Assembly: GCF_001854245.1 (NCBI RefSeq)
Contig: NZ_CP015381.1
Span: 3,817,001 to 3,881,000 of the forward strand
Source: Desulfococcus multivorans
Lineage (GTDB): Bacteria > Desulfobacterota > Desulfobacteria > Desulfobacterales > Desulfococcaceae
Length of the DNA stretch: 64,000 bases
Direction: 5' to 3'
A program made the translations under genes and the position numbers. Of this stretch, positions 1-64,000 are shown in pieces (the stretch's first letter is position 1; every line of letters starts with the position of its first letter). Under the pieces are notes generated by a model. The model worked only from the letters and a program-made list of their open reading frames with translations. It was not told the origin of the DNA and ran no database searches.

Positions 1-177
1 TTGGGTATGGTGCTTTTTCGCTTCGCTTTTAAAAAAATCGATGCTGGTTTTGCTCAATGAAATCGTTATCTTTACGGTTTCCTCCTTGAGTGCCAGCTCG
101 CTGGGCGGCGGCAGAAAATCTTTCACGATTTTCACCTTTCCCATCGGTTCATCCGTGTATTTTATTTTCTCTTTCAT
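1..177 (-). CDS. brnA: BrnA-type antitoxin, 3' end beyond the window
   Basis: Reading leftward from an ATG at 177, the protein begins MKEKIKYTDEPMGKVKIV and continues into TVKITISLSKTSIDFFKSEA, which is the ribbon-helix-helix strand and helix expected of BrnA antitoxins. It would bind the BrnT toxin encoded just upstream and repress the shared promoter. Its start overlaps the end of brnT by 29 nt, the usual toxin-first arrangement of this family. The coding sequence runs off the left edge of the window, so only about 59 residues are visible. The assignment rests on the RHH-like pattern and the BrnT partner. Confidence 0.8.
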   Translation of the reverse strand, partial: MKEKIKYTDEPMGKVKIVKDFLPPPSELALKEETVKITISLSKTSIDFFKSEAKKHHTQ

Positions 178-445
178 AAATCTGCTTTCCCTTTCGCCAA
201 TATCCGGCGCCGATGATTTTGATTTTGTCCTGTCGATACGTGAACCGAACGGTCATGATGCCGTCCGCGATCCTGCCCAGGCAATAATATCGCTTCTCAT
301 CACGGCTATGCTCAAGATCCTCCAGAATCACACGATGCTCATCTAAAAAGGCAAGCTGCGCGAGCGCAAAGGATACACCATGCTTTTTTTGGTTGCTTTT
401 ATCCTTTTCGCTGTCCCATTCAAAATCAGATTGCCGCTTCATCAT
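149..445 (-). CDS. brnT: BrnT family toxin (RelE-like ribonuclease)
   Basis: This 98-residue protein starts MMKRQSDFEWDSEKDKSNQKKHGVSF. That matches the BrnT pattern of an FEWD motif followed by the N-x-x-KHGVSF segment, and then a core R-x-x-x-LGRI-x-DGIMTVRFTYR. BrnT proteins are small ribonucleases that arrest translation and are held in check by BrnA. The brnA start codon lies inside the last 29 nt, so the two are co-transcribed. Two adjacent ATG codons (445 and 442) are possible starts. A promoter at 449-477 leaves almost no leader, so translation may be leaderless. Confidence 0.85.
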   Translation of the reverse strand: MMKRQSDFEWDSEKDKSNQKKHGVSFALAQLAFLDEHRVILEDLEHSRDEKRYYCLGRIADGIMTVRFTYRQDKIKIIGAGYWRKGKQIYERENKIHG

Positions 446-448
446 TTA

Positions 449-477
449 AAAATATATTTACACCGCCATATTGTCAA
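449..477 (-). promoter_or_regulatory. Predicted sigma-70 promoter of brnTA
   Basis: On the minus strand, TTGACA (472-477) is separated by 17 nt from TATTTT (449-454). The brnT ATG lies at 445, with a second ATG at 442, so transcription would start at or next to the start codon. This is a sequence-pattern call only. Confidence 0.5.
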
Positions 478-526
478 TATATAAATATGGCTTTTTATAT
501 GGCTTATCTAAGCAATCGGTGCAATT

Positions 527-710
527 GGGGTCGGCCCAATGCGGCTTGGCGGCTTCCAAGCAGAAATGCCAGGGCGTTGACCCGTATAACGGTAATCGTT
601 ATAGATACCGCCTTGCGATTGGCGCAAGTCCTGGGAATGCCGGCCGACTTCCGGCTTGGGCTCCAGCAAGACTGGGATCTTTGGCATGCAATGAACGGTC
701 CGGGCGCGGG
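527..710 (+). pseudogene. Internally deleted relic of a higBA locus that keeps the operator
   Basis: Bases 527-604 repeat the promoter region at 1381-1458 with few changes. Bases 603-710 repeat the distal part of higA (about 1937-2045). The whole higB gene and the 5' half of higA are missing between the two blocks. The 17-nt palindrome ATAACGGTAATCGTTAT is intact at 586-602, while the -10 has decayed to TATAGA. No functional toxin or antitoxin can be made. The following 243 bases (711-953) show no recognisable gene. Confidence 0.75.
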
Positions 711-953
711 GACGCCGAGGCCTTCGGATTCAACCGGTTCAAAGGGCTGAAGACAAAAATCGAAAAGGGGCACGCGGCCCAGTTCCGTCTGCTGACCGAT
801 TGGTTTCAGAACTGCGGGGAGGCCGTTGATTTCCTTTCAGGAGATCGAGAATGTCAGCCGGGCGTTCGTTGCGTGTATTATAAGCTTGACGCCAGGGGGG
901 GGTGGCGGTTTGATATTGCGTTCAGCCTATCCAATTGCTATCAATTATGATTT

Positions 954-1066
954 GGGGTCGGGCCAAGCCAAGTCCTTGTTATCCCGGAAATAATGCCTCA
1001 AAACAGGCCGAAATATCGGCTTAAACGGCCATTTTTGGGGGCAAAATGGCGGGTTTAAGGAGCGGC
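954..1066 (+). repeat. 264-bp element, truncated copy (left 113 bp)
   Basis: This begins with the element's left end GGGGTCGGGCCAAGCC and runs through the TTTGGGGGCAAAATGG hairpin to TTTAAGGAGCGG, then stops. A full copy starts 4 nt later at 1071. It looks like a copy interrupted by, or recombined with, its neighbour. Confidence 0.9.
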
Positions 1067-1070
1067 AATT

Positions 1071-1334
1071 GGGGTCGGGCCAAGCCAACCCTTTGTTATC
1101 CCGGAAATAACGCCTTGAAACAGGCCTGAATATCGCCTTAAACGGTCATTTTTGGGGGCAAAATGGTGGGTTTAAGGAGCGGTGACGTGGCAATGCCGGG
1201 AACATCCGCACCCATTCACGATTTCTCACTGAACCCTTCAATTTCACCCCTGAAAATGGCGGTTTAAGGGTCAAATGCGGCGATTTTTAGCCATTTTTCC
1301 TTTAAATATCAAGCAGGTTGGTTGGCCCGACCCC
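1071..1334 (+). repeat. 264-bp intergenic element, copy 1
   Basis: This is a full copy of the recurrent 264-bp element. Its ends are inverted (left GGGGTCGGGCCAAGC, right GGTTGGCCCGACCCC). Inside are a long imperfect hairpin (CCTTAAAC ... GTTTAAGG around CATTTT ... AAAATG) and a conserved TTTAAATATC block near the right end. The other full copies are at 2181, 3202, 4279, 5356, 7590 and 9924. All seven run in the same direction and lie between gene modules. Confidence 0.95.
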
Positions 1335-1348
1335 GTGAATCTTGGCCC

Positions 1349-1370
1349 GACCCCATGAATTCATGGGGTC
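1349..1370. repeat. 22-bp perfect palindrome made of two element ends
   Basis: The stretch from GACCCCATGAA to TTCATGGGGTC is a perfect 22-bp palindrome. It is built from a right end of the 264-bp element plus its ATGAA flank, followed by the inverse. Another left end (GGGGTCGGGCCA) begins at 1381, directly before the higBA promoter block. Confidence 0.8.
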
Positions 1371-1430
1371 CAGGTCCAGTGGGGTCGGGCCAATGCGGCT
1401 TGGCGGCTTTCAAGCAGAAATGCCAAGGCG

Positions 1431-1459
1431 TTGACGCGTATAACGGTAATCGTTATAAT
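1431..1459 (+). promoter_or_regulatory. higBA promoter with embedded operator palindrome
   Basis: TTGACG (1431-1436) and TATAAT (1454-1459) are separated by exactly 17 nt. The palindrome ATAACG-GTAAT-CGTTAT (1440-1456) fills the spacer and overlaps the -10. This is the expected layout for autorepression by the HigA helix-turn-helix antitoxin. The higB ATG at 1467 is only 7 nt past the -10, so the toxin message is probably leaderless or nearly so. Confidence 0.75.
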
Positions 1460-1466
1460 GTGATAT

Positions 1467-1760
1467 ATGATAAAGTCCTTTCACGACCAAGGTACGGAAG
1501 ACGTTTTTGACGGCGGGAACTCTCGGGAAGCGAGGCGTTGCTGCCCGCGTGACTTGTGGGCGATTGTTCGGCGCAAGCTTGACCAGATCAATCGTGTTCG
1601 AGAAATCGGCGAACTCGCAATCCCACCGGGAAATCGTCTGGAACACCTTAGGGGTGAAAGGAAAGATCAATATGCCATTCGGATAAACCAGCAATTCCGG
1701 ATTTGTTTTATATGGGAGGATGGCCATGCCTACGAGGTCGAAATTGTCGATTATCATTAA
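1467..1760 (+). CDS. higB: HigB-type toxin (RelE/ParE fold ribonuclease)
   Basis: This 97-residue protein has the layout of HigB host-inhibition toxins. An N-terminal IKSFHDQGTEDVFDGG segment is followed by RRKLDQINRVREIGELAIPPGN, then LRGERKDQYAIRINQQFRICF, and the protein ends with EVEIVDYH. HigB enzymes cut mRNA on the ribosome. The toxin gene precedes the antitoxin, as is typical of hig loci, and overlaps higA by 35 nt. There is no room for a leader between the -10 box and the ATG. All family-defining segments are present and the protein is of normal length, so it is probably functional. Confidence 0.9.
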   Translation: MIKSFHDQGTEDVFDGGNSREARRCCPRDLWAIVRRKLDQINRVREIGELAIPPGNRLEHLRGERKDQYAIRINQQFRICFIWEDGHAYEVEIVDYH

Positions 1761-2082
1761 TTCGGGCGCGGGACGGCGTTTGCCGAAGCACCGTCCGCCG
1801 ACACACCCCGGCGAGATGCTGCTGGAAGAGTTCCTGAAACCTCTGGGGATTTCTCAGAGCGCGCTGGCGATTCGTCTTGGGATATCCTACCCTCGACTGA
1901 ACGAAATCGTTCGGGGGCGACGCTCCGTGACGCCCGATACCGCCTTGCGATTGGCGCAAGTCCTGGGAATGCCGGCCGACTTCTGGCTTGGGCTCCAGCA
2001 AGACTGGGATCTTTGGCACGCAATGAACGGTCCGGGCGCGGACGAGATCTCCCGTCTCGAACCCATCCTGCGCGAAGGGTAG
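1726..2082 (+). CDS. higA: HigA-type antitoxin, HTH-XRE family
   Basis: This antitoxin of 118 residues contains the family signature PPTHPGEMLLEEFLKPLGIS followed by an XRE helix-turn-helix (SQSALAIRLGISYPRLNEIV). Its C-terminal part (TPDTALRLAQVLGMPADFWL) is the usual HigA dimer region. It should neutralise HigB and bind the palindrome at 1440-1456. An ATG at 1720 is also in frame, but the GGGAGGA at 1714-1720 places a proper ribosome-binding site 6 nt before the ATG at 1726, so that start is preferred. A 3' fragment of the same gene survives in the relic at 603-710. Confidence 0.9.
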   Translation: MPTRSKLSIIINSGAGRRLPKHRPPTHPGEMLLEEFLKPLGISQSALAIRLGISYPRLNEIVRGRRSVTPDTALRLAQVLGMPADFWLGLQQDWDLWHAMNGPGADEISRLEPILREG

Positions 2083-2124
2083 TGAACGGCGTGAGGCTGT
2101 TTTTGCTTCGGGAGTCTTTTGTAT

Positions 2125-2162
2125 AAAGGTTTCTCACGCAAAGGCGAAAAGGACGCAAAGGG
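2125..2162 (+). repeat. TTTCTCACGCAAAGG-type short interspersed repeat
   Basis: The motif AAAGGTTTCTCACGCAAAGG continues into further GCAAAGG units. A related copy lies at 60116-60158, where AAAGGTTTCTCACACAGAGA leads into GCAAAGG. Its function is unknown. It sits just after higA. Confidence 0.6.
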
Positions 2163-2180
2163 GTATTTTGGGATTGATTT

Positions 2181-2454
2181 GGGGTCGGGCCAAGCCAACC
2201 ACTTGTTATCCCTGAAATAACGCCTCAAAACAGGCCGAAATATCGGCTTAAACGGCCATTTTTGGGGGCGAAATGGCAGGTTTAAGGAGCGGTGAAGTGG
2301 CAATGCCGGGAACATCCGGATCCATCCACACCCATTCATGATTTATCACTAAACCTTTCAATTTCACCCTTGAAAATGGCGGTTTAAGGATCAAATACAG
2401 CGATTTTTGACTCTTTTTCCTTTAAATATCAGGCAGGTTGCCTGGCCCGACCCC
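2181..2454 (+). repeat. 264-bp intergenic element, copy 2 (274 bp)
   Basis: This copy has the same ends and internal hairpins as copy 1. It is about 10 bp longer because of a small insertion around the AACATCCGGATCCATCC segment. It separates higBA from the first vapBC pair. Confidence 0.95.
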
Positions 2455-2489
2455 ATGAAGGAAACCATGAAGCATGCAAAGGGAATGTG

Positions 2490-2888
2490 TCATTTTGATT
2501 GGAAAAGTCGATAAACAAGACCTTCGATATGATCAAAATGTCGGTCCGTCGTTATCAGTTCGGCACCGGTTTCCATGGTCTGCGCCGCGATCCAGATGTC
2601 GTTTGAAGGAATCGGCGTTCCCTGTCGCCGGAGCTGCGCGGCAATTCGTGAATATCGATCCGAGGTGATATCCGTCATTGTGATGGTTTCGACGACGGGA
2701 TGCGACAAGAAACGGTTCAGCTCCTCCATATTTTTGGAAAAACGGGAACCGTTGCGGAATCCAAACATCAACTCACCCAGAACGATCGGCGATATGAATA
2801 TCAAATCCGCCCGGGTGAGGTATTCGACAAGCTCCGGATATCCGAGCTTAAACCCGACATAGGCGCTCGTGTCCAGGATGAGTTTCAT
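2490..2888 (-). CDS. vapC: VapC-type PIN-domain toxin
   Basis: This PIN-domain ribonuclease of 132 residues shows the acidic residues in their usual places: MKLILDTSAYVGF at the N-terminus, SPIVLGELMFGF near residue 40, then PSNDIWIAAQ and TTDRHFDHI near the C-terminus. The ATG at 2888 overlaps the stop of the upstream antitoxin gene by 4 nt (ATGA), which favours it over the GTG at 2894. The pair sits between two copies of the 264-bp element. The RNA target cannot be predicted from sequence. Confidence 0.9.
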   Translation of the reverse strand: MKLILDTSAYVGFKLGYPELVEYLTRADLIFISPIVLGELMFGFRNGSRFSKNMEELNRFLSHPVVETITMTDITSDRYSRIAAQLRRQGTPIPSNDIWIAAQTMETGAELITTDRHFDHIEGLVYRLFQSK

Positions 2889-3130
2889 TTCCACATATCT
2901 TCATCGATCTGTTCGCAGGATTGGATGGAGAGTTGAAACGCCTCGGCTTCATTTTGGCTCCAGCCCCCGGAGAGTCGCTTCAGGGATGATGCCGGAGAGG
3001 TCTTTTTCCCGAATTCCCTGTGGATGATCTCCTTGATCACCTGATTGATGGATTTACGGCTCTCCCTGGCGATGCGCCGAATTTCCCGCTCGATTTCCGG
3101 GTCGATGCCCCGAATGGTAATCTGATGCAT
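2885..3130 (-). CDS. vapB: Ribbon-helix-helix antitoxin paired with VapC
   Basis: This 81-residue protein begins MHQITIRGIDPEIEREIRRIARESRKSINQ-type sequence, a canonical ribbon-helix-helix N-terminus of the FitA/VapB class. An AAGGAG lies 6 nt before the ATG. The C-terminal half (SLKRLSGGWSQNEAEAF) would wrap around the toxin. It is translationally coupled to vapC by a 4-nt overlap. The second antitoxin at 4993-5232 carries a similar SGWM-S-x-DE tail, so the two pairs may be related. Confidence 0.85.
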   Translation of the reverse strand: MHQITIRGIDPEIEREIRRIARESRKSINQVIKEIIHREFGKKTSPASSLKRLSGGWSQNEAEAFQLSIQSCEQIDEDMWK

Positions 3131-3201
3131 GACGCACTCCTTGAGTCTTTATGATGCATTATATGAGGCGCCTTTTGGGATGTCAATGCCATTGGGCCAT
3201 T

Positions 3202-3465
3202 GGGGTCGGGCCAAGCCAACTCCTTGTTATCCCGGAAATAACGCCTGAAAACAGGCCGAAATATAGGCTTAAACGGTCATTTTTGGGGGCAAAATGGGAA
3301 GTCTAACGAATGGCGAGTCGTCAATGTTGGGAAAATTCGAACCCAGTCATGATTTCTCACCAAACCCTTCAATTTCACCCCTGAAAATGGCGGTTTAAGG
3401 GCCAAATACGGCGATTTTTGGCCATTTTTTCTTTAAATATCGGGCAGGTTGCTTGGCCCGACCCC
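3202..3465 (+). repeat. 264-bp intergenic element, copy 3
   Basis: This full-length copy lies immediately upstream of the RAYT gene, with the right end CTTGGCCCGACCCC followed by ATGAAT. The right arm of the first internal hairpin is partly mutated (AAAATGGGAAGTCTAACG). Together with copy 4 it brackets the transposase gene as direct repeats. Confidence 0.95.
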
Positions 3466-3505
3466 ATGAATCCTATGAATCCATAATAAAATTTAAGGAT
3501 GGCTT

Positions 3506-4318
3506 ATGGCAAGAGCGAAACGACATTATCTTTCCGGAAACATCTGGCACATCACGCATCGGTGCCACCAAAAGGAATTCCTGCTAAAATTCGCCAGGGA
3601 CCGTCGTCGATGGCTGCAATGGCTGTTCGAAGCCAAAAAACGATACGGTCTCTGCATATTGAACTACATGGTCACCTCAAACCATATTCACCTTCTCGTC
3701 TTCGACGACAAGGATCGCCAGGCAATTCCAAAATCGCTTCAGTTGATCGCCGGACGCACTGCGCAGGAATACAACCGGAGAAAAAACCGGAAGGGAGCGT
3801 TTTGGGAGGATCGGTATCATGCGACCGCCGTATCGAGCGGCCGACATCTGGCCCAATGCATCGCCTACATCGATTTGAACATGGTGCGCTCCGGAGCGGT
3901 GGGGCATCCGTCTGAATGGGAGTGCAGCGGATACAATGAACTTCAAGGGCCGCGAAAGCGGTATGCGCTCATCGATTACCAGCGTCTGATGGATTTTCTC
4001 CAAATTTCGACGATCGACAATCTCGTTCAGTCTCATCGCCGATGGATCGACGATGTCCTCAAACAAAAAAAGCGCGACAGAGAGGCCAGATGGACACAGT
4101 GCATCGCCGTAGGAGACCACGATTTCGTTGAGGATATACGCGCGAAGCTCGGCATCCGGAAAACCGACGGACGGATTGAAGCAGCCGACGGATCCTACCG
4201 TCTTCGTGAATCGCATACCCCGTATCCGGATTCTACCTCCTCTGAAAAAAACACATTCCCATGGGAACTGGAGAAATTGGGGTCGGGCCAAGCCAACCCA
4301 TTGTTATTCCTGAAATAA
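3506..4318 (+). CDS. REP-associated tyrosine transposase (RAYT, Y1_Tnp/HUH family)
   Basis: This 270-residue protein belongs to the single-strand DNA transposases related to IS200. The metal-binding HUH motif is SNHIHLLVF (H60 and H62). A QEYNRRKNRKGAFWEDRYH segment typical of RAYTs follows, and the catalytic tyrosine is expected in AYIDLNMVRSGAV (Y121). AAGGA lies upstream of the ATG. No tnpB accompanies it. It is flanked by direct copies of the 264-bp element, and its last dozen residues (GSGQANPLLFLK) and its stop codon are encoded by the left end of copy 4. RAYTs domesticated by hosts are thought to mobilise palindromic REP sequences, so the 264-bp elements are its likely substrates. That link is inference. 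Confidence 0.88.
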   Translation: MARAKRHYLSGNIWHITHRCHQKEFLLKFARDRRRWLQWLFEAKKRYGLCILNYMVTSNHIHLLVFDDKDRQAIPKSLQLIAGRTAQEYNRRKNRKGAFWEDRYHATAVSSGRHLAQCIAYIDLNMVRSGAVGHPSEWECSGYNELQGPRKRYALIDYQRLMDFLQISTIDNLVQSHRRWIDDVLKQKKRDREARWTQCIAVGDHDFVEDIRAKLGIRKTDGRIEAADGSYRLRESHTPYPDSTSSEKNTFPWELEKLGSGQANPLLFLK

Positions 4319-4542
4319 CGCCTCAAAACAGGCCGAAATATCGCCTTAAACGGTCATTTTTGGGGGCAAAACGGCAGGTTTAAGGAGCGAAGAATTGTCG
4401 ATGCCGGAAGCATCCGAACCCAGTCATGATTTCTCACTAAACCCTTCAATTTTACCCCTGAAAATGCCGGTTTAAGGGTCAAATACGGCAATTTTTGACC
4501 ATCTTTTCTTTAAATATCAGGCAGGTTGCTTGGCCCGACCCC
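4279..4542 (+). repeat. 264-bp intergenic element, copy 4
   Basis: This copy supplies the 3' end of the RAYT gene. It shares diagnostic variants with copy 5 (GCGAAGAATTGTCGATGCCG and GGAAGCATCCG) that other copies lack. These two copies flank the second vapBC pair, so they are probably recent sisters. Confidence 0.95.
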
Positions 4543-4603
4543 GTGAACATCCGTGAACACGAAGGATATTTGGCCCGTGTGGCCGGATTCAACCCATTCG
4601 CAT

Positions 4604-4996
4604 CTATAAAATCAGTTTGTCTATCTGTTCCACATATTCAAAATGGTGGTCTCGGGTCAACAGCGTCCCCCCAACCTCCATGCAGCAGGCCGCTATCCAG
4701 ACATCGTTCAGGGGAATTTTGTGGCCTTTTTTAACCAGCGAAAGGTAAATCAGCCCATATTTTGAAGCAACCGGTTGTGTGACATCGATGACCGTTATTT
4801 GCAGTTTCTCGATAATTTCATTCAGTTTCATTTCGTTCCACTCCCGCCGTCGGCCATTCATAAACCCATAAAACAGTTCGCCGATGACGACGGCCGGGAG
4901 ATAGATGGATTCACCCAACTCCGCCATTATATCTACGGTTTGTGGTACGCCTTCGGCAAAATCACAGTAGATATTCGTGTCGAGCACCAACCTCAC
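4604..4996 (-). CDS. vapC: VapC-type PIN-domain toxin (second pair)
   Basis: This 130-residue PIN-domain protein starts VRLVLDTNIYCDFAEG (GTG start). It contains LPAVVIGELFYGF, PLNDVWIAACCMEVGGTLLTRDHHFEYV and a short C-terminus, so all the acidic positions of the nuclease site are kept. The GTG overlaps the antitoxin stop codon by 4 nt (GTGA). It is clearly distinct in sequence from the VapC at 2490-2888, so it is not a simple duplication. It is a predicted ribonuclease neutralised by its partner. Confidence 0.9.
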   Translation of the reverse strand: MRLVLDTNIYCDFAEGVPQTVDIMAELGESIYLPAVVIGELFYGFMNGRRREWNEMKLNEIIEKLQITVIDVTQPVASKYGLIYLSLVKKGHKIPLNDVWIAACCMEVGGTLLTRDHHFEYVEQIDKLIL

Positions 4997-5232
4997 GGCC
5001 AGTCCCTTTCATCCACCTTATCAAACACCGCCGCGGCTTCGCGCAATTCGGTCCCTTCATCCGGAGACATCCATCCGGACAACTCCCTGATTAACTCACG
5101 ACGGCTTTTCTTGAGATTGTATTTTTCATCCAGGGCTTCGAGTATCAGTGCGGTTTTGGTTTTACCTTTTTTATCCGCCAATGCCTGAAGGCGGGAATTT
5201 GTTTCCGGCGGAATTCTTAAACTGATGGGCAT
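4993..5232 (-). CDS. vapB: Ribbon-helix-helix antitoxin (second vapBC pair)
   Basis: This 79-residue protein begins MPISLRIPPETNSRLQALAD, a clear ribbon-helix-helix DNA-binding strand and helix. A basic middle follows (KKSRRELIRELSGWMSPDE), and the acidic C-terminal tail (EAAAVFDKVDERDWP) is suited to block the toxin site. It is coupled to the downstream vapC by a 4-nt overlap. The pair is bracketed by element copies 4 and 5. Confidence 0.85.
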   Translation of the reverse strand: MPISLRIPPETNSRLQALADKKGKTKTALILEALDEKYNLKKSRRELIRELSGWMSPDEGTELREAAAVFDKVDERDWP

Positions 5233-5355
5233 GGCCGTCTCCTGCTTTATTTTATTGTATCTCTTTTTTCAGAAATGTATTACAGGGATGATCGACCGTC
5301 AAGACGTTTTTGGCTGGGATTTGTGTATCAATTCATTTGGAGAAATTGAGAAATT

Positions 5356-5619
5356 GGGGTCGGGCCAAGCTAACCAATTGTTATTCCCGAAATAATGTCT
5401 CAAAATAGGCCGGAATATCGCCTTAAACGGTCATTTTTGGGGGCAAAACGGCAGGTTTAAGGAGCGAAGAATTGTCGATGCCGGAAGCATCCGCACCCAT
5501 TCATGATTTCTCACTGAACCCTTCAATTTCACCCCTGAAAATGGCGGTTTAAGGGTCAAATACGGCGATTTTTAGCCCTTTTTTCTTTAAATATCAGGCA
5601 GGTTGCTTGGCCCGACCCC
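5356..5619 (+). repeat. 264-bp intergenic element, copy 5
   Basis: This full copy is preceded by GAGAAATT, exactly as copy 4 is, and is followed by ATGAAT. It shares private variants with copy 4. The YdcF-like gene begins 29 nt after its right end. Confidence 0.95.
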
Positions 5620-5647
5620 ATGAATACTTAGAAATTTGAAGGATAAC

Positions 5648-6289
5648 ATGATTCGATCTCTGTTCATGCTGCTGGTGGGGGCGTGGCTCGCACAGGCCGG
5701 TGTTTTCTATGCGCTGTTGACGCGGCCCGCCGCCGTGGAGAAGGCCGACGCGGTGGTGGTTTTCATGGGCGCTGACGGGCGCGCCCGGGAGGGGTACGCC
5801 CTGGCCCGCCGGGGGCTTGCGCCTTATCTCATCCTGTCTCCGGCCGATGTCCGGCGCGCCGCGGCCCTGGACCGGAAATGGGTCGGCAGGAGACCCGCCT
5901 TCCGACACCTCATCGAAGACCGGGCCGAGACCACCTTTCAGAACGCGCTGCTCACGGCCCGCATCATCCGGGAAAAGGCGCTCAAGTCCTGCCTGCTGGT
6001 GACCAGCCCGTACCACATGCCGCGCTCCCGATTGCTCCTGGAGCTGATGCTGTGGGGCACGGACGTGAAGATCCTCCCCTGCCCCACGGCCCCCGGGCCC
6101 TTTCCCGCCTCCCCCATGGATTGGCAGAAAGCCCACTTCAAGCGCGCCCACAACGAGATGGTGGAATTCTGGGGCAGCCTCCTGGAGGCAGCCCGCTATG
6201 CCGTGAGCCGGGAGCTGCCGCCCCGGGGAGCTGAGGATGGCGCGGGGGTTGCTTTTTTGCGGTCGGTGCTGTTATTTCAGATGGATTGA
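5648..6289 (+). CDS. YdcF/SanA-like DUF218 envelope protein
   Basis: This 213-residue protein has one N-terminal membrane segment (IRSLFMLLVGAWLAQAGVFY). It is followed by the DUF218 fold: ADAVVVFMGADGRAREGYAL, LILSPADVRRAA, EDRAETTFQNALLTARII, and VTSPYHMPRSRLLLE. Family members act in envelope or peptidoglycan-precursor homeostasis, and the exact reaction is unsettled. The ATG at 5648 follows GAAGGA by 4 nt and is preferred to an in-frame TTG at 5636. It opens the surface-polysaccharide group. The C-terminal 20 residues are poorly conserved in character. Confidence 0.8.
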   Translation: MIRSLFMLLVGAWLAQAGVFYALLTRPAAVEKADAVVVFMGADGRAREGYALARRGLAPYLILSPADVRRAAALDRKWVGRRPAFRHLIEDRAETTFQNALLTARIIREKALKSCLLVTSPYHMPRSRLLLELMLWGTDVKILPCPTAPGPFPASPMDWQKAHFKRAHNEMVEFWGSLLEAARYAVSRELPPRGAEDGAGVAFLRSVLLFQMD

Positions 6290-6301
6290 GGGTGGGAAAT
6301 T

Positions 6302-6326
6302 GGGGCAGCTTGCTTGACCCGACCCC
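6302..6326 (+). repeat. Right-end remnant of the 264-bp element
   Basis: GGGGCAGCTTGCTTGACCCG plus ACCCC matches the last 23 bases of the 264-bp element with two changes. No left half is present. It marks a decayed or deleted copy between the YdcF-like gene and wecB. Confidence 0.7.
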
Positions 6327-6335
6327 TTAAAATCA

Positions 6336-6410
6336 AGGCTGAAAGGAGATCGGCGCCCCGTTCGTCGCAGGCGCATCCCTTCAGCCTTCAGTCTGCAGTC
6401 TTCAGCCTTT
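6336..6410. repeat. TGAAGGC-heptamer module (short)
   Basis: A single degenerate AGGCTGAAAGG arm is followed by the conserved core CCCGTTCGTCGCAGGCGCAT and then an inverted arm of TTCAGCC/TTCAGTC units. This is the first of the heptamer modules that recur across the rest of the window. It ends 10 nt before the wecB ribosome-binding site. Confidence 0.8.
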
Positions 6411-6426
6411 ACAAGGAGGTTCAGCC

Positions 6427-7587
6427 GTGAAAATTGTTTCTGTTGTGGGGGCGCGGCCCAATTTCATGAAGATCGCGCCGTTCATCCGGGCCGTGGAGGC
6501 CCACAACCAATCTTTGGCGGGATCGGGCGCGCCCGGCATCCGCCATCTTCTGGTTCACACCGGCCAGCACTATGACGACAACATGTCGCGGGCCTTTTTC
6601 GAGGCACTGGACATCCCCGAGGCCGACATCAACCTGGGCATCGGCTCGGGCAGCCACGCCGAGCAGGTGGGACTCACCATGATCGCCTTCGAGAAGGTGG
6701 TGCGGCAGGAGCGTCCCGACTGGGTGGTGGTGGTGGGGGACGTCAACGCCACCTGCGCCTGTTCCATCACCGCCAAGAAGGAGCATGTCCGCCTGGCCCA
6801 CATCGAGGCGGGGCTCCGCTCCCGCGACATGACCATGCCCGAGGAGGTCAACCGGCTGGTGACCGACCGCCTCTCGGACCTGCTCTTCACCCCGGACCGG
6901 CTCTCGGGCGAGAACCTGCGGGCCGAGGGGGTTCCCGAGGATCGGATCCGGTTCGTGGGCAACATCATGATCGACACCCTGGAGGCCCAGCGGGAAAAGG
7001 CGGCCGCCCTCGATGTGGCGGATATCGTGAACCGGAACCGCATGGGCGGCGGGGGTCTCGGGGCGGTGCCGGACCCGGGCCAAGGGTTTTCGCTGTTGAC
7101 CCTTCACCGGCCCTCCAACGTGGACGACCCGGCGATTCTCGGGGCCATCGTCGACTTTCTGACGAACGAGCTGACCCGGGAGCTGACCCTCCTCTGGACG
7201 GTCCATCCCCGCACCGAAAAACAGCTCAGGCGCTTCGGGCTGTGGGACCGGGTGGCCGCCGCCCGGAATATGGTCCTCCTCACCCCTCTGGGCTACCACG
7301 AGCTTCTGCGCCTCAACATGGACGCCGCCATGGTGCTGACCGACTCCGGCGGGCTTCAGGAGGAGTGCTGCGTTCTGGGAACCCCCTGTCTGACCCTGCG
7401 GTGGAACACGGAGCGGCCCGTGACCCTGCGGGAACACGGCGGCGCGAGCGTGCTGGTGGGCAACGACGTGGACCGGATCCGCAAAACCTGCCGGGAGATG
7501 CTGCAGCGGGGCCGAACCCCCGCCCGCCCGGAGCTGTGGGACGGCAAGACGGCGGCGCGGATCGTGACGGCGCTGGCGGGGGATTAA
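6427..7587 (+). CDS. wecB: UDP-N-acetylglucosamine 2-epimerase (non-hydrolysing)
   Basis: This enzyme of 386 residues should interconvert UDP-GlcNAc and UDP-ManNAc, giving ManNAc-type sugars for surface polysaccharide. Family motifs are present in order: VVGARPNFMKIAP at the N-terminus, HTGQHYDDNMS, VVGDVNATCAC, HIEAGLRSRDMTMPEEVNR, FVGNIMIDTL, LLTLHRPSNVD, VLTDSGGLQEE and the C-terminal sugar-nucleotide site around GTPCLTLRWNTERPVT. The length is normal. A strong AAGGAGG lies 7 nt upstream of the GTG start. It is cytosolic. The flanks are a heptamer module and element copy 6. Confidence 0.93.
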   Translation: MKIVSVVGARPNFMKIAPFIRAVEAHNQSLAGSGAPGIRHLLVHTGQHYDDNMSRAFFEALDIPEADINLGIGSGSHAEQVGLTMIAFEKVVRQERPDWVVVVGDVNATCACSITAKKEHVRLAHIEAGLRSRDMTMPEEVNRLVTDRLSDLLFTPDRLSGENLRAEGVPEDRIRFVGNIMIDTLEAQREKAAALDVADIVNRNRMGGGGLGAVPDPGQGFSLLTLHRPSNVDDPAILGAIVDFLTNELTRELTLLWTVHPRTEKQLRRFGLWDRVAAARNMVLLTPLGYHELLRLNMDAAMVLTDSGGLQEECCVLGTPCLTLRWNTERPVTLREHGGASVLVGNDVDRIRKTCREMLQRGRTPARPELWDGKTAARIVTALAGD

Positions 7588-7589
7588 TT

Positions 7590-7853
7590 GGGGTCGGGCC
7601 AAGACAACCAATTGTTATTACATAAATAAAGCCTGAAAAGAGCCCTGAATATCGTCTTAAACGGTCATTTTTGGGGACAAAATGGCACGTTTAAGGATCG
7701 GTGAATCGTCAATGCCGGAAACATCCGCTCCCATTTACGATTCGCCATTCAACCCTTCAATTTTACCCTTGAAAATGGCGGTTTAAGGGTCAAATACGGC
7801 GATTTTCGACCATTTTTCCTTTAAATATCAGGCAGGTTGCTTGGCCCGACCCC
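7590..7853 (+). repeat. 264-bp intergenic element, copy 6
   Basis: This full copy begins 2 nt after the wecB stop codon. With copy 9924-10187 it forms a second subfamily, sharing CGATTCGCCATT, TTCAATTTTACCCTT and GATTTTCGACC in place of the variants in copies 1-5. Confidence 0.95.
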
Positions 7854-7986
7854 ATAAGCTATGAGACCGTTGACAATTTTCCTTCGTTCCCCTATAAGAA
7901 AAGGAATGGGCAATTGACACCCGGCGCGATCCTGCTACGTCGGCATTGGCGTCTCGAACCTTTCATATCCGGATGCGGTGCGGCAT

Positions 7987-9888
7987 ATGATATATCAGAT
8001 CCGAAACCCCCGATTTTATGTTGTTTTTTGCATTGACCTCTGCCTCGTTTGTCTCTCTCTTTTCCTCGCTTACCTGATCCGATTCGATTTTGAACTGAGA
8101 CCCGCCGACTATCGGCAGATGTCGGCCCTGCTGGCCCTTGTGGTCCCCCTCAAACTTACGGTCTTCTTCTTATATAAGCTCTACAGGGGGATGTTCCGGT
8201 ACGCCGGCCTGGCGGAGATGTGGCGGATCGCCAAGGCGGTGATCCTCTCCAGCCTGGTGGTCGTCTCCGCCGTCCTGGTCCTGAGCCGGTTTCAGGGCTT
8301 TTCCCGGGGGGTTTTCATCATCGACACGGCAACCACCTTTCTGCTCATCGGCGGGTTCCGGCTGAGCATGCGCCTGGTCTTTCAGTACTTCCAAAACAAG
8401 AACGGCGTATCCCAGGAGGTTATGCCGTACCAGCGCGGCGTCCCCACCCTGATCATCGGGGCGGGCACCACCGGCGAGAAGATCCTCCGGGAGATCTCCA
8501 CACAACGGAGCCTCTATTACAACGTCGTCGGATTCATCGACGACGACCCCGGAAAACAGGGGCGGTCGATCCACGACATCACGGTGCTGGGAACCGTGGC
8601 GGCGCTTCCCGGCATCGTCAGGAAGCACGAGGTCGGACAGGTCCTTATCGCGGCGCCTTCCGCAAGCGGCCGCCAGATCCGGACCATGGTGGATGCCTGC
8701 AAGGCGGCCAGGGTTCCCTTCAAGACCCTGCCGGGCCTGGCCGAGCTCATCGACGGCAAGGTCTCCATCAAAACCCTCCGGGACGTCAACTACCGGGACC
8801 TCCTCCGCCGGGACCCGGTGCGCCTCAACGTCCCCGAGATCGAAAGCTATCTCAAGGACCGCCGGGTCCTCGTCACCGGCGCCGGGGGCAGCATCGGCAG
8901 CGAACTCTGCCGCCAGATCGTCCGGTTCACCCCCGAAAACCTCATCCTCTTCGACGCGTCCGAGCCCAACCTCTACGGCATCGAGATGGAGCTCAAGCAC
9001 CGGGTGGGGTACCAGAAATACGTCACCGTGCTGGGCGGGGTCCAGGACAAGGCCCTGGTGGAGCGGGTGATGCGCCGGTACCGGCCCCACGTCATCTTCC
9101 ACGCCGCCGCCTACAAGCACGTGCCCATGCTGGAGCGGAACCCCTGGCAGGCGGTCACCAACAACATCATGGGCACCCGGGTCCTCATGGAGAGCGCCGT
9201 GAAGCACGGCGTGGGCCATTTCGTGATGGTCTCCACCGACAAGGCGGTGCGGCCCACCAACGTCATGGGGGCCTCCAAGCGGGTCTGCGAGCTCATCGGA
9301 GCGGCCTGCACCGGCGGCGGCACCCGGATGATGACGGTGCGCTTCGGCAACGTGGTCAACTCCGCGGGCTCGGTGGTCCCCCTCTTCCGGGAGCAGATCG
9401 CCCGGGGCGGGCCGGTCACCATCACCCACCCCGAGGTGACCCGCTTCTTCATGACCATCCCCGAGGCGGCCCAGCTCGTGCTGCAGGCCGGCGCCCTCGG
9501 GGAGGGCGGCGAAACCTTCATCCTCGACATGGGCACCCCCGTCAAAATCGTCGACATGGCCCGGGACCTCATCCGCCTCTCGGGCAAGGAGCCCGACACC
9601 GACGTCGAGATCGTCTTCACCGGCCTGCGGGAGGGGGAAAAGCTCTACGAGGAGCTCATCACCCGTGGCGAGGGCATCGTCGCCACGGCCCACGAAAAAA
9701 TCATGGTGCTCAAGGCCGGAGACGACTGGGACGGCCTGGGAGGGCAAGCGCCGTACCGGGACCGGCTGACGACCCGGATCAACGAACTGGCCGCCATGGC
9801 CCAGGGGTACGACGGGTGCGCCATCCGCCTCAAAATCCAGGAGATCGTCCCGGAATACGACCTCCAGGACAGCGAATGCATCCTCTAA
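7987..9888 (+). CDS. Membrane-bound nucleotide-sugar 4,6-dehydratase (CapD/PglF/FlaA1 family)
   Basis: This protein of about 633 residues starts with four predicted membrane helices (FYVVFCIDLCLVCLSLFLAY onward). A first Rossmann domain follows (TLIIGAGTTGEKILREI), then a second SDR domain with VLVTGAGGSIGSELCRQI. The catalytic segment STDKAVRPTNVMGASKR has Met where ordinary SDRs have Tyr, as in UDP-GlcNAc 4,6-dehydratases of this family. The product would feed modified amino-sugars to cell-surface glycans. An in-frame GTG at 7978 is an alternative start; neither has a clear ribosome-binding site. wecB upstream and the UDP-glucuronate decarboxylase downstream support a polysaccharide role. 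Confidence 0.9.
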   Translation: MIYQIRNPRFYVVFCIDLCLVCLSLFLAYLIRFDFELRPADYRQMSALLALVVPLKLTVFFLYKLYRGMFRYAGLAEMWRIAKAVILSSLVVVSAVLVLSRFQGFSRGVFIIDTATTFLLIGGFRLSMRLVFQYFQNKNGVSQEVMPYQRGVPTLIIGAGTTGEKILREISTQRSLYYNVVGFIDDDPGKQGRSIHDITVLGTVAALPGIVRKHEVGQVLIAAPSASGRQIRTMVDACKAARVPFKTLPGLAELIDGKVSIKTLRDVNYRDLLRRDPVRLNVPEIESYLKDRRVLVTGAGGSIGSELCRQIVRFTPENLILFDASEPNLYGIEMELKHRVGYQKYVTVLGGVQDKALVERVMRRYRPHVIFHAAAYKHVPMLERNPWQAVTNNIMGTRVLMESAVKHGVGHFVMVSTDKAVRPTNVMGASKRVCELIGAACTGGGTRMMTVRFGNVVNSAGSVVPLFREQIARGGPVTITHPEVTRFFMTIPEAAQLVLQAGALGEGGETFILDMGTPVKIVDMARDLIRLSGKEPDTDVEIVFTGLREGEKLYEELITRGEGIVATAHEKIMVLKAGDDWDGLGGQAPYRDRLTTRINELAAMAQGYDGCAIRLKIQEIVPEYDLQDSECIL

Positions 9889-9923
9889 CAGACGTAGACG
9901 CATCGACGGAAATGTTATATATT

Positions 9924-10187
9924 GGGGTCGGGCCAAGCCTACCCATTGTTATTACAAAGATAACCCATGAAAATAGTCCGGAATATCGCCTTAAACGGTC
10001 ATTTTTGGGGGCAAAATGGCAGGTTTAAGGATCGGTGAATTGTCAATGCCGGGAACATCCGCTTCCATTTACGATTCGCCATTAAACCCTTCAATTTTAC
10101 CCTTAAAAATGGCGGTTTAAGGGTCAAATACGGCGATTTTCGACCCTTTTTTCTTTAAATATCAGGCAGGTTGCCTGGCCCGACCCC
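9924..10187 (+). repeat. 264-bp intergenic element, copy 7
   Basis: This is the last full copy, of the same subfamily as copy 6. Its first hairpin is especially clear at 9989-10030: CCTTAAAC pairs with GTTTAAGG, CATTTT pairs with AAAATG, and the loop is TGGGGGC. Confidence 0.95.
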
Positions 10188-10292
10188 ATGACCGATGATT
10201 TTGATTCATTCCGGCAGTTTTTTACTGAAACCATGACGCGCAATTGAGAAGAGTAATGAGATCGTCAGAACTCAAACGAAAAGAAGGTGACT

Positions 10293-10682
10293 ATGGTTTC
10301 AGGTGACGGTATCGACGACAAGCGGCAGCGGCGGGTTCTGGTGGTGGACGACGACCAGCCCATTCAGAAGCTCTTCATCCATGCCTTCCCCCAGTATGCC
10401 GTTCAGGCGTTCGGCTCGGCGGAAGCAGCCCTGGAGGCACTCAGGACGGCGGAATTCGACGTCATGTTCGTCGACATCAACCTGCCCGGGATGGACGGAT
10501 TCGCCTTCGCGAAACAGGTCCGGAAGGATCACCCCGACGCCTTCATCATCGGCATGACCGGCGCCGCCAACAAGTTCGAGTTCTCCGAATGCAGGGCCGC
10601 GGGATTCGACGCCTATTTCTACAAGCCCATCAACATCAAAACCATCAAGCAGCTGCTGGCCGACAGGCTGGGTGAAGGCTGA
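10293..10682 (+). CDS. Single-domain response regulator (CheY-like receiver)
   Basis: This receiver domain of 129 residues has no output domain. The acidic pocket is in RRVLVVDDDQPIQ, the phosphoacceptor is D61 in VMFVDINLPGMDGF, the switch Thr is in IIGMTGAAN, and the conserved Lys is in FYKPINIKT. AGAAGG lies 5 nt upstream of the ATG at 10293, which is preferred to the in-frame GTG at 10287. The next gene is a hybrid histidine kinase in the same direction, so phosphotransfer between the two is plausible. The stop codon TGA lies inside the first TGAAGGC unit of the following repeat. Confidence 0.85.
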   Translation: MVSGDGIDDKRQRRVLVVDDDQPIQKLFIHAFPQYAVQAFGSAEAALEALRTAEFDVMFVDINLPGMDGFAFAKQVRKDHPDAFIIGMTGAANKFEFSECRAAGFDAYFYKPINIKTIKQLLADRLGEG

Positions 10683-10770
10683 AAATTGGAGACTGAGGGC
10701 TGAGGGCTGAATCGGCATGAATGTCCCGTTCGTCGCAGCCGCACCCCTTCAGCCTTCAGCCTTCAGCCTC
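10674..10770. repeat. TGAAGGC-heptamer module
   Basis: The left arm (GTGAAGGCTGA and GAGGGCTGAGGGCTGA) contains the stop codon of the response-regulator gene. The core CCCGTTCGTCGCAGCCGCAC follows, then a right arm of CCTTCAGCCTTCAGCC. The right arm reads as an open frame into the next gene and creates a spurious in-frame ATG at 10717. Confidence 0.85.
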
Positions 10771-10785
10771 AAAAGACTGATCATC

Positions 10786-13284
10786 GTGATATTCAAAAAA
10801 TATCGGATAGATTGGATGGTCCGGCCGCATCTGGCAGGGGTGGTGCCGCTGATCCTGTTTGCGGCCGTGATGCTGCTGCTCTTCACCCGGCAGCAGGAAT
10901 CCGCCATTCGGAGCCTTCTTCAGACCAGAGCCGAGTCCCTGGCCTTCATCATCGATCGGAGCGTGGGCGAGCAGGCGGCACTGCTTCGCGGCCTGGCGAC
11001 CTCGGGCACCCTGGACCGGGGAGATCTCGCCGCCTTCCGCCTGGAGGCCGAGCGGCTCTGGCGGATCCACCCGGAATGGTACACCCTCGTCCTCACCGAC
11101 CGGCACGGCCCGGTCTTCAATCTGCGCATCCCCGAGGGAACCCCCCTGCCCCCCCTGGCCGACCCGGCCTCGCTGAAACAGGTCTGGGAGAGCCGGAAAT
11201 TCGCGGTGGGGAACCACCCCCGGGCCTACATCACGGTGCGGGTGCCGGTCCTGAGGCAAGGCCGCGTCGTTCACACCCTCGTTGCCGTCATCCACGCCCA
11301 GCTGCTGGAAAACATCATCGTCGCATCCACGGACACCCGGGAATGGGACGTGGTGGTTGTCGGCCCCGGGGACGCGATCATCGCCTCGTCCATCCCGGCC
11401 CTCGGACTGAAGGCCTCTCTGTCGCCTTCGGCCCTGCGGCGGGAGATCCAAAGATTCTCCCCCGCGCGACGACGCTACGCATCACCTGTCCCCATCCCCT
11501 CCACCAACTGGCACATCCTTGTTCTGGCCCGGACCGAAGACCTCGAAAAGCCGTTCCTGACGAAACGCACGACCGTCTACCTGGGCGCCTCGGCGGCGGC
11601 CCTTCTGACGATTTTCCTGGTGTGGAGCCTGAGCGCGGCCCTGAGCGCCCGCCGGGAAACAGCGGTTCTTAAACAGGAGGTGGATAAGCGGATGCGGACC
11701 CAGGCGGCTCTGGAAGAGAGCGAGGCCCGGTTCCGGCTCCTGGTGGAAAGCTCCCCCGACGCCATCTTCGTCCATGTCGACGGCCGCTTCGCCTATCTGA
11801 ACCAGGCCACGGCCCGACTCCTCAAGGCCCCCTCTCCCGACGCTCTTGCGGGGCGGTCCATACGCGAATTCATCCATCCTGATTTCCACGGAATCGTCGA
11901 CGGCCGCCTGGATCGGTTGATGCGGGAGAAACGCCCGGTCCCCCTCCTGGAGGAGCGCTACCTGCGCATGGACGGCATTGCAGTGGCCGTCGAGACGTCC
12001 GCTGTGCCCATCCGCTACGGGGATGCCGACGGTGCCCTGGTCTTCGTACGGGACATCACCGAACGGATCGAGCGGGAGACCGCCCACGACATTCTGGAGC
12101 GGCAGCTGGCCCAGGCCCGGAAGATGGAATCCGTCGGTCGCCTGGCCGGGGGCGTGGCCCACGATTTCAACAACATGCTGAGCGTCATCACCGGCTATTC
12201 GGAGCTGGCCCTGACCCGGCTGCATCCCGGAGACGCGCTTCGCAACGATCTCGAGGAGATCCTGTCGGCGGCCGGGCGCTCGGCGGACATCATCCGTCAG
12301 TTGCTGGCCTTTGCCCGACGCCAGACCGCGGCTCCCGTCGTACTCAATCTCAACGACGCCGTGGAAGGCATGCTCAGGATGCTTCGGCGCCTCATCGGCG
12401 AGGCCGTCGAACTGTCGTGGTCGCCCCGAACAGGGCTGTGGCCCGTCAGGATCGATCCGGCCCAGGTGGACCAGATCATCACCAACCTCTGCGTCAACGC
12501 CCGGGACGCCGTCACCGATGTCGGGAAAATCGCCATCGAAACCCACAACATCGTTGTCGACGGATCCGGAGACGGCGATCACCCGGCAACGCTCGAACCG
12601 GGCGAATACGTCATGATTACGGTGACCGACAACGGCATCGGCATGGCTCCGGAGACGCTGGAGAAGGTCTTCGAGCCCTTCTTCACCACCAAGGCCTCCG
12701 GCAGGGGCACCGGCCTGGGCATGGCCACGGTTTACGGCATCGTCAGGCAGAACCACGGATTCATCCATGTCGACAGCGAACTGGAAAAAGGCACCCGGGT
12801 CCGGATATTCCTGCCCCGCCATCATGCCGATGCCGGCCCGGCTTCGGGAGACGCCCTTCCTGAAAAGGCCCCCAACGGCAGGGGGGAGACGGTCCTGCTG
12901 GTGGAGGACGAGCCCGCCATCCTGAAGATGGGAAAACAGCTGGTCGAGGGGCTGGGCTACACCGTGCTGCCGGCAACCGGCCCCGAGGAGGCCGTCACCC
13001 TGGCCGCGGCCCATCCGGGGCGCATTCACCTGCTGGTCACCGACGTCGTCATGCCGGGAATGAGCGGCCGGGATCTGGCGCAACGGCTGCAGTCGACCCA
13101 CCCCGATATCCAGGTCCTGTTCGTGTCCGGATACACTGCCGACATCATCGCCCACCACGGCGTCCTGGACGACGGGGTCACTTTCCTGCAGAAGCCCTTT
13201 TCCCGAAAAACACTGGCCGAAAAACTACGGCAATTGAGGCTCCGGGAGAAAAATGATAAGAGGAGGCTGAAGGCTGAAGACTGA
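10786..13284 (+). CDS. Membrane hybrid histidine kinase (sensor, PAS, HisKA, HATPase, receiver)
   Basis: The protein has about 832 residues. One helix ([19 protein letters not shown]) precedes a periplasmic sensor domain of roughly 230 residues, and a second helix follows ([20 protein letters not shown]). Then come a PAS domain ([20 protein letters not shown]), a HisKA box with H459 in [15 protein letters not shown], the ATPase motifs [18 protein letters not shown] and [14 protein letters not shown], and a C-terminal receiver with D753 in [13 protein letters not shown]. An upstream in-frame ATG at 10717 would add residues encoded by the heptamer repeat, so starts at 10786 (GTG) or 10816 (ATG) are more likely. 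The last residues RLKAED and the stop lie within the next repeat. The ligand is unknown. Confidence 0.88.
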
Positions 13285-13422
13285 AGGCTGAAGGGGTGCG
13301 CCTGTAACGATCGGCGCGTTTAAGCCTTTTCAGTCTCTATGCGTTCCATGCCTGAAAGGGAGCACCTGCGACGAATGCGGCGCTTGCACCCCTTCAGCCT
13401 TCAGTCTTCAGCCTTCAGCCTT
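13265..13422. repeat. TGAAGGC-heptamer module (double core)
   Basis: Left units GGCTGAAGGCTGAAGACTGA encode the C-terminus and stop of the histidine kinase. They continue through two GC-rich cores (GGGGTGCGCCTG and GGCGCTTGCACCCC) to a right arm of TTCAGCC/TTCAGTC units. Confidence 0.85.
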
Positions 13423-13462
13423 TAATTTTACACAACGGCGCGAAGGCGCCAAGGGAGATACG

Positions 13463-14413
13463 ATGAAACACACACCCAGAAAGATCCTGGTCACCGGCGG
13501 CGGCGGGTTTCTCGGGTCGCACTTGTGCGAGCGGCTCCTGGACGACGGGCACGACGTCATCTGCGTCGACAATTTTTTCACGGGCAGCCGTCGCAACATC
13601 CTCCACCTCATGGACAACCCCTACTTCGAGCTGATCCGCCACGACGTCACATTCCCCCTCTACGTGGAGGTGGACGAGATCTACAATCTGGCCTGCCCGG
13701 CCTCCCCCATCCACTACCAGTACAACCCGGTCAAGACCATCAAGACCAACGTTCACGGCGCCATCAACATGCTGGGGCTGGCCAAGCGCATCCGGGCCAG
13801 GATCTTCCAGGCCTCCACCAGCGAGGTCTACGGCGACCCGTCGGTCCACCCCCAGCCCGAGGGCTACTGGGGCCACGTCAACCCCATCGGCATCCGCTCC
13901 TGCTACGACGAAGGCAAGCGCTGCGCCGAGACCCTCTTTTTCGACTATTACCGCCAGCACCGGCTGCAGATCAAGGTGGGCCGGATCTTCAACACCTACG
14001 GCCCCAAGATGCACCCCGACGACGGGCGGGTCGTCTCCAACTTCATCGTCCAGGCCCTCAAAAACGAGCCCATCACCATCTACGGCGACGGCTCCCAGAC
14101 CCGATCCTTCTGCTATGTCGACGACCTCATCGAGGGCTTCGTCCGGTTCATGGCCTCCCCGGACGACTTCACCGGACCGGTCAACCTGGGCAACCCCAAC
14201 GAGTTCACCATCCTGGAGCTGGCCCGCCGGATCCTCGACCTCACGGGCTCCCGCTCCGAGATCGTCTTCAAGGACCTCCCCGCCGACGACCCCCGCCAGC
14301 GGCAGCCGGACATCCGCCTGGCCAGAGAACGGCTGGGTTGGGAACCCAAGGTCCCCCTGGCAGACGGCCTGAGCAGGACCATCGCCTATTTCGAGGGGTT
14401 GCTGGGGGAATAG
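13463..14413 (+). CDS. uxs: UDP-glucuronate decarboxylase (UDP-xylose synthase)
   Basis: This SDR enzyme of 316 residues converts UDP-glucuronate to UDP-xylose. The NAD site is [18 protein letters not shown]. The catalytic triad region has TSEVYGD near residue 119 and Y148-x-x-x-K152 in [10 protein letters not shown]. The family pattern [20 protein letters not shown] is also present, along with [21 protein letters not shown]. The soluble single-domain form is of normal length. It closes the polysaccharide group and would provide xylose (or a UDP-4-keto-pentose branch) for surface glycans. No glycosyltransferases are visible nearby, so the pathway must be completed elsewhere. Confidence 0.93.
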
Positions 14414-14618
14414 CTGAAGAGGCTGAAGGCTGACTGAAGAGGCTGAAGGCTGAAGGCTGAAGGGGCACAAACGCCGCGTTCGTCGCAGGGGCGCCCCTTT
14501 CAGCCTATAGTCTTAAACCGTTAGTCTTCGGCCCTCAGCTTAAAGAGACTGAAGGGGTATCACCGCTCCGTTCGTCGCGGACGCACCCCTTCAGCCTTCA
14601 GCCTTCAGTCTTCAGCCT
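14414..14618. repeat. TGAAGGC-heptamer module between convergent genes (two cores)
   Basis: Left arm units run from the uxs stop. Two cores follow (CGCGTTCGTCGCAGGGGCGC and CTCCGTTCGTCGCGGACGCA), separated by a segment that recurs at 16590 (CTTAAACCGTTAGTCTTCGG). The right arm encodes, on the minus strand, the last residues (RLKTEG) and stop of leuD. Each arm carries TGA in all frames out of the gene it abuts. Confidence 0.9.
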
Positions 14619-15101
14619 ATATTGGATGTATTTCATCAACCCGCCGCTCTGGACGAGTTCCTGCATGAAGGGGGGGATGGGGCGGGTGGTGAACCGCTCG
14701 CCGGTCTCCACGAGGACGATCTCTCCCGTATCGAAATCCACCGACAGTTTCTTGCCGGTCTCGAAGGCGTCCGTCGCCTCGCATTCGAGGATGGGCAGCC
14801 CCATGTTGAAGGCGTTCCGGTAGAAAATCCGCGCAAAGCTTTTGGCGATGACGCAGGACACCCCGGCGGCCTTGATGGCGATGGGGGCGTGCTCCCGCGA
14901 CGATCCGCACCCGAAGTTCTTCCCGCCCACGATGATGTCCCCTTCCCTCACCTTGCCGGCAAAGTCCGGATCCGCATCCTCCATGCAGTGTTTAGCCAGT
15001 TCCGCAGGATCGCTGGTGCTGAGATACCGCGCCGGAATGATCAGATCGGTGTCGACATCGTCGCCGAATTTGTGGATGTTTCCGGTTACTTGCATAGCCA
15101 T
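14598..15101 (-). CDS. leuD: 3-isopropylmalate dehydratase small subunit
   Basis: This swivel-domain subunit of 167 residues contains the family motifs KFGDDVDTDLIIPARYLS, GKNFGCGSSREHAPIAIKAAG and IAKSFARIFYRNAFNMGLP. With LeuC it isomerises 2-isopropylmalate to 3-isopropylmalate in leucine synthesis. The short bacterial/archaeal type fits the 420-residue LeuC beside it. AAGGAC precedes the ATG. It lies 33 nt downstream of leuC in the same operon. The final YRLKTEG comes from the heptamer repeat and not from the family consensus. A homoaconitase-like specificity cannot be excluded. Confidence 0.92.
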   Translation of the reverse strand: MAMQVTGNIHKFGDDVDTDLIIPARYLSTSDPAELAKHCMEDADPDFAGKVREGDIIVGGKNFGCGSSREHAPIAIKAAGVSCVIAKSFARIFYRNAFNMGLPILECEATDAFETGKKLSVDFDTGEIVLVETGERFTTRPIPPFMQELVQSGGLMKYIQYRLKTEG

Positions 15102-15134
15102 ATAAGTCCTTGATTCAGATAGTTAAAAAGTGGC

Positions 15135-16397
15135 CTATGCCACCCTGTCCGGCCCGACGATTTTTCCGGCGATGGCGGAGGCGGCGGCTACGGCGGGGTT
15201 GGAGAGGTAGACCTCGCTTTCCGGGTGGCCCATGCGGCCGACGAAATTGCGGTTGGTGGTGGCGATGGCCCGCTCGCCCTTGGCCAGGATGCCCATGTGC
15301 CCGCCCAGGCAGGGACCGCAGGTGGGGGGGCTGATAATGGCGCCGGCGTTCATGAAGATCTCGAAGAGGCCTTCGTCCATGGCCTGGCGGTAGATGGTGG
15401 GGGTGGCGGGTATGACGATGAGCCGGACCCCCTTGGCCGCCCGGTTGCCCGTGAGGACCCGCGCCGCCGACCGGAGGTCCTCGATGCGGCCGTTGGTGCA
15501 GGAGCCGATCACCGCCTGGTCGATGACCACCTCTCCCACCTCGCTGATGCCCCGGGTGTTTTCGGGCAGATGAGGAAAGGCCACCTGGGGCTCGATGTTC
15601 CCCACGTCATAGGTGATCACCCGGGCGTATCCGGCGTCGGGGTCGCTGTGGAAAGGGGTGTAGTCGCGGACCGCCCGGTCCTGGACAAAGGCCTCCGTGA
15701 GGGCGTCCGGGGCGATGATGCCGTTCTTCCCCCCCGCCTCGATGGCCATGTTGGCCATGGTGAGCCGCCCCTCCACGCTCAGGGCCTCGATCACGGGCCC
15801 GGTGAACTCCATGGCCTGGTAGAGGGCCCCGTCCACCCCGATGTCGCCGATGGTGTAGAGGATCAGGTCCTTGCCCTCCACCCACGGGTTGAGGGTTCCC
15901 TCGTAGACGAACCTGATGCTCTCGGGCACCCGGAGCCAGACCTCGCCGGTGATCATGGCCGCCGCCAGGTCGGTGGAGCCGACCCCGGTGGAGAAGGCTC
16001 CCAGGCCGCCGTAGGTGCAGGTGTGGCTGTCGGCGCCGATGACGAGGTCTCCAGGCAGCACCAGTCCCTGCTCCGGCAGGAGGGCGTGCTCCACCCCCAT
16101 CTCCCCCGCGTCGAAAAACCAGGTGAGCTCCTGCTCCCGGGCGAACTCCCGCACCAGCTTGACCTGCATGGCCGAGGCGATGTCCTTGTTGGGCACGAAA
16201 TGGTCCGGCACCAGGATGACGCGGTCCTTGTCGAACACCTTTTTAGCCCCGCTCTCACGAAACGCCTTGATGGCGATGGGGGCGGTGATGTCGTTCCCCA
16301 GCGCCACGTCCACCCGGGCCATGATCAGATCCCCCGGCGACACCTTCGACACCCCCGCATGCGCCGCGAGAATCTTTTCGGTGATGGTCATTCCCAT
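15135..16397 (-). CDS. leuC: 3-isopropylmalate dehydratase large subunit
   Basis: This aconitase-family subunit of 420 residues starts [23 protein letters not shown]. It has the substrate and cluster regions [21 protein letters not shown] and [16 protein letters not shown], and near the C-terminus [15 protein letters not shown] and [20 protein letters not shown]. The cysteines needed for the 4Fe-4S cluster (one in SCTNGR and two in the TCGPCLGG stretch) are present. AGGAGA lies 5 nt before the ATG. It is the first gene of the leuCD pair, and the other leu genes are not in the window. Confidence 0.92.
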
Positions 16398-16493
16398 ATG
16401 TTTCTCCTGATAGGGTTTTAAGTTTCAAGTGATTCTGTGTTCAACCTTCGGCTTTCGGCAATCATGGGCCGGGGCCGGATAGGACATAGGCTT

Positions 16494-16700
16494 AAGACTG
16501 AAGACTGAAGGCTAAAGGCTGAAGGCTAAAGGGGTGCAAGCGCCCCGTTCATCGAAGGGGCGCCTCTTTCAGCCTATAATCTTAAACCGTTAGTCTTCGG
16601 CTCTCAGCTCAAAGAGACTGAAGGGGTGTCACCGCTCCGGTCCTCGCAGGCGCGCCCCTTCAGCCTTCAGCCTTCAGCCTCTTTAGTCAGCCTTCAGCCT
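16494..16700. repeat. TGAAGGC-heptamer module (two cores)
   Basis: This module is closely similar to the one at 14414-14618, including the inner segment CTTAAACCGTTAGTCTTCGG and the core CGCCCCGTTCATCGAAGGGG. It lies between leuC (upstream side) and lepA (3' side). Confidence 0.88.
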
Positions 16701-16708
16701 CTTCCTTC

Positions 16709-18502
16709 TCAATCCTCCGTCTTCAGCACCGACAGGAAGGCCGACTGGGGGATTTCCACCTGGCCGACCATCTTCATCCGCTTCTTGCCCTTTTTCTGCT
16801 TCTCCAGGAGCTTCCGCTTTCGGGTGATGTCGCCGCCGTAGCATTTGGCGGTGACATCCTTGCGGAAGGGGGAGATGGTCGTGCGGGCGACGATCTTGGC
16901 GCCGATGGCCCCCTGGATGGCGATCTTGTACATCTGGCGCGGGATCTCCTCCTTGAGCTTCTCGCAGGCCCGGCGGCCCCGCTCCACGGCCCGGTCCCGG
17001 TGGACCAGCTGGGAAAGAGCGTCCACCCGCTCGCCGTTGATGAGGATGTCGAGCTTGACGAGATCGGTCTCCCGGAACTCGAGGATGTCGTAGTCGAAGG
17101 AGCCGTACCCCTGGGTGACCGACTTGAGCTTGTCGTAGAAATCGTAGATCACCTCGGCCAGGGGGAGCTCGAAGATCATTTCGAGCCGATCCCGGGTCAG
17201 GTACTGGTAGTTCCGGTTGATGCCCCGCCTATCGAGGCAGAGCTTCATCACCGCCCCCATGTAGCGGTCCGGAACGATGATGGCCGCCCGGATGTAAGGC
17301 TCGCGGGTCATCAGGATGTTGGACGGGTCGGGGTAGAGGGACGGGTTGTCGATGATCATGACCTCACCGTCGTTGAGGGTGATCTCGTACTGAACCGACG
17401 GGGCGGTGAGGATCAGGGAGAGGTCGTATTCCCGTTCCAGCCGCTCCTGGACCACCTCCAGGTGGAGCAGCCCCAGAAACCCGCACCGGAACCCGAAGCC
17501 CAGGGCCGCGGAGGAGTCCTTCTCGTAGATGAGGGCCGAATCGTTGAGCTTCAGCTTTTCCAGGCCGACGGCCAGGTCTTCGTATTCGTCGGAGGCCACC
17601 GGGTAGATGGACGAGAAGACCACAGGCTTGGATTCCCGGAATCCGGGCATGGGCGCGTCGCAGGGGTTGGACTTGAGGGTGATGGTGTCGCCGCAGCTGG
17701 TGTCGGAGACGGTCTTGATGCCGGCGATCATGTACCCGACATCCCCGGCCGACAGCACCTTCCGGGGCTTCCGCACGATCTGGAAGATCCCCACCTCCTC
17801 CACCTTGTACCGGGCGTTGTTGGACATGAACTGGATGGTGTCGCCGGCCTTGATCCGTCCGTCGAAGACCCGGAAATGGACGATGGTCCCCCGGAAGGGG
17901 TCGTAATGGGAGTCGAAGATCAGGGCCCTGAGCGGCTTGTCGGGGTCGCCCTTGGGGGGCGGCAGGAAATTGACGGCCGCCTCGAGGACGTCCTCGATGC
18001 CGATCCCCTCCTTGGCCGAGGTCAGGATCACCCGTTCGGGGTCGAGCCCCAGATCGTCCTCGATCTGCTCCCTGACCCGTTCGATGTCCGCCGAGGGGAG
18101 GTCGATCTTGTTGATGACCGGGATGACCTCCAGGTTGTGCTCCATGGCCAGGTAAAGGTTGGCCAGGGTCTGGGCCTCGGCCCCCTGGCTCGCGTCCACC
18201 AGGAGGAAGGCCCCCTCGCAGGAGGCCAGGGCCCGGGAGACCTCGTAACTGAAATCGACGTGGCCGGGGGTGTCGATGAGATTGAGACTGTAGGTTTTGC
18301 CGTTCTTCGCGGTGTAGGGCAGGCAGACGGTCTGGCTCTTGATGGTGATGCCCCGCTCCCGCTCGATGTCCATGGTGTCCAGGATCTGATCCTTGAAATC
18401 CCGGTCGGCGACAATGTGAACCGCCTGAATCAGCCGGTCCGACAGCGTCGACTTGCCGTGATCGATATGAGCGATAATGCTGAAGTTTCGTATATGTTCC
18501 AT
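16709..18502 (-). CDS. lepA: Elongation factor 4 (LepA) GTPase
   Basis: This protein of 597 residues is the usual LepA length. GTPase motifs are [14 protein letters not shown] (G1), ERGITIKSQ (G2), [12 protein letters not shown] (G3) and NKIDLPSAD (G4). The LepA-specific C-terminal domain ends in [20 protein letters not shown]. It acts on ribosomes, promoting back-translocation or assembly under stress. It is transcribed leftward and diverges from the GGDEF gene across a 367-bp intergenic region (18503-18869). No lepB is next to it. Confidence 0.97.
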
Positions 18503-18745
18503 TTAATGCTGTGATTTTTTCATGATAAATGTTAAAATGTCATTTATTAAATTTTGAGATTCTGAAACCTTGACATATCGATCCTCGTGATCGCCTGTCG
18601 CGATCGCGGGGGAGCGGCACAGGCCGGCCAAATTTGTCGCCTCAAACGCCGCCGCACGTCTCCTCTCCCGAGCCCACGCCGGGAACGCGCCGCCGACAGG
18701 GTTGGGCTATCCAGAGCGCCGTCAACCGATGATATTGCTTCCGGG

Positions 18746-18774
18746 TTGACACTGAATTTGTTTCAGAATATATT
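18746..18774 (+). promoter_or_regulatory. Predicted sigma-70 promoter for the receiver-GGDEF gene
   Basis: TTGACA at 18746-18751 and TATATT at 18769-18774 have an exact 17-nt spacer. The gene starts 95 nt downstream, leaving a leader of about 88 nt. No other recognisable element was seen in the 18503-18869 interval, apart from GC-rich inverted stretches around 18590-18620. Confidence 0.65.
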
Positions 18775-18869
18775 GAACGTTTTTCAAAGAAAACAGGAGT
18801 TCTTTACTATCAACAGACCGATAGCCTGTCAACCCCGATGCATATCGGAATTCGCCAAACCAGGCCAAT

Positions 18870-19808
18870 ATGATGAAAAAACCCCGACGCCATATTGACA
18901 GCAAGGTCCTCATCGTTGACGACGACGACATGATACGGGCACTGATGAACGACTTCATGAAGACCCTGGGATACCAATGCTACACGGCATCCAGCGGTCT
19001 TGAAGCCCTCAGGATCCTGGAAGAGAATCCCGTGGACGTGGTCATCACCGATATTATCATGCCCGGCATGGACGGCCTGGAACTGACCCGGAAGATCAAG
19101 GAGAAGTACGATTACGAAATCATCGTGATGACCGGATTTTCCGGAGCGTACTCCTACGAGGAGGTCATCCAGAAGGGTGCCAGCGATTTCGTCTTCAAGC
19201 CGGTCCGCTACGAGGAGCTCCACCTCCGGCTGCAGCGCGTCCTGAGGGAGCGGTCCATGCGCGAAAAGCTCCAACAGCTCGCCATCACCGACGACCTGAC
19301 CCGGCTCTTCAACAGCCGCCATTTCTACCGGCGGCTCTCCGAGGAGATGGACCGGGCCGTGCGCTACCATCACCCCCTCGCCCTTTTGATGCTGGATATC
19401 GATTATTTCAAGGCCTATAACGATACGCACGGCCACCTGGAAGGCAACACGGTGCTGACGCGCCTGGGGCATATCATCCGCAGCGGTTTGCGGCGGCTGG
19501 ACTCCGCCTATCGATACGGCGGCGAGGAATTCACCGTCATCCTCCCGGAGACCGACGGTCCCGGCGCATGCCACGTGGCCCGGCGACTCTCGGACGCCAT
19601 CGCCGGCGAACGGTTTTACCCCGCGGCGGGCAAGGCCGTCGGCATCACCGTCAGCATCGGAATCGCCGAGTACCGGCCCGACGAGAAGATGGAGGTGTTC
19701 ATCAAGCGGGCGGACGTGGCCATGTACGCGTCCAAGCAGAAGGGACGGAATTGCATCACGTTTCTGGAGACGGACCCCGACGACACAGCGGTGCGGTCCG
19801 CGGGATGA
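18870..19808 (+). CDS. Response regulator with diguanylate cyclase output (REC-GGDEF)
   Basis: This 312-residue protein has a receiver domain (KVLIVDDDDMIRA, phosphoacceptor D61 in VVITDIIMPGMDG, K110 in FVFKPVRYEE) and a GGDEF domain with the active site GGEEF at 217-221. The metal and substrate residues lie in LLMLDIDYFKAYNDTHGHLEGN. An inhibitory I-site RxxD (R208-D211) sits five residues before GGEEF, so product feedback is expected. It makes c-di-GMP when phosphorylated. A PilZ protein at 59.6 kb is a possible distant effector. The partner kinase is not adjacent. Confidence 0.93.
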   Translation: MMKKPRRHIDSKVLIVDDDDMIRALMNDFMKTLGYQCYTASSGLEALRILEENPVDVVITDIIMPGMDGLELTRKIKEKYDYEIIVMTGFSGAYSYEEVIQKGASDFVFKPVRYEELHLRLQRVLRERSMREKLQQLAITDDLTRLFNSRHFYRRLSEEMDRAVRYHHPLALLMLDIDYFKAYNDTHGHLEGNTVLTRLGHIIRSGLRRLDSAYRYGGEEFTVILPETDGPGACHVARRLSDAIAGERFYPAAGKAVGITVSIGIAEYRPDEKMEVFIKRADVAMYASKQKGRNCITFLETDPDDTAVRSAG

Positions 19809-19860
19809 AGCGTCCGGGTCGCCCCGCACCGCACCTTGCAGGGGCGCGGGGCTGCATCCG

Positions 19861-20145
19861 TCAATAGGTGTAGATCTCGTACGCCGTCTTCATACCGAGC
19901 AGGTCATCGATCTTTTCCTGAATCGCCGTCCTTTCGGGCGACAGGACCCACTCCCGCCAGTCGTCCACCGACGCCCACGTGCTGATCACCAGGCTCTCCC
20001 CCGGCTTGTCGAACCGTTTCAGGGTTTCACCGGAGATGTACCCGTCCCGGTTCATCGTCAGCACCCTGAGCTCCCTGAGAAGGACCGCCAGTTCAGCCTC
20101 CTTGCCCTTGGGAACCACCCTTTTAATCAGAATCTTAGCCGCCAT
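19861..20145 (-). CDS. Small antibiotic-biosynthesis-monooxygenase (ABM) domain protein
   Basis: This 94-residue protein resembles the ferredoxin-like ABM fold: AAKILIKRVVPKGKEAELAVLLRELR, then DGYISGETLKRFDKPGESLVISTWASVDDWREW and a C-terminal helix. Such proteins are dimeric and serve as quinol monooxygenases, haem-degrading enzymes or simple ligand-binding proteins, so the reaction is open. It ends 52 nt from the convergent GGDEF gene. Upstream (20146-20463) no gene or motif was recognised. Confidence 0.7.
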   Translation of the reverse strand: MAAKILIKRVVPKGKEAELAVLLRELRVLTMNRDGYISGETLKRFDKPGESLVISTWASVDDWREWVLSPERTAIQEKIDDLLGMKTAYEIYTY

Positions 20146-20463
20146 GCCGCCTCCTTTCCGCCCGCGGGCCGTTCAACATCCGATTACGCGAACCCCGCTT
20201 CGCCGCGGCGTACCGTCCGAATCGCCTTCCCCGGGATTCGCAAGCATCCATCTCACCCCTCCTGCCAAGCCCCCCGAACCGCCGGCGCTTCGACAGGAGA
20301 TCACATCCGCGATCCGGCCGACCGGGGCTGACCCCGATGCCGCAATAAATACATATCATATGTTGATTCACCTTCATAGAACAAATACGCCCCGCCCCCA
20401 TCACCCCCCTTCCCGGTTTTCTGTTTGACAGGGAAAGGGGCTCTGCTATAAAAATCGGGTTTC

Positions 20464-20690
20464 AGGGTGGTTAGGGTGGTTAGGGTTTTAGAGTTTTAGA
20501 GTGTTAGAGTGTTAGGGTTTCAGGGTTTCAGGGTTTCAGGGTGTTAGAGTTTCAGAATTCCAGGATTATGAGGATGGAGGACGGAACGTCCGACACATAA
20601 TCACATAATCACATAATCACATAATCACATAATCACTTAAAACCTTAAAACCCTAACCACCCTAATCACCCTAACCTCGCATACTTTTTC
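20464..20690. repeat. Octamer tandem-repeat module with inverted arms
   Basis: The left part repeats GGGTTAGG, GTTTTAGA and GTTTCAGG-type octamers to about 20556. After a short spacer the right part repeats AATCACAT, then AAAACCTT and ACCCTAAC units. The two arms are roughly complementary, so the whole could fold as a long stem. It sits directly before the ribosome-binding site of the next gene. Confidence 0.88.
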
Positions 20691-20704
20691 TCAAGGAGCC
20701 AATT

Positions 20705-22381
20705 TTGCTAAAATATCCCAGATACGGCGTTTGCGTTTGCGTTTCGATCGTCATCGTGCTTTTTTTCGGTTTGGGTTTCGGGGGGGGCGGCACGGCAAGG
20801 GCCGAGACGGCGGCCAGGGTTCTGATCCTGCCTTTTGACATCCATTCGGACAAGGACCTCTCCTTTCTCAGGAACGGCATTCAGGACATGCTGACCTCCC
20901 GGCTGACCCGTCCGGGCAAGCTTCAGCCCATCCCCAGGGAGGCGGCCCTGAAATCGATCCAGGGCCTGGCCGACATCGATGAAAAGACCGCCGGACGCCT
21001 GGGAGAGACCCTGGGCGCGGACTATGTCGTCTACGGCAGTCTCACCGTCTTCGGCGACAGCATCAGCACCGACGCCCGGCTGCTGGACACGTCGGGGAAA
21101 AAGACGATGCTGTCCTTCAACGAATCGGGAAAGGAGAGCGGTGACGTCATCTCCCACATCGACCGGTTCGCGGGGCAGGTCGGCGAGACGCTGTTCGGCG
21201 CCGGGGCATCCCCCGCGCCTGCCGCTCCCGCCGCCGCGCCCAAGACTCCGGAAGAACAGAGCCGCATGCACCCCGAATCCCTCTGGACCGGCAAGATCGA
21301 CGCCGAGGACCAGCGCCTGGCCGCCGGAGAGACCGGAAAAGGGGCCCTGGGCGCGGCCTGGAAGAGCCGCAACTTCAAAATGGCCATCGAGGGCCTCTCC
21401 ATCGGCGACGTTGACGGCGACGGCAAGAACGAAACGGTTTTCATGACCGAGGACGGCGTTTTCGTCTACCGATACACGGACCAGCGGTTTCTCAAGATCG
21501 CCGAGATCCGGGAAAGCTTCAACCACCGTCATTTGAGCATCGACGTCGCCGACATCAACGAAAACGGCGTCGGAGAGATCTTTGTCTCCAACATCCACGA
21601 AGAACGGCAGTCCCTCATGTCTTACGTCCTGGAGTGGGACGGGGCCCGGTTCAAGAAGATCGCCGAGAACGTCAAGTGGTATTTCCGGGTGATCGACCAT
21701 CCCTCCCGGGGCAAACTCCTGATGGGACAGCAGGGGGACACCAAGCGCCCCTTCACGGCGGGCATCACGGAGATGCGCTACAACGGCGTCGAGTACGTTC
21801 CGGAGACGGCGGGCGAGCTGCCCCTGCCCAGGTGGGTCAACATCTTCGGCTTCAACAGCGGCGATGTGGCGGGCAACGGTCGGGAGATGACCGTGGCCTT
21901 TTCCGAGCGGAACTATCTCAGGGTTCTCACCGCGGAAAATGAACGGGAATGGGAGAGCGAGGAGCCCTATCTCTCCGGCGGGATCTACGTGGAATATCCC
22001 GACGAAGCCGCCGCCAGAATCGGCGAGTACCGGGAGCAGATCCGCCAGTACCTGCCCCAGCGGGTTCTCATCTCGGACGTGGACAAGGACGGCAAAAACG
22101 AGGTGTTGGTCTGCCGCAACAAGGACGCCGCCGACGGCCTCTTCGCCAAGCTCCGGATCTTCAAGTCGGGCCAGATCGAGTGCCTGGCCTGGGACCAGTT
22201 CGGCCTCTTTCCCAAATGGAAAACCCGGAGCATCTCCGGCCACGTCAGCGACTACGTCCTGGGGGACATCAACAACGACGGCCGACCCGAGCTCGTCTTC
22301 GCCGTCATCCGAAAAAGCGGCTCAGCCTTCGGCGACGCCCAGAGCTTCATCGCCTCCCAGGATATTCTGCCGAAGGAGTAG
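20705..22381 (+). CDS. Secreted protein: TolB/FlgO-like N-terminus plus FG-GAP/VCBS repeats
   Basis: This 558-residue protein starts at a TTG preceded by AAGGAG. An N-terminal signal segment (VSIVIVLFFGLGFGGGG) is followed by a domain resembling TolB-N/FlgO (RVLILPFDIHSDKDLSFLRN through LGADYVVYGSLTVFGDSIS). After an Ala-Pro linker come several FG-GAP-type units with calcium-loop motifs: IGDVDGDGKNETVF, VADINENGVGEIFV, SGDVAGNGREMTVAF, ISDVDKDGKNEVLV and LGDINNDGRPELVF. A beta-propeller outside the cytoplasm is likely. No function is assigned. It stands alone between repeat modules. Confidence 0.75.
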   Translation: MLKYPRYGVCVCVSIVIVLFFGLGFGGGGTARAETAARVLILPFDIHSDKDLSFLRNGIQDMLTSRLTRPGKLQPIPREAALKSIQGLADIDEKTAGRLGETLGADYVVYGSLTVFGDSISTDARLLDTSGKKTMLSFNESGKESGDVISHIDRFAGQVGETLFGAGASPAPAAPAAAPKTPEEQSRMHPESLWTGKIDAEDQRLAAGETGKGALGAAWKSRNFKMAIEGLSIGDVDGDGKNETVFMTEDGVFVYRYTDQRFLKIAEIRESFNHRHLSIDVADINENGVGEIFVSNIHEERQSLMSYVLEWDGARFKKIAENVKWYFRVIDHPSRGKLLMGQQGDTKRPFTAGITEMRYNGVEYVPETAGELPLPRWVNIFGFNSGDVAGNGREMTVAFSERNYLRVLTAENEREWESEEPYLSGGIYVEYPDEAAARIGEYREQIRQYLPQRVLISDVDKDGKNEVLVCRNKDAADGLFAKLRIFKSGQIECLAWDQFGLFPKWKTRSISGHVSDYVLGDINNDGRPELVFAVIRKSGSAFGDAQSFIASQDILPKE

Positions 22382-22407
22382 TAGGGCCTTCGGCGTCCTG
22401 AAGATCT

Positions 22408-22506
22408 TGAGACTGAAGACTGAAGACTGAAGACTGAAGACTGAAGACTGAAGACTGAAGGGGCATAACCGCCCCATCCGTCGCAGACAATCCCCTTCAG
22501 CCTTCG
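22408..22506. repeat. TGAAGGC-heptamer module
   Basis: About eight GACTGAA/GAAGACT heptamers are followed by the core GCATAACCGCCCCATCCGTC and a short CCTTCAGCCTTCGGCC arm. It lies just after the FG-GAP gene. Confidence 0.88.
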
Positions 22507-22510
22507 GCCC

Positions 22511-22684
22511 GGTGATTAGGTGATTAGGGGCTTAGGTGATTAGGGGCTTAGGGGGCCGAGGGCTTTGGCCCTCGGCTTTAACCACATAACCACATAACCA
22601 CATAACCACATAACCACATAACCACATAACCACATAACCACATAACCACATAACCACATAACCACATAACCACATAACCACTTA
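22511..22684. repeat. Octamer tandem repeat around a GCCGAGGGC hairpin
   Basis: GGTGATTA/GGGGCTTA units (22511-22550) are followed by a perfect hairpin (GCCGAGGGC ... GCCCTCGGC, about 22553-22573). About 13 near-identical copies of ACCACATA follow, to 22684. The same hairpin occurs at 27467-27490 in another octamer module. Period 8 means that the TAA in each unit falls in all frames. Confidence 0.92.
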
Positions 22685-23008
22685 TAACCCAAATCCCGCA
22701 ATCCCCTCCCCCCTTTTCCCCCCACCGCCAAAGCCCCCCCTTTTTTCTCTTGACAGTCTTCGCGGCTTTGCATAAAACCATAAGCGATAACAATGTTATT
22801 CATTCAAAAACCACTTTGGGTTCGTTTCTTTTTTTATTCCATTTTTTCGGATTGTTAAGCATAAAAACAGGTCAAAACGCCATTTCTCGCGGGAATCAAA
22901 AAGGATGTCGGTTTTGAATGGAGCGCCAGACCTCAACCCTTGTAACGCATTATTTTTTCCTGCCATTGCCGTGACGGGTCAATTTAATGGATTGGACAAG
23001 CAGTAACG

Positions 23009-23611
23009 ATGTTAGATGCATTTAATCCGGATATTCACGATCGTCTCGAAAAAGCCGTGCTGGAGGTCTTTTCCAAATCGGATTTTCACAAGGCCAGCAT
23101 CCGGGACGTCGCCAAGAAGGCGGGGGTCAGCTTCACGACCATCTACAAGCATTACGGCAGCAAGGAGCGGCTTGTCTTCGCCTTTGTCGACGTCTGGCTG
23201 GGCAAACTGACCGACCGGATCGTCGACCATCTCCAGGGGATCGAGGATCTCAAGGAAAAGCTCCGGAAGGTCTTCTGGCTGCAGCTCGATTACTACGAGC
23301 GCCACACGGGCCTGGGGCGGATCCTTTTCATGACCCTGCCCATGAAGACCTGGATGGCGGACGAGACCTTCCAGCAGCGGAAGATGATCGACCTCCTCGT
23401 CGACGTGCTTCGCCAGGGACAGCAGGAAGGCATCCTCAATCCCCACGTCAAGGCCGGGGTCCTCCTCGACTTCATCATGGGCTTTGTCCAGCGCACCTTT
23501 TTCATGTGGATCCTTCGCGGACAGAAGGAGAGCCTGTCGGAACAGGCCAACACCCTTTTCGAGATGGTATGGCGGGGCATAACCAATCCCGATATCAAAG
23601 AGAAAGCGTGA
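23009..23611 (+). CDS. TetR-family transcriptional regulator
   Basis: This 200-residue protein has an N-terminal helix-turn-helix (FHKASIRDVAKKAGVSFTTIYKHYGSKERL, with the typical T-x-Y-K/R-H-Y/F-x-x-K end) and an all-helical ligand domain. It lies immediately upstream of the methylmalonyl-CoA genes in the same direction, so a role in regulating them, perhaps in response to an acyl-CoA, is reasonable inference. The AT-rich interval 22691-23008 before it contains no gene and may hold its promoter and operator, but no clear palindrome was found. Confidence 0.88.
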   Translation: MLDAFNPDIHDRLEKAVLEVFSKSDFHKASIRDVAKKAGVSFTTIYKHYGSKERLVFAFVDVWLGKLTDRIVDHLQGIEDLKEKLRKVFWLQLDYYERHTGLGRILFMTLPMKTWMADETFQQRKMIDLLVDVLRQGQQEGILNPHVKAGVLLDFIMGFVQRTFFMWILRGQKESLSEQANTLFEMVWRGITNPDIKEKA

Positions 23612-23708
23612 GCAGGGTCCCCGTCTCGAGGGCGTCCGCCCGCGCTTCGCTTCTTAAAAACGCCCCTGGGGCGAAAACGGTTAACCTTAATTGATTCAGG
23701 AGGAAGGC

Positions 23709-24113
23709 ATGAAGATACTCAAAATCGATCACCTGGGCATCGCCGTCAACAGCATCGACGACGGCAAAAATTTCTGGTCGGAGGTTCTCGGGCTGAAATT
23801 CGAGGGCGCCGAGACGGTGGCGGAACAGAAGGTTACCACGGCCTTCTTCCCGGTGGGCGAGAGCGAGGTGGAGCTTCTGGAGTCGACGTCTCCGGACGGC
23901 CCCGTGGCCAAGTTCATCGAAAAGAAGGGGCAGGGCTTTCAGCATGTGGCCTTTCGCGTGGAAAACATCGAGGAGGCCCTTGCGGAGTTGAAGGAAAAAG
24001 GCATTCAGCTGATCGACCAGAAGCCGAGAATCGGCGCCGGCGGGGCGAAGATCGCCTTTCTGCATCCCAAGGCCACCGGCGGCGTGCTGGTGGAGCTGTG
24101 CCAGAGAGACTAA
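23709..24113 (+). CDS. mce: Methylmalonyl-CoA epimerase
   Basis: This vicinal-oxygen-chelate protein of 134 residues reads KILKIDHLGIAVNSIDDGKNFW at the N-terminus. It continues with VTTAFFPVGESEVELLESTS, GQGFQHVAFRVENIEEALAEL, and KIAFLHPKATGGVLVELCQ. The metal ligands (H in IDHLGIAV, H in QHVAF, E in VELCQ) are in place. It interconverts the S and R forms of methylmalonyl-CoA. AGGAGGAAGG precedes the ATG at 23709. The mutase gene starts 30 nt downstream, so the two are co-transcribed. Confidence 0.95.
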   Translation: MKILKIDHLGIAVNSIDDGKNFWSEVLGLKFEGAETVAEQKVTTAFFPVGESEVELLESTSPDGPVAKFIEKKGQGFQHVAFRVENIEEALAELKEKGIQLIDQKPRIGAGGAKIAFLHPKATGGVLVELCQRD

Positions 24114-24143
24114 CCTGAACCGTCAACCCCGAAGGAGCGTCAC

Positions 24144-26285
24144 ATGTCAGAACATCCGAACAAAAAGAAATGGGAAGAAATCGCCAGTAAGCAGATGAAG
24201 GGCAAATCCCCCGACACCCTCGACTGGATGACCCCCGAAGGCATCAAGGTCAAGGCCCTCTACACCGCCGAGGATATCGAAGGGCTGGAGTGCGTCAACA
24301 CCCTGCCGGGCCTGGCCCCTTACGTCCGGGGTCCCATGGCCACCATGTACGCCGGCCGCCCTTGGACCATCCGCCAGTACGCCGGCTTCTCCACGGCCAA
24401 GGAGTCCAACGCCTTCTACCGCAGGGCCCTGGCCGCCGGCCAGAAGGGCCTCTCCGTCGCCTTCGACCTGGCCACCCACCGGGGCTATGACTCGGACCAC
24501 CCCCGGGTCTCCGGCGACATCGGCAAGGCCGGGGTCGCCATCGACTCCGTCGAGGACATGAAGATCCTCTTCGACGGCATCCCCCTCGACCAGATGTCCG
24601 TCTCCATGACCATGAACGGCGCGGTCATCCCCATCCTGGCCGGGTACATCGTCGCGGCCGAGGAGCAGGGGGTCAAGCACGAGCAGCTCACGGGAACGAT
24701 CCAGAACGACATTCTCAAGGAGTACCTGACCCGGAACACCTACATCTACCCGCCCGAGCCCTCCATGCGGATCATCTCCGACATCATGGCCTTCTGCTCC
24801 AGGGAGATGCCCAAGTACAACACCATCAGCATCAGCGGATACCACATCATGGAGGCCGGCGCCAACAGCGTCCTCCAGACCGCCTTCACCCTGGCCGACG
24901 GCGTCGAGTACGTCCGGGCGGCCATCAAGAGCGGCATGGACGTGGACACCTTCGCCCCGCGCCTCTCCTTCTTCTTCGGCATCGGCATGAACTTCTTCAT
25001 GGACATCGCCATGCTGCGGGCGGCCCGGTTCCTGTGGCACCGGCTCATGAGCCAGTTCAACCCGAAGAACGCCAAGTCCTCCATGCTGCGAACCCACTGC
25101 CAGACCTCGGGCTGGAGCCTCACGGAGCAGGATCCCTACAACAACATCATCCGGACCACGCTGGAGGCCCTGTCGGCGGTCCTGGGCGGGACCCAGTCCC
25201 TCCACACCAACTCCTTTGACGAGGCCATCGGGCTGCCCACCGACTTCTCGGCCCGCATCGCCCGAAACACCCAGATCGTCATCCAGGACGAATCCCAGAT
25301 CTGCCACGTCATCGACCCCCTGGGCGGCTCCTACTATGTCGAGGCCCTCACCGACAGCATCGTGAAGGAAGCCCAGAAGATCATCGACGAGATCGAGGAA
25401 CTGGGCGGCATGGCCAAGGCCATCGAGTCGGGCATGCCCAAGATGCGCATCGAGGAATCGGCGGCCCGCAAGCAGGCCCGCATCGACCAGGGCCTCGACG
25501 TCATCGTGGGCGTCAATAAATACAAGCTCCCCGACGAGAAGATCGACTTCGAGGTCCGTGAGGTTCCGGCCTCCGTGCGCGACGAGCAGGTGGCCCGCAT
25601 CAACGAGATCAAGGCCACCCGCGACAAGGCCGCCGTGGAGAAGGCCCTGGCCGACCTGACCCGGGCGGCTGAAAGCGGCGGAAACCTCCTGGAGGCGGCC
25701 CTGCCGGCGGTCCGTGCCCGGGCCACCGTGGGCGAGATCTCCGACGCCATGGAAAAGGTCTTCGGCCGGTTTGTCGCCACCACCCGCTGCATCTCGGGGG
25801 CCTATGCCTCTGAGTACACCCGGAACGCCGACGTCATCGAGGGTCTTCGCAAACGGACCGAGGCCTTCCTCGAAAAGCAGGGCCGCCGTCCCCGGATGCT
25901 CGTCACCAAGATGGGCCAGGACGGCCACGACCGCGGCATCAAGGTGGTGGCCAGCGCCTATGCCGACCTCGGCTTCGACGTCGACATCAGCCCCATGTTC
26001 CAGACCCCTGAAGAGGCGGCCAAGATGGCCATTGAAAACGACGTCCACGTGGTGGGAGCCTCCAGCCTGGCCGCCGGCCACAAGGCCCTGGTGCCGGCCC
26101 TCATCGAGGAGCTCAAAAAGGCGGGCGGCGAGGAGATCATGGTCATCGCGGGCGGGGTCATCCCCCCGGGCGACTATGACTTCCTTTACAACGCCGGCGT
26201 CAAGGCCGTCTTCGGCCCCGGCACCCCCATCACCGACTCGGCAAACAAAGTGCTGACAATGCTCGAAGAAAAGTATATGAAGTGA
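24144..26285 (+). CDS. mcmA: Methylmalonyl-CoA mutase, single-chain with B12 domain
   Basis: This enzyme of 713 residues isomerises R-methylmalonyl-CoA and succinyl-CoA. The N-terminal TIM barrel has [39 protein letters not shown] and [20 protein letters not shown]. The C-terminal cobalamin-binding domain carries DGHDRG (D593, H595, G598) after KMGQ, plus [18 protein letters not shown]. The large and small parts are in one chain and the length is typical of homodimeric enzymes. It lies between the epimerase and its GTPase chaperone MeaB. The direction of flux (propionate oxidation or formation) cannot be read from sequence. Confidence 0.97.
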
Positions 26286-26447
26286 TGCTGATGGCTGAAG
26301 GCTGGAGGCTGAAGGCTGGAGGCTGAAGGCTGGAGGCTGAAGGCTGAAGGGGTGACCCGGCCTTCAGCCCGGGGCCGGGGCAAAACCGCACATGACCCCG
26401 GCCCTGATCACCTAAACACTTAATCACTTAATCACTTAACCACCTTT
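26286..26447. repeat. Heptamer/octamer repeat block between mutase and meaB
   Basis: Alternating GGCTGAAGGCTGGAGGCTGA units (26290-26352) begin just after the mutase stop codon. A GC-rich segment follows, and then AATCACTT/AACCACCT octamers to 26447, just before the meaB ATG. Confidence 0.85.
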
Positions 26448-26452
26448 TTTTT

Positions 26453-27427
26453 ATGTTCAAAGATCCCGAATACTACGTCCAGGGCGTGCTGGACCGGAAC
26501 CGATTGATGCTGGCCCGGACCATCACCCTCGTCGAAAGCACCCTGCCGGCCCACCAGGAACTGGCCCGGGCCGTCATCGACCGGCTCCTGCCCCACACCG
26601 GAAACGCCGTCCGGCTCGGCATCACCGGGGTGCCCGGGGCCGGCAAGAGCACCTTCATCGAAAGCTTCGGCACCCGCCTAACCGACAAGGGCCACCGGGT
26701 GGCGGTGCTGGCGGTCGACCCCAGCAGCACCCGCAGCGGCGGGAGCATCCTGGGGGACAAGACCCGAATGGAGAAGCTCGCCGTCAACGACAACGCCTTC
26801 ATCCGCCCCTCCCCCTCGGGCGGGACCCTGGGCGGCGTGGCCCGCAAGACCCGGGAGACCATGCTCGTATGCGAAGCCGCCGGGTTCGACGTGGTCATCA
26901 TCGAAACCGTGGGCGTCGGCCAGTCGGAGACCACCGTCGCCTCCATGGTCGATTTCTTCCTGGTGCTGATGATCGCGGGCGCCGGCGACGAGCTCCAGGG
27001 CATCAAGAAGGGGGTCCTGGAGGTGGCCGACGCCATCGCCATCAACAAGGCGGACGGCGACAACGTCATGCGCGCGGAGATGGCCCGGAAGGAATACCAG
27101 GCCGCCCTGCACCTGCTGATGCCCGGCAGCCCCAACTGGTCTCCCCCCGTCCTCACCTGCAGCGCCCTGACCCTGGACGGCGTGGACAAGATCTGGGAGA
27201 CCGTCCTGGACCACCGGGACAAGCTGACCCGGAGCGGCGAGCTGGCGGCCCTCCGGAAAAAGCAGGCCCTGGACTGGATGGCCTTCCTCTTGGACGAGGG
27301 TCTCCGGGGATGGTTCTTCGGCGACCCCGAGGTCAAGGCCGCCCTGCCGCGCTTGCGAAAGGACGTGGAGAACGGCATCCTCTCCCCCACCGCAGCCGCC
27401 GCGGAACTGCTCGGGCGGTTGAAATGA
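26453..27427 (+). CDS. meaB: MeaB/ArgK-type G-protein chaperone of methylmalonyl-CoA mutase
   Basis: This GTPase of 324 residues has the P-loop GVPGAGKSTFIESF, VDPSSTRSGGSILGDKTRM, an IIETVGVGQSE G3 region and the NKADGDN base-recognition motif. MeaB proteins gate cobalamin loading and protect the mutase from inactivation. The mutase gene lies 167 nt upstream, separated by repeats. The gap before the start is short, with no clear ribosome-binding site beyond an AC-rich repeat, so translation of this gene may be weak. Confidence 0.95.
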   Translation: MFKDPEYYVQGVLDRNRLMLARTITLVESTLPAHQELARAVIDRLLPHTGNAVRLGITGVPGAGKSTFIESFGTRLTDKGHRVAVLAVDPSSTRSGGSILGDKTRMEKLAVNDNAFIRPSPSGGTLGGVARKTRETMLVCEAAGFDVVIIETVGVGQSETTVASMVDFFLVLMIAGAGDELQGIKKGVLEVADAIAINKADGDNVMRAEMARKEYQAALHLLMPGSPNWSPPVLTCSALTLDGVDKIWETVLDHRDKLTRSGELAALRKKQALDWMAFLLDEGLRGWFFGDPEVKAALPRLRKDVENGILSPTAAAAELLGRLK

Positions 27428-27429
27428 AA

Positions 27430-27610
27430 AAAAGTGGTTAAGTGGTTAAGTGGTTAAGTGGTTAAAGCCGAGGGCCAAAGCCCTCGGCCCCCTAAACACC
27501 TAAACACCTAATCACTTAATCACTTAATCACCTAAACACCTGAAACCCGGCCGAAGGCCCGTACCTTCAGCCTTCAGCCTTCAGACTTCAGTCTGGCCGA
27601 AGGCCCCCCG
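27430..27610. repeat. Composite octamer and heptamer module
   Basis: AAGTGGTT units are followed by the hairpin GCCGAGGGCCAAAGCCCTCGGC (27467-27490, read in two halves), then by CTAAACAC/TAATCACT octamers. CCTTCAGCCTTCAGACTTCA ends the block. It mirrors the module at 22511-22684 with the hairpin in the same central position. Confidence 0.9.
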
Positions 27611-27645
27611 CCTCCGGCTCAAATAAACGATGAAAGGATGGGAAG

Positions 27646-29199
27646 ATGGGTAATGTTGCAGACAAGATTCAGGATCTCAAGGATCGGAAGGCCAGGATTC
27701 TGCAGATGGGCGGCGAAAAGGCCGTGGCCAAGCACAAGGAGAAGGGCAAGCTGACCGCTCGGGAGCGGCTGGATCTCTTCTTCGACAAGGAAACCTTCCG
27801 GGAGGTGGACGCTTTCGTGATCCACCGGTGCGGCAATTTCGGCATGGAGAAGGTCGAGATCCCGTCCGACGGCGTGGTGACCGGCTACGGCAAGGTGGAC
27901 GGCCGGACGGTCTTCGCCTTTGCCCAGGATTTCACCGCCCGGGCCGGCAGCCTGGGGGAGATGCACGCCAAGAAGATCTGCAAGGTCATGGACATGGCCC
28001 TGAAGGCCGGCGCGCCCTTCGTGGGATTCAACGACTCGGGCGGCGCCCGGATCCAGGAGGGGGTCGACGCCCTGTCGGGCTTCGGTCAGATATTCTACCG
28101 CAACTCCATATCCTCCGGCGTCATCCCCCAGATCTCGGCCATCATGGGCACCACCGCCGGCGGCGCGGTCTACTCCCCGGCCATGACCGACTATATCTTC
28201 ATGGTCAAGAACACCAGCTTCATGTTCATCACCGGGCCCCAGGTCATCAAGGCGGTCACCGGCGAGGAGATCAGCTTCGAGGACCTGGGCGGCGCCAGCG
28301 CCCACAACGAGAAGAGCGGCGTCTCCCACTTCGCCTGCGAGTCCGAGGAGGACGCCATCGACAAGATCAAGAAGCTCCTCTCCTTCCTCCCGTCCAACAA
28401 CATGGAGGATCCGCCCATCGTCGACACCGGCGACCGACCCGACCGCATGGACCCGGCCCTGGACACCCTCATCCCGGACAACCCCAACCAGTCCTACGAC
28501 ATGCGGACCGTGATCGCCGCCATCGTGGACAGCGGCGACTTTTTCGAGCCCCACGAGCTCTACGCCCCCAACATCCTCATCGGGTTCGCGAGGCTGAACG
28601 GGCGGACCATCGGCATCATCGCCAACCAGCCGGCCTACATGGGCGGGGCTCTGGACATCAACGCCTCGGACAAGGCATCCCGGTTCATCCGCTTCTGCGA
28701 CGCCTTCAACATCCCCATGCTGACCATCGCCGACGTGCCCGGCTACCTGCCCGGGTCCGACCAGGAATGGGGCGGCATCATCCGCCACGGCGCCAAGCTG
28801 CTCTGGACCTATTCCGAGGCCACCGTGCCCAAGCTGCTCCTGGTCACCCGCAAGGACTACGGCGGATCGTATCTCGCCATGTGCTCCAAGGATCTGGGGG
28901 CCGACATGGCCTTTGCCTGGCCCACGGCCGAAATCGCGGTCATGGGCGCGGCCGGTGCGGCCAACATCATCCACGCCCGCGAGATCAAGGCCGCCGAGGA
29001 CCCCGGGGCCAAGCGCAAGGAAAAGATCCAGGAATACGAAGACCTCTTCTCCAACCCCTACCGCGCGGCGGAGCGGGGCTACATCGACGACGTCATCATC
29101 CCCAGCGAGACCCGGCCCCGGCTCATCGACGCCCTGGAGGCCCTCTGCGGCAAGCGGGAACTCCGGCCGCCCAAGAAACACGGCAACATCCCGCTGTAG
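27646..29199 (+). CDS. Acyl-CoA carboxyltransferase (12S-type, methylmalonyl-CoA/propionyl-CoA)
   Basis: This crotonase-fold carboxyltransferase of 517 residues begins with KGKLTARERLDLFFDKETF. It carries the oxyanion segments FNDSGGARIQEGVDALSGFG and TTAGGAVYSPAMTDYIFM, and later DVPGYLPGSDQEWGGIIRHG and RKDYGGSYLAMCSKDLGADM. It transfers the carboxyl group between methylmalonyl-CoA and biotin. A biotin carboxylase is absent nearby and a 5S-biotin fusion lies downstream, which points to a transcarboxylase (methylmalonyl-CoA plus pyruvate giving propionyl-CoA plus oxaloacetate, or the reverse). Propionyl-CoA carboxylase beta is the main alternative. Confidence 0.92.
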   Translation: MGNVADKIQDLKDRKARILQMGGEKAVAKHKEKGKLTARERLDLFFDKETFREVDAFVIHRCGNFGMEKVEIPSDGVVTGYGKVDGRTVFAFAQDFTARAGSLGEMHAKKICKVMDMALKAGAPFVGFNDSGGARIQEGVDALSGFGQIFYRNSISSGVIPQISAIMGTTAGGAVYSPAMTDYIFMVKNTSFMFITGPQVIKAVTGEEISFEDLGGASAHNEKSGVSHFACESEEDAIDKIKKLLSFLPSNNMEDPPIVDTGDRPDRMDPALDTLIPDNPNQSYDMRTVIAAIVDSGDFFEPHELYAPNILIGFARLNGRTIGIIANQPAYMGGALDINASDKASRFIRFCDAFNIPMLTIADVPGYLPGSDQEWGGIIRHGAKLLWTYSEATVPKLLLVTRKDYGGSYLAMCSKDLGADMAFAWPTAEIAVMGAAGAANIIHAREIKAAEDPGAKRKEKIQEYEDLFSNPYRAAERGYIDDVIIPSETRPRLIDALEALCGKRELRPPKKHGNIPL

Positions 29200-29256
29200 T
29201 CCCCGACCCGGGACACGAGGCCGAGGATGACCCGAAACCGAAACGAAGGAGTCGGC

Positions 29257-29490
29257 ATGAAAGAGAACGACACGAACAGGAAAAAAATCACCGCCGCCCT
29301 GTCGGCCGTAGCGGCCTATATCAAGAGCGGCGAGGAAATGGCGGCCATGCAGGGGCCCCCGGCCGAAGCACCCCCGGCGCCGGAAAAGCCGGCCCCGATG
29401 CCTTCCCTCTGGGGCGTCGGCGGCCGCCAGGACATCATGCAGATGCGCAACCTGATGCAGATGAAGGCCTTTCACGTAAAAAGAGGCTGA
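29257..29490 (+). CDS. Small protein between transcarboxylase subunits (possible accessory subunit)
   Basis: This 77-residue protein starts at an ATG preceded by GAAGGAG. It has a helical N-terminus (RKKITAALSAVAAYIKSGEEM), a Pro-Ala linker (GPPAEAPPAPEKPAPMPSLW) and a C-terminus (GGRQDIMQMRNLMQMKAFHV). Position and composition suggest a subunit that helps assemble the carboxyltransferase complex, like the small subunits of related decarboxylases. No membrane span is seen. The family is not recognised and the role is inference. The last codons (KRG) and the TGA merge into a heptamer repeat. Confidence 0.55.
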   Translation: MKENDTNRKKITAALSAVAAYIKSGEEMAAMQGPPAEAPPAPEKPAPMPSLWGVGGRQDIMQMRNLMQMKAFHVKRG

Positions 29491-29620
29491 AGGCCGAAGG
29501 GATTTAGGCTGAAGGGAAAGGACGGAACACCGTAACCCCCCGCCCTTCAGTCCGCAGCCAGCAGCCGACAGTCCAACGCCTATAAAAACAGGCTGAAGGC
29601 CCAAAGCCCCGGCTCTTCGA
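29484..29620. repeat. Degenerate TGAAGGC-heptamer region
   Basis: AGAGGCTGAAGGCCGAAGG and GGCTGAAGGG units are followed by a GC-rich segment with CCGCCCTTCAGTCCGCAGCC, and then another AGGCTGAAGGCCC. It is less regular than the other modules. No gene was seen from here to 29721. Confidence 0.7.
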
Positions 29621-29721
29621 TCCGCGACGGCAGGCACTTGACCGCCTGACCCCCTGACACGCAGCATCGAGCCGGAGGCCCGGTCTTCAGGCGATACACC
29701 TTTCATAACGGGAGAATACAC

Positions 29722-31782
29722 ATGAGCGACCAAGTCAAGATGACCGAAATGAATTACAGCCCCGACCGACCCAAGGCGGAGAACCCCATCAAGATCATGG
29801 ACCTGTCCCTCCGCGACGGACACCAGTCCCTCTTCGCCACCCGCGGCCGCACCGAGGACATGATCCCCGTGGCCGAACTCATGGACGAAGTCGGCTTCTG
29901 GGCGGTGGAGACCTGGGGCGGGGCCACCTTCGACACCATGCACCGGTTCCTGAACGAGGACCCGTGGCAGCGGCTCCGGACCCTGAAGCGCTACTTCAAG
30001 AAGACCCCCTTCTCCATGCTGCTCCGGGCCCAGAACCTGGTGGGCTACCGGAACTACGCCGATGATCTGGCCGAGGCCTTCGTGGAGCGAACCGCCGAGA
30101 ACGGCATGGACATCTTCCGGACCTTCGACGCCCTCAACGACTACCGCAACTTCGAAACGGTGGTGAAGGGGATCAAGAAGGCCGGCAAGCATTTCCAGGG
30201 CTGCATCTGCTACACCATGACCGAGCCCCGCCTGGGCGGCGAGATCTACAACCTCGACTACTACGTCAACAAGGCCAAGGATCTGGAGGCCATGGGCGCC
30301 GACTCCATCTGCATCAAGGACATGGCCGGCCTCATCGCCCCCTACGACGCCTACAACCTGATCAAGGCCCTCAAGGCGGCCGTCAAGCCGCCCATCCACC
30401 TTCACAGCCACTTCACCTCGGGCATGTCGCCCATGAGCCACCTGAAGGCCATCGAGGCGGGGGTGGACATCATCGACACCTGCATGACGCCCTATGCCTA
30501 CCGCACCTCCCACGCCGCGGTGGAGCCCCTGGTCATGGCCCTTCTGGGCACCAACCGCGACACCGGGTTCGACATCAAGAAACTGGCCCGGATCAACGAG
30601 ATCCTCGAGAAGGAGGTCATGCCCAAGTACAAGCACCTCCTGGACGACAGCAAGGTCTCCGTCATCGACATCAACGTGCTGCTCCATCAGACGCCGGGCG
30701 GCATGCTCTCCAACCTGGTCAACCAGCTCCGGGAGATGGACGCCCTCGACAAGATCGACCAGGTCTACAAGGAGCTGCCCAGGGTCCGCAAGGAGCTGGG
30801 CGCCATTCCGCTGGTCACCCCCACCAGCCAGATCGTGGGCATCCAGACCGTCAACAACGTCCTCTTCGACGACGAGAACGAGCGGTACAAGATGATCACG
30901 GCCCAGGTCAAGGACCTCTGCTACGGCCTCTACGGCAAGACGGCCATCCCCATCGATCCCGAGGTTCAGAAGAAGGCGCTCAAGGGCTATTCCCGGGGCG
31001 AGGAGCCCATCACCTGCCGCCCGGCCGAGGTGCTGGAGCCCGAGCTGGAAAAGGCCCGTGAGGAGATCGGGGACCTGGCCAAGGACATCGACGACGTGAT
31101 CCTCTACGCCATCTACCCGGTCACCGGCAGGAAGTTCCTCAAGTGGAAATACGGCGTCGAGGCCCCGCCCAAGGAGGTGCTCCCGCGAACCATTGAGGAC
31201 GTGAAGAAGGATGAGGAGCTGATCAAAAAGGCCAAGGCCGGACTCCTGGTGGAGAAGGCCCCGGCCAAGGATGTGCCCGAGAAGGGCGAGGCTACGCGGA
31301 AGTTCAACGTCTTCGTGGACGGCGACTACTTCGCGGTGGAGGTGGACGAACCCGGCGGGGCCCCGATCATCGCCTACCAGGCCCCGGCTCAGGCCGCTCC
31401 CGCAACCCCTGCCGCGCCCGCGGCACCGGCGGCACCCACAGCCCCCGGAAGACCGGCGCCCGCCGCGCCGGCCCCACCCGTGAAACCGACGCCTGCCGCG
31501 CCGGCAGCCCCGAAGGCCGCGGCCCCGGCGCCTGCACCCGCGGCCCCGGCACCCGCTGCGGACGCCTCCGGCACGCCGCTCACCGCCCCCATGCCCGGCA
31601 TGATCGTCTCCTATGCCAAGAAGGTGGGCGACGCCGTCAAGAAGGGCGACACCGTGGTGATCCTGGAGGCCATGAAGATGGAAAACGCCCTGCCGGCGCC
31701 CTGCGACGGCACTGTCAAGGCCGTCAATTTCTCCAGCGGCGACTCGGTGGCCAAGGGCGCGGTCCTCTGCGTGATCGGCTGA
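29722..31782 (+). CDS. Transcarboxylase 5S subunit fused to biotin carrier domain
   Basis: This 686-residue protein has a TIM-barrel carboxyltransferase domain (IKIMDLSLRDGHQSLFATRG, FRTFDALNDYRN, CIKDMAGLIAPYDAYN, HLHSHFTSGMSP), then the conserved PYC/OADA region (VSVIDINVLLHQTPGGMLSN). An Ala-Pro linker follows (about residues 553-615), and a biotinyl domain with EAMKMEN in which K652 is biotinylated. It exchanges carboxyl groups between biotin and pyruvate/oxaloacetate. In Propionibacterium the 5S and 1.3S parts are separate proteins; here they are one chain. Oxaloacetate decarboxylase alpha is built alike, but no sodium-pump subunits are nearby. Confidence 0.9.
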   Translation: MSDQVKMTEMNYSPDRPKAENPIKIMDLSLRDGHQSLFATRGRTEDMIPVAELMDEVGFWAVETWGGATFDTMHRFLNEDPWQRLRTLKRYFKKTPFSMLLRAQNLVGYRNYADDLAEAFVERTAENGMDIFRTFDALNDYRNFETVVKGIKKAGKHFQGCICYTMTEPRLGGEIYNLDYYVNKAKDLEAMGADSICIKDMAGLIAPYDAYNLIKALKAAVKPPIHLHSHFTSGMSPMSHLKAIEAGVDIIDTCMTPYAYRTSHAAVEPLVMALLGTNRDTGFDIKKLARINEILEKEVMPKYKHLLDDSKVSVIDINVLLHQTPGGMLSNLVNQLREMDALDKIDQVYKELPRVRKELGAIPLVTPTSQIVGIQTVNNVLFDDENERYKMITAQVKDLCYGLYGKTAIPIDPEVQKKALKGYSRGEEPITCRPAEVLEPELEKAREEIGDLAKDIDDVILYAIYPVTGRKFLKWKYGVEAPPKEVLPRTIEDVKKDEELIKKAKAGLLVEKAPAKDVPEKGEATRKFNVFVDGDYFAVEVDEPGGAPIIAYQAPAQAAPATPAAPAAPAAPTAPGRPAPAAPAPPVKPTPAAPAAPKAAAPAPAPAAPAPAADASGTPLTAPMPGMIVSYAKKVGDAVKKGDTVVILEAMKMENALPAPCDGTVKAVNFSSGDSVAKGAVLCVIG

Positions 31783-31870
31783 CGTTCCTCAAGCAATGTC
31801 CGGGGCGACCGGCCGCGCTGCCGGCGCCCCGCCCTCTACCCAACCCGACAGACAAGAAAGCAGGGAGATC

Positions 31871-33037
<1,167 letters not shown>

Positions 33038-33072
33038 CGCAACCACCACCGTAAGCCAGTGAGGACACCACA

Positions 33073-33942
33073 GTGAGCATACTCGTCAATAAAGACACGA
33101 AACTTTTGGTACAGGGGATCACGGGAAAGGAAGGCCAGTTCCACACCCGCGCGTGCATCGAATACGGGACGAAGGTCGTGGCCGGCGTGACGCCGGGCAA
33201 GGGCGGCATGATGATGGACGACGTCCCGGTGTTCAACTCCGTCAGGGAGGCCGTGGTCAGGACCGGCGCCAACGCCGGCATGATCTTCGTGCCGCCCCCC
33301 TTTGCGGCGGACGCCATCATGGAGGCCGTCGACGCCGAGCTCCCCCTCATCGTCTGCATCACCGAGGGCATTCCGGTCATGGACATGCTGAAGGTCAAGA
33401 ACTACATCAAGGGCAAACCCGTCCGCCTCATCGGCCCCAACTGCCCCGGCATCATCACGCCGGGCGAGTGCAAGATCGGCATCATGCCCGGCAAGATCCA
33501 CATGCCCGGGAAGATCGGGGTGGTCTCCCGCTCCGGGACCCTGACCTATGAAGCGGTCCATGCCCTCACCCTGGCGGGCCTCGGCCAGACCACGTGCATC
33601 GGCATCGGCGGCGATCCGGTGAACGGCACCAACTTCATCGACTGCCTGAGCCGTTTCCAGGAGGACGACGCCACCGAGGGCATTGTCATGATCGGTGAAA
33701 TCGGCGGCAGCGCCGAGGAGGACGCCGCCGACTACATCAAGGCCAACGTCACCAAGCCGGTGGTCGGCTTCATCGCCGGACTCACCGCGCCTCCGGGCCG
33801 CCGCATGGGCCACGCCGGCGCCATCATCAGCGGCAGCAGCGGCACGGGCCAGAGCAAGGTCGCCGCCATGAAGGCCAACGGCATCACCGTCTGCGAGAAC
33901 CTCGCCTACCTCAAGGACGTCTGCGCCGAAACCTTCAAGTAA
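33073..33942 (+). CDS. sucD: Succinyl-CoA synthetase alpha subunit
   Basis: This subunit of 289 residues (GTG start, GAGGACAC upstream) has the CoA-binding N-terminus [17 protein letters not shown], then [42 protein letters not shown] and the phosphohistidine region [20 protein letters not shown]. It is the last gene of the methylmalonyl-CoA series. A GC-rich inverted stretch (CTCCCCGCC ... GGCGGGGAG, 33959-33984) just after the stop could serve as a terminator but lacks a T-run. Confidence 0.97.
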
Positions 33943-34054
33943 CCCTCCCCCGTCCCCCCCTCCCCGCCCCCCGACGGCGGGGAGACGGCGGCCGGAGGGC
34001 GGAGCCCAGGGGTCGGAGGACAGAGGTCAGCGGTCGGACCCCCATCCCCCTGAT

Positions 34055-34099
34055 CACATAATCACTAAAAACCTTAAAACTCTAACACCCTAACACCTT
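34055..34099. repeat. Short octamer tract before hypA
   Basis: ATCACATAATCACTAAAAAC, then CTTAAAACTCTAACACCCTA units. It forms the whole leader of hypA and may mask or replace a ribosome-binding site. Confidence 0.8.
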
Positions 34100-34101
34100 T
34101 T

Positions 34102-34449
34102 ATGCACGAAATGGGCATCGCCATGCAGATTGCGGAGATCGCCGCTGCCGCCATTCCGGCGGACATGGCCGGGAAGCGCGTGGAGCGGGTGCGCCTGCGC
34201 GTGGGCAGGCTGTCGGCGGTGGTCTCCGCGAGCCTCAGGTTCTGCTTCGACGTGGTCGCCCGGGACACCCCGCTGGCGAACGCCGTTCTCGACATCGAGG
34301 AGATTCCCGTCACCGCGGTCTGCGACGACTGCGGACACCAATGGACCGCCGACCAGCCGCACTTCATCTGCCCCCGCTGCAACGGGGGCGCCGTCCGGAT
34401 CCTCTCCGGCCGGGAGTTGGAGGTGACGGCGATAGAGATAGAAGAATAG
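34102..34449 (+). CDS. hypA: Hydrogenase/urease nickel-insertion protein HypA
   Basis: This protein of 115 residues begins MHEMGIAMQIAEIAAAA (the His2 nickel ligand of HypA proteins). It carries a zinc ribbon formed by CDDCGHQW and CPRCNGG, and it ends in ELEVTAIEIEE as the family does. It delivers nickel to NiFe hydrogenase maturation. hypB is nearby but convergent. No hydrogenase structural genes or other hyp genes are in the window. The stop codon TAG is followed directly by TGAAGGC repeats. Confidence 0.93.
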   Translation: MHEMGIAMQIAEIAAAAIPADMAGKRVERVRLRVGRLSAVVSASLRFCFDVVARDTPLANAVLDIEEIPVTAVCDDCGHQWTADQPHFICPRCNGGAVRILSGRELEVTAIEIEE

Positions 34450-34680
34450 GCTGAAGGCTGAAGACTGAAGGCTGAAGGAAAAACAGGGCAAGGGGGAGGG
34501 GTGGTGGTTAGGGTTTTAGGGTTTTAGGGTTTTAGAGTTTTAGAGTTTTATGGTTTTATGTGATTATGTGATTATGTGATTATGTGATTATGTGATTGGG
34601 TGGATGGCGGTGCGGCTGAAGGGTATAAAGGTACCGTGCGTCGCGAACGCACCCCTTCAGTCTTCAGCCTTCAGCCTTCT
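34446..34680. repeat. Heptamer-octamer-heptamer block between convergent hypA and hypB
   Basis: GGCTGAAGGCTGAAGACTGA units begin at the hypA stop. GGTTTTAG and TTATGTGA octamers occupy 34501-34600. A core (AAGGTACCGTGCGTCGCGAA) and CAGTCTTCAGCCTTCAGCC complete the block; this last arm encodes the last residues of HypB on the minus strand. Confidence 0.9.
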
Positions 34681-35335
34681 TTTCCCTCACCCTCTCCCTG
34701 ATCCAGTCCACCCAGGGATCGAGGCCGTCGCCGGTTCTGGCCGAGAGTTCGAATACCGGCATGCCGGGGTGGACCTCGTGGATATAGCCCACGGCCGCCT
34801 CCCGGTCGTAGTCGAGATAGGGGAGGAGGTCCGTCTTGTTGAGGACGGCGGCGTCGCACTCCCGGAACATGAGGGGATACTTGACGGGTTTGTCCTCCCC
34901 CTCGGTGACGCTGAGCACCACGGCCCGGGCGTTTTCGCCGATGTCGAACTCCGCGGGGCAGACCAGGTTCCCCACGTTCTCCACGATCAAAAGATCCAGA
35001 GCCGAAAGGTCGAGATCCTCCGAGGCCTTCTCGATGACATGGGCCGCCAGGTGGCAGTCCCCGCCAAAGGCGTCCGTGTTGACCTGAACGACGGGAACGC
35101 CGGTCACGGCCAGCCGGTCCGCGTCATTCGCCGTGCAGATGTCCCCCACGATCACGCCGCAGCGGATGCCGGGCATGAGGCGCGCGATGGTCTTTTCCAG
35201 AAGGGTCGTCTTCCCGGATCCCGGGGAACTCATGACGTTGAGAACGAACACGTTGTTGTCGGCGAACCGTTCCCGGTTCCGAAGCGCGTTGGCGTCGTTG
35301 ACCCCCAACACCTTGCGAACGATTTTGATTTCCAT
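34664..35335 (-). CDS. hypB: Hydrogenase maturation GTPase HypB
   Basis: This protein of 223 residues has the P-loop NVMSSPGSGKTTLLEKTI, the metal-site region FGGDCHLAAHVIEKA, IVENVGNLVCPAEFDIGE and NKTDLLPY as the base-recognition motif. It loads nickel into NiFe hydrogenase precursors together with HypA. No His-rich N-terminal nickel store is present. The final KKAEG and the stop codon derive from heptamer repeat units. hypA and hypB face each other across the repeat block, so they are not in one operon here. Confidence 0.95.
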   Translation of the reverse strand: MEIKIVRKVLGVNDANALRNRERFADNNVFVLNVMSSPGSGKTTLLEKTIARLMPGIRCGVIVGDICTANDADRLAVTGVPVVQVNTDAFGGDCHLAAHVIEKASEDLDLSALDLLIVENVGNLVCPAEFDIGENARAVVLSVTEGEDKPVKYPLMFRECDAAVLNKTDLLPYLDYDREAAVGYIHEVHPGMPVFELSARTGDGLDPWVDWIRERVREKKAEG

Positions 35336-35369
35336 AGCAGCATCCTGTGGCGGCCCTTTGGGCCGGGGT

Positions 35370-35963
35370 TCATATACATTTGTTCAAAACATCATCCAGT
35401 TCCCGGATGGCACCACTGTAAAAATGGTCGGTGTCGGGGATGACGGTGCATCGGGCGTCGGGGTTCCATGCGGCGGTCATCCGCTGCACGCGGTCTGCCG
35501 CCGCAAAGTCGTCGTCGTCGCCCACCACCACCAGATCCAGGCAGGGGATGGGGCCCACATCCCCGAAATCGAGGAAGTTGACGGGGGGCGACACCATGAT
35601 CATGCGGTGGAGGTCTGGGCAACCGATTCGGGCGTTCACCCAGGCCCCGAAGGAATAGCCGGCCAGATCGAAGCGGCGGACCCCTTTTTCAGCGAGGAAG
35701 GCCAGGGCGGCTAAAACGTCCTCCCGCTCTCCGACCCCGTTGTCGTGGGTCCCCTCGCTTCGGCCCGTTCCCCGGAAATCGAACCGGAGGGTGGCGAACC
35801 CCTTTCGCTGGTAGGCCAGCACCAGGGCCTCCACCACAACGTTGTGCATGTCCCCGCCGTAGAGGGGATGGGGATGGGTGACCACCGCCCCCTTCTCGCC
35901 CCCGGGGTGAAAAAGCCCTGCCAGCTGCATTCCGCCGCACGTGAAAAAGATTCTCTTTTCCAT
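35370..35963 (-). CDS. Alpha/beta hydrolase of the COG2945-like family
   Basis: This 197-residue hydrolase starts MEKRIFFTCGGMQLAGLF and has THPHPLYGGDMHNVVVEAL, RFDFRGTGRSEG, and the nucleophile elbow AGYSFGAWV. A late His lies in IPDTDHFYSG, giving a Ser-Asp-His triad. GGAGG lies 7 nt before the ATG at 35963. It is a small cytosolic esterase/thioesterase-like enzyme with unknown substrate. It lies 34 nt upstream of hypB and 23 nt downstream of rnd on the same strand, so rnd, this gene and hypB may be co-transcribed. Confidence 0.85.
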   Translation of the reverse strand: MEKRIFFTCGGMQLAGLFHPGGEKGAVVTHPHPLYGGDMHNVVVEALVLAYQRKGFATLRFDFRGTGRSEGTHDNGVGEREDVLAALAFLAEKGVRRFDLAGYSFGAWVNARIGCPDLHRMIMVSPPVNFLDFGDVGPIPCLDLVVVGDDDDFAAADRVQRMTAAWNPDARCTVIPDTDHFYSGAIRELDDVLNKCI

Positions 35964-35986
35964 GATACACCTCCAGGATACAGGAA

Positions 35987-37249
35987 TCAGGCCGGCCGTT
36001 TTTTCCGCCGCCTGCGCCGGGATTTGGGTGCGGGCTTGCGCGGCTTCCGGAGGGCGGTCAGCACCGCCAGGATCTCCTCGCCAAAGGCCTCCCGCTGCCA
36101 CGTTTTCAGTTCGTCGACGGCTGAAAGGGCCGCCGCGTCGCGGGGGTGGGTCACGGCCAGTACCGTGAGAAGCGATTTGTTCAGGATCAGGGTGGGGTCG
36201 ATGTCAAGGTCCGCCGCCTTTTGATCCCGCCAGGTCTTGAGGGCCTTGACCCTTTCGGGGACCCGGGGCGACAGGGTCGGGGATTTCGTGTGGGGGTAGT
36301 CGGGCAGCGCCTCCTCGGGCAGTTCCATGGCCTCGCGGACCCGCTCCACCACTGCATGGCCGTACATCTCCAGCTGCTTCCGGCTGAGCCCGCCGGCCCG
36401 CTCCAGCTTTGCCGCCGAGGTGGGCCGGACCTTGACGATCTTCATGATGCTGTCGTTGCCGAACACCTTGAAAAGAGGCCGGTCCTTCTTTTCGGCGATC
36501 TCCCGCCGAAGCCGGAGCACGGCCTCGAGTACGGCCAGGTTCCGGGGGTGAAGCCGGCCGGCGCCCTTGAACCGGAGAAAGAGGGGCTCCCCGTTCTCGG
36601 GCAGAGACCGGACCTGGGTGAGCAGACGGCACTCCTCCTCCACCCACTGCAGGCGGTCCTTTTCCCGGAGGGCTGCGGTCAGGCGCTCGGCCAGGGGGAT
36701 GAGATAGCGGGTGTCCGATGCGGCATAGGCGAGCATCTCCGGCGGCAGGGGCCGCCTGGACCAGTTTTTCTTCTGAAACTTCTTGTCGAGGCGGACGCCG
36801 AACTGGCTGCGGATGACGGCCTCCAGGCCGCTCTCCTGAAACCCCAGGAACCGACAGGCGATCTGGGTGTCGAAGAGGTTTTCGATCTCGATGCCGAAGT
36901 CCCGGTGAAGGGATCGGACGTCGTAGTCCGCCCCGTGAAAAATCTTACGCACGCCGGGATCCGCGAAAATGGGCCGGAGGCCCGAAAGGTCGGTCACCGA
37001 CAGGGGATCGATAACGGCGGAGAGGCGTTCCGTGCTGATCTGAATCAGACAGACCTTTTCCCGGAAATGGTACATGGAATCAGCCTCGAGATCGACGCCG
37101 ACGGTCGCCTCACCGTCAAGGGCGTCGATCAGATCGGCCAGGGACGCCGCGTCTTCGATCAAACGGTAGCGCGGTTTCCGGTGGGCGGGGCGGCCCGATG
37201 CATCGCCTTCGGCCCCCGAAGGCATATTGAATGGGTTCTGGATCTCCAT
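35987..37249 (-). CDS. rnd: Ribonuclease D
   Basis: This protein of about 420 residues has the DEDD exonuclease domain (GVDLEADSMYHFREKVCLIQI, IFHGADYDVRSLHRDFGI, LFDTQIACRFLGF, YAASDTRYLIPLAERL). HRDC-type helical regions follow (NLAVLEAVLRLRREIAEKKDRPLFKVF), then a very basic tail (RRRRRKKRPA). It trims tRNA 3' ends. An in-frame TTG at 37294 would add 15 residues, but the ATG at 37249 with AGAGAG upstream looks better. The fit to family length is good with either start. Confidence 0.92.
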   Translation of the reverse strand: MEIQNPFNMPSGAEGDASGRPAHRKPRYRLIEDAASLADLIDALDGEATVGVDLEADSMYHFREKVCLIQISTERLSAVIDPLSVTDLSGLRPIFADPGVRKIFHGADYDVRSLHRDFGIEIENLFDTQIACRFLGFQESGLEAVIRSQFGVRLDKKFQKKNWSRRPLPPEMLAYAASDTRYLIPLAERLTAALREKDRLQWVEEECRLLTQVRSLPENGEPLFLRFKGAGRLHPRNLAVLEAVLRLRREIAEKKDRPLFKVFGNDSIMKIVKVRPTSAAKLERAGGLSRKQLEMYGHAVVERVREAMELPEEALPDYPHTKSPTLSPRVPERVKALKTWRDQKAADLDIDPTLILNKSLLTVLAVTHPRDAAALSAVDELKTWQREAFGEEILAVLTALRKPRKPAPKSRRRRRKKRPA

Positions 37250-37338
37250 TGGCTCTCTGTCTAGGGTTATGAGGAATTGTTGGTTGTCCGTCAATTTTCG
37301 ATATATCAGGATATCATGAAAATGCGGAAAAACTCAAG

Positions 37339-37618
37339 GCTGAAGGCTGAAGACTGAAGGCTGAAGGAAAAACGGGGTAAGGGGAGGGTTGGTGGTTAGG
37401 GTTTTAGGGTTTTAGGTGATTAGGTGGTTATGGGGTTATGTGATTGGGGGATTGGGGGAACGGCGGTGAGGCTGAAGGGACACAAGCCCCCATCCGTCAC
37501 GCCCGCACCCCTTCAGCCTTCAGTCTTCAGCCTCATCTTGATGGTCACCCGACAGCGCCCCAAAACAGAAGGGGGCAAAAGCCCCCATCCGTCAATCCCG
37601 CACCCCTTCAGCCTTTCT
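37339..37618. repeat. Heptamer-octamer-heptamer block, two cores
   Basis: GGCTGAAGGCTGAAGACTGA units (37339-37365) come first, then GGTTTTAG/GTGATTAG/GGTTATGG octamers to about 37455. Two cores follow, one with CAAGCCCCCATCCGTCACGC and one with AAAGCCCCCATCCGTCAATC, each with TTCAGCC arms. The last arm touches the 3' end of the FecR-like gene. Confidence 0.9.
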
Positions 37619-38513
37619 ATCGCACCGAAGCGGGCTGGGTATCGCCGATCTCATCGTCAACAGGGCTGTAGTTGACCTCGGCAATGGGTGCCGGAGGGCT
37701 CTGCTCCGACTCGGGTGCCAGCCCCACCTGCTCGGAAACCGCCTGGCCGCTTGCCGCGGCGGCGGCATAGGCCGTTTGAAGGACTGCAAGGGCGTTTTCG
37801 CCGATCCCCATGTCGGCCAGAGCCGCTTTTGCCGCGTCATCGGTCACCGTTCCGTTGGCATCGACGGCACTGGAAAACACCTGAGCCTGGCCTGTCGCAA
37901 CATCCATCACCACGACGCTGCCCTGGGGATAGCGTTGTCCTCCCACGTTGAGGCTGCCCTCGGTCACGAAATAGGCGATCCTGCCGTTCTGCTCGATCTT
38001 GATGTAACCCGCGGATCCCACGGGGATCACCTTTTCGGTTCCCTGGGTACGGAACACGGTCTTCCCCGGGCTCCGCTCGTTCATCCTCCCCGTGACGTAC
38101 TGGAACCCGCCTTTGTGAACGTCGATGACGCAGGTGTCGCCGCCCTTGTCGGCTTCGTCATAGGCATAGGCCCGGATGATTCCGACGGCATCCGGAAGGA
38201 GCGTAAAGGCCGCCCTGTCGGGCGTCATCCACTGGACGTGTCCGTCGCTCCCCGTCGTGATGGTGTCACCGGGCTGAATGCCGCTTCCCAGAACGATGTC
38301 CCGGGCCTTGCCGTCGATCGAAACGCGCTCGACGCTGCCCCGGATGCCGATCACCACACCGGCCTCGGCCCCGCGCCAGTCGTTTTGACGGGCCTTTTCG
38401 ACAATCCGCAGACCCGTGTCGATTTGCGGCGAACCTGGCACGCCCGCAGCGGCCATGTTCCCCGAGAGCAGCAGGATGCATCCCAACAGAGCGGCTATCA
38501 TTTTTGGCTTCAT
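37617..38513 (-). CDS. Secreted FecR-like domain protein
   Basis: This 298-residue protein starts with a clear signal peptide (MIAALLGCILLLSGNMAAAG). A FecR-type beta domain follows (GVVIGIRGSVERVSIDGKAR, LGSGIQPGDTITTGSDGHVQ, AYAYDEADKGG, VHKGGFQYVTGRM, GYIKIEQNGRIAYFVTEGSL). The tail is rich in Ala, Ser and Pro. In bacteria without a cognate sigma system such proteins are exported and of unknown role. It stands alone between repeats. The extreme C-terminus (IGDTQPASVR) ends where the heptamer module begins. Confidence 0.72.
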   Translation of the reverse strand: MKPKMIAALLGCILLLSGNMAAAGVPGSPQIDTGLRIVEKARQNDWRGAEAGVVIGIRGSVERVSIDGKARDIVLGSGIQPGDTITTGSDGHVQWMTPDRAAFTLLPDAVGIIRAYAYDEADKGGDTCVIDVHKGGFQYVTGRMNERSPGKTVFRTQGTEKVIPVGSAGYIKIEQNGRIAYFVTEGSLNVGGQRYPQGSVVVMDVATGQAQVFSSAVDANGTVTDDAAKAALADMGIGENALAVLQTAYAAAAASGQAVSEQVGLAPESEQSPPAPIAEVNYSPVDDEIGDTQPASVR

Positions 38514-38669
38514 TCCGTTCTCCTTTTTTTCGCTTCATGGTAATGGATGGTTGTCTCGACCACCGGTTCCCCCGCACGGCAGGGGCGACGGACGGTTTCG
38601 GATCCGGAGCGGCGTACATCGACACCGGTGGGCAGCTTATTACTCGACTGCCGACGTTCATGATGGTGA

Positions 38670-38736
38670 CGGGAAAGCGGGGCGCGTGCCGTATCCTCCC
38701 GGCACCGGCCTATGACAGTCGACAGTCGAAATATTA
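38670..38736. repeat. Partial copy of the long-hairpin repeat family
   Basis: GTGCCGTATCCTCCCGGCAC, then CGGCCTATGACAGTCGACAG resemble the right half of the elements at 46329-46464 and 60163-60303. The flank carries TCGAAATATT. The interval 38514-38950 contains no gene. Confidence 0.6.
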
Positions 38737-38950
38737 CATATTGAATATGTATTTTGTGTATAGTCTCGCCCCCCGTTAATGTCAAGGGGTTTTCCAATCA
38801 TCCCGGCACACAACTTTTTCCTTGACCCGACATGCCTTTTCCTTTAATTTTTTGATTTTACAGGTTTCCGGCCGATACCGATCCTCGTTTCGTCAGATAA
38901 CCCATAACGATCGAAAACCCATAATACGACGGTTTTCCAGGTGAAGGCAT

Positions 38951-40867
38951 ATGATCCGTATCACACTTCCCGACGGAAGTATCAAAACCTTTGAAAACAC
39001 CCCCACGGCCTATGACGTGGCCGTAAGCATTTCGGAAGGGCTTGCGCGAAACTGCGTGGCCGCCGAGGTGGACGGCCGGCTGATCGACCTTTACCGGGAG
39101 ATCCCCGAAGACGCCGCCGTCCGCCTCATCACCCCCAAGGACCCCGAGGCCCTCGAGATTCTCCGGCACACCGCGGCCCACGTCATGGCCCAGGCCATCC
39201 TGAGGGTCTACCCCGACGCCCATCTGACCATCGGACCGGTGGTGGAGGACGGCTTCTACTACGACATCGACATGGGGCCCGTATCCGCGGACGACTTCCC
39301 CAGAATCGAAGCCGAAATGCGGAAGATCGTGAACGAGAAGCTGCCCATCCGGCGAAAAACCGTATCCAAGGCCGACGCCCTCGCCTTTTACCGGAACGAA
39401 CCCTACAAGCTGGAGATGATCCAGGACCTGCCGGACGGCACCATCTCCTTTTACGAGCAGGGGGAGTTTACGGACCTCTGCCGGGGCCCCCACCTGCCCC
39501 ACACCGGGTTCATCCGGGCCTTCAAGCTGATGAAGACCTCCGGGGCCTACTGGCGGGCCGACCAGACCAACGCCCAACTCCAGCGAATCTACGGGACCGC
39601 TTTTTTCGACAAGAAAGACCTGAAGCGATACCTCGACTTCCTCGAGGAGGCCCGGAAACGGAACCACCGCAAGCTCGGGGAGCGACTGGACCTCTTCAGC
39701 TTTCACGACGAAGCGCCGGGAATGCCCTTTTTCCACGCCCGGGGCATGACCGTCTGGAACACCCTTCTGGCATACTGGCGGGAGGCCCACCTCGAGGCGG
39801 GCTACGTGGAGACCAAGACCCCCATCATGCTCAACCGCTCCCTCTGGGAACGGAGCGGTCACTGGGAAAACTACCGCGAGAACATGTACACCTCCACCAT
39901 CGACGACATGGATTACGCCATCAAACCCATGAACTGTCCCGGGGGGATGCTCCTCTACGCCAACCGGCCCCACTCCTACAAGGAGCTGCCCCTCCGGCAG
40001 GCCGAGATCGGGCTGGTCCATCGCCACGAGATGAGCGGGGTGCTCTCGGGGCTTTTCCGGGTCCGGGCCTTTCACCAGGACGACGCTCACATCTTCATGA
40101 CCCCCGATCAGATCGAAGGGGAGATCCTGGGGGTGCTCCGCCTGGTGGAGCGGATCTACGGCACCTTCGGCCTCGGGTTTCATCTGGAGCTTTCCACCCG
40201 GCCCGGGAAATCCATCGGCAGCGATGAACAGTGGGCCCAGGCGACGGACGGCCTGAAAAAAGCCCTGGACACCTACGGACAGCCATACAAGATCAACGCG
40301 GGGGACGGGGCTTTCTACGGGCCGAAGATCGACGTCCACATCAAGGATGCCCTCGGGCGGACCTGGCAGTGCGGCACGGTCCAGCTGGACATGTCCCTCC
40401 CCGAACGTTTCGACCTGACCTATGTGGGCCAGGACAACGAGAAGCACCGCCCCATCATGATCCACCGGGTGATCTACGGCTCCATCGAACGGTTTTTCGG
40501 CATTCTGATCGAGCATTACGCCGGCAAGTTTCCCCTATGGCTCTCGCCGGTCCAGGTCAGGGTCCTGCCCATCAACGACGAGCTGGCCCCATACGCGTTA
40601 GAGGTGAAAGACTTCCTGGCGGCGGGGGGCCTCCGGGTCGAGGTCGACGAACGCACCGAAAGCCTGAACCGGAAAATCCGGGAGGCCCAGCTGGAATACA
40701 TTCCCCTGATCCTGACCATCGGCGCCAAAGAGAAGACGGCCGGAACCCTTTCCGTCAGGACACTGGACGGCTCGGTCACCTACGGTGTTTCCCGGGAGGC
40801 GTTCCTCACGCGGGTTTCGGATCACATCCGCCGCAGGAGTCCGGATCCGGGCATCTTCACGGACTGA
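38951..40867 (+). CDS. thrS: Threonyl-tRNA synthetase
   Basis: This enzyme of 638 residues has an N-terminal TGS domain (IRITLPDGSIKTFENTPTAY) and an editing domain (HTAAHVMAQAILRVYP). The class II catalytic core contains MNCPGGMLLYANRPHSYKEL, RHEMSGVLSGLFRVRAFHQDD, YGPKIDVHIKDALGRTWQCG and PIMIHRVIYGSIERFFG, with zinc ligands Cys, His, His. The anticodon-binding domain follows (WLSPVQVRVLPINDEL). The length is normal. The usual followers infC, rpmI and rplT are absent. No T-box leader was seen upstream. Confidence 0.98.
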   Translation: MIRITLPDGSIKTFENTPTAYDVAVSISEGLARNCVAAEVDGRLIDLYREIPEDAAVRLITPKDPEALEILRHTAAHVMAQAILRVYPDAHLTIGPVVEDGFYYDIDMGPVSADDFPRIEAEMRKIVNEKLPIRRKTVSKADALAFYRNEPYKLEMIQDLPDGTISFYEQGEFTDLCRGPHLPHTGFIRAFKLMKTSGAYWRADQTNAQLQRIYGTAFFDKKDLKRYLDFLEEARKRNHRKLGERLDLFSFHDEAPGMPFFHARGMTVWNTLLAYWREAHLEAGYVETKTPIMLNRSLWERSGHWENYRENMYTSTIDDMDYAIKPMNCPGGMLLYANRPHSYKELPLRQAEIGLVHRHEMSGVLSGLFRVRAFHQDDAHIFMTPDQIEGEILGVLRLVERIYGTFGLGFHLELSTRPGKSIGSDEQWAQATDGLKKALDTYGQPYKINAGDGAFYGPKIDVHIKDALGRTWQCGTVQLDMSLPERFDLTYVGQDNEKHRPIMIHRVIYGSIERFFGILIEHYAGKFPLWLSPVQVRVLPINDELAPYALEVKDFLAAGGLRVEVDERTESLNRKIREAQLEYIPLILTIGAKEKTAGTLSVRTLDGSVTYGVSREAFLTRVSDHIRRRSPDPGIFTD

Positions 40868-40877
40868 CGCATACGGA

Positions 40878-40906
40878 TTGACAAATCTCCGAAGTTGCTA
40901 TAAATA
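40878..40906 (+). promoter_or_regulatory. Predicted sigma-70 promoter of fdhA
   Basis: TTGACA at 40878-40883 and TAAATA at 40901-40906 have a 17-nt spacer. It starts 10 nt after the thrS stop codon and 64 nt remain to the fdhA ATG. A second TTGACA at 40913-40918 lacks a good partner. Confidence 0.55.
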
Positions 40907-40969
40907 AACAACTTGACATTTAATCCGATGGCGAAAAAACCATCCAACGTCTGAAGGAGACAACATCGC

Positions 40970-43741
40970 ATGGACGCACAAAACACCATCGTCATCAACG
41001 GGAATGAGTTCGCATTCACTCCCGGAGAGACCATCCTTCAGGTGGCGCGGCGGAACAGTATTCCCATTCCCACCCTCTGTCACCTGAAAAACGCGACGCC
41101 CACCGGCCAATGCCGGATCTGCGTCGTCGAAGTCAAGGGCGCCCGCAGCCTGGTGGCTTCCTGTGCCGCCCCGGCGGGCAAAGGCATGGTGGTTCTGACC
41201 GAATCCCCCAAGGTCATCGAGGCCCGGCGCCTCGTGCTTCAGCTGATGCTTTCATCCGGGAACCACAACTGTGCGGCCCGGGTGTCGGACGATCGCGACT
41301 GGAGCGGATTCCAGCTCGACGTCAACCGGTACGACCAGACCGGACAACTCTGCCCGGTGTGGGGCGACTGCGAGCTTCAGCACCTCGCCTACCAGTACCA
41401 GGTTTCCGCCGAGCGGTTCCCCCGTTCGGAGGTGCCCTACCCCATGGAGGACGTCAACCCCTTCATCGTTCGGGATTTCTCCCGGTGCATCAAGTGCGGC
41501 CGGTGCGTCCAGGCCTGTAACGACGTTCAGGTCAACAACGCCATCAACTTCGGATACCGGGGCACGGACACCAAGATTATCGCCGGCGAAGACAAGACCC
41601 TCAAGGATTCGGAGTGCGTCTTCTGCGGGGAGTGCCTCCAGGCCTGTCCGGTGGGCGCCCTGGTGGAGAAGAACGCCCGGTACAGGGTGCGTCCGTGGGA
41701 GACCCAAAAGGTCCGCACCACCTGCAGCTACTGCGGCGTCGGCTGCCAGTTGAACCTCCACGTCAAGGCGGGCAAGGTGGTCAAGGTCACCGGCGTCGAG
41801 GACGTCGCCCCCAACTACGGCAGCCTCTGCGTCAAGGGCCGGTTCGGTTTCGATTTCATCGGATCCGGGGAGCGCCTCACCACGCCCCTCATCAAGGAAG
41901 ACGGCAAGTTCCGGAAGGCCTCCTGGGACGAGGCCCTCGGTCTCGTTGCGGAAAAGCTCGGCGTCGTCAAACGCCAGCACGGACCTGATGCCATCGGCGT
42001 GCTCACCTCGGCCCGCGTCACCAACGAAGACAATTACGTGGCCAACAAATTCACCCGGGCGGTGTTGAAGACCAACAACATCGACCACTGCGCCCGTCTC
42101 TGACACAGCTCCACCGTGGCCGGTCTGGCCGCAGCATTCGGAAGTGGCGCAATGACGAACACCATCGGCGACCTGGAAGAGGCCGATGTCATCCTGGTGA
42201 CCGGATCCAACACCACGGAGAACCACCCGGTCATTTCAACCTATATCAAGCGCGCCGTGAAATTCAAGGGCGCCAGGCTCATCGTGGTGGACCCCAGGCG
42301 GGTCAAGATCGCCACCTTCGCCCAACACTGGCTCCGCCAGAACCTGGGCACGGACGTGGCCTGGATCAACGGCATGATGCACATCATCATCAAGGAGAAC
42401 CTCCACGACAAGGCCTTCGTCGAAAACCGGACCCAGGGGTTCGAAGACCTCAAGGCCATGGTGGAAAAGTTCACCCCCGAGTACGTGGAAAGCATCACCG
42501 GCATTCCGGCCGCAAGCCTCATCGATGCGGCACGCCTGTATGCCGGGGCCGGAAACGCCGCCATCGTCTACTGTATGGGCATCACCCAGCACGTCTCGGG
42601 GACGGACAACGTCAAGTCCCTGGCCAACCTGGCCATGCTCACCGGCAACCTGGGCAACAGGGGCGGCGGTGTCAACCCCCTCAGGGGGCAGAACAACGTC
42701 CAGGGGGCCTGCGACATGGGCGGCCTGCCCAACGTCTTTTCCGGGTACCAGCCGGTCACCAGCGATGAGATCGCCCAGAAGATGGAGCAGGCCTGGGGCG
42801 TGACCGGGCTATCCAGAAAGGTGGGCCTCAAGGTCACCGAGATGATCCCCAAGGCCCATTCGGGCGAGCTCAAGGCTCTCTATATCATCGGCGAGAATCC
42901 CCTGGTCTCCGACGCGGACCTCGACCATGTGGCCAAAAGCGTCGGAAACCTCGACTTTCTGGTGGTCCAGGACATCTTCATGACCGAAACCGCGGCCCTT
43001 GCCGACGTGGTGCTCCCCTCCGCCTGTTTCGCCGAAAAGGAAGGAACCTTCTCCAACACGGAGCGCCGGGTTCAGCGCGTCCGCAAGGCTGTCGAGCCGC
43101 CCGGAGAGGCCAGGGACGACTGGTGGATCACGGCCCAGATCGCCAGGCGCATGGGCTACGACATGGCCTGCGAAAGCGCCGAGGAGATCATGGCGGAGAT
43201 CGCCCGGGTGACCCCCTCCTACGGCGGCATCACCTACGACCGGATCGACTACGAAGGGCTCCACTGGCCCTGCCCGACAACGGACCATCCCGGGACGCCG
43301 ATCCTGCACAAGGAGCAGTTCCCCATCGGCAGGGGAAAATTCCATGCCATCGACTTCATCCCGCCGGCCGAAGCGACGGACGACGAGTATCCCCTCTACC
43401 TGACCACCGGGCGCGTGCTCTACCACTACCACACCGGCACCATGACCCGGAAGTCCGAAGGACTGAACGAGCGGGTTCCGGAAAACTTCGTGGAGATCTC
43501 CGCCAAGGACGCCAGGGACCTCGGCATCACCGACGGCGGCGCCATCGAGATCAGCTCCCGGCGGGGCAGGATCACGGCGACGGCCAAGGTCTCCACCACC
43601 GCGGTCTCGGGGACCGTTTTCATTCCGTTCCATTTCGCCGAATCCGCAGCCAACCAGCTGACCAACGCGGCCCTGGATCCGGTTTCCGGCATTCCGGAAT
43701 ACAAGGTGTGCGCCGTGAAGCTTTCGGCGGCCGCCCAATAG
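40970..43741 (+). CDS. fdhA: Formate dehydrogenase catalytic subunit, selenocysteine-containing, NuoG-like N-terminus
   Basis: Read through an in-frame TGA at 42101-42103 as selenocysteine (residue 378), this is a 923-residue protein. The N-terminus has a 2Fe-2S domain (C37, C48, C51, C65) and NuoG-like cluster ligands. Two 4Fe-4S motifs follow (CIKCGRCVQAC and CVFCGECLQACP), and then the Fdh cluster site TCSYCGVGCQLNL. The context HCARL-Sec-HSSTVAGLAAAFGSGAMTN matches the molybdenum/tungsten ligand loop of formate dehydrogenases. The C-terminal molybdopterin domain (LYLTTGRVLYHYHTGTMTRK) is complete. The enzyme oxidises formate or reduces CO2. An electron-transfer partner subunit is not adjacent. 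A hairpin terminator follows. Confidence 0.95.
42101..42130 (+). promoter_or_regulatory. Selenocysteine TGA codon and bacterial SECIS hairpin
   Basis: TGA (42101-42103) is followed after 18 nt by the loop GGTCT (42122-42126), enclosed by a GGCC/GGCC stem (42118-42121 with 42127-42130). This spacing and loop match, from memory, the SelB-binding SECIS of E. coli fdhF, where GGUCU also begins 18 nt after UGA. Confidence 0.9.
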
Positions 43742-43766
43742 GGTTCAAACCTGCCTGACCACGACA

Positions 43767-43797
43767 AAGCGGCGCCTTCTCAAGGCGCCGCTTTTTT
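43767..43797 (+). terminator. Rho-independent terminator after fdhA
   Basis: AAGCGGCGCCTT and AAGGCGCCGCTT form a perfect 12-bp stem with loop CTC, followed by a T-run. It lies 26 nt after the fdhA stop. The A-run on the left makes it potentially bidirectional, so it could also serve the leftward transcript ending at 43853. Confidence 0.9.
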
Positions 43798-43852
43798 CAG
43801 GTCTTCCGTCACCGATGCCCATCGTTCGGGCACGCCGGCAACCCTATTCTTC

Positions 43853-44197
43853 TCAAAAAGGCGATGACAACTCCGCCACGATGAAGGGCGCGCATCGAAC
43901 GCCCATACCCCCCTTGCGAATCCAGATCCTGGCCATGGTGACGTTCTCGCCGTCGATGTTGACGATGGTGGGAACGTCCTCCACAAAGGCGATGTCCTCC
44001 GTCTTGAACTCGTAGTAAAACGTCGTCTGGTTGTAGGGATCCACGATAAGGAGGATCTTGTCTTTGTCCACGGGATGCTTGAAGGGTGAGCCGATGAACG
44101 GAATGCTGTTCCGCTTCAGCTCCGCCACGTTGCTCTTCTTTTTATACGGCTGAATCTCCAGCCGTTTGGCTTCCTGCAGAAAGGTCGTCATGGTCAT
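43853..44197 (-). CDS. Conserved-looking 114-residue protein of unknown function
   Basis: The protein reads TTFLQEAKRLEIQPYKKKSN, then VAELKRNSIPFIGSPFKHPVD, KDKILLIVDPYNQTTFYYEF and TEDIAFVEDVPTIVNIDGEN, ending VRCAPFIVAELSSPF. It has no signal peptide, membrane segment or cysteine cluster. The alternating strand pattern suggests a compact beta protein. AGGAGG precedes the start (44198-44212 on the minus strand). It follows the DJ-1 gene by 4 nt, so the two are coupled. I do not recognise the family and assign no function. Confidence 0.7.
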   Translation of the reverse strand: MTMTTFLQEAKRLEIQPYKKKSNVAELKRNSIPFIGSPFKHPVDKDKILLIVDPYNQTTFYYEFKTEDIAFVEDVPTIVNIDGENVTMARIWIRKGGMGVRCAPFIVAELSSPF

Positions 44198-44201
44198 GCC
44201 G

Positions 44202-44777
44202 CTACCTCCTTGTCTCTGTCATCACGCACGGACCCGGAATCATGGGGCCGGCGACCGCTTCAGCTTCGGCCTCCCCCAGGAGCAGGGCCACCAGGGAAAG
44301 CGCGAATTCAATGGCGGTGCCGGGGCCCTGGCTCGTCACGCAGGTCCCGTCGACGACCACGCGCCGATCCTCCCACCCGGGGAGTTCATCCCGGAAGGCA
44401 GGGTGGCAGGTGGCTCGAAGGCCCTCGAGGAGGCCCAGGGGCCTGAGCACCACGGCCGGGGCGGCGCATATGGCGCCGTATAGCCTCCCGGAGCCGCGCT
44501 GCCGGTCGAGAATCTTCCCGAGGGCCGCCGATGCCGCCAGATGCCGCGCTCCGGGTATGCCTCCCGGCAGCGCCACCAGGTCGTAGGCCTCTTCGACACA
44601 CCCCGATATATCCTTCTCGGCCGTCAGCATCACCCCGCGGGAGGCGGTCACCTGCAGCCGGTCCATGACCGAGGCCACGGTGACGGCAACCCCCGCGCGA
44701 CGCAGCACGTCTATGATCACAACGGCTTCGATCTCTTCGGTCCCGTCGGCCACGGGCACCAGTGCGGTCTTTGCCAT
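44202..44777 (-). CDS. DJ-1/PfpI family protein
   Basis: This 191-residue protein of the DJ-1/YajL type starts KTALVPVADGTEEIEAVVII, with the conserved Glu (E14/E15) beside the active site. The nucleophile C104 is in YGAICAAPAVVL, and H is in ATCHPAFRDELPG. A VTSQGPGTAIEFALSLVALL segment is typical of the YajL/DJ-1 branch rather than PfpI proteases. Reported roles in the family include glyoxalase or deglycase activity and redox chaperoning, and these are disputed. It lies 4 nt upstream of the small unknown gene and downstream of dusB. Confidence 0.9.
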   Translation of the reverse strand: MAKTALVPVADGTEEIEAVVIIDVLRRAGVAVTVASVMDRLQVTASRGVMLTAEKDISGCVEEAYDLVALPGGIPGARHLAASAALGKILDRQRGSGRLYGAICAAPAVVLRPLGLLEGLRATCHPAFRDELPGWEDRRVVVDGTCVTSQGPGTAIEFALSLVALLLGEAEAEAVAGPMIPGPCVMTETRR

Positions 44778-44895
44778 TTGAATCTCCTTTCACGAACCGC
44801 CGGAGGCCGCCCCAGGGACGGATGCCGTCCGGTGTTCGACGTTGTTCAATGCGGTTTCCGTTACCCAATCCCGGGGAATCCCCCCGGTGAAAACC

Positions 44896-45885
44896 TCAGA
44901 CCCAGGCTGACGCGGATACGTCTTCGTCCGACGCCTGCCGAAGCGCCTCGATGAGGGACAGGGCCTCGGACCGCGTTTCGATCCGCGTCAGCGCGGCCCT
45001 GAAGCGGCTGCCGTGGGGCAGGCCTCTGACGAACCACCCCAGCCGGCTGCGCATCATGCGGCAGGCGACCGCCTCGCCGAGATGAGCCACCGAGGCGTCC
45101 AGGTAACGCATCATGGTCGATAGCCGCAGTTCGAGGGTTTCGGGAGGAAGGGACTCCCCCCGCTCCAGGGCCGCAATCCGGGAAAACAGCCAGGGGGCCC
45201 CGATGGCCGCCCGGCCGACCATAATCCCCTCGCAACCGGTCTCCCGGCGCATCCTGAGAGCGTCCTCCGGAACGACGATGTCGCCGTTGCCGATGACCGG
45301 AATCGTCACCGCCGCCTTGACCGCCGCAATCACGGACCAGTCCGACCGGCCGCGGAAACCCTGCACCGCGGTCCGGGGATGGACGGCGACGGCGTCGACG
45401 CCGCACTCCTCGGCAAGCCTGGCCACGGCCACGGCCTGTTCTCCCGACGGATCCCAACCGCTCCGGATCTTGATGGTAAGGGGAATCCGGATCCGCCGCC
45501 GCACCGCCGTCAGCACCGCGCGCGCCGTTCCAGGCGTGCGCATGAGCGCGGCGCCGGAGCCCGATTTCAGGATCTTTTTCACGGCGCACCCGAAATTGAT
45601 GTCGAGGATGTCCGCCCCCGCCGCCTCCGCAATCCCGGCAGCCTCGGCCATCATCCCGGGGTCCGCGCCGAAGATCTGAACGGCCAGGGGCTTCTCCCCG
45701 GGATCGCCGGCCAGCATCTGAACCGTCTTGCGGGAGCCGTGGACCAGCCCGTTGGCGCTGATCATCTCGGAGACGACCAGGCCGCAACCGGCCGCTTTGG
45801 CCAACAGGCGGAAGGGCAGGTTCGTGATGCCCGCCAGGGGCGCCATGACCAGACCGTTCTCCAGTGAAACACGACCGATCTTCAT
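44896..45885 (-). CDS. dusB: tRNA-dihydrouridine synthase (DusB-like)
   Basis: This flavoenzyme of 329 residues has the FMN barrel N-terminus GLVMAPLAGITNLPFRLLAK, VQIFGADPGMMAEAA, and the catalytic cysteine C100 in ILDINFGCAVKKILKSGSGA. Further motifs are VHPRTAVQGFRGRSDW, IPVIGNGDIVVPEDA and GIMVGRAAIGAPWLF. It reduces uridines in the tRNA D-loop. Two usually conserved positions differ: the motif is APLAGITN rather than APMAGITD, and Ala replaces Pro after the catalytic Cys. It lies 10 nt downstream of the small unknown gene that ends at 45896. Confidence 0.93.
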   Translation of the reverse strand: MKIGRVSLENGLVMAPLAGITNLPFRLLAKAAGCGLVVSEMISANGLVHGSRKTVQMLAGDPGEKPLAVQIFGADPGMMAEAAGIAEAAGADILDINFGCAVKKILKSGSGAALMRTPGTARAVLTAVRRRIRIPLTIKIRSGWDPSGEQAVAVARLAEECGVDAVAVHPRTAVQGFRGRSDWSVIAAVKAAVTIPVIGNGDIVVPEDALRMRRETGCEGIMVGRAAIGAPWLFSRIAALERGESLPPETLELRLSTMMRYLDASVAHLGEAVACRMMRSRLGWFVRGLPHGSRFRAALTRIETRSEALSLIEALRQASDEDVSASAWV

Positions 45886-45895
45886 GGACGACCCG

Positions 45896-46231
45896 TCATG
45901 GCTTCTTGAGACCGGGAAAGGAGATCACCCGCCCGTCCTTGCCGCCGGGATCGGGCGGCGCATCCTCTTCCGGCTCCGGGATCTCCGGCAGGGCGTCGTC
46001 GGGACACACCACCGGCGCCATTCGCATCCGGTTGCCGTTCATGGTGAACTCCGCGCCGTCGATGTATGCCGTCCGGAGAATCCAGGTCACCGGCTGAAGC
46101 GGGACCTGGAGCAGCAGCAGCTTGACGTGATACCAGTCCGGTTTGTGGTCCGCCTGAATGCTTTCGATCCGGGCGAATGTCATGGGCTGGTCTTCGAAAT
46201 AGATCAATACGACATCGTTTTCCTGGGCCAT
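45896..46231 (-). CDS. Small conserved-looking protein of unknown function
   Basis: This protein of 111 residues starts MAQENDVVLIYFEDQPMTFA and continues RIESIQADHKPDWYHVKLLL, QVPLQPVTWILRTAYIDGAE and TMNGNRMRMAPV, then a Pro-Glu-rich tail (PEIPEPEEDAPPDPGG). The pattern suggests a small beta-barrel or SH3-like domain. GGAG lies just before the ATG at 46231. Earlier in-frame ATGs exist (46240, 46294) but lack ribosome-binding sites. It lies 10 nt upstream of dusB, so they are probably co-transcribed. Family not recognised. Confidence 0.65.
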   Translation of the reverse strand: MAQENDVVLIYFEDQPMTFARIESIQADHKPDWYHVKLLLLQVPLQPVTWILRTAYIDGAEFTMNGNRMRMAPVVCPDDALPEIPEPEEDAPPDPGGKDGRVISFPGLKKP

Positions 46232-46328
46232 GGTCTCCATCCATTCTATTCTATAACACGCGGCCGCCTGGGACCGCGGGATTGGGGATTTCAAATCCGG
46301 AGGTTGAATCCATAACGCAATTTTCGAC

Positions 46329-46464
46329 TTTCACAGGTCGGTGCCGATTTCATAGGCCGGTGCCGGGAGGATGCGGCCCGCGCCCCACGCGGTTTCATTC
46401 AAGTGCCGCTGAAGGGGCGCGGGCCGCATCCTCCCGGCACCTCTCCGGTCACTACATGAAAGTC
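46329..46464. repeat. Long-hairpin palindromic repeat
   Basis: A perfect 27-bp inverted repeat (46360-46386 and 46414-46440) surrounds a 27-nt loop. The arms begin GTGCCGGGAGGATGCGGCCC. Outer flanks TTCGACTTTCA and TGAAAGTCGAA extend the symmetry. A closely related copy is at 60163-60303 and a partial one at 38670. Confidence 0.9.
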
Positions 46465-46831
46465 GAATGTTGAATCCATAACATATAAGTATAGCATAAC
46501 ATGCCGAATATGTACAAAATGAAAATTGACGTTCTGCAAGGCCCGACAGCGCCCCGCGCCCCTGCCGGCCGCCGTCGGCTCCGGAATCGATCCTTTTGCG
46601 GGCCGCCCTGGAATTCGGCCCGGAAATTGAGATTGACAAGCCCGGAAATTTCTTGCAATAAAGCATAGGTATTGCAAGACGGCTTCAACCGCCGGACAAT
46701 ACAGCTCACCGCGATGCGCTTTCAACGACCATCGGGCGGCAAAAGCCGTCGACGCCGAACCATCGGCAGCCCCAGACCCATAAGCGGCTTTACACAACAC
46801 AAAACGGTTTCAAAGGAGAAGAGAGGACGTG

Positions 46832-47494
46832 ATGAAAAAATCAGCTCTAGGCGTCATGATCGTTATGGGGTGTATTTTGACGTTTGGCGGCAACGTATCG
46901 GCTCAGGGCCCCACCCTGGACCAGATCAAGCGCGTCGCCGAGAAAGGCCATCCCGTCGCTCAATACAAGATGGCCACCATCTATTTCAACGGCAACGGCG
47001 TCCCCAAAAACAATGCCGAGGCCCTCACCTGGTATCTCCGGGCCGCCGACCAGGGCTACACCATCGCCGAGTACAACCTCGGGGTGATCTACCAGAGCGG
47101 CAACGGGGCGCCCAAGGATTACGTCAAGGCCCTCGAATGGTACCGCAGGGCCGCCGACAAGGGGTATGCCGGCGCCCAGAACAAACTGGGGATGATGTAC
47201 GAAAACGGGGAAGGCGTCCCCAGGAATTACGCCGAGGCCATGAAGTGGTATCAAAAGGCCGCGGCCCAGGGGTATCCCGGCGCCCAGTATAACCTGGCCT
47301 TGATGCACTACAACGGCTGCGGCGTTCCCAAAGACTACGTCAACGCCTATGTCTGGTGCTCCCTGGCCGCCGCCAACGGCCACGTTGCGGGAAAACACTA
47401 TCTGACGCTCATCGAGTCGAAGATGAAGCCCGCCCAGATCAAACAAGCCCAGCTCGAGGCGGCCGGGCGACATCTGAAGGCCAAGAAATCCTGA
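46832..47494 (+). CDS. Exported Sel1-repeat protein
   Basis: This 220-residue protein has a signal peptide (MKKSALGVMIVMGCILTFGG, cleavage near SAQG). Four Sel1/TPR-like repeats of 36 residues follow, each of the form A-x-x-x-LG-x-x-Y-x-x-G-x-GVPK-x-Y-x-x-A-x-x-WY-x-x-AA-x-x-GY. The C-terminal part ends KQAQLEAAGRHLKAKKS. Sel1 repeats mediate protein-protein contacts. The ATG at 46832 follows AAGGAGAAGAG. It stands alone, with 760 bases of non-coding sequence after it. The binding partner is unknown. Confidence 0.88.
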   Translation: MKKSALGVMIVMGCILTFGGNVSAQGPTLDQIKRVAEKGHPVAQYKMATIYFNGNGVPKNNAEALTWYLRAADQGYTIAEYNLGVIYQSGNGAPKDYVKALEWYRRAADKGYAGAQNKLGMMYENGEGVPRNYAEAMKWYQKAAAQGYPGAQYNLALMHYNGCGVPKDYVNAYVWCSLAAANGHVAGKHYLTLIESKMKPAQIKQAQLEAAGRHLKAKKS

Positions 47495-48256
47495 ACCCAC
47501 CACCGCTTTCGTTGCCGCTCCCCCGACCTGACGGCGGGATCCGCCGGCCCCGGAGCCGCGTTCCGGGGAGCGCCGAAGGCCGGTGCCCGGTTTCAGGGAA
47601 TCAGTCCCGACCGTTGCGAACAGTGTCGTCCCGCCCCTCGCACGCCCGATGACGCCTTCAATTTATTCTTGATTATCGTATCATATCGCCGTAAAACGAA
47701 TTCACGGCACAGGCCGGCGAATCGTCGGACGAACGCCTGCGACAGGATCGGCGAGAAGCCGATCCGCCACTGCGGGCCGCCGTTTCCGTTACCGGGAGAT
47801 CCCCGGCAGGGGTGAACTGCGCTTGAAGTTTTGCGATGTTTATCATATGATGCATTTTTTGGAAAAAGCGCTTTATTCGAAGGGCGGCGGGATGTCCGGA
47901 GCCTGGAAATATCGCCGATCCCCGACGGGTCTTCCAGACCGGGGAGAGCGTTTTCTCCGAAAACAGATTCCATTTGTTTTAAGATCATCATTATAGGTTT
48001 GACAATTTTCCAAGAAAAAGGCATGTTCCCATATGATGCCATAATCGGATATTGAACAGATGAAGGATATCCTCCGCCAAGGGATATCCCGTCCGGACGG
48101 CGTCATTAGGGGATGGAAAGGGGCCTGTGGCGATTAGGTTTACACAGGCGGCGATTGTGATGAACCTTGCATCGACGGAGGGGGGTGATCGGAAGGCGAT
48201 TTTTTACGACATTCAAGGACGGAAGCAACTGATTATCAATGTTAAGGAGGAAAGAG
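47495..48256. other. Long intergenic region without a recognised gene
   Basis: About 760 bases between the Sel1-repeat gene and the OmpA-like gene. The first part is GC-rich with several short inverted repeats (for example around 47700-47820). The last 300 bases are more AT-rich and presumably contain the ompA promoter. Possible frames are short and lack family resemblance. No RNA gene was recognised. Confidence 0.6.
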
Positions 48257-49207
48257 ATGAAAAAAATTATTATTATGGTTATGTGTTTCACTATAGCGCT
48301 GGCCGCGAGTCTGCCCGTGTCAGCCATTGAATTGAGCCCCGACGCGGCCAACATCCCGTCGGTCTATGCCGAGGTCAGAGACGGAGAGATTGTTTACAGG
48401 AACAGCCCCACCGCCTATTCTCCGGATACCTTCGATGCGATCCTTACCGCCTACGGTCTCGAGCTGACGCCGGAAGCCGCCGCGAACGTTCCGGCAAGCT
48501 ACGCCAGGGTTGTCGACGGCACCATCGTCTTCGGCGAAAAGCCCATGGCCTACACCCCCGAAGACTATCACAGAATCTTCACGGCCTACGGCCTGGTGCT
48601 TTCCCCCGAGGATGCAACGCTGATCCAGGGACCGGTGAATTACGCCAAGACCGTCGACGGTGAAGTCGTTCTCGGCAAGACCTCCACCGCCTACAGCGCT
48701 ATGGGGCTGAGCCAGATCCTGGCCGCCTACCAGCTGCCCATGGCACCGGAGGAGGTCGTGGTGGTCGAAGAGGTCGAGTGTGTCGACGCTGACGGCGACG
48801 GCGTGTGCGACGATGTCGACGCCTGCCCCGGCACCCCCAAGGGCGTTCAGGTCGACGAAAGAGGCTGCTGGGTTCTGGACCAGAACTGTCTGTTCGACTT
48901 TGACAAGGCCGTGGTCAAGCCCGAATTCTATTCACTCCTGGACGGCATCGTGAAGGTCATGAACGACAATCCCACCCTGACCCTCGAACTCGAAGGCCAT
49001 GCCGACGCCATCGGTACCAACCGTTACAACCAGGGCCTTTCCGAGCGACGGGCCAACGCGGTCAAGGCCTACCTCGTTGAGAAGGGCATGATCGACCCGA
49101 CCCGCATTACCGCCATCGGATACGGCGAGGAAAAACCCATCGCCACCAATGAAACCGCGGACGGTCGCCGGCTGAACCGCCGGGTTGAACTGAAACCCAT
49201 CTGGTAA
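48257..49207 (+). CDS. OmpA-family outer-membrane protein with three-fold N-terminal repeat
   Basis: This 316-residue protein has a signal peptide (MKKIIIMVMCFTIALAASLPVSA). Three tandem repeats of about 45 residues follow (26-69, 70-114, 115-160) with pattern Y-A-x-V-x-DG-x-I/V-V ... AY-S/T-P ... I-L/F-T/A-AYGL-x-L-S/T-PE. After an acidic hinge comes a thrombospondin type-3 calcium motif (CVDADGDGVCDDVDACPGTP), and then an OmpA peptidoglycan-binding domain (LEGHADAIGTNRYNQGLSER ... RRLNRRVELKPIW). AAGGAGG precedes the ATG. The repeat domain is not a standard OmpA barrel. It probably anchors the outer layer to peptidoglycan. Confidence 0.88.
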   Translation: MKKIIIMVMCFTIALAASLPVSAIELSPDAANIPSVYAEVRDGEIVYRNSPTAYSPDTFDAILTAYGLELTPEAAANVPASYARVVDGTIVFGEKPMAYTPEDYHRIFTAYGLVLSPEDATLIQGPVNYAKTVDGEVVLGKTSTAYSAMGLSQILAAYQLPMAPEEVVVVEEVECVDADGDGVCDDVDACPGTPKGVQVDERGCWVLDQNCLFDFDKAVVKPEFYSLLDGIVKVMNDNPTLTLELEGHADAIGTNRYNQGLSERRANAVKAYLVEKGMIDPTRITAIGYGEEKPIATNETADGRRLNRRVELKPIW

Positions 49208-49234
49208 TTCGATCCCGATCCGATCGACTGAACG

Positions 49235-49282
49235 AAAAACCTCCCCTTGACGCCCACGGCGTTGGGGGGAGGTTTTGTTTTA
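49235..49282 (+). terminator. Rho-independent terminator after the OmpA-like gene
   Basis: AAAACCTCCCC pairs with GGGGGGAGGTTTT and is followed by GTTTTAAA. It is 30 nt after the stop codon. It could also act for the leftward gene ending at 49300. Confidence 0.85.
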
Positions 49283-49299
49283 AACCCTGATCACCCTCC

Positions 49300-50025
49300 T
49301 CACCTATTCCCCGGGCCGAAAGCTCCAAATCGTAACCGAACCTCTCTGTAATTGTCGACGATATAGGCCAGCAGCGCCCGGATGAACACGATTGCACCCG
49401 CCATCTCGAGACTCTCCTCGACGGTGGCCAGCATGCTGTAGGTCAAATTGTACATCCCGTTCACGTCGGCGTATCGGCCGGTGATCAATTCGACACCGAC
49501 GGCCCCACCGATGTAGAGGGTCCCCGCCAGCAAAAAATTGCGCCGCGTTTTCGCCGGAAGATGCAACAGGAACTTCGAAAAGTACAAGCCGAGAACGAGG
49601 ACAAGTGCAATGCCGGGAATGACCCAGGGAAAATAGAAAATGCCGAGATTTTCCACGCCCAGCAGCCGGTACATCGGTTTCATCAGTCTCTCATGAAATT
49701 GCCATCCCTCATCAGCCGCCATGCACAGGAACCCCAATGAAAGGAGCGCCCAGTCCGACACGGCAGAACCGGCTCGCCGCCTTTCAACCAGGGTGATTGC
49801 CAAAAGCAGCAGTGATGCGAACAGCAACAGCAGCGTGGAGAAAATGGTTGGAAAATTCCTCTCGGCGTCGATGTAAAAGAGCTGGATGAGCGTGTCAATA
49901 TGGTCAGGCCCGGTCAGGTACAACGACAACTGGCCGACGATGCTGGCCAGAACCAGGAAAAAGGCCATTGCCCCAAGTAGACGGACAATACCAGACGGAT
50001 TGAGCGTGATTTGATTGAAGGCCAT
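49300..50025 (-). CDS. Multi-pass membrane protein of unknown function
   Basis: This protein of about 241 residues has six or so hydrophobic segments, among them LLGAMAFFLVLASIVGQLSL, FSTLLLLFASLLLLAITLVE, WALLSLGFLCMAADEGWQF, VIPGIALVLVLGLYFSKFLL and NFLLAGTLYIGGAVGVELIT. The acidic motif AADEGWQFHERLM between helices 3 and 4 and the late TVEESLEMAGAIVFI are distinctive. The family is not recognised. An upstream in-frame ATG at 50163 would add residues encoded by the heptamer repeat ([12 protein letters not shown]), so the ATG at 50025 is preferred despite a weak ribosome-binding site. Confidence 0.72.
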   Translation of the reverse strand: MAFNQITLNPSGIVRLLGAMAFFLVLASIVGQLSLYLTGPDHIDTLIQLFYIDAERNFPTIFSTLLLLFASLLLLAITLVERRRAGSAVSDWALLSLGFLCMAADEGWQFHERLMKPMYRLLGVENLGIFYFPWVIPGIALVLVLGLYFSKFLLHLPAKTRRNFLLAGTLYIGGAVGVELITGRYADVNGMYNLTYSMLATVEESLEMAGAIVFIRALLAYIVDNYREVRLRFGAFGPGNR

Positions 50026-50082
50026 TACAGTGTCGCTTGTTTCCTTGTAACCGTTAAATTTCGCGGACAAAGGGGGCAAAAG

Positions 50083-50180
50083 ACTGAAGGCTGAAGACTG
50101 AAGGGGTGCGCCCGCAACAACCGGAGCGCTTATTCCCCCCACCCCATAGCCTTCAGCCTTCACCTTCAGTCTCTACCCTA
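50083..50180. repeat. TGAAGGC-heptamer module
   Basis: GACTGAAGGCTGAAGACTGA is followed by a core GGGGTGCGCCCGCAACAACC and a CCTTCAGCCTTCACCTTCAG arm. It lies upstream of the membrane-protein gene and next to the largest octamer tract. Confidence 0.85.
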
Positions 50181-50194
50181 ACAAAAACCGAACC

Positions 50195-50457
50195 AGAAGC
50201 CCCCTTAACCCCTTAATCACATAATCACATAATCACATAATCACATAATCACATAATCACTTAATCACTTAATCACTTAATCACTTAAAACCTTAAAACC
50301 TTAAAACCTTAAAACCTTAAAACCTTAAAACCTTAAAACCTTAAAACCTTAAAACTCTGAAACTCTGAAACTCTGAAACTCTGAAACTCTGAAACTCTAA
50401 AACTCTAAAACCCTAAAACCCTAAAACCCTAAAACCCTAAAACTCTAAAACTCTATC
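50195..50457. repeat. Largest octamer tandem-repeat tract (about 32 units)
   Basis: Successive blocks of one octamer type each: AATCACAT, AATCACTT, AAAACCTT (about 9 copies), GAAACTCT (about 5), AAAACTCT and AAAACCCT. Read leftward, the tract starts at the stop codon of the moeA-PBP gene, whose TAG is part of the first unit. The stepwise change from one octamer type to the next suggests growth by local unit duplication. Confidence 0.93.
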
Positions 50458-52379
50458 CCCTTCCCCGTCATCCGGGTGCTGTAGCCCCCCAACGCCTTGA
50501 CCCGGCGCTTGAATTCCGCCGACACGATGGTCTCCAGCAGGACCTTCATGGGGGGCCAGTCGAGGTAGATCTCGGGGATGATCAGGTCGTACTGCTCGGT
50601 CACCACCGGGATGAAATCGAGATGGAGGGCTTTGGCGGCGGCATAGATGCCCAGGCCGACGTCGGCGGCCCCGCTCAGGACCGCCGCGGCAACGGTCATG
50701 TGGGTGAACTCCTCGGTGTCGTACCCCGGGATCCCGGCCGGGTCGATCCCCAGTTGTCCCAGGCGATAGTCGAGAAGGATGCGGGTTCCCGACCCGCCCT
50801 GCCGGTTGATGAACCGGACATCCCCCCGCGCCAGATCGGCGATCTCCCGGATGCCTTTGGGGTTGCCCCGGGCCACCATCAGCCCCTGATCCCGGAGAAC
50901 CAGGTTGACGATCCGCACCGGTGTATCCGGCAGAAACCGCTTGACATAGGAGACATTGTAGGAGCCGTCCCCGGTGTCCAGGAGGTGGGACCCCGCCAGG
51001 TGGCAGACGCCGCGCTTGAGGGCCAGGAGCCCGCCCGTGCTGCCCACATGGGTGGAGGAGAGGGTGACGGCGCCGTCATGACCGGCCCGGAGCTGATCGG
51101 CCAGCACGTCGAGGGTGTTGTCGTGGCTGCCCACGACCACGAGGGTGTTTTCCACGGCGGAAAGGGGTCTCAGCAGCTCGGCCGTCACCCGCTCGTGTTC
51201 CCGGATCCCTTCCACGGCATTGGGGATGCGGATGATGCCGTCGGCGTCGGTGATGGTGGTGATGCTCCCGGCGCCCCGGGGCAAAGCCGTGGCCACGATC
51301 CGGTCCCCCACCTTGCCCAGCTTGACCCGTACGAACTCCTCGACGCCGAGTTTCGAGGGAATCTTGCGGGTCGTCTCCACCGTCACCCTGGGCCTTTGGA
51401 GCTCGGGCACTCCCAGCATGCGGCAGATCAGGGGCCCCACGAACTGCTCGAAGGCGACGATCATGGAGACCGGATAACCGGGCATTCCGATCACCGGGGT
51501 CCCCTTGACCCGGCCGACGAGGATCGGCTTTCCCGGCATGATCGTCACACCGTGGATGAGCACCTCGCCCTGGGCGTCGATCACCGTCCGGGTGAAGTCC
51601 TCGGAGCCCGCGGAGGAGCCCCCCACGGTGAGGACGATATCGGCCCCTTCGTCGACGGCGTCGGAGACCGCCCGGGAGATGGCCGCGACGTCGTCTTTCA
51701 AAGGTTCCCGCCGGGACGGCGCACCGCCCCATTCCCGGATGAGACCCCAAAGCACGAAGCTGTTGGACTCCAGGACCTGTCCGGGCCGGACCGCTTCGAT
51801 GGGCACGGTCCGCCAGTCCGTCAGCTCCGACCCGGTGGGCAGGATGGTGACGGCGGGCTTCTTCCGGACGGGCACCTGGAAGATACCACCGCCGATCAGT
51901 GCTCCGACGCAGTAAGGGGTGATCCTGTGCCCCCTGGGAAAGAGCAGCTCGGTGGCGACGATGTCCTCGCCCATCTTGCGGACGTACTGCCATGGAAAGG
52001 CCGGTGCCTCGATGGTGAGGGTCCGGTCGTCCACGGGGTTCAAATTCTCGATCATGATGACGGCGTCGGTCCCCTCGGGAAGCGGATTTCCGGTATTGAC
52101 CCAGAAGGCGTCGGTGCCGATGGTGAGGGTCCTGGGCCGGGTTTCAGCCGCACCGAAGGTGTCGGCCGCCGCCACGGCGATCCCGTCCATGGCCGCCGCG
52201 TGGAAATTGGGGGAGGAGACCTTGGCGAAGACGGGTCCGGCGATCACGCGGCCGACGGCCGCATCGGGCGAAACGTGTTCCGTCGCCATGACGCCGAAAC
52301 CGGAGAAGGCCTCGAAGAGCATTCGGCGGGCCTCGTCCAGGGTCCGCTTTTTCAGATAGACATTGCGATTGGCGTTCAT
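50445..52379 (-). CDS. MoeA-like molybdopterin protein fused to a PBP-like (LysR-substrate) domain
   Basis: The protein has about 644 residues. The first 410 are a MoeA fold (VSSPNFHAAAMDGIAVAA, TGNPLPEGTDAVIMIEN, TILPTGSELTD, LTVGGSSAGSEDFTRTVI, PGKPILVGRVKGTPVIGMPG). The last 230 form a periplasmic-binding-protein-like domain (LVVVGSHDNTLDVLADQLRA, STHVGSTGGLLALKRG, FINRQGGSGTRILLDYRL, AAVLSGAADVGLGIYAAA). Such fusions may couple cofactor synthesis to sensing of molybdate or tungstate. GGGAG lies 5 nt before the ATG at 52379. It is the last gene of the operon, and the stop codon lies in the octamer repeat. Confidence 0.9.
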   Translation of the reverse strand: MNANRNVYLKKRTLDEARRMLFEAFSGFGVMATEHVSPDAAVGRVIAGPVFAKVSSPNFHAAAMDGIAVAAADTFGAAETRPRTLTIGTDAFWVNTGNPLPEGTDAVIMIENLNPVDDRTLTIEAPAFPWQYVRKMGEDIVATELLFPRGHRITPYCVGALIGGGIFQVPVRKKPAVTILPTGSELTDWRTVPIEAVRPGQVLESNSFVLWGLIREWGGAPSRREPLKDDVAAISRAVSDAVDEGADIVLTVGGSSAGSEDFTRTVIDAQGEVLIHGVTIMPGKPILVGRVKGTPVIGMPGYPVSMIVAFEQFVGPLICRMLGVPELQRPRVTVETTRKIPSKLGVEEFVRVKLGKVGDRIVATALPRGAGSITTITDADGIIRIPNAVEGIREHERVTAELLRPLSAVENTLVVVGSHDNTLDVLADQLRAGHDGAVTLSSTHVGSTGGLLALKRGVCHLAGSHLLDTGDGSYNVSYVKRFLPDTPVRIVNLVLRDQGLMVARGNPKGIREIADLARGDVRFINRQGGSGTRILLDYRLGQLGIDPAGIPGYDTEEFTHMTVAAAVLSGAADVGLGIYAAAKALHLDFIPVVTEQYDLIIPEIYLDWPPMKVLLETIVSAEFKRRVKALGGYSTRMTGKGIEF

Positions 52380-52435
52380 GAGATCTCCCGAAGATGTTTT
52401 CCGGCGGGCTTCGCCGGTGTTTTTCCCCATGCCGG

Positions 52436-53668
52436 TCAGAGGGGCGTCACCTCAACCGGCGCATCCTTTTCCAGGCCTTCGACATCGCGGTCGATCCGCA
52501 CGAGGCCGTCGGCTTTCACCATGGTGTGGATCAGGCCGGACTTCCCCAGCACCGGCGAAGCCCGCCATTCCCCCTGGTCCCGCGAAAGGCGGACCCGGAC
52601 ATAGTCGACCCGACCCTGGGCCGACGGGAGATTCCGGGTGATCCGGGCGGGAATGGTCCAGATCGTTTCCGATGCCTCCGAAAGTCCTGAGAGGTGGTGG
52701 ATGAAGGGTCGGACGATCACCGTGAAGACCACCATGGCCGACGTGACGTGCCCCGGAAGCCCCCAGAAGGGCTTGCCGTCCACCCGGGCCAGGATGGTGG
52801 GCTTGCCCGGACTGATGGAGACGCCGTGGACCAGCACCTCGGATCGGGGCAGGGATGCGATGGTCTCGATGGTGAAATCCCGGGTCCCCACGGAGCTCCC
52901 GCCCGAAACCAGGACCATGTCCGATTCGGCCGAAGCCTGCCGACAGGTCGCCAGGAGGGCTTCGGGACGGTCCGGGACGATGCCGTAGATCTTCGGGATC
53001 CCACCGGCCCGCCGGACCCACCCGGCCAGGGAGTAGGTGTTGATGTCCCGGATCCGCCCCTGTGAGGGGACCTGGTGGATGGGAACGATCTCGTCACCGG
53101 TGGAGACGATGCCGACCACGGGCCGCCGGAAGACCCGGACCGTCTCCCGCCCCAGAGCCGAGAGCACCCCCATCTCCTGGGGCCGGATCCTTCGGCCGCG
53201 GTCCAGGACCGTCTCCCCGATCCGGAAGTCCTCACCCGCCTCCACGACGTTCTCCCCCGGGGCGACACTCTTGTAGACCTCGATCAGGGTATCGTCCAGA
53301 CTCTCGGTCCGCTCGATCATGACGACGGCGTCGGCCCCCTCGGGAAGCATGCCCCCCGTCGAAATCCGGGACGCCTCCCCCGGGCCCACGGCAAACCCCG
53401 GCACCTCACCCATGCGGATGGTGCCCCTGACGGTGAGGCAGGCGGGCGCGCCGTCGGAGGCCCCGAAGGTGGCCCCGGCCCGCACCGCGTATCCGTCCAT
53501 GGTGGCCCGCCGGAAATCGGGCAGGTCGATATCCGACACGATCGCCTCGGCCAGAATCCGGTCGAGGGTCTCGAGGACCGGCACCGTCTCCTCGCCCGCC
53601 GTCGGAAACCCGGCCCTGAGCGCCGTCACCGCTTCGATGTCCATGACCTTGAAAAAATCCTTCATCAT
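52436..53668 (-). CDS. moeA: Molybdopterin molybdenumtransferase (MoeA)
   Basis: This protein of 410 residues has the MoeA domains in order: DIDLPDFRRATMDGYAVRAG, ISTGGMLPEGADAVVMIERT, VGIVSTGDEIVPI, LVSGGSSVGTRDFTIETI, SISPGKPTILARVDGKPFWG-type sequence and the C-terminal beta domain. It inserts molybdenum (or tungsten) into adenylylated molybdopterin. The upstream TTG at 53692 is less likely than the ATG pair at 53668/53665. A second MoeA-like gene lies 56 nt downstream. The pair may divide Mo and W work, which would serve the FdhA in this window; that is inference. Confidence 0.93.
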   Translation of the reverse strand: MMKDFFKVMDIEAVTALRAGFPTAGEETVPVLETLDRILAEAIVSDIDLPDFRRATMDGYAVRAGATFGASDGAPACLTVRGTIRMGEVPGFAVGPGEASRISTGGMLPEGADAVVMIERTESLDDTLIEVYKSVAPGENVVEAGEDFRIGETVLDRGRRIRPQEMGVLSALGRETVRVFRRPVVGIVSTGDEIVPIHQVPSQGRIRDINTYSLAGWVRRAGGIPKIYGIVPDRPEALLATCRQASAESDMVLVSGGSSVGTRDFTIETIASLPRSEVLVHGVSISPGKPTILARVDGKPFWGLPGHVTSAMVVFTVIVRPFIHHLSGLSEASETIWTIPARITRNLPSAQGRVDYVRVRLSRDQGEWRASPVLGKSGLIHTMVKADGLVRIDRDVEGLEKDAPVEVTPL

Positions 53669-53707
53669 CCCTCTCGTGCCGCATTGGCCCAACCCGGCCG
53701 CGGCGCC

Positions 53708-55499
53708 TTATTCGTCAAAGGTCAGTTCGTCGGGCCATTCCCGATCATGTCCGTCCATGGGCCCTTTTTTGCAGGCATCCACCACCACCCGGCAGCCGCG
53801 GCGGACCATGTCCCGCCCGGGATCGACGTTGTTGAAGATCTTCCAGAGCATGAGGGACCCGTCAAAAAGATCGATGCCGGGGTCGAAGAGCACGACGATG
53901 TTGAAGGCCGCAAGCTCGGGCCGATCCAGGATGTCGGCTGCAAAGGCCTTCCCGCCCCGATCGGCGGATTTGACCGCCGACACGGCCAGGATCCGGTTCA
54001 GGACCGCATCCTTCGACCGCTCCGGAAACAGCGCCCGGACGCCCGCCACCCCCGGGATGTTCATGGCCGCCTCCCGGGCCCGCGCCGCATGGTCCGCCGT
54101 CGGGATCGCGGCTCCGCGGGATTGCCGGGGCGGTTCTCCCGGAAACCGCGCCGTCAGGTCGAGGCCGATCTTGTTGCCGAAATTGGGAAAGGGCGAGGAA
54201 TGGTCCAGCACGTCCAGCACCCCCTGGGTCAGGGTGATGTCGGTGGTGATGTCAAGCCGGGTCAGGAGGGCGTCGATGATCCCGGCCGGGTTGGTGAGGT
54301 CGACGCTCCGGTCCGTCACGATGATGGCCTTGCAGAAGCTCATCTGCCCCTGGCCCCAGAGTCCGCTCATGATCTTCTGGGCATGGCCGGGGTATTCCTT
54401 GTCGAGGGCGACCACCACGATGTTGTGGAAGACCCCCTCCCAGGGAAGCCAGTAGTCGACGATCTCGGGGAAGACCGTCTGGAGCATGGGCAGGAACATC
54501 CGCTCCGTGGCCTTGGCCAGGTAACAGTCCTCCATGGGGGGCCGCCCCACCAGGGTGGCGTTGTAGATGGGATTCCGGCGGTGGGTGACGGCGGTCACAT
54601 GAAAGACGGGGTAGAGGTCTGCCAGGGAATAGTAGCCCGTGTGGTCCCCGAAGGGCCCTTCCATCCGGCGCTCCTCGGGGTCGACATACCCCTCCAGGAC
54701 GAATTCGGCCTCGGCCGGCACCATGAGGTCGACGGTGACGCACGGGGCCATGACCACCGGACGCTTGCGAATGAACCCGGCCAGCATCATCTCGTCCACC
54801 CCCCGGGGGCAGGGGCGCCGTGGCGGCGTAGGTGACGGCCGGGTCGGCGCCGATGGCCACGGCAACGGGCATGCGAAGCCCCCGACGCCGGTACTCGTTG
54901 TAATAGTGGGAGCCGTCCTTGTGAATGTGCCAGTGCATGCCGGTGGTGTTGCGGTCGAAGACCTGCATCCGGTACATCCCCACGTTCCGTTTGCCGGTCT
55001 CGAGGCTGCGGGTCACCACCAGCGGCAGGGTAATGAAGGGTCCGCCGTCCTGAGGCCAGCAGTGGAGAACGGGGAGTTTGGAAAGGTCCACCTGGTCCCC
55101 GGTCAGGACCACCTCTTGGCAGGGAGGTGTTTTGCCCTTGAAGGTGCGGGGGAAAAAGCGGGAGACCGCCACGGCCCGGGGAACGACCTCCAGGGCCTCC
55201 CTGAGATTCCGGGGGGGATGGAAATCGATGAACTCCCGGATCCGTCGGCCGGGCTCGTCGAGGTCCTTCACCCCCAGGGCCATGCACATCCGCTTCATGC
55301 TGCCGAAGATGTTGACGGCCACCGGAAAGGCCGACCCCTTGACGTTCTCGAAAAGAAGGGCCTTGCCCCCGCCCGGGCGCTTGGACTCCCGGTCCGTGAA
55401 TTTGCTGATCTCGAGGTAGGGGGAGACCGTCTCCGTTACGCACAGCAGCTCCCCCTCCCGTTCCAGGGCCGCCAGAAAATCCCTCAGATGCCTATACAA
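53708..55499 (-). CDS. ubiD: UbiD-family prenylated-FMN decarboxylase, with a one-base frameshift
   Basis: Two overlapping frames together form one UbiD protein of about 596 residues. The first part runs from a TTG at 55499 (LYRHLRDFLAALEREGELL) to VTYAATAPLP near 54815. The second continues from RGVDEMMLAGFIRKRPV-type sequence to the stop at 53708. The join lies in a C5G6 run near 54799-54809, where one base too many breaks the frame. Conserved segments NVGMYRMQVFDRNTTGMHWH and RRMEGPFGDHTGYYSLADLY are intact on either side. UbiD enzymes decarboxylate aromatic or quinone precursors using the prenyl-FMN made by UbiX. It overlaps the ubiX stop by 8 nt. The shift may be a sequencing error or a real mutation. 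Confidence 0.85.
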
Positions 55500-56115
55500 G
55501 ATCCTTGTCCCCCCATCGTTTCGTGAGATCGTTGTCGATGTCGAGCTGGTCCAGAACCCTGGCGACGGTGCCGTCGACAATGTCCGTCAGGGTCTCCGGA
55601 CGCGTGTAGAAGCCCGGGCACGGCGGCATGATGATCGCCCCGGCCATGGCCGCACGCCGCATGTTCTCGAGGTGGACGAGGTTCAGGGGCGTCTCCCGGG
55701 TCAGCAGCACCAGGGGCCGCCGCTCCTTGAGGCAGACATCCGCGGCCCGATGGATCAGGCCGTCGGCGATGCCCGAGGCGACGGCGCCCAGGGTCTTCAT
55801 GGAGCAGGGCGCCACCACCATGCCGTCGTGGCGGAAGGAGCCGCTGGCCGGCGGCGCGAAGAGGTCCCCCTCGTCGTGGTGGTAGAGCCGGGCCTCCCAG
55901 TGAAAGACGACCCCTTCCCGCTTCAGGAAATCGTCGAAGGGCTCTCCGTCGTATCCGGCCTCGTGGCGGAGCACCGCGTACCCGGCGGACGAGATCACCA
56001 GGTAGACCTCCACGGGCCGGGCCAGGAGGGCCTTCAGGAGGCGTATCCCGTAGATCACCCCCGAGGCGCCGCATATCGCCGTCACGAGGGTCTTCTTTTT
56101 CTCGGTTTTCTTCAT
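55492..56115 (-). CDS. ubiX: UbiX flavin prenyltransferase
   Basis: This protein of 207 residues has TAICGASGVIYGIRLLKALL at the N-terminus, then VAPCSMKTLGAVASGIADGL and RRPLVLLTRETPLNLVHLEN. The late segment PPCPGFYTRPETLTDIVDGT is also typical. It makes the prenylated FMN cofactor needed by UbiD. It starts inside the ubiA stop (ATGA overlap) and ends inside the ubiD start, so translation of the three is coupled. Confidence 0.96.
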   Translation of the reverse strand: MKKTEKKKTLVTAICGASGVIYGIRLLKALLARPVEVYLVISSAGYAVLRHEAGYDGEPFDDFLKREGVVFHWEARLYHHDEGDLFAPPASGSFRHDGMVVAPCSMKTLGAVASGIADGLIHRAADVCLKERRPLVLLTRETPLNLVHLENMRRAAMAGAIIMPPCPGFYTRPETLTDIVDGTVARVLDQLDIDNDLTKRWGDKDLV

Positions 56116-57038
56116 CCCATCCTCCGGATCAGTTCATCCGCCAGCACCCCGGCCAGGAGCGTGACGGAGATGACGCTGTTGACATGGAAAAAGGCGATGG
56201 GGACCCGGCTCAGGTCATCGGGGTCGGTCAGCCAGTGCTCGAAGATGAGCAGGAACCCGATGAGGCCCACGGCGAGCAGGAATCCCCCGGTCATGTCAAA
56301 GGCGAAATAAAGCATCATGAACGCCCCGTAAGCCGCGGCATGAATCGCCCGGGCCGCCCGGAGGGCCGGTTTCACCCCGAAGCGGGCCGGTATGGAAAAA
56401 AGGCCCTGGGACCGGTCGAACGCGACGTCCTGGCAGGCGTAGAGGATGTCGAACCCCGCGATGTAAGCCGCAAGGGCGACGGAAAGCCAGAGGATCTTCC
56501 CGGAGAAGACGCCGGTGACGGCGATCCACGTCGCCGGGGGAGCGAGGGCGATGGCAAACCCGAGATAGAGATGGGCGAGCCAGGTGAACCGTTTGGTGTA
56601 GGAGTAGAGGAACAGCACCCCCAGCACCGGGCCCGACAGCATCAGCGGCAGGGGCCCCAGCATGGCCGCGGCGAAGACGAAGATCCCCGAAAAGCAGACG
56701 ACGAATACGCCGGCCGCCGATCCCGACAGACGCCCCGCGGGCAGCTCACGGGCGGCGGTGCGGGGATTCCGGGCGTCGAACCCGGCGTCCACGATGCGGT
56801 TGAAGCCCATGGCCGCGGAGCGGGCTCCCACCATCGCCACGAGAATCCAGAAGATCTCCACCAGGGTGACGCGGTGCTCGCGACCGGCCAGCACCAGGGC
56901 CGAGAGGGCGAAGGGCAGGGCAAAGACCGTATGGCTGAACTTGACCATCCGCCCGTAGACCCCGATTTTCAGGACCAGATCCCTCCAGCGGCGCCCAGGT
57001 CGGTCCGTCCGGGGCGCCGTCCTCGCCTCGCCCGTCAT
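56112..57038 (-). CDS. ubiA: UbiA-family prenyltransferase (4-hydroxybenzoate/menaquinone precursor)
   Basis: This membrane enzyme of 308 residues has the first Asp-rich motif in GFNRIVDAGFDARNPRTAAREL and the second in DILYACQDVAFDRSQGLFSIP. About eight hydrophobic segments are spread over the chain (FSHTVFALPFALSALVLAG, FVVCFSGIFVFAAAMLGPLP and others). It attaches a prenyl tail to an aromatic ring. The ATG at 57038 overlaps the upstream stop codon (TCATGA), which favours it over the ATG at 57080. With ubiX and ubiD it fits the late steps of the futalosine (MqnP/MqnL type) menaquinone pathway as well as ubiquinone-type chemistry. Confidence 0.93.
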   Translation of the reverse strand: MTGEARTAPRTDRPGRRWRDLVLKIGVYGRMVKFSHTVFALPFALSALVLAGREHRVTLVEIFWILVAMVGARSAAMGFNRIVDAGFDARNPRTAARELPAGRLSGSAAGVFVVCFSGIFVFAAAMLGPLPLMLSGPVLGVLFLYSYTKRFTWLAHLYLGFAIALAPPATWIAVTGVFSGKILWLSVALAAYIAGFDILYACQDVAFDRSQGLFSIPARFGVKPALRAARAIHAAAYGAFMMLYFAFDMTGGFLLAVGLIGFLLIFEHWLTDPDDLSRVPIAFFHVNSVISVTLLAGVLADELIRRMG

Positions 57039-58051
57039 GAAAGCCCGATGCCGTGCACGGTTTCGCCGCAGTCCGGACATCGGCCATTTTCGAGACGATT
57101 CTCAAGGATCCGGTATCCCCGGCGGCGGATGACGGTTTCACCACACCCGGGGCACGGGGTGTCCTCCCCGCCGTTGCCGGGCACGTTCCCCACGTAGACG
57201 TATTTGAGCCCGGCGGCAAGCCCGATGTCCCGGGCGGCCGTCAGCGTCTCGACCGGGGTGGGGGGTCGGTCCGTCAACCGGTAAACCGGGTGGAACCGGC
57301 TGACGTGCCAGGGAGTCCCGGGCCCCAGCTCGCCCGCGATGAACCCCGCAAGGGCGGCCAGCTCATCCGGAGCGTCGTTGAGGCCGGGAATGACGAGGGT
57401 GGTGACCTCCAGGAAAATCCCGGCGGCCTTCATCGCCCTCAGGGTCTCCTTGACCGGTTCGATCCGGGCCCCGCAGCGGGTTTTGTAAAAGTCGTCGGTA
57501 TAGGCCTTCAAATCGACGTTGGCGGCGTCAAGAAAGGGCCGGATCATCTCCACGGTCTCGGCCGTCATGTAACCGTTGGTGACGAACACGTTGAGCAGGC
57601 CCCGCTCACGGGCGATGCGGGCGATCTCGAGGGCCGTCTCGAAGTAGACCGTCGGCTCGGTGTAGGTGTAGGCGATACTCCGGCATCCGGCGCTTTCGGC
57701 GGCCCGGACCACCGCCTCGGGCGGCGTGATGTCGCCCGGAAGCACGCCGCTCCGCTCCCCGGGCAGCTGGGCGATATCGGCGTTCTGGCAGAAACGACAG
57801 GCGAAATTGCAGCCCACCGTGGCCACGGAATAGGAGAGGCTGCCGGGCAGCACGTGGAAGAGCGGCTTCTTCTCGATGGGATCGATGTGCCGGGCGATGA
57901 GCTTCCGGTAGACCCGGCTGATCAACATCCCGTCCCGGTTTTCCCGAACCTTGCAGATGCCCTGCCTGCCGGGCTTGATGACGCAGCGATGCGCGCACAG
58001 GCGGCATTGGACCTTCCGGTCCGGCAAACTGTCATACAGCAGTGCTTCCAT
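57035..58051 (-). CDS. amrS: AmmeMemoRadiSam-type radical SAM enzyme (AmrS/PflA-like)
   Basis: This protein of 338 residues has the radical SAM cluster motif C81-x3-C85-x2-C88 in VGCNFACRFCQNADI. N-terminal cysteines (CRLCAHRC, GICKVREN) and HVLPGSLSYSVATVG are typical of the AmmeMemoRadiSam group. IAYTYTEPTVYFETALEIAR, VTNGYMTAETVEMI and NVDLKAYTDDFY follow, and a C-terminal zinc-ribbon pair (CPGC, CPDC) completes it. The usual partners AmmeMemo (AmrA/AmrB) are not in the window. GGAGG lies 7 nt before the ATG at 58051. The substrate is unknown. Confidence 0.92.
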   Translation of the reverse strand: MEALLYDSLPDRKVQCRLCAHRCVIKPGRQGICKVRENRDGMLISRVYRKLIARHIDPIEKKPLFHVLPGSLSYSVATVGCNFACRFCQNADIAQLPGERSGVLPGDITPPEAVVRAAESAGCRSIAYTYTEPTVYFETALEIARIARERGLLNVFVTNGYMTAETVEMIRPFLDAANVDLKAYTDDFYKTRCGARIEPVKETLRAMKAAGIFLEVTTLVIPGLNDAPDELAALAGFIAGELGPGTPWHVSRFHPVYRLTDRPPTPVETLTAARDIGLAAGLKYVYVGNVPGNGGEDTPCPGCGETVIRRRGYRILENRLENGRCPDCGETVHGIGLS

Positions 58052-58823
58052 CCTGAGGCCTCCATTCAACGCGGGCCATGCCCGTCAAGGTGTCCTGAAG
58101 GGGCTTCGTCCGGCATTTGAGCCGAAGCGGCCGCGTTCGGTAACGGGGAACCAGCGTCACGCCGATTCCGATAAACGGACTCACCGGAGACTTGCAGAAC
58201 AGATGGAAGGGCGGGCGGTGCCGGCGAAAGATCCCCAGGGGATGGGGAACCCGGGTCACGGACCGCCAGCTCAGGGGAACGCTTCCCGCAAGAGCCCGGA
58301 TCATCCGCTTCAGCTCCCACACCGAAAAAAAACGGGCGTCGCCGTAGACGTTCCTGACGAAGACCCGCTGAGCCCGGATGCCGCCCACCAGAACGGAATG
58401 GCGGTTCATGAAGCCGATGAAGACGCGGTCCTTGGCGACCCGAAACGCCTCTTCCAGGGCCTTCACGGGGTCGTCCACGAATTCGAGGGTATTGAGGATG
58501 ACGGCATAGGTGAAGGCGTTGTCCTCGAAGGGAAGGTCTTCGGCGACCCCCCGGTGGAGGTCCGCCCGGTTCCCCAGGCGGCGGCCGGCGATATCGATCA
58601 TGTCCGGGGAAGGGTCGAGCCCCGAAACCCTGAGCCCCATGTCCATCAGGGCCGACAGCCCCAACCCGGTGCCGCACCCGATATCCAGCACGCTCTCCCC
58701 CCGCAGGGGATCGAGCATCCGCGCCATGAGCCGGTGGGCGGACTGGATGTCGGCCAGATGACCGGGTTTCTGCTGTTGCTGTTCGAGGGCCTTGGCCTCG
58801 CTATATGTGTAGACATGCCCCAT
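58032..58823 (-). CDS. Class I SAM-dependent methyltransferase
   Basis: This protein of 263 residues has MGHVYTYSEAKALEQQQQKP at the N-terminus. SAM-binding motif I is SVLDIGCGTGLGLSALMDMG, motif II is VSGLDPSPDMIDIAGRRLGN, and FEDNAFTYAVILNTLEFVDD follows. The C-terminal 90 residues are unusual and basic. GGGGAG precedes the ATG at 58823; an in-frame TTG at 58880 is less likely. It opens the leftward operon and overlaps the radical SAM gene by 20 nt. A role in quinone ring methylation is possible from context, but the sequence is not a standard UbiE/MenG. Confidence 0.88.
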   Translation of the reverse strand: MGHVYTYSEAKALEQQQQKPGHLADIQSAHRLMARMLDPLRGESVLDIGCGTGLGLSALMDMGLRVSGLDPSPDMIDIAGRRLGNRADLHRGVAEDLPFEDNAFTYAVILNTLEFVDDPVKALEEAFRVAKDRVFIGFMNRHSVLVGGIRAQRVFVRNVYGDARFFSVWELKRMIRALAGSVPLSWRSVTRVPHPLGIFRRHRPPFHLFCKSPVSPFIGIGVTLVPRYRTRPLRLKCRTKPLQDTLTGMARVEWRPQDGSTAV

Positions 58824-58926
58824 GGGCTCCCCGTCCGCGATTCTGATCTGAAAGTCCGCATTCAACTTTCGGAACTCCAATGCCGGCAGCTGGGCCCCCC
58901 GCCCTCCGCGTGTGCATGAGGGGATC

Positions 58927-58985
58927 AGGCTGAAGACTGAAGGGGTGCGTCCGCGACAGGCGGTGCGCCATGCGCCTTCAGTCTT
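58927..58985. repeat. TGAAGGC-heptamer module (short)
   Basis: AGGCTGAAGACTGAAGGGGT, then GCGTCCGCGACAGGCGGTGC, and the arm GCGCCTTCAGTCTTGAACAG. It marks the upstream end of the leftward operon. Confidence 0.75.
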
Positions 58986-59055
58986 GAACAGGCCTCGGCC
59001 GCTTTGCGCTCACCATGATGAAAGCCGAAAGTCGGATCTTAAAAAACGATAAGGG

Positions 59056-59178
59056 TTATTTATAGACCAGGCAAGAAATCCCCGCAACTCTTTTTCCAGG
59101 GGCTCGTTCCTTACGGGAGCAGACAAACAGGGACGTTTCTGAAGGCGGAACGACAATTTTGCAGCTCCCGCAGGACAT
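59056..59178 (-). CDS. Possible 40-residue cysteine-rich small protein
   Basis: From an ATG at 59178 the frame reads MSCGSCKIVVPPSETSLFVC, then SRKERAPGKRVAGISCLVYK. The four cysteines (3, 6, 20, 36) are spaced as for a metal site, and Pro-Gly and basic residues are typical of a small zinc-binding protein. GGAG abuts the start codon with no spacing, which counts against it. The frame extends much further upstream without recognisable content. The call is tentative and no function is proposed. Confidence 0.33.
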   Translation of the reverse strand: MSCGSCKIVVPPSETSLFVCSRKERAPGKRVAGISCLVYK

Positions 59179-59271
59179 CTCCACAGCCGGACCAAACCTG
59201 CGAAACCCACCAGAATCATGATGGATAACCCTGATCCGTCTGTTTTCGGGTTTTGGCATCGATCTTGCTGA

Positions 59272-59385
59272 ATGGTTTACCCTAAAGGCCTCTGGTACGG
59301 CCGGGTGGACGGCGAAGCGGCCATCGATACGATCCTGGACGCCCTCGAGGACGGCGGCGCGGCGGCAGCCCACCTGATCGACTGA
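59272..59385 (+). pseudogene. Truncated thioredoxin-like 2Fe-2S ferredoxin, C-terminal fragment
   Basis: The 37 codons from ATG 59272 read MVYPKGLWYGRVDGEAAIDT, then ILDALEDGGAAAAHLID and stop. This matches the ending V-YP-x-G-x-WYG-x-V ... ID-x-I ... G-x-x-x-x-x-LID of thioredoxin-like 2Fe-2S ferredoxins. The cluster-binding cysteines and the rest of the gene are missing upstream. The surrounding 58986-59617 region otherwise contains no convincing gene on the plus strand. Confidence 0.6.
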
Positions 59386-59617
59386 CCCGAGGCAGGCGAA
59401 AAAGGGCCGGGCCGCGACCCCCTCAGTAGGATTTATGCCTATGCCGGAATGAGTGTTTGACTTCATTTAAAATGAGTATTTGTTCGGATTGCCTCCCGCC
59501 GTACACCTCGGTTAAAGTGGCATCGCTCAAGACCTTTCCTGAGCGTCTCTACACTTCTTCCCCGCCGATCCCTCGCCATCATGACGGGGGACACTTCCCA
59601 TGAAAAGGAGGTCACTG

Positions 59618-60073
59618 ATGAGCGCGATCAACTACAGGGCTTTTTCACGCGCTGTCCAAAAGAGCACCATTCGCTTTGCGGAAACCGCGGCAGGAGAATT
59701 TCAACGAGGGCGATTGCTGAACAAAAGCAGCGGCGGGATGTCGTTCCTCACCCATCGCGAACTGAAAGTCGGATCGACGATCCTCCTCGAAAGGCCGAAT
59801 GCGGATGAAGAAACCGACGGCGTCAAGCCCTATCGCAACGATATCGCGGAAGTTCGATGGTGTGTCCGGGCAAGAAATACGGCGTCCGAGAGCTGGAAGG
59901 TCGGGGTCAAGCTGTTTTCCGCCGTGTGCGCGCTGTGCGGAAAGGAAATCCACTATCACGACCCCCATGACCTTATTGATTTGTGCGAGGATTGCCACAA
60001 ATACTTCGCCGCCCTGTCCGAAGGAAAAATCAAAACCGTCATCGAGGCGTATCTTCTCGGCAATGTGCTGTGA
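59618..60073 (+). CDS. PilZ-like c-di-GMP-binding protein with C-terminal zinc finger
   Basis: In this 151-residue protein, residues 15-100 resemble a PilZ domain: FQRGRLLNKSSGGMSFLTHR fits the R-x-x-x-R ... N/D-x-S-x-x-G signature, followed by LKVGSTILLERP and IAEVRWCVRARNTASESWKV-type strands with GVKLF. The C-terminal tail has CALCGKEIHYHDPHDLIDLC and EDCHKYF, a four-cysteine (CxxC, CxxC) zinc site. AAAGGAGG precedes the ATG. PilZ domains relay c-di-GMP; the GGDEF protein at 18.9 kb could produce it. The zinc-finger tail is an uncommon addition. Target unknown. Confidence 0.78.
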   Translation: MSAINYRAFSRAVQKSTIRFAETAAGEFQRGRLLNKSSGGMSFLTHRELKVGSTILLERPNADEETDGVKPYRNDIAEVRWCVRARNTASESWKVGVKLFSAVCALCGKEIHYHDPHDLIDLCEDCHKYFAALSEGKIKTVIEAYLLGNVL

Positions 60074-60115
60074 GGGCAAAGTCGCCCAACGGCTTTTGCA
60101 GGAAAGGCGCTTGCA

Positions 60116-60158
60116 GAAAAGGTTTCTCACACAGAGACGCAGAGGGCGCAAAGGCACT
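60116..60158 (+). repeat. TTTCTCACACAGAG-type short interspersed repeat
   Basis: AAAGGTTTCTCACACAGAGA, then CGCAGAGGGCGCAAAGGCAC. It is related to the sequence at 2125-2162. It lies next to the long-hairpin repeat. Confidence 0.6.
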
Positions 60159-60162
60159 TGAT

Positions 60163-60303
60163 TCAACTTTCGACTTTCATAGGCCGGTGCCGGGCGGATA
60201 CGGCCCGCGCCCCGCGCGGTTTTGTTCAAGTGCCGCTGAAGGGCGCAGGCCGTATCCGCCCGGCACCTCTATCCGGTCAACATCATGAAAGTCGAGCGTT
60301 GCG
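60163..60303. repeat. Long-hairpin palindromic repeat, second copy
   Basis: Arms at 60186-60212 and 60241-60267 pair over 27 bp with one mismatch (GGTGCCGGGCGGATACGGCC begins the left arm). Outer flanks TTCGACTTTCAT and ATGAAAGTCGAG match those of the copy at 46329-46464. The 28-nt loop also resembles the first copy (GTTCAAGTGCCGCTGAA). Confidence 0.9.
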
Positions 60304-60397
60304 TATTTAAAAAATCTTCCCGGGGTCGAAGCGGGTGATGTCGGGGGAGGGCGTCCATGGGCGACCTCCCCCATCGCCGGGATGCTTATCCCGGCGA

Positions 60398-60490
60398 TTT
60401 CACCCTTAAAATGGAGGGTTTAAGCCCTGAAAAGGGCTGTTTTTCGGAGTTATTTCGTTAGATTTCGGATACATTTCGTGGCCCGACCCC
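60398..60490 (+). repeat. Divergent right part of the 264-bp element
   Basis: GATTTCACCCTTAAAATGGA, then GGGTTTAAGCC and a right end TTTCGTGGCCCGACCCC correspond to the last third of the 264-bp element with many changes. It is the only copy outside the first 10.2 kb and lies 4 nt from the 3' end of the sulfotransferase-like gene. Confidence 0.65.
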
Positions 60491-60494
60491 CATG

Positions 60495-62111
60495 TTATTT
60501 CTGCTTTTCGCATTTTGCGTTCTGGGGAACCCAGCCTTTAGGAACCCGATAGGCGCGATACACCATACCGGGACCTGAAAGGCCGGTCTGTTCATTAATA
60601 GAACCAAAAGGCGATATGTATTCCCACACGATCTCACCTTTTTGGGTCACCTCGAAAACGCGACCGGTGGAGCCTTCCGTGATCATCGTATTGCCGTTCT
60701 TAAGCCGCTGGGCTCCGCTGATAAACCAGCTGAAGAACTTGCGTCCGTCTTCGTTGGGCGTTTTGAGCACATATTCCCACTCCATCTCCATGGTGACCGG
60801 GTTGAATTCGATCACCCGGGAATAATCCCTGAACACCGTGGGGTACATGGGGGGCAGACCCGGAAAATAGGATCCCCATCCGGCAAGTCCGCCGTTGTCG
60901 AACATGAGGATGTTGCCCTCACCGGGAAGCCCCTGGGGAATCATGTGGGCCATGTGCTGGCCGATGATCTGGCCCAGCCGGTGCTCTTTGGTTCCGGGAA
61001 CGAAGTCGGGCCCGATTTTCCACACGATGTCCCCGGATTGCCACCTGCCCTCTGGGTCGTCGTACCGGGCGACGATGGCGGTCATGTTAGAGGTGCGACC
61101 GTCCCAGATGATGTTATCCGGATGGAAGCGTTCGTCCCCGTTCCTGTACCACCGGTTGGGCCCCAGGTAGGAGACGGCGTTGATATGCTGCCAGTCGTTC
61201 TCCGGAAAGGTAGCGCCGATGATTCCAGCGCCCGACTGGATCGTCATGATGGCCTCCTTGGCAATGTCGCTGAACCCGCACTCATCAAAATGTTCATAGG
61301 GATGCCATTCCCAGATCACGTTCCCTTCCCAGTCGACCTCCCGGATGGCGTCGTCCTCCAGGGGGAAGTTGCTGATATGGCTCGTATCCTCATCCGGATC
61401 GTCATGAATCAGAATCAGGGTCTTCCCGCCGTCGGTATTCGCATGCATACCCGGCGCATAATAGCCGACTGGATTCCCCTCCCGCTGAAAATCGTGGTGC
61501 ATTCTGAGGCCGCCATCGAATTTAATTATATTTCCATCTTCATCTTCTATTTCTTTATCCGGGTCCACCGATGCTTCATAGCGCCATACCTCATTGCCGC
61601 ACCAGTCCTGCTGCACCAATGCCCTGTCTTCCAGATGACCCGGAACACCTGTTCCTACACCCCCCATGACATACCCCCCGGGGAGCATCTTGGCTGGAAA
61701 TCCGGCAACCTGCCACTTGTTGACGATATTCCCTTCCATGTCAATCAATATGGCAGAATAGGGTCGACCGACGGAATTATCAAGTTCCCAGGGTAGACCG
61801 TTTTCATCTACAGGGGCCAGCGAACCCAGGAGGGTATACCCGTCATAAGCCTTGCTTTTGTCATAGACGGTAAGCCCCCGATCCGTGCCCCGGTTGTCAA
61901 AGGTCAGGAAAGCATAAGTAAGTCTGGGATAGACGTTATTGTGAATATAATCATGCAGAGGTCTTACCACATCATCCGACGGTTCGTAATAGGGAATAAT
62001 CGGATCGCCCGGATCGCCGTACCAGAAACAATTCCCATCTACGGTTGAGAAAAGGATGGTCGATATCATTAAAAAAAGCAGAACAGACAGGGTATTGGAC
62101 AGTTTCCTCAT
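60495..62111 (-). CDS. Exported arylsulfotransferase (ASST) family protein
   Basis: This 538-residue protein starts with a signal peptide (KLSNTLSVLLFLMISTILFS). A six-bladed propeller-like domain follows. Its typical ASST segments are SAILIDMEGNIVNKWQVAGF, MLPGGYVMGGVGTG, MHHDFQREGNPVGYYAPGMH and EVDWEGNVIWEWHPYEHFDE, plus DWQHINAVSYLGPNRW, GNILMFDNGG and LKNGNTMITEGSTGRVFEVT. Conserved His residues suited to catalysis are in MHHDFQ and DWQHIN. Related proteins transfer sulfate between phenols, and many homologues are uncharacterised. AAGGAGG precedes the ATG at 62111. A terminator-like hairpin separates it from the malectin gene upstream. Confidence 0.82.
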   Translation of the reverse strand: MRKLSNTLSVLLFLMISTILFSTVDGNCFWYGDPGDPIIPYYEPSDDVVRPLHDYIHNNVYPRLTYAFLTFDNRGTDRGLTVYDKSKAYDGYTLLGSLAPVDENGLPWELDNSVGRPYSAILIDMEGNIVNKWQVAGFPAKMLPGGYVMGGVGTGVPGHLEDRALVQQDWCGNEVWRYEASVDPDKEIEDEDGNIIKFDGGLRMHHDFQREGNPVGYYAPGMHANTDGGKTLILIHDDPDEDTSHISNFPLEDDAIREVDWEGNVIWEWHPYEHFDECGFSDIAKEAIMTIQSGAGIIGATFPENDWQHINAVSYLGPNRWYRNGDERFHPDNIIWDGRTSNMTAIVARYDDPEGRWQSGDIVWKIGPDFVPGTKEHRLGQIIGQHMAHMIPQGLPGEGNILMFDNGGLAGWGSYFPGLPPMYPTVFRDYSRVIEFNPVTMEMEWEYVLKTPNEDGRKFFSWFISGAQRLKNGNTMITEGSTGRVFEVTQKGEIVWEYISPFGSINEQTGLSGPGMVYRAYRVPKGWVPQNAKCEKQK

Positions 62112-62258
62112 GATTGCCTCCTTGTCATCAATAAAGAATGGATGAAAGTTGAGCAAGAAACATCCCTTTGACCGCCCGAGCTGGGTCAACCGCATTCTCA
62201 AGCGGTCCATGCGTGAATTGTCATTCCTGAGACACCGCCTTGCATGACGGCACTAAAA

Positions 62259-62293
62259 AGGCCTCCCAGGGAAACAGATTTCCCAGGAGGCCT
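62259..62293 (-). terminator. Rho-independent terminator downstream of the malectin-domain gene
   Basis: Read leftward, AGGCCTCC and GGAGGCCT pair with an inner TTTCCC/GGGAAA stem and a short loop, followed by TTTTTAG. It lies about 185 nt after the malectin gene's stop codon. Confidence 0.85.
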
Positions 62294-62477
62294 CATACCG
62301 GTAATTTCAGCCAGCCTTTTTTCATGGTCTACAGTCCATACGGCAACCCCAAGGATTGCCGTGTTGCGTCCATCTTGCCGAAGTCCGGAGGACCGGACGG
62401 GGTTTTTCACTGCGGCCCCGTCAGTCCTCCGCCGTCCCAGCGGTCTGAGACGGTGTTCCATTCTTCACAGCGAAGGC
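62294..62477 (-). other. Structured 3' untranslated segment of the malectin gene
   Basis: This 184-nt segment between the stop codon and the terminator contains perfect small hairpins: CGGCAA ... TTGCCG (62341-62361) and GTCCGG-AGGA-CCGGAC (62383-62398). It also has further GC-rich pairs near 62410-62450. No coding frame or known RNA motif fits with confidence. Confidence 0.45.
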
Positions 62478-64000
62478 CTATTCGATCTCGGCCTTCAGGA
62501 TCTCGATGCCCTTAATGGCCGGGTTTTCGACGACGTGTCTCAGTTCGATGTTGATCTGCCCGTCAGAAACAGAAACCGGGAAGGATTTCATGACGCCGAT
62601 ATTGCCGCCGCCGGCGTCTGCGTACTGATCATAATCGTCGAGGACCAGATCATTTTCGACGTAAACATCGAATTGCCGACGCCCCACATCGAAGGCCCCC
62701 GTGTAGGTTTCCGCGAAATAGAGACGCACTTCGTATGCCCCGCTCGGCACCGGAAACGACCAGAGCATCTCGGTTCCCGGCGTTGGCGGATCCCATCTTT
62801 CGATCCTGAAGAGGGCGGCCGGCACCGTGCCCGGCACACTGGCGCCCAGGGTGATCGCCGCGCTGGTCGAAGCACTCTTGTTTCCGGAATCCGGAACGTT
62901 TACGTAGGCCGAAGGAGAGGACGTCGTATCCCCGGACCAGGCCACACCGCTGCTGTCGAGAGCCGAGAGGGTCGACCCGCCGGCATTGACCCGGAACAGC
63001 ACGTCGGGCACCTCGCCGGATCCGCCGGATTCCTCGATGATTTCGATGGCCGACACCTTTGCATTATCCGCGAGGGCGGTGAAATTGATGTTGAGCCCGC
63101 CGTCGGCGACATGGATGCCGGAGAACGTCTGGATCATGGCGGTGTAGGGTCCGACCTCCTTCACGATGTCGAAGTTGGACAAGCCGCCCTGTCCGCCTTC
63201 CACGTCGACGTTGAAGACCCGTTTGCCCGGAGCCGTCCAGTAGATCTCCGCAAAATGGAGCTTCACCGTATAGGTGCCGCCGTATTGAACGGGGATGGTG
63301 TAACCGAAGGCTTTGGCGAAGCGCTCCCGCTGGTAGAGAACGTCATCGGTGGTGCCGGCGATGGCGCTGGAGGTTCCGTAGGATTTGGCGCTGGAATAGA
63401 ACTGATCCGCCGACCAGGTGTCGCCGCTGCCGGATGTATAGGCGCTGCCGCCCGCGTTGATGCGATAGAGCGCGGTTGATGGCGCGGTGGAACCGCAGGT
63501 CCCGCTCAGGTTGACGGCGAGGGGTGAATTGATGCCGTCATGGGCGATGTTCAGCGTCGCCGACTTGGTGCTCTCAACGCTCAGGTCCATGCAGACGTTC
63601 AGCGAGAGGGAACTGCCTGCCTGAACACCGATGGGGAACGAGAAATCCTCCTGGATGTAAAAATCTGCTTCGCTTGCGCTGAGGATGCTCATATCCGTGA
63701 CATTCAGGTCGGCATCCCCCACATTGTTCAGGGTCAGGGGCAGACAGGTCGCCGTGTCGAGATCATGGGAACCGAAATCGAGGGCGGCGGGCGAGGCGCT
63801 GAGCCTTGCCACAGGCGCCGTGGAGCCCAATGAGATCTCGATGGCCGACACCTTCGCGTTGTCCGCCAGGGCATTGAAGCTGATGGTGAGGTTGCCGTCG
63901 TCAACGTAAATGCCGGGGAACGTCTTGACCACCGCGGTGTAGGCGCCAACCTCCTTCACGATGTCGAAGTTGGACAGGCTTCCCTGTCCGCCCTCCACGT
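62478..64000 (-). CDS. Large malectin-domain carbohydrate-binding protein, N-terminus beyond the window
   Basis: The last 507 or so residues of a surface protein are visible. A partial malectin-like domain ends with EGGQGSLSNFDIVKEVGAYT and NALADNAKVSAIEISLG. An Ig-like domain of the choice-of-anchor/ASPM type follows (LSASPAALDFGSHDLDTATC). A second malectin domain (LYRINAGGSAYTSGSGDTWS ... FAEIYWTAPGKRVFNVDVEG) and a third (LFRVNAGGSTLSALDSSGVA ... LYFAETYTGAFDVGRRQFDV) complete it. Malectin domains bind glycans. The first two share nearly identical segments (FDIVKEVG, ALADNAKVSAIEI), a sign of recent internal duplication. It is exported or cell-surface in all likelihood, though the signal peptide is outside the window. 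It ends VENPAIKGIEILKAEIE. Confidence 0.85.
   Translation of the reverse strand, partial: VEGGQGSLSNFDIVKEVGAYTAVVKTFPGIYVDDGNLTISFNALADNAKVSAIEISLGSTAPVARLSASPAALDFGSHDLDTATCLPLTLNNVGDADLNVTDMSILSASEADFYIQEDFSFPIGVQAGSSLSLNVCMDLSVESTKSATLNIAHDGINSPLAVNLSGTCGSTAPSTALYRINAGGSAYTSGSGDTWSADQFYSSAKSYGTSSAIAGTTDDVLYQRERFAKAFGYTIPVQYGGTYTVKLHFAEIYWTAPGKRVFNVDVEGGQGGLSNFDIVKEVGPYTAMIQTFSGIHVADGGLNINFTALADNAKVSAIEIIEESGGSGEVPDVLFRVNAGGSTLSALDSSGVAWSGDTTSSPSAYVNVPDSGNKSASTSAAITLGASVPGTVPAALFRIERWDPPTPGTEMLWSFPVPSGAYEVRLYFAETYTGAFDVGRRQFDVYVENDLVLDDYDQYADAGGGNIGVMKSFPVSVSDGQINIELRHVVENPAIKGIEILKAEIE

Follow-up and report, generated by a model that had tools for sequence, protein, structure and literature searches.

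The repeat gene of Desulfococcus multivorans

The window analyzed in this study is a stretch of 64,000 nucleotides from the D. multivorans contig NZ_CP015381.1 (positions 3,817,001 to 3,881,000 of the forward strand). As shown in Table 1, it contains a gene for a protein whose N-terminal head, composed of three repeat units, is followed by a linker, a TSP3-like motif, and a C-terminal OmpA domain. The gene is hereafter called the repeat gene. The terminator was found by eye and does not appear in the output of the terminator scan, which permits only shorter loops. In the region 47400-49500, no RNA element reached its Rfam gathering score. Downstream, on the minus strand, positions 50445-52430 encode a long protein resembling, by eye, MoeA with an additional C-terminal substrate-binding-like domain; I take this gene and the adjoining 52436-53692 to be MoeA-like.

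Table 1. Features of the repeat gene locus, in positions of the window
Feature	Position	Strand	Basis or remark
Sel1-repeat protein (PF08238)	46829-47494	+	Upstream of the repeat gene; also in the same-genus genome G001
Shine-Dalgarno sequence AAGGAGG, 6 bases 5′ of the ATG	48244-48250	+	Sequence reading
Repeat gene, 316 amino acids: three-unit head, TSP3-like motif, OmpA domain; ATG at 48257, ORF end at 49207	48257-49207	+	ORF, family search
Signal peptide without a lipobox; predicted cleavage at VSA|IE	48257-48325	+	Cleavage site placed by eye
Repeat unit 1, residues 24-67	48326-48457	+	
Repeat unit 2, residues 68-112	48458-48592	+	
Repeat unit 3, residues 113-160	48593-48736	+	
Short acidic/Val linker	48737-48778	+	Low model confidence
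Cys-bounded TSP3-like motif DADGDGVCDDVDACP	48779-48868	+	Pfam TSP_3, sub-threshold
OmpA C-terminal peptidoglycan-binding domain (PF00691), residues 212-308	48890-49180	+	Pfam
Probable intrinsic terminator, 11-bp stem AAAACCTCCCC/GGGGAGGTTTT, then TGTTT	49236-49281	+	By eye

The original prediction had placed a three-fold repeat of about 45 residues before an OmpA domain, and this repeat is real. The units are 44, 45, and 48 residues in length, and the BLOSUM62 local scores of the pairs 1-2, 2-3, and 1-3 (118, 78, and 72) lie well over the maxima of 2000 shuffles per pair (44, 41, and 40, respectively). The predicted span, 48257-48740, does include the repeats, but its beginning is the signal peptide and the first unit starts 69 bases later. 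The motif Y-A-x-V-x-D-G-x-I-V followed by A-Y-x-P and A-Y-G-L is present as described, with A-Y-S-A and A-Y-Q-L in unit 3. Eight proteins have 24 units, of which 21 entered a profile (A6) that gave the consensus L-x-P-x-A ... P-x-x-Y-A-K-V-K-D-G-x-I-V-F-G-K-x-P-T-A-Y-S-P-D-x-x-x-x-I-L-x-A-Y-G. As for the TSP3 calcium motif predicted after the repeats, the pattern D-x-D-x-D-G-x-x-D is plain in residues 177-195, but the stretch reaches only 17.6 of the 25 bits that Pfam requires (PF02412). Among the homologues, L037 passes this cut-off with 47.7 bits over three stretches, and the linker at the equivalent place is rich in proline in many of them.

Distribution, copy number, and history of the repeat units

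In the source genome, the repeat gene is the sole match to the head (E<=10) or to the unit (E<=0.05), and is one of three OmpA-domain matches at E<=0.001. All six genomes of the Desulfococcaceae sample, the source included, have the gene. In the class sample, 20 of 291 genomes have a match at E<=0.01, leaving 19 after removal of G068, whose match is a TRAP-type solute-binding protein. In the order sample, 21 of 389 have a match at E<=0.001, again leaving 19 after removal of the solute-binding proteins of G708 and G227; the frames of all three rejected matches were read by eye. The source genome is the only match among 395 genomes of the phylum sample. A mobile origin of the gene was rejected, as no match was found in plasmids, phages, or viral contigs. 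One genome, G071, has two repeat genes (L040 and L042) on different contigs.

The unit profile was searched against 22 genomes, namely the 19 gene holders and three others (G170, G289, and G699). All of the 19 intact genes, from 18 genomes including the two of G071, have three unit matches, and the gene of G005, interrupted by a contig end, has one. No match outside the repeat gene was found at E<=0.05, nor any in the three other genomes. The units have diverged; unit 2 of the window protein is 38-62% identical to 20 other units. In four proteins of three genomes, one hairpin of the predicted fold is lost and the helix kept (unit 1 in G002 and G004, unit 2 in both G071 genes).

This divergence and the loss of hairpins would be expected if the three units were a passive spacer and the only function lay in the OmpA anchor. 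However, the number of units is constant in the intact genes, in which the count of TSP3-type motifs ranges from 0 to 3. Likewise, dN/dS against the same-genus orthologue, estimated by the Nei-Gojobori method from this one pair, is 0.23 for the repeats and 0.23 for the OmpA domain (dS 0.85 for the head and 0.90 for the OmpA domain) versus 0.35 for the linker. The head is also predicted to fold compactly and with confidence. Thus, a mere spacer is considered rather unlikely.

Do the three copies share one history? A tree of 48 units from 16 proteins was constructed from a 49-column alignment with a midpoint root and without support values. The 16 proteins (alignment A1) represent 16 of the 20 known genes; L017, L028, L031, and the cut L010 were left out. 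All of the 16 third copies form one group, while the first and second copies separate only partly, the second copies of L016, L018, L020, L026, and L027 lying among first copies. The mean distance is 0.508 between equal copies of different proteins, 0.529 between copies inside one protein, and 0.567 between unlike copies of different proteins. Since the third copies group together, the tree clearly suggests that the third copy is older than the spread of the repeat-protein family. Between copies 1 and 2, later exchange may have occurred.

The OmpA anchor and its other heads

The OmpA domain scores 84 bits against a cut-off of 27.2, and the best solved relative of residues 202-316 is the C-terminal domain of Pseudomonas aeruginosa OprF (PDB 5u1h; E 3e-27 by sequence and 1.2e-13 by fold). 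The C-terminal domain of OmpA binds peptidoglycan via conserved Asp and Arg residues. The window protein has kept the GHxD Asp and the SERR Arg, which I take from Acinetobacter baumannii OmpA to be the diaminopimelate ligands. To judge by its signal peptide, the repeat protein is exported, and it is probably tethered to peptidoglycan. Most family members have, by eye, a plain signal peptide without a lipobox, while L015 and L017 have the lipobox LASC; the family thus seems, from its leader sequences, to use two export modes. The Asp of GHTD is replaced by Cys (GHTC) in nine of 19 homologues (L015, L017, L019, L020, L021, L024, L025, L026, and L031). The VWA1 proteins read have Cys there too, as do two of three VWA2 proteins (see below). 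Thioredoxin genes adjoin five of the nine Cys-type genes and also four Asp-type genes (L016, L018, L027, and L028), and thus there is no simple link between GHTC and this neighbor.

Porins of the OprF/OmpA type have an 8-stranded membrane β-barrel at the N-terminus, and the window protein has its small three-unit domain in that place. No such barrel was found in its model, which has three hairpins of 4-residue strands plus helices, and no barrel family was found among its Pfam matches. The original prediction that the repeats replace the normal OmpA barrel therefore holds for the architecture, but some relatives carry a VWA head there rather than a barrel. Lipoproteins of the Pal/YiaD type have the OmpA domain in common with the repeat proteins, most of which differ, by eye, in lacking a lipobox. 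Pal is not known to have a separate folded head.

Another system with a comparable C-terminal half is TraB of Myxococcus. Its model NF033763 aligns with the TSP3-like and OmpA parts of the window protein (residues 163-312, E 3.5e-25), and the lipobox of L015 and L017 would also suit an outer-membrane exchange or adhesion system in which the head is displayed on the cell surface. However, the 88 bits obtained fall well short of the 700 that the family requires, a barrel is not predicted, and an OmpA domain bound to peptidoglycan would keep that end of the protein in the periplasm. A TraB-like system is therefore quite unlikely.

In 13 of 19 genomes, a gene for a VWA-like OmpA protein is found on the strand of the repeat gene, at a midpoint-to-midpoint distance of at most about 4 kb (G002, G003, G004, where it is downstream, G005, G040, G074, G160, G163, G171, G205, G237, G241, and G272). 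Nine genomes have thioredoxin and BamD genes downstream (G040, G074, G160, G163, G171, G205, G237, G241, and G272), and six have an AsmA gene upstream (G003, G004, G005, G074, G237, and G272). Six genomes have no VWA-like gene nearby in the sequence covered; G000 and G001 have a Sel1-repeat gene upstream of the repeat gene, G072 and G132 have eno-pyrG upstream, both G071 loci end early at contig ends, and G091 is the sixth. The upstream flanking genes of the window, 43853-44197 and 45896-46294, are shared with G002 and G003, and the Sel1 gene of the window has the position of the VWA-like gene in these two genomes. The place is filled by a VWA-like OmpA gene in G002 and by VWA-like and AsmA genes in G003.

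VWA-like proteins were found in 193 of the 389 genomes of the order sample at E<=1e-6. A close orthologue (E<1e-70) is present in 18 genomes, 13 of which have the repeat gene, as against six of the other 371, shared ancestry being uncorrected in these counts. The D. multivorans genome has no match at E<=1e-6. Since the VWA-like protein is absent there and a Sel1 gene is upstream instead, the VWA-like protein is no obligate partner of the repeat protein.

The three genomes that were searched without carrying a repeat unit (G170, G289, and G699) have the gene order VWA1-VWA2-Trx-TrxB-BamD. Their VWA2 occupies the position of the repeat protein in G171 and G241, which belong to the same family. 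VWA-TSP3-OmpA proteins of the same order (such as L080:5474-6877 and L084:5890-7602) resemble the repeat proteins in gene-row position and spacer but differ in having a VWA domain as the head. The PF00092 cut-off of 23.8 bits is exceeded by three VWA2-type proteins (L080, L084, and L066), and a fourth, L081, scores 17.8. For VWA1, three proteins were scanned; L064 matches only VWA_2, below its threshold, and no VWA match was obtained for L035 or L041. VWA1 is called VWA because of its similarity to VWA2 across the VWA region (38% for L080). Since L081:6635-8305 and L084:5890-7602 have, by eye, several TSP3-like motifs between VWA and OmpA, the length of the spacer on the related anchor varies widely.

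The relationship of the anchors was assessed with a tree of 37 rows. The VWA1 proteins of G699, G002, and G272 are not among them, nor are the second VWA genes of G125 and G201. One branch (support 100/99) divides all 14 VWA1 anchors from the anchors of 19 repeat proteins, three VWA2 proteins, and one G004 VWA protein. In identity, the VWA2 anchors come within 63-72% of their nearest counterparts among the repeat proteins. Branching inside the repeat/VWA2 side is not resolved, and therefore the tree does not tell which head replaced the other. In G004, the repeat protein and a VWA2-type protein are adjacent. Hence the exchange of heads may be explained equally well, as far as the sequences go, by duplication with differential loss or by a direct swap. 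The leaders of the G205 and G163 repeat proteins resemble those of VWA2 (SCAHQ-GQ/SCAAHQKGQ), and VWA1 leaders are likewise similar in their hydrophobic part.

Family searches and predicted fold of the head

The repeats had been described in the original prediction as an unrecognised domain, a description to be withdrawn if they matched a named family. Such a match was sought, and the window head reached no cut-off in Pfam or in NCBIfam, the latter searched with the window protein only. In 10 heads scanned singly, every Pfam match in the head was below its cut-off. Among 16 family members, for which 25 families were listed, the best Pfam E-value was 0.001. Weak matches to Trp-ring, CheC, STN, and other families were rejected as lying below the cut-offs where bits are given. 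An OXA beta-lactamase match in NCBIfam (E 0.0013, 17.9 of 625 bits, two stretches in residues 8-53) was also rejected, falling mostly in the signal-peptide region. The window protein matched neither VWA (PF00092, at E<=10) nor the trimeric autotransporter Trp-ring (PF15401).

Against PDB sequences, the window head gave a best E of 1.1, with none at E<=0.001, and the head profile gave a best E of 0.0023. The latter and a second match (E 0.0025) are to eIF2B and were treated as chance, since the score sums two weak pieces (singly 1.1 and 46, or 1.1 and 51). The search with a 45-residue unit profile, a check named in the original prediction, gave a best E of 0.65. In the literature, as judged by titles and the beginnings of abstracts, nothing on a three-unit head domain was found, and the main text of the D. 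multivorans genome paper (PMC5109826) has neither 'OmpA' nor 'outer membrane'.

The structure prediction that had likewise been proposed gave a confident fold without a significant match in the PDB. The AlphaFold2 model of the head (residues 24-167) has a mean pLDDT of 91.4 and a pTM of 0.86. It rests on 10 sequences; alignments A4 and A5 have the same number, the window protein and nine named loci. In each unit, a hairpin with two strands of 4 residues is predicted together with a helix of 10 residues, and units 2 and 3 open with a 4-residue helix. A full-length model (pLDDT 76.5, pTM 0.47) reproduced these elements, with pLDDT below 50 at residues 1-21 (the signal peptide), 163-174, 180-183, and 186-191. 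As a positive control, the full-length model retrieved the OprF C-terminal domain with the fold E-value given above, among 124 matches at E<=0.001. For the head model, the best Foldseek match in the PDB had an E of 0.7 (probability 0.12, TM 0.15), VIA-align gave no Z>=2 among 371 chains, and the best E against viral models was 0.47. The head thus appears to be a compact three-unit domain for which these searches found no catalogued family or solved relative, and perhaps its predicted fold is undescribed.

Could the units be LysM-like glycan-binding modules in tandem, with which the protein would have a second site for binding the wall? By eye, D-T-L-x-x-I-x-x-x-Y-G is found at LysM spacing, and the order strand-helix-helix-strand across the unit border resembles that of LysM. 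Since Foldseek may miss folds of 45 residues, the fold search alone is insufficient against this idea. However, hhalign gave LysM (PF01476) a probability of 6.5% over 14 columns of the 43-residue domain, and 0.5% in the other register. The comparison covered eight of the nine LysM matches in the source genome, a partial one (L079) being left out. LysM was neither among the 25 families listed for the 16 members nor found in the 10 single scans, and the T-A-Y-S-P and D-G turn motifs have, by eye, no LysM counterpart. A LysM origin is accordingly very improbable. A divergent EF-hand or a trimeric-adhesin Trp-ring motif has hardly any chance of being the answer, for the head profile's weak sorcin matches (E 0.1 to 0.16) span 41 columns lacking, by eye, the EF-hand calcium ligands, the TAA-Trp-ring motif, matched in four of 16 members (best E 0.001), scores 17.0, 20.0 (over 23 residues), and 19.9 of 25.8 bits in the single scans, over 21-23 residues around the hairpin, and the head model has no significant fold match.

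Discussion

In summary, the anchor is ordinary, and the head is a new domain in an OmpA-anchored envelope protein. According to PMC12204202, the VWA domain is best known for adhesion and protein-protein interactions. Since the three-unit head takes the same place, it plausibly binds a partner too, by analogy. I estimate at about even odds (roughly 0.5) that a peptidoglycan-tethered protein uses the new domain family as an alternative head for binding.

How might such a protein work? The C-terminal domain of the OprF/Pal type would hold peptidoglycan, and the TSP3-like or proline-rich spacer would keep the head away from it and give reach. The three-unit head may then bind a ligand or a protein on the periplasmic side of the outer membrane, doing a job equivalent to that of the VWA head. 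In this way, the protein would bridge the wall to a partner in the outer membrane. Candidate partners are the neighboring VWA-like lipoprotein and the envelope machinery suggested by the BamD and AsmA neighbors. A more far-reaching version is offered tentatively, as a possibility that I would not yet bet on: the head would be a new fold of fixed copy number, confined to Desulfobacterales and interchangeable as a binding head with VWA on one peptidoglycan-anchored chassis, and the locus would be tied to outer-membrane assembly.

An unnamed domain family, perhaps with an undescribed fold, thus joins the wall-anchored proteins, a class that is large and has been studied extensively. That relatives carry a VWA head on an anchor closely related to this one makes the job of the head testable, since a common partner or ligand is expected. 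Since the sulfate reducer D. multivorans is in culture and its genome has been sequenced, the protein can be made and studied.
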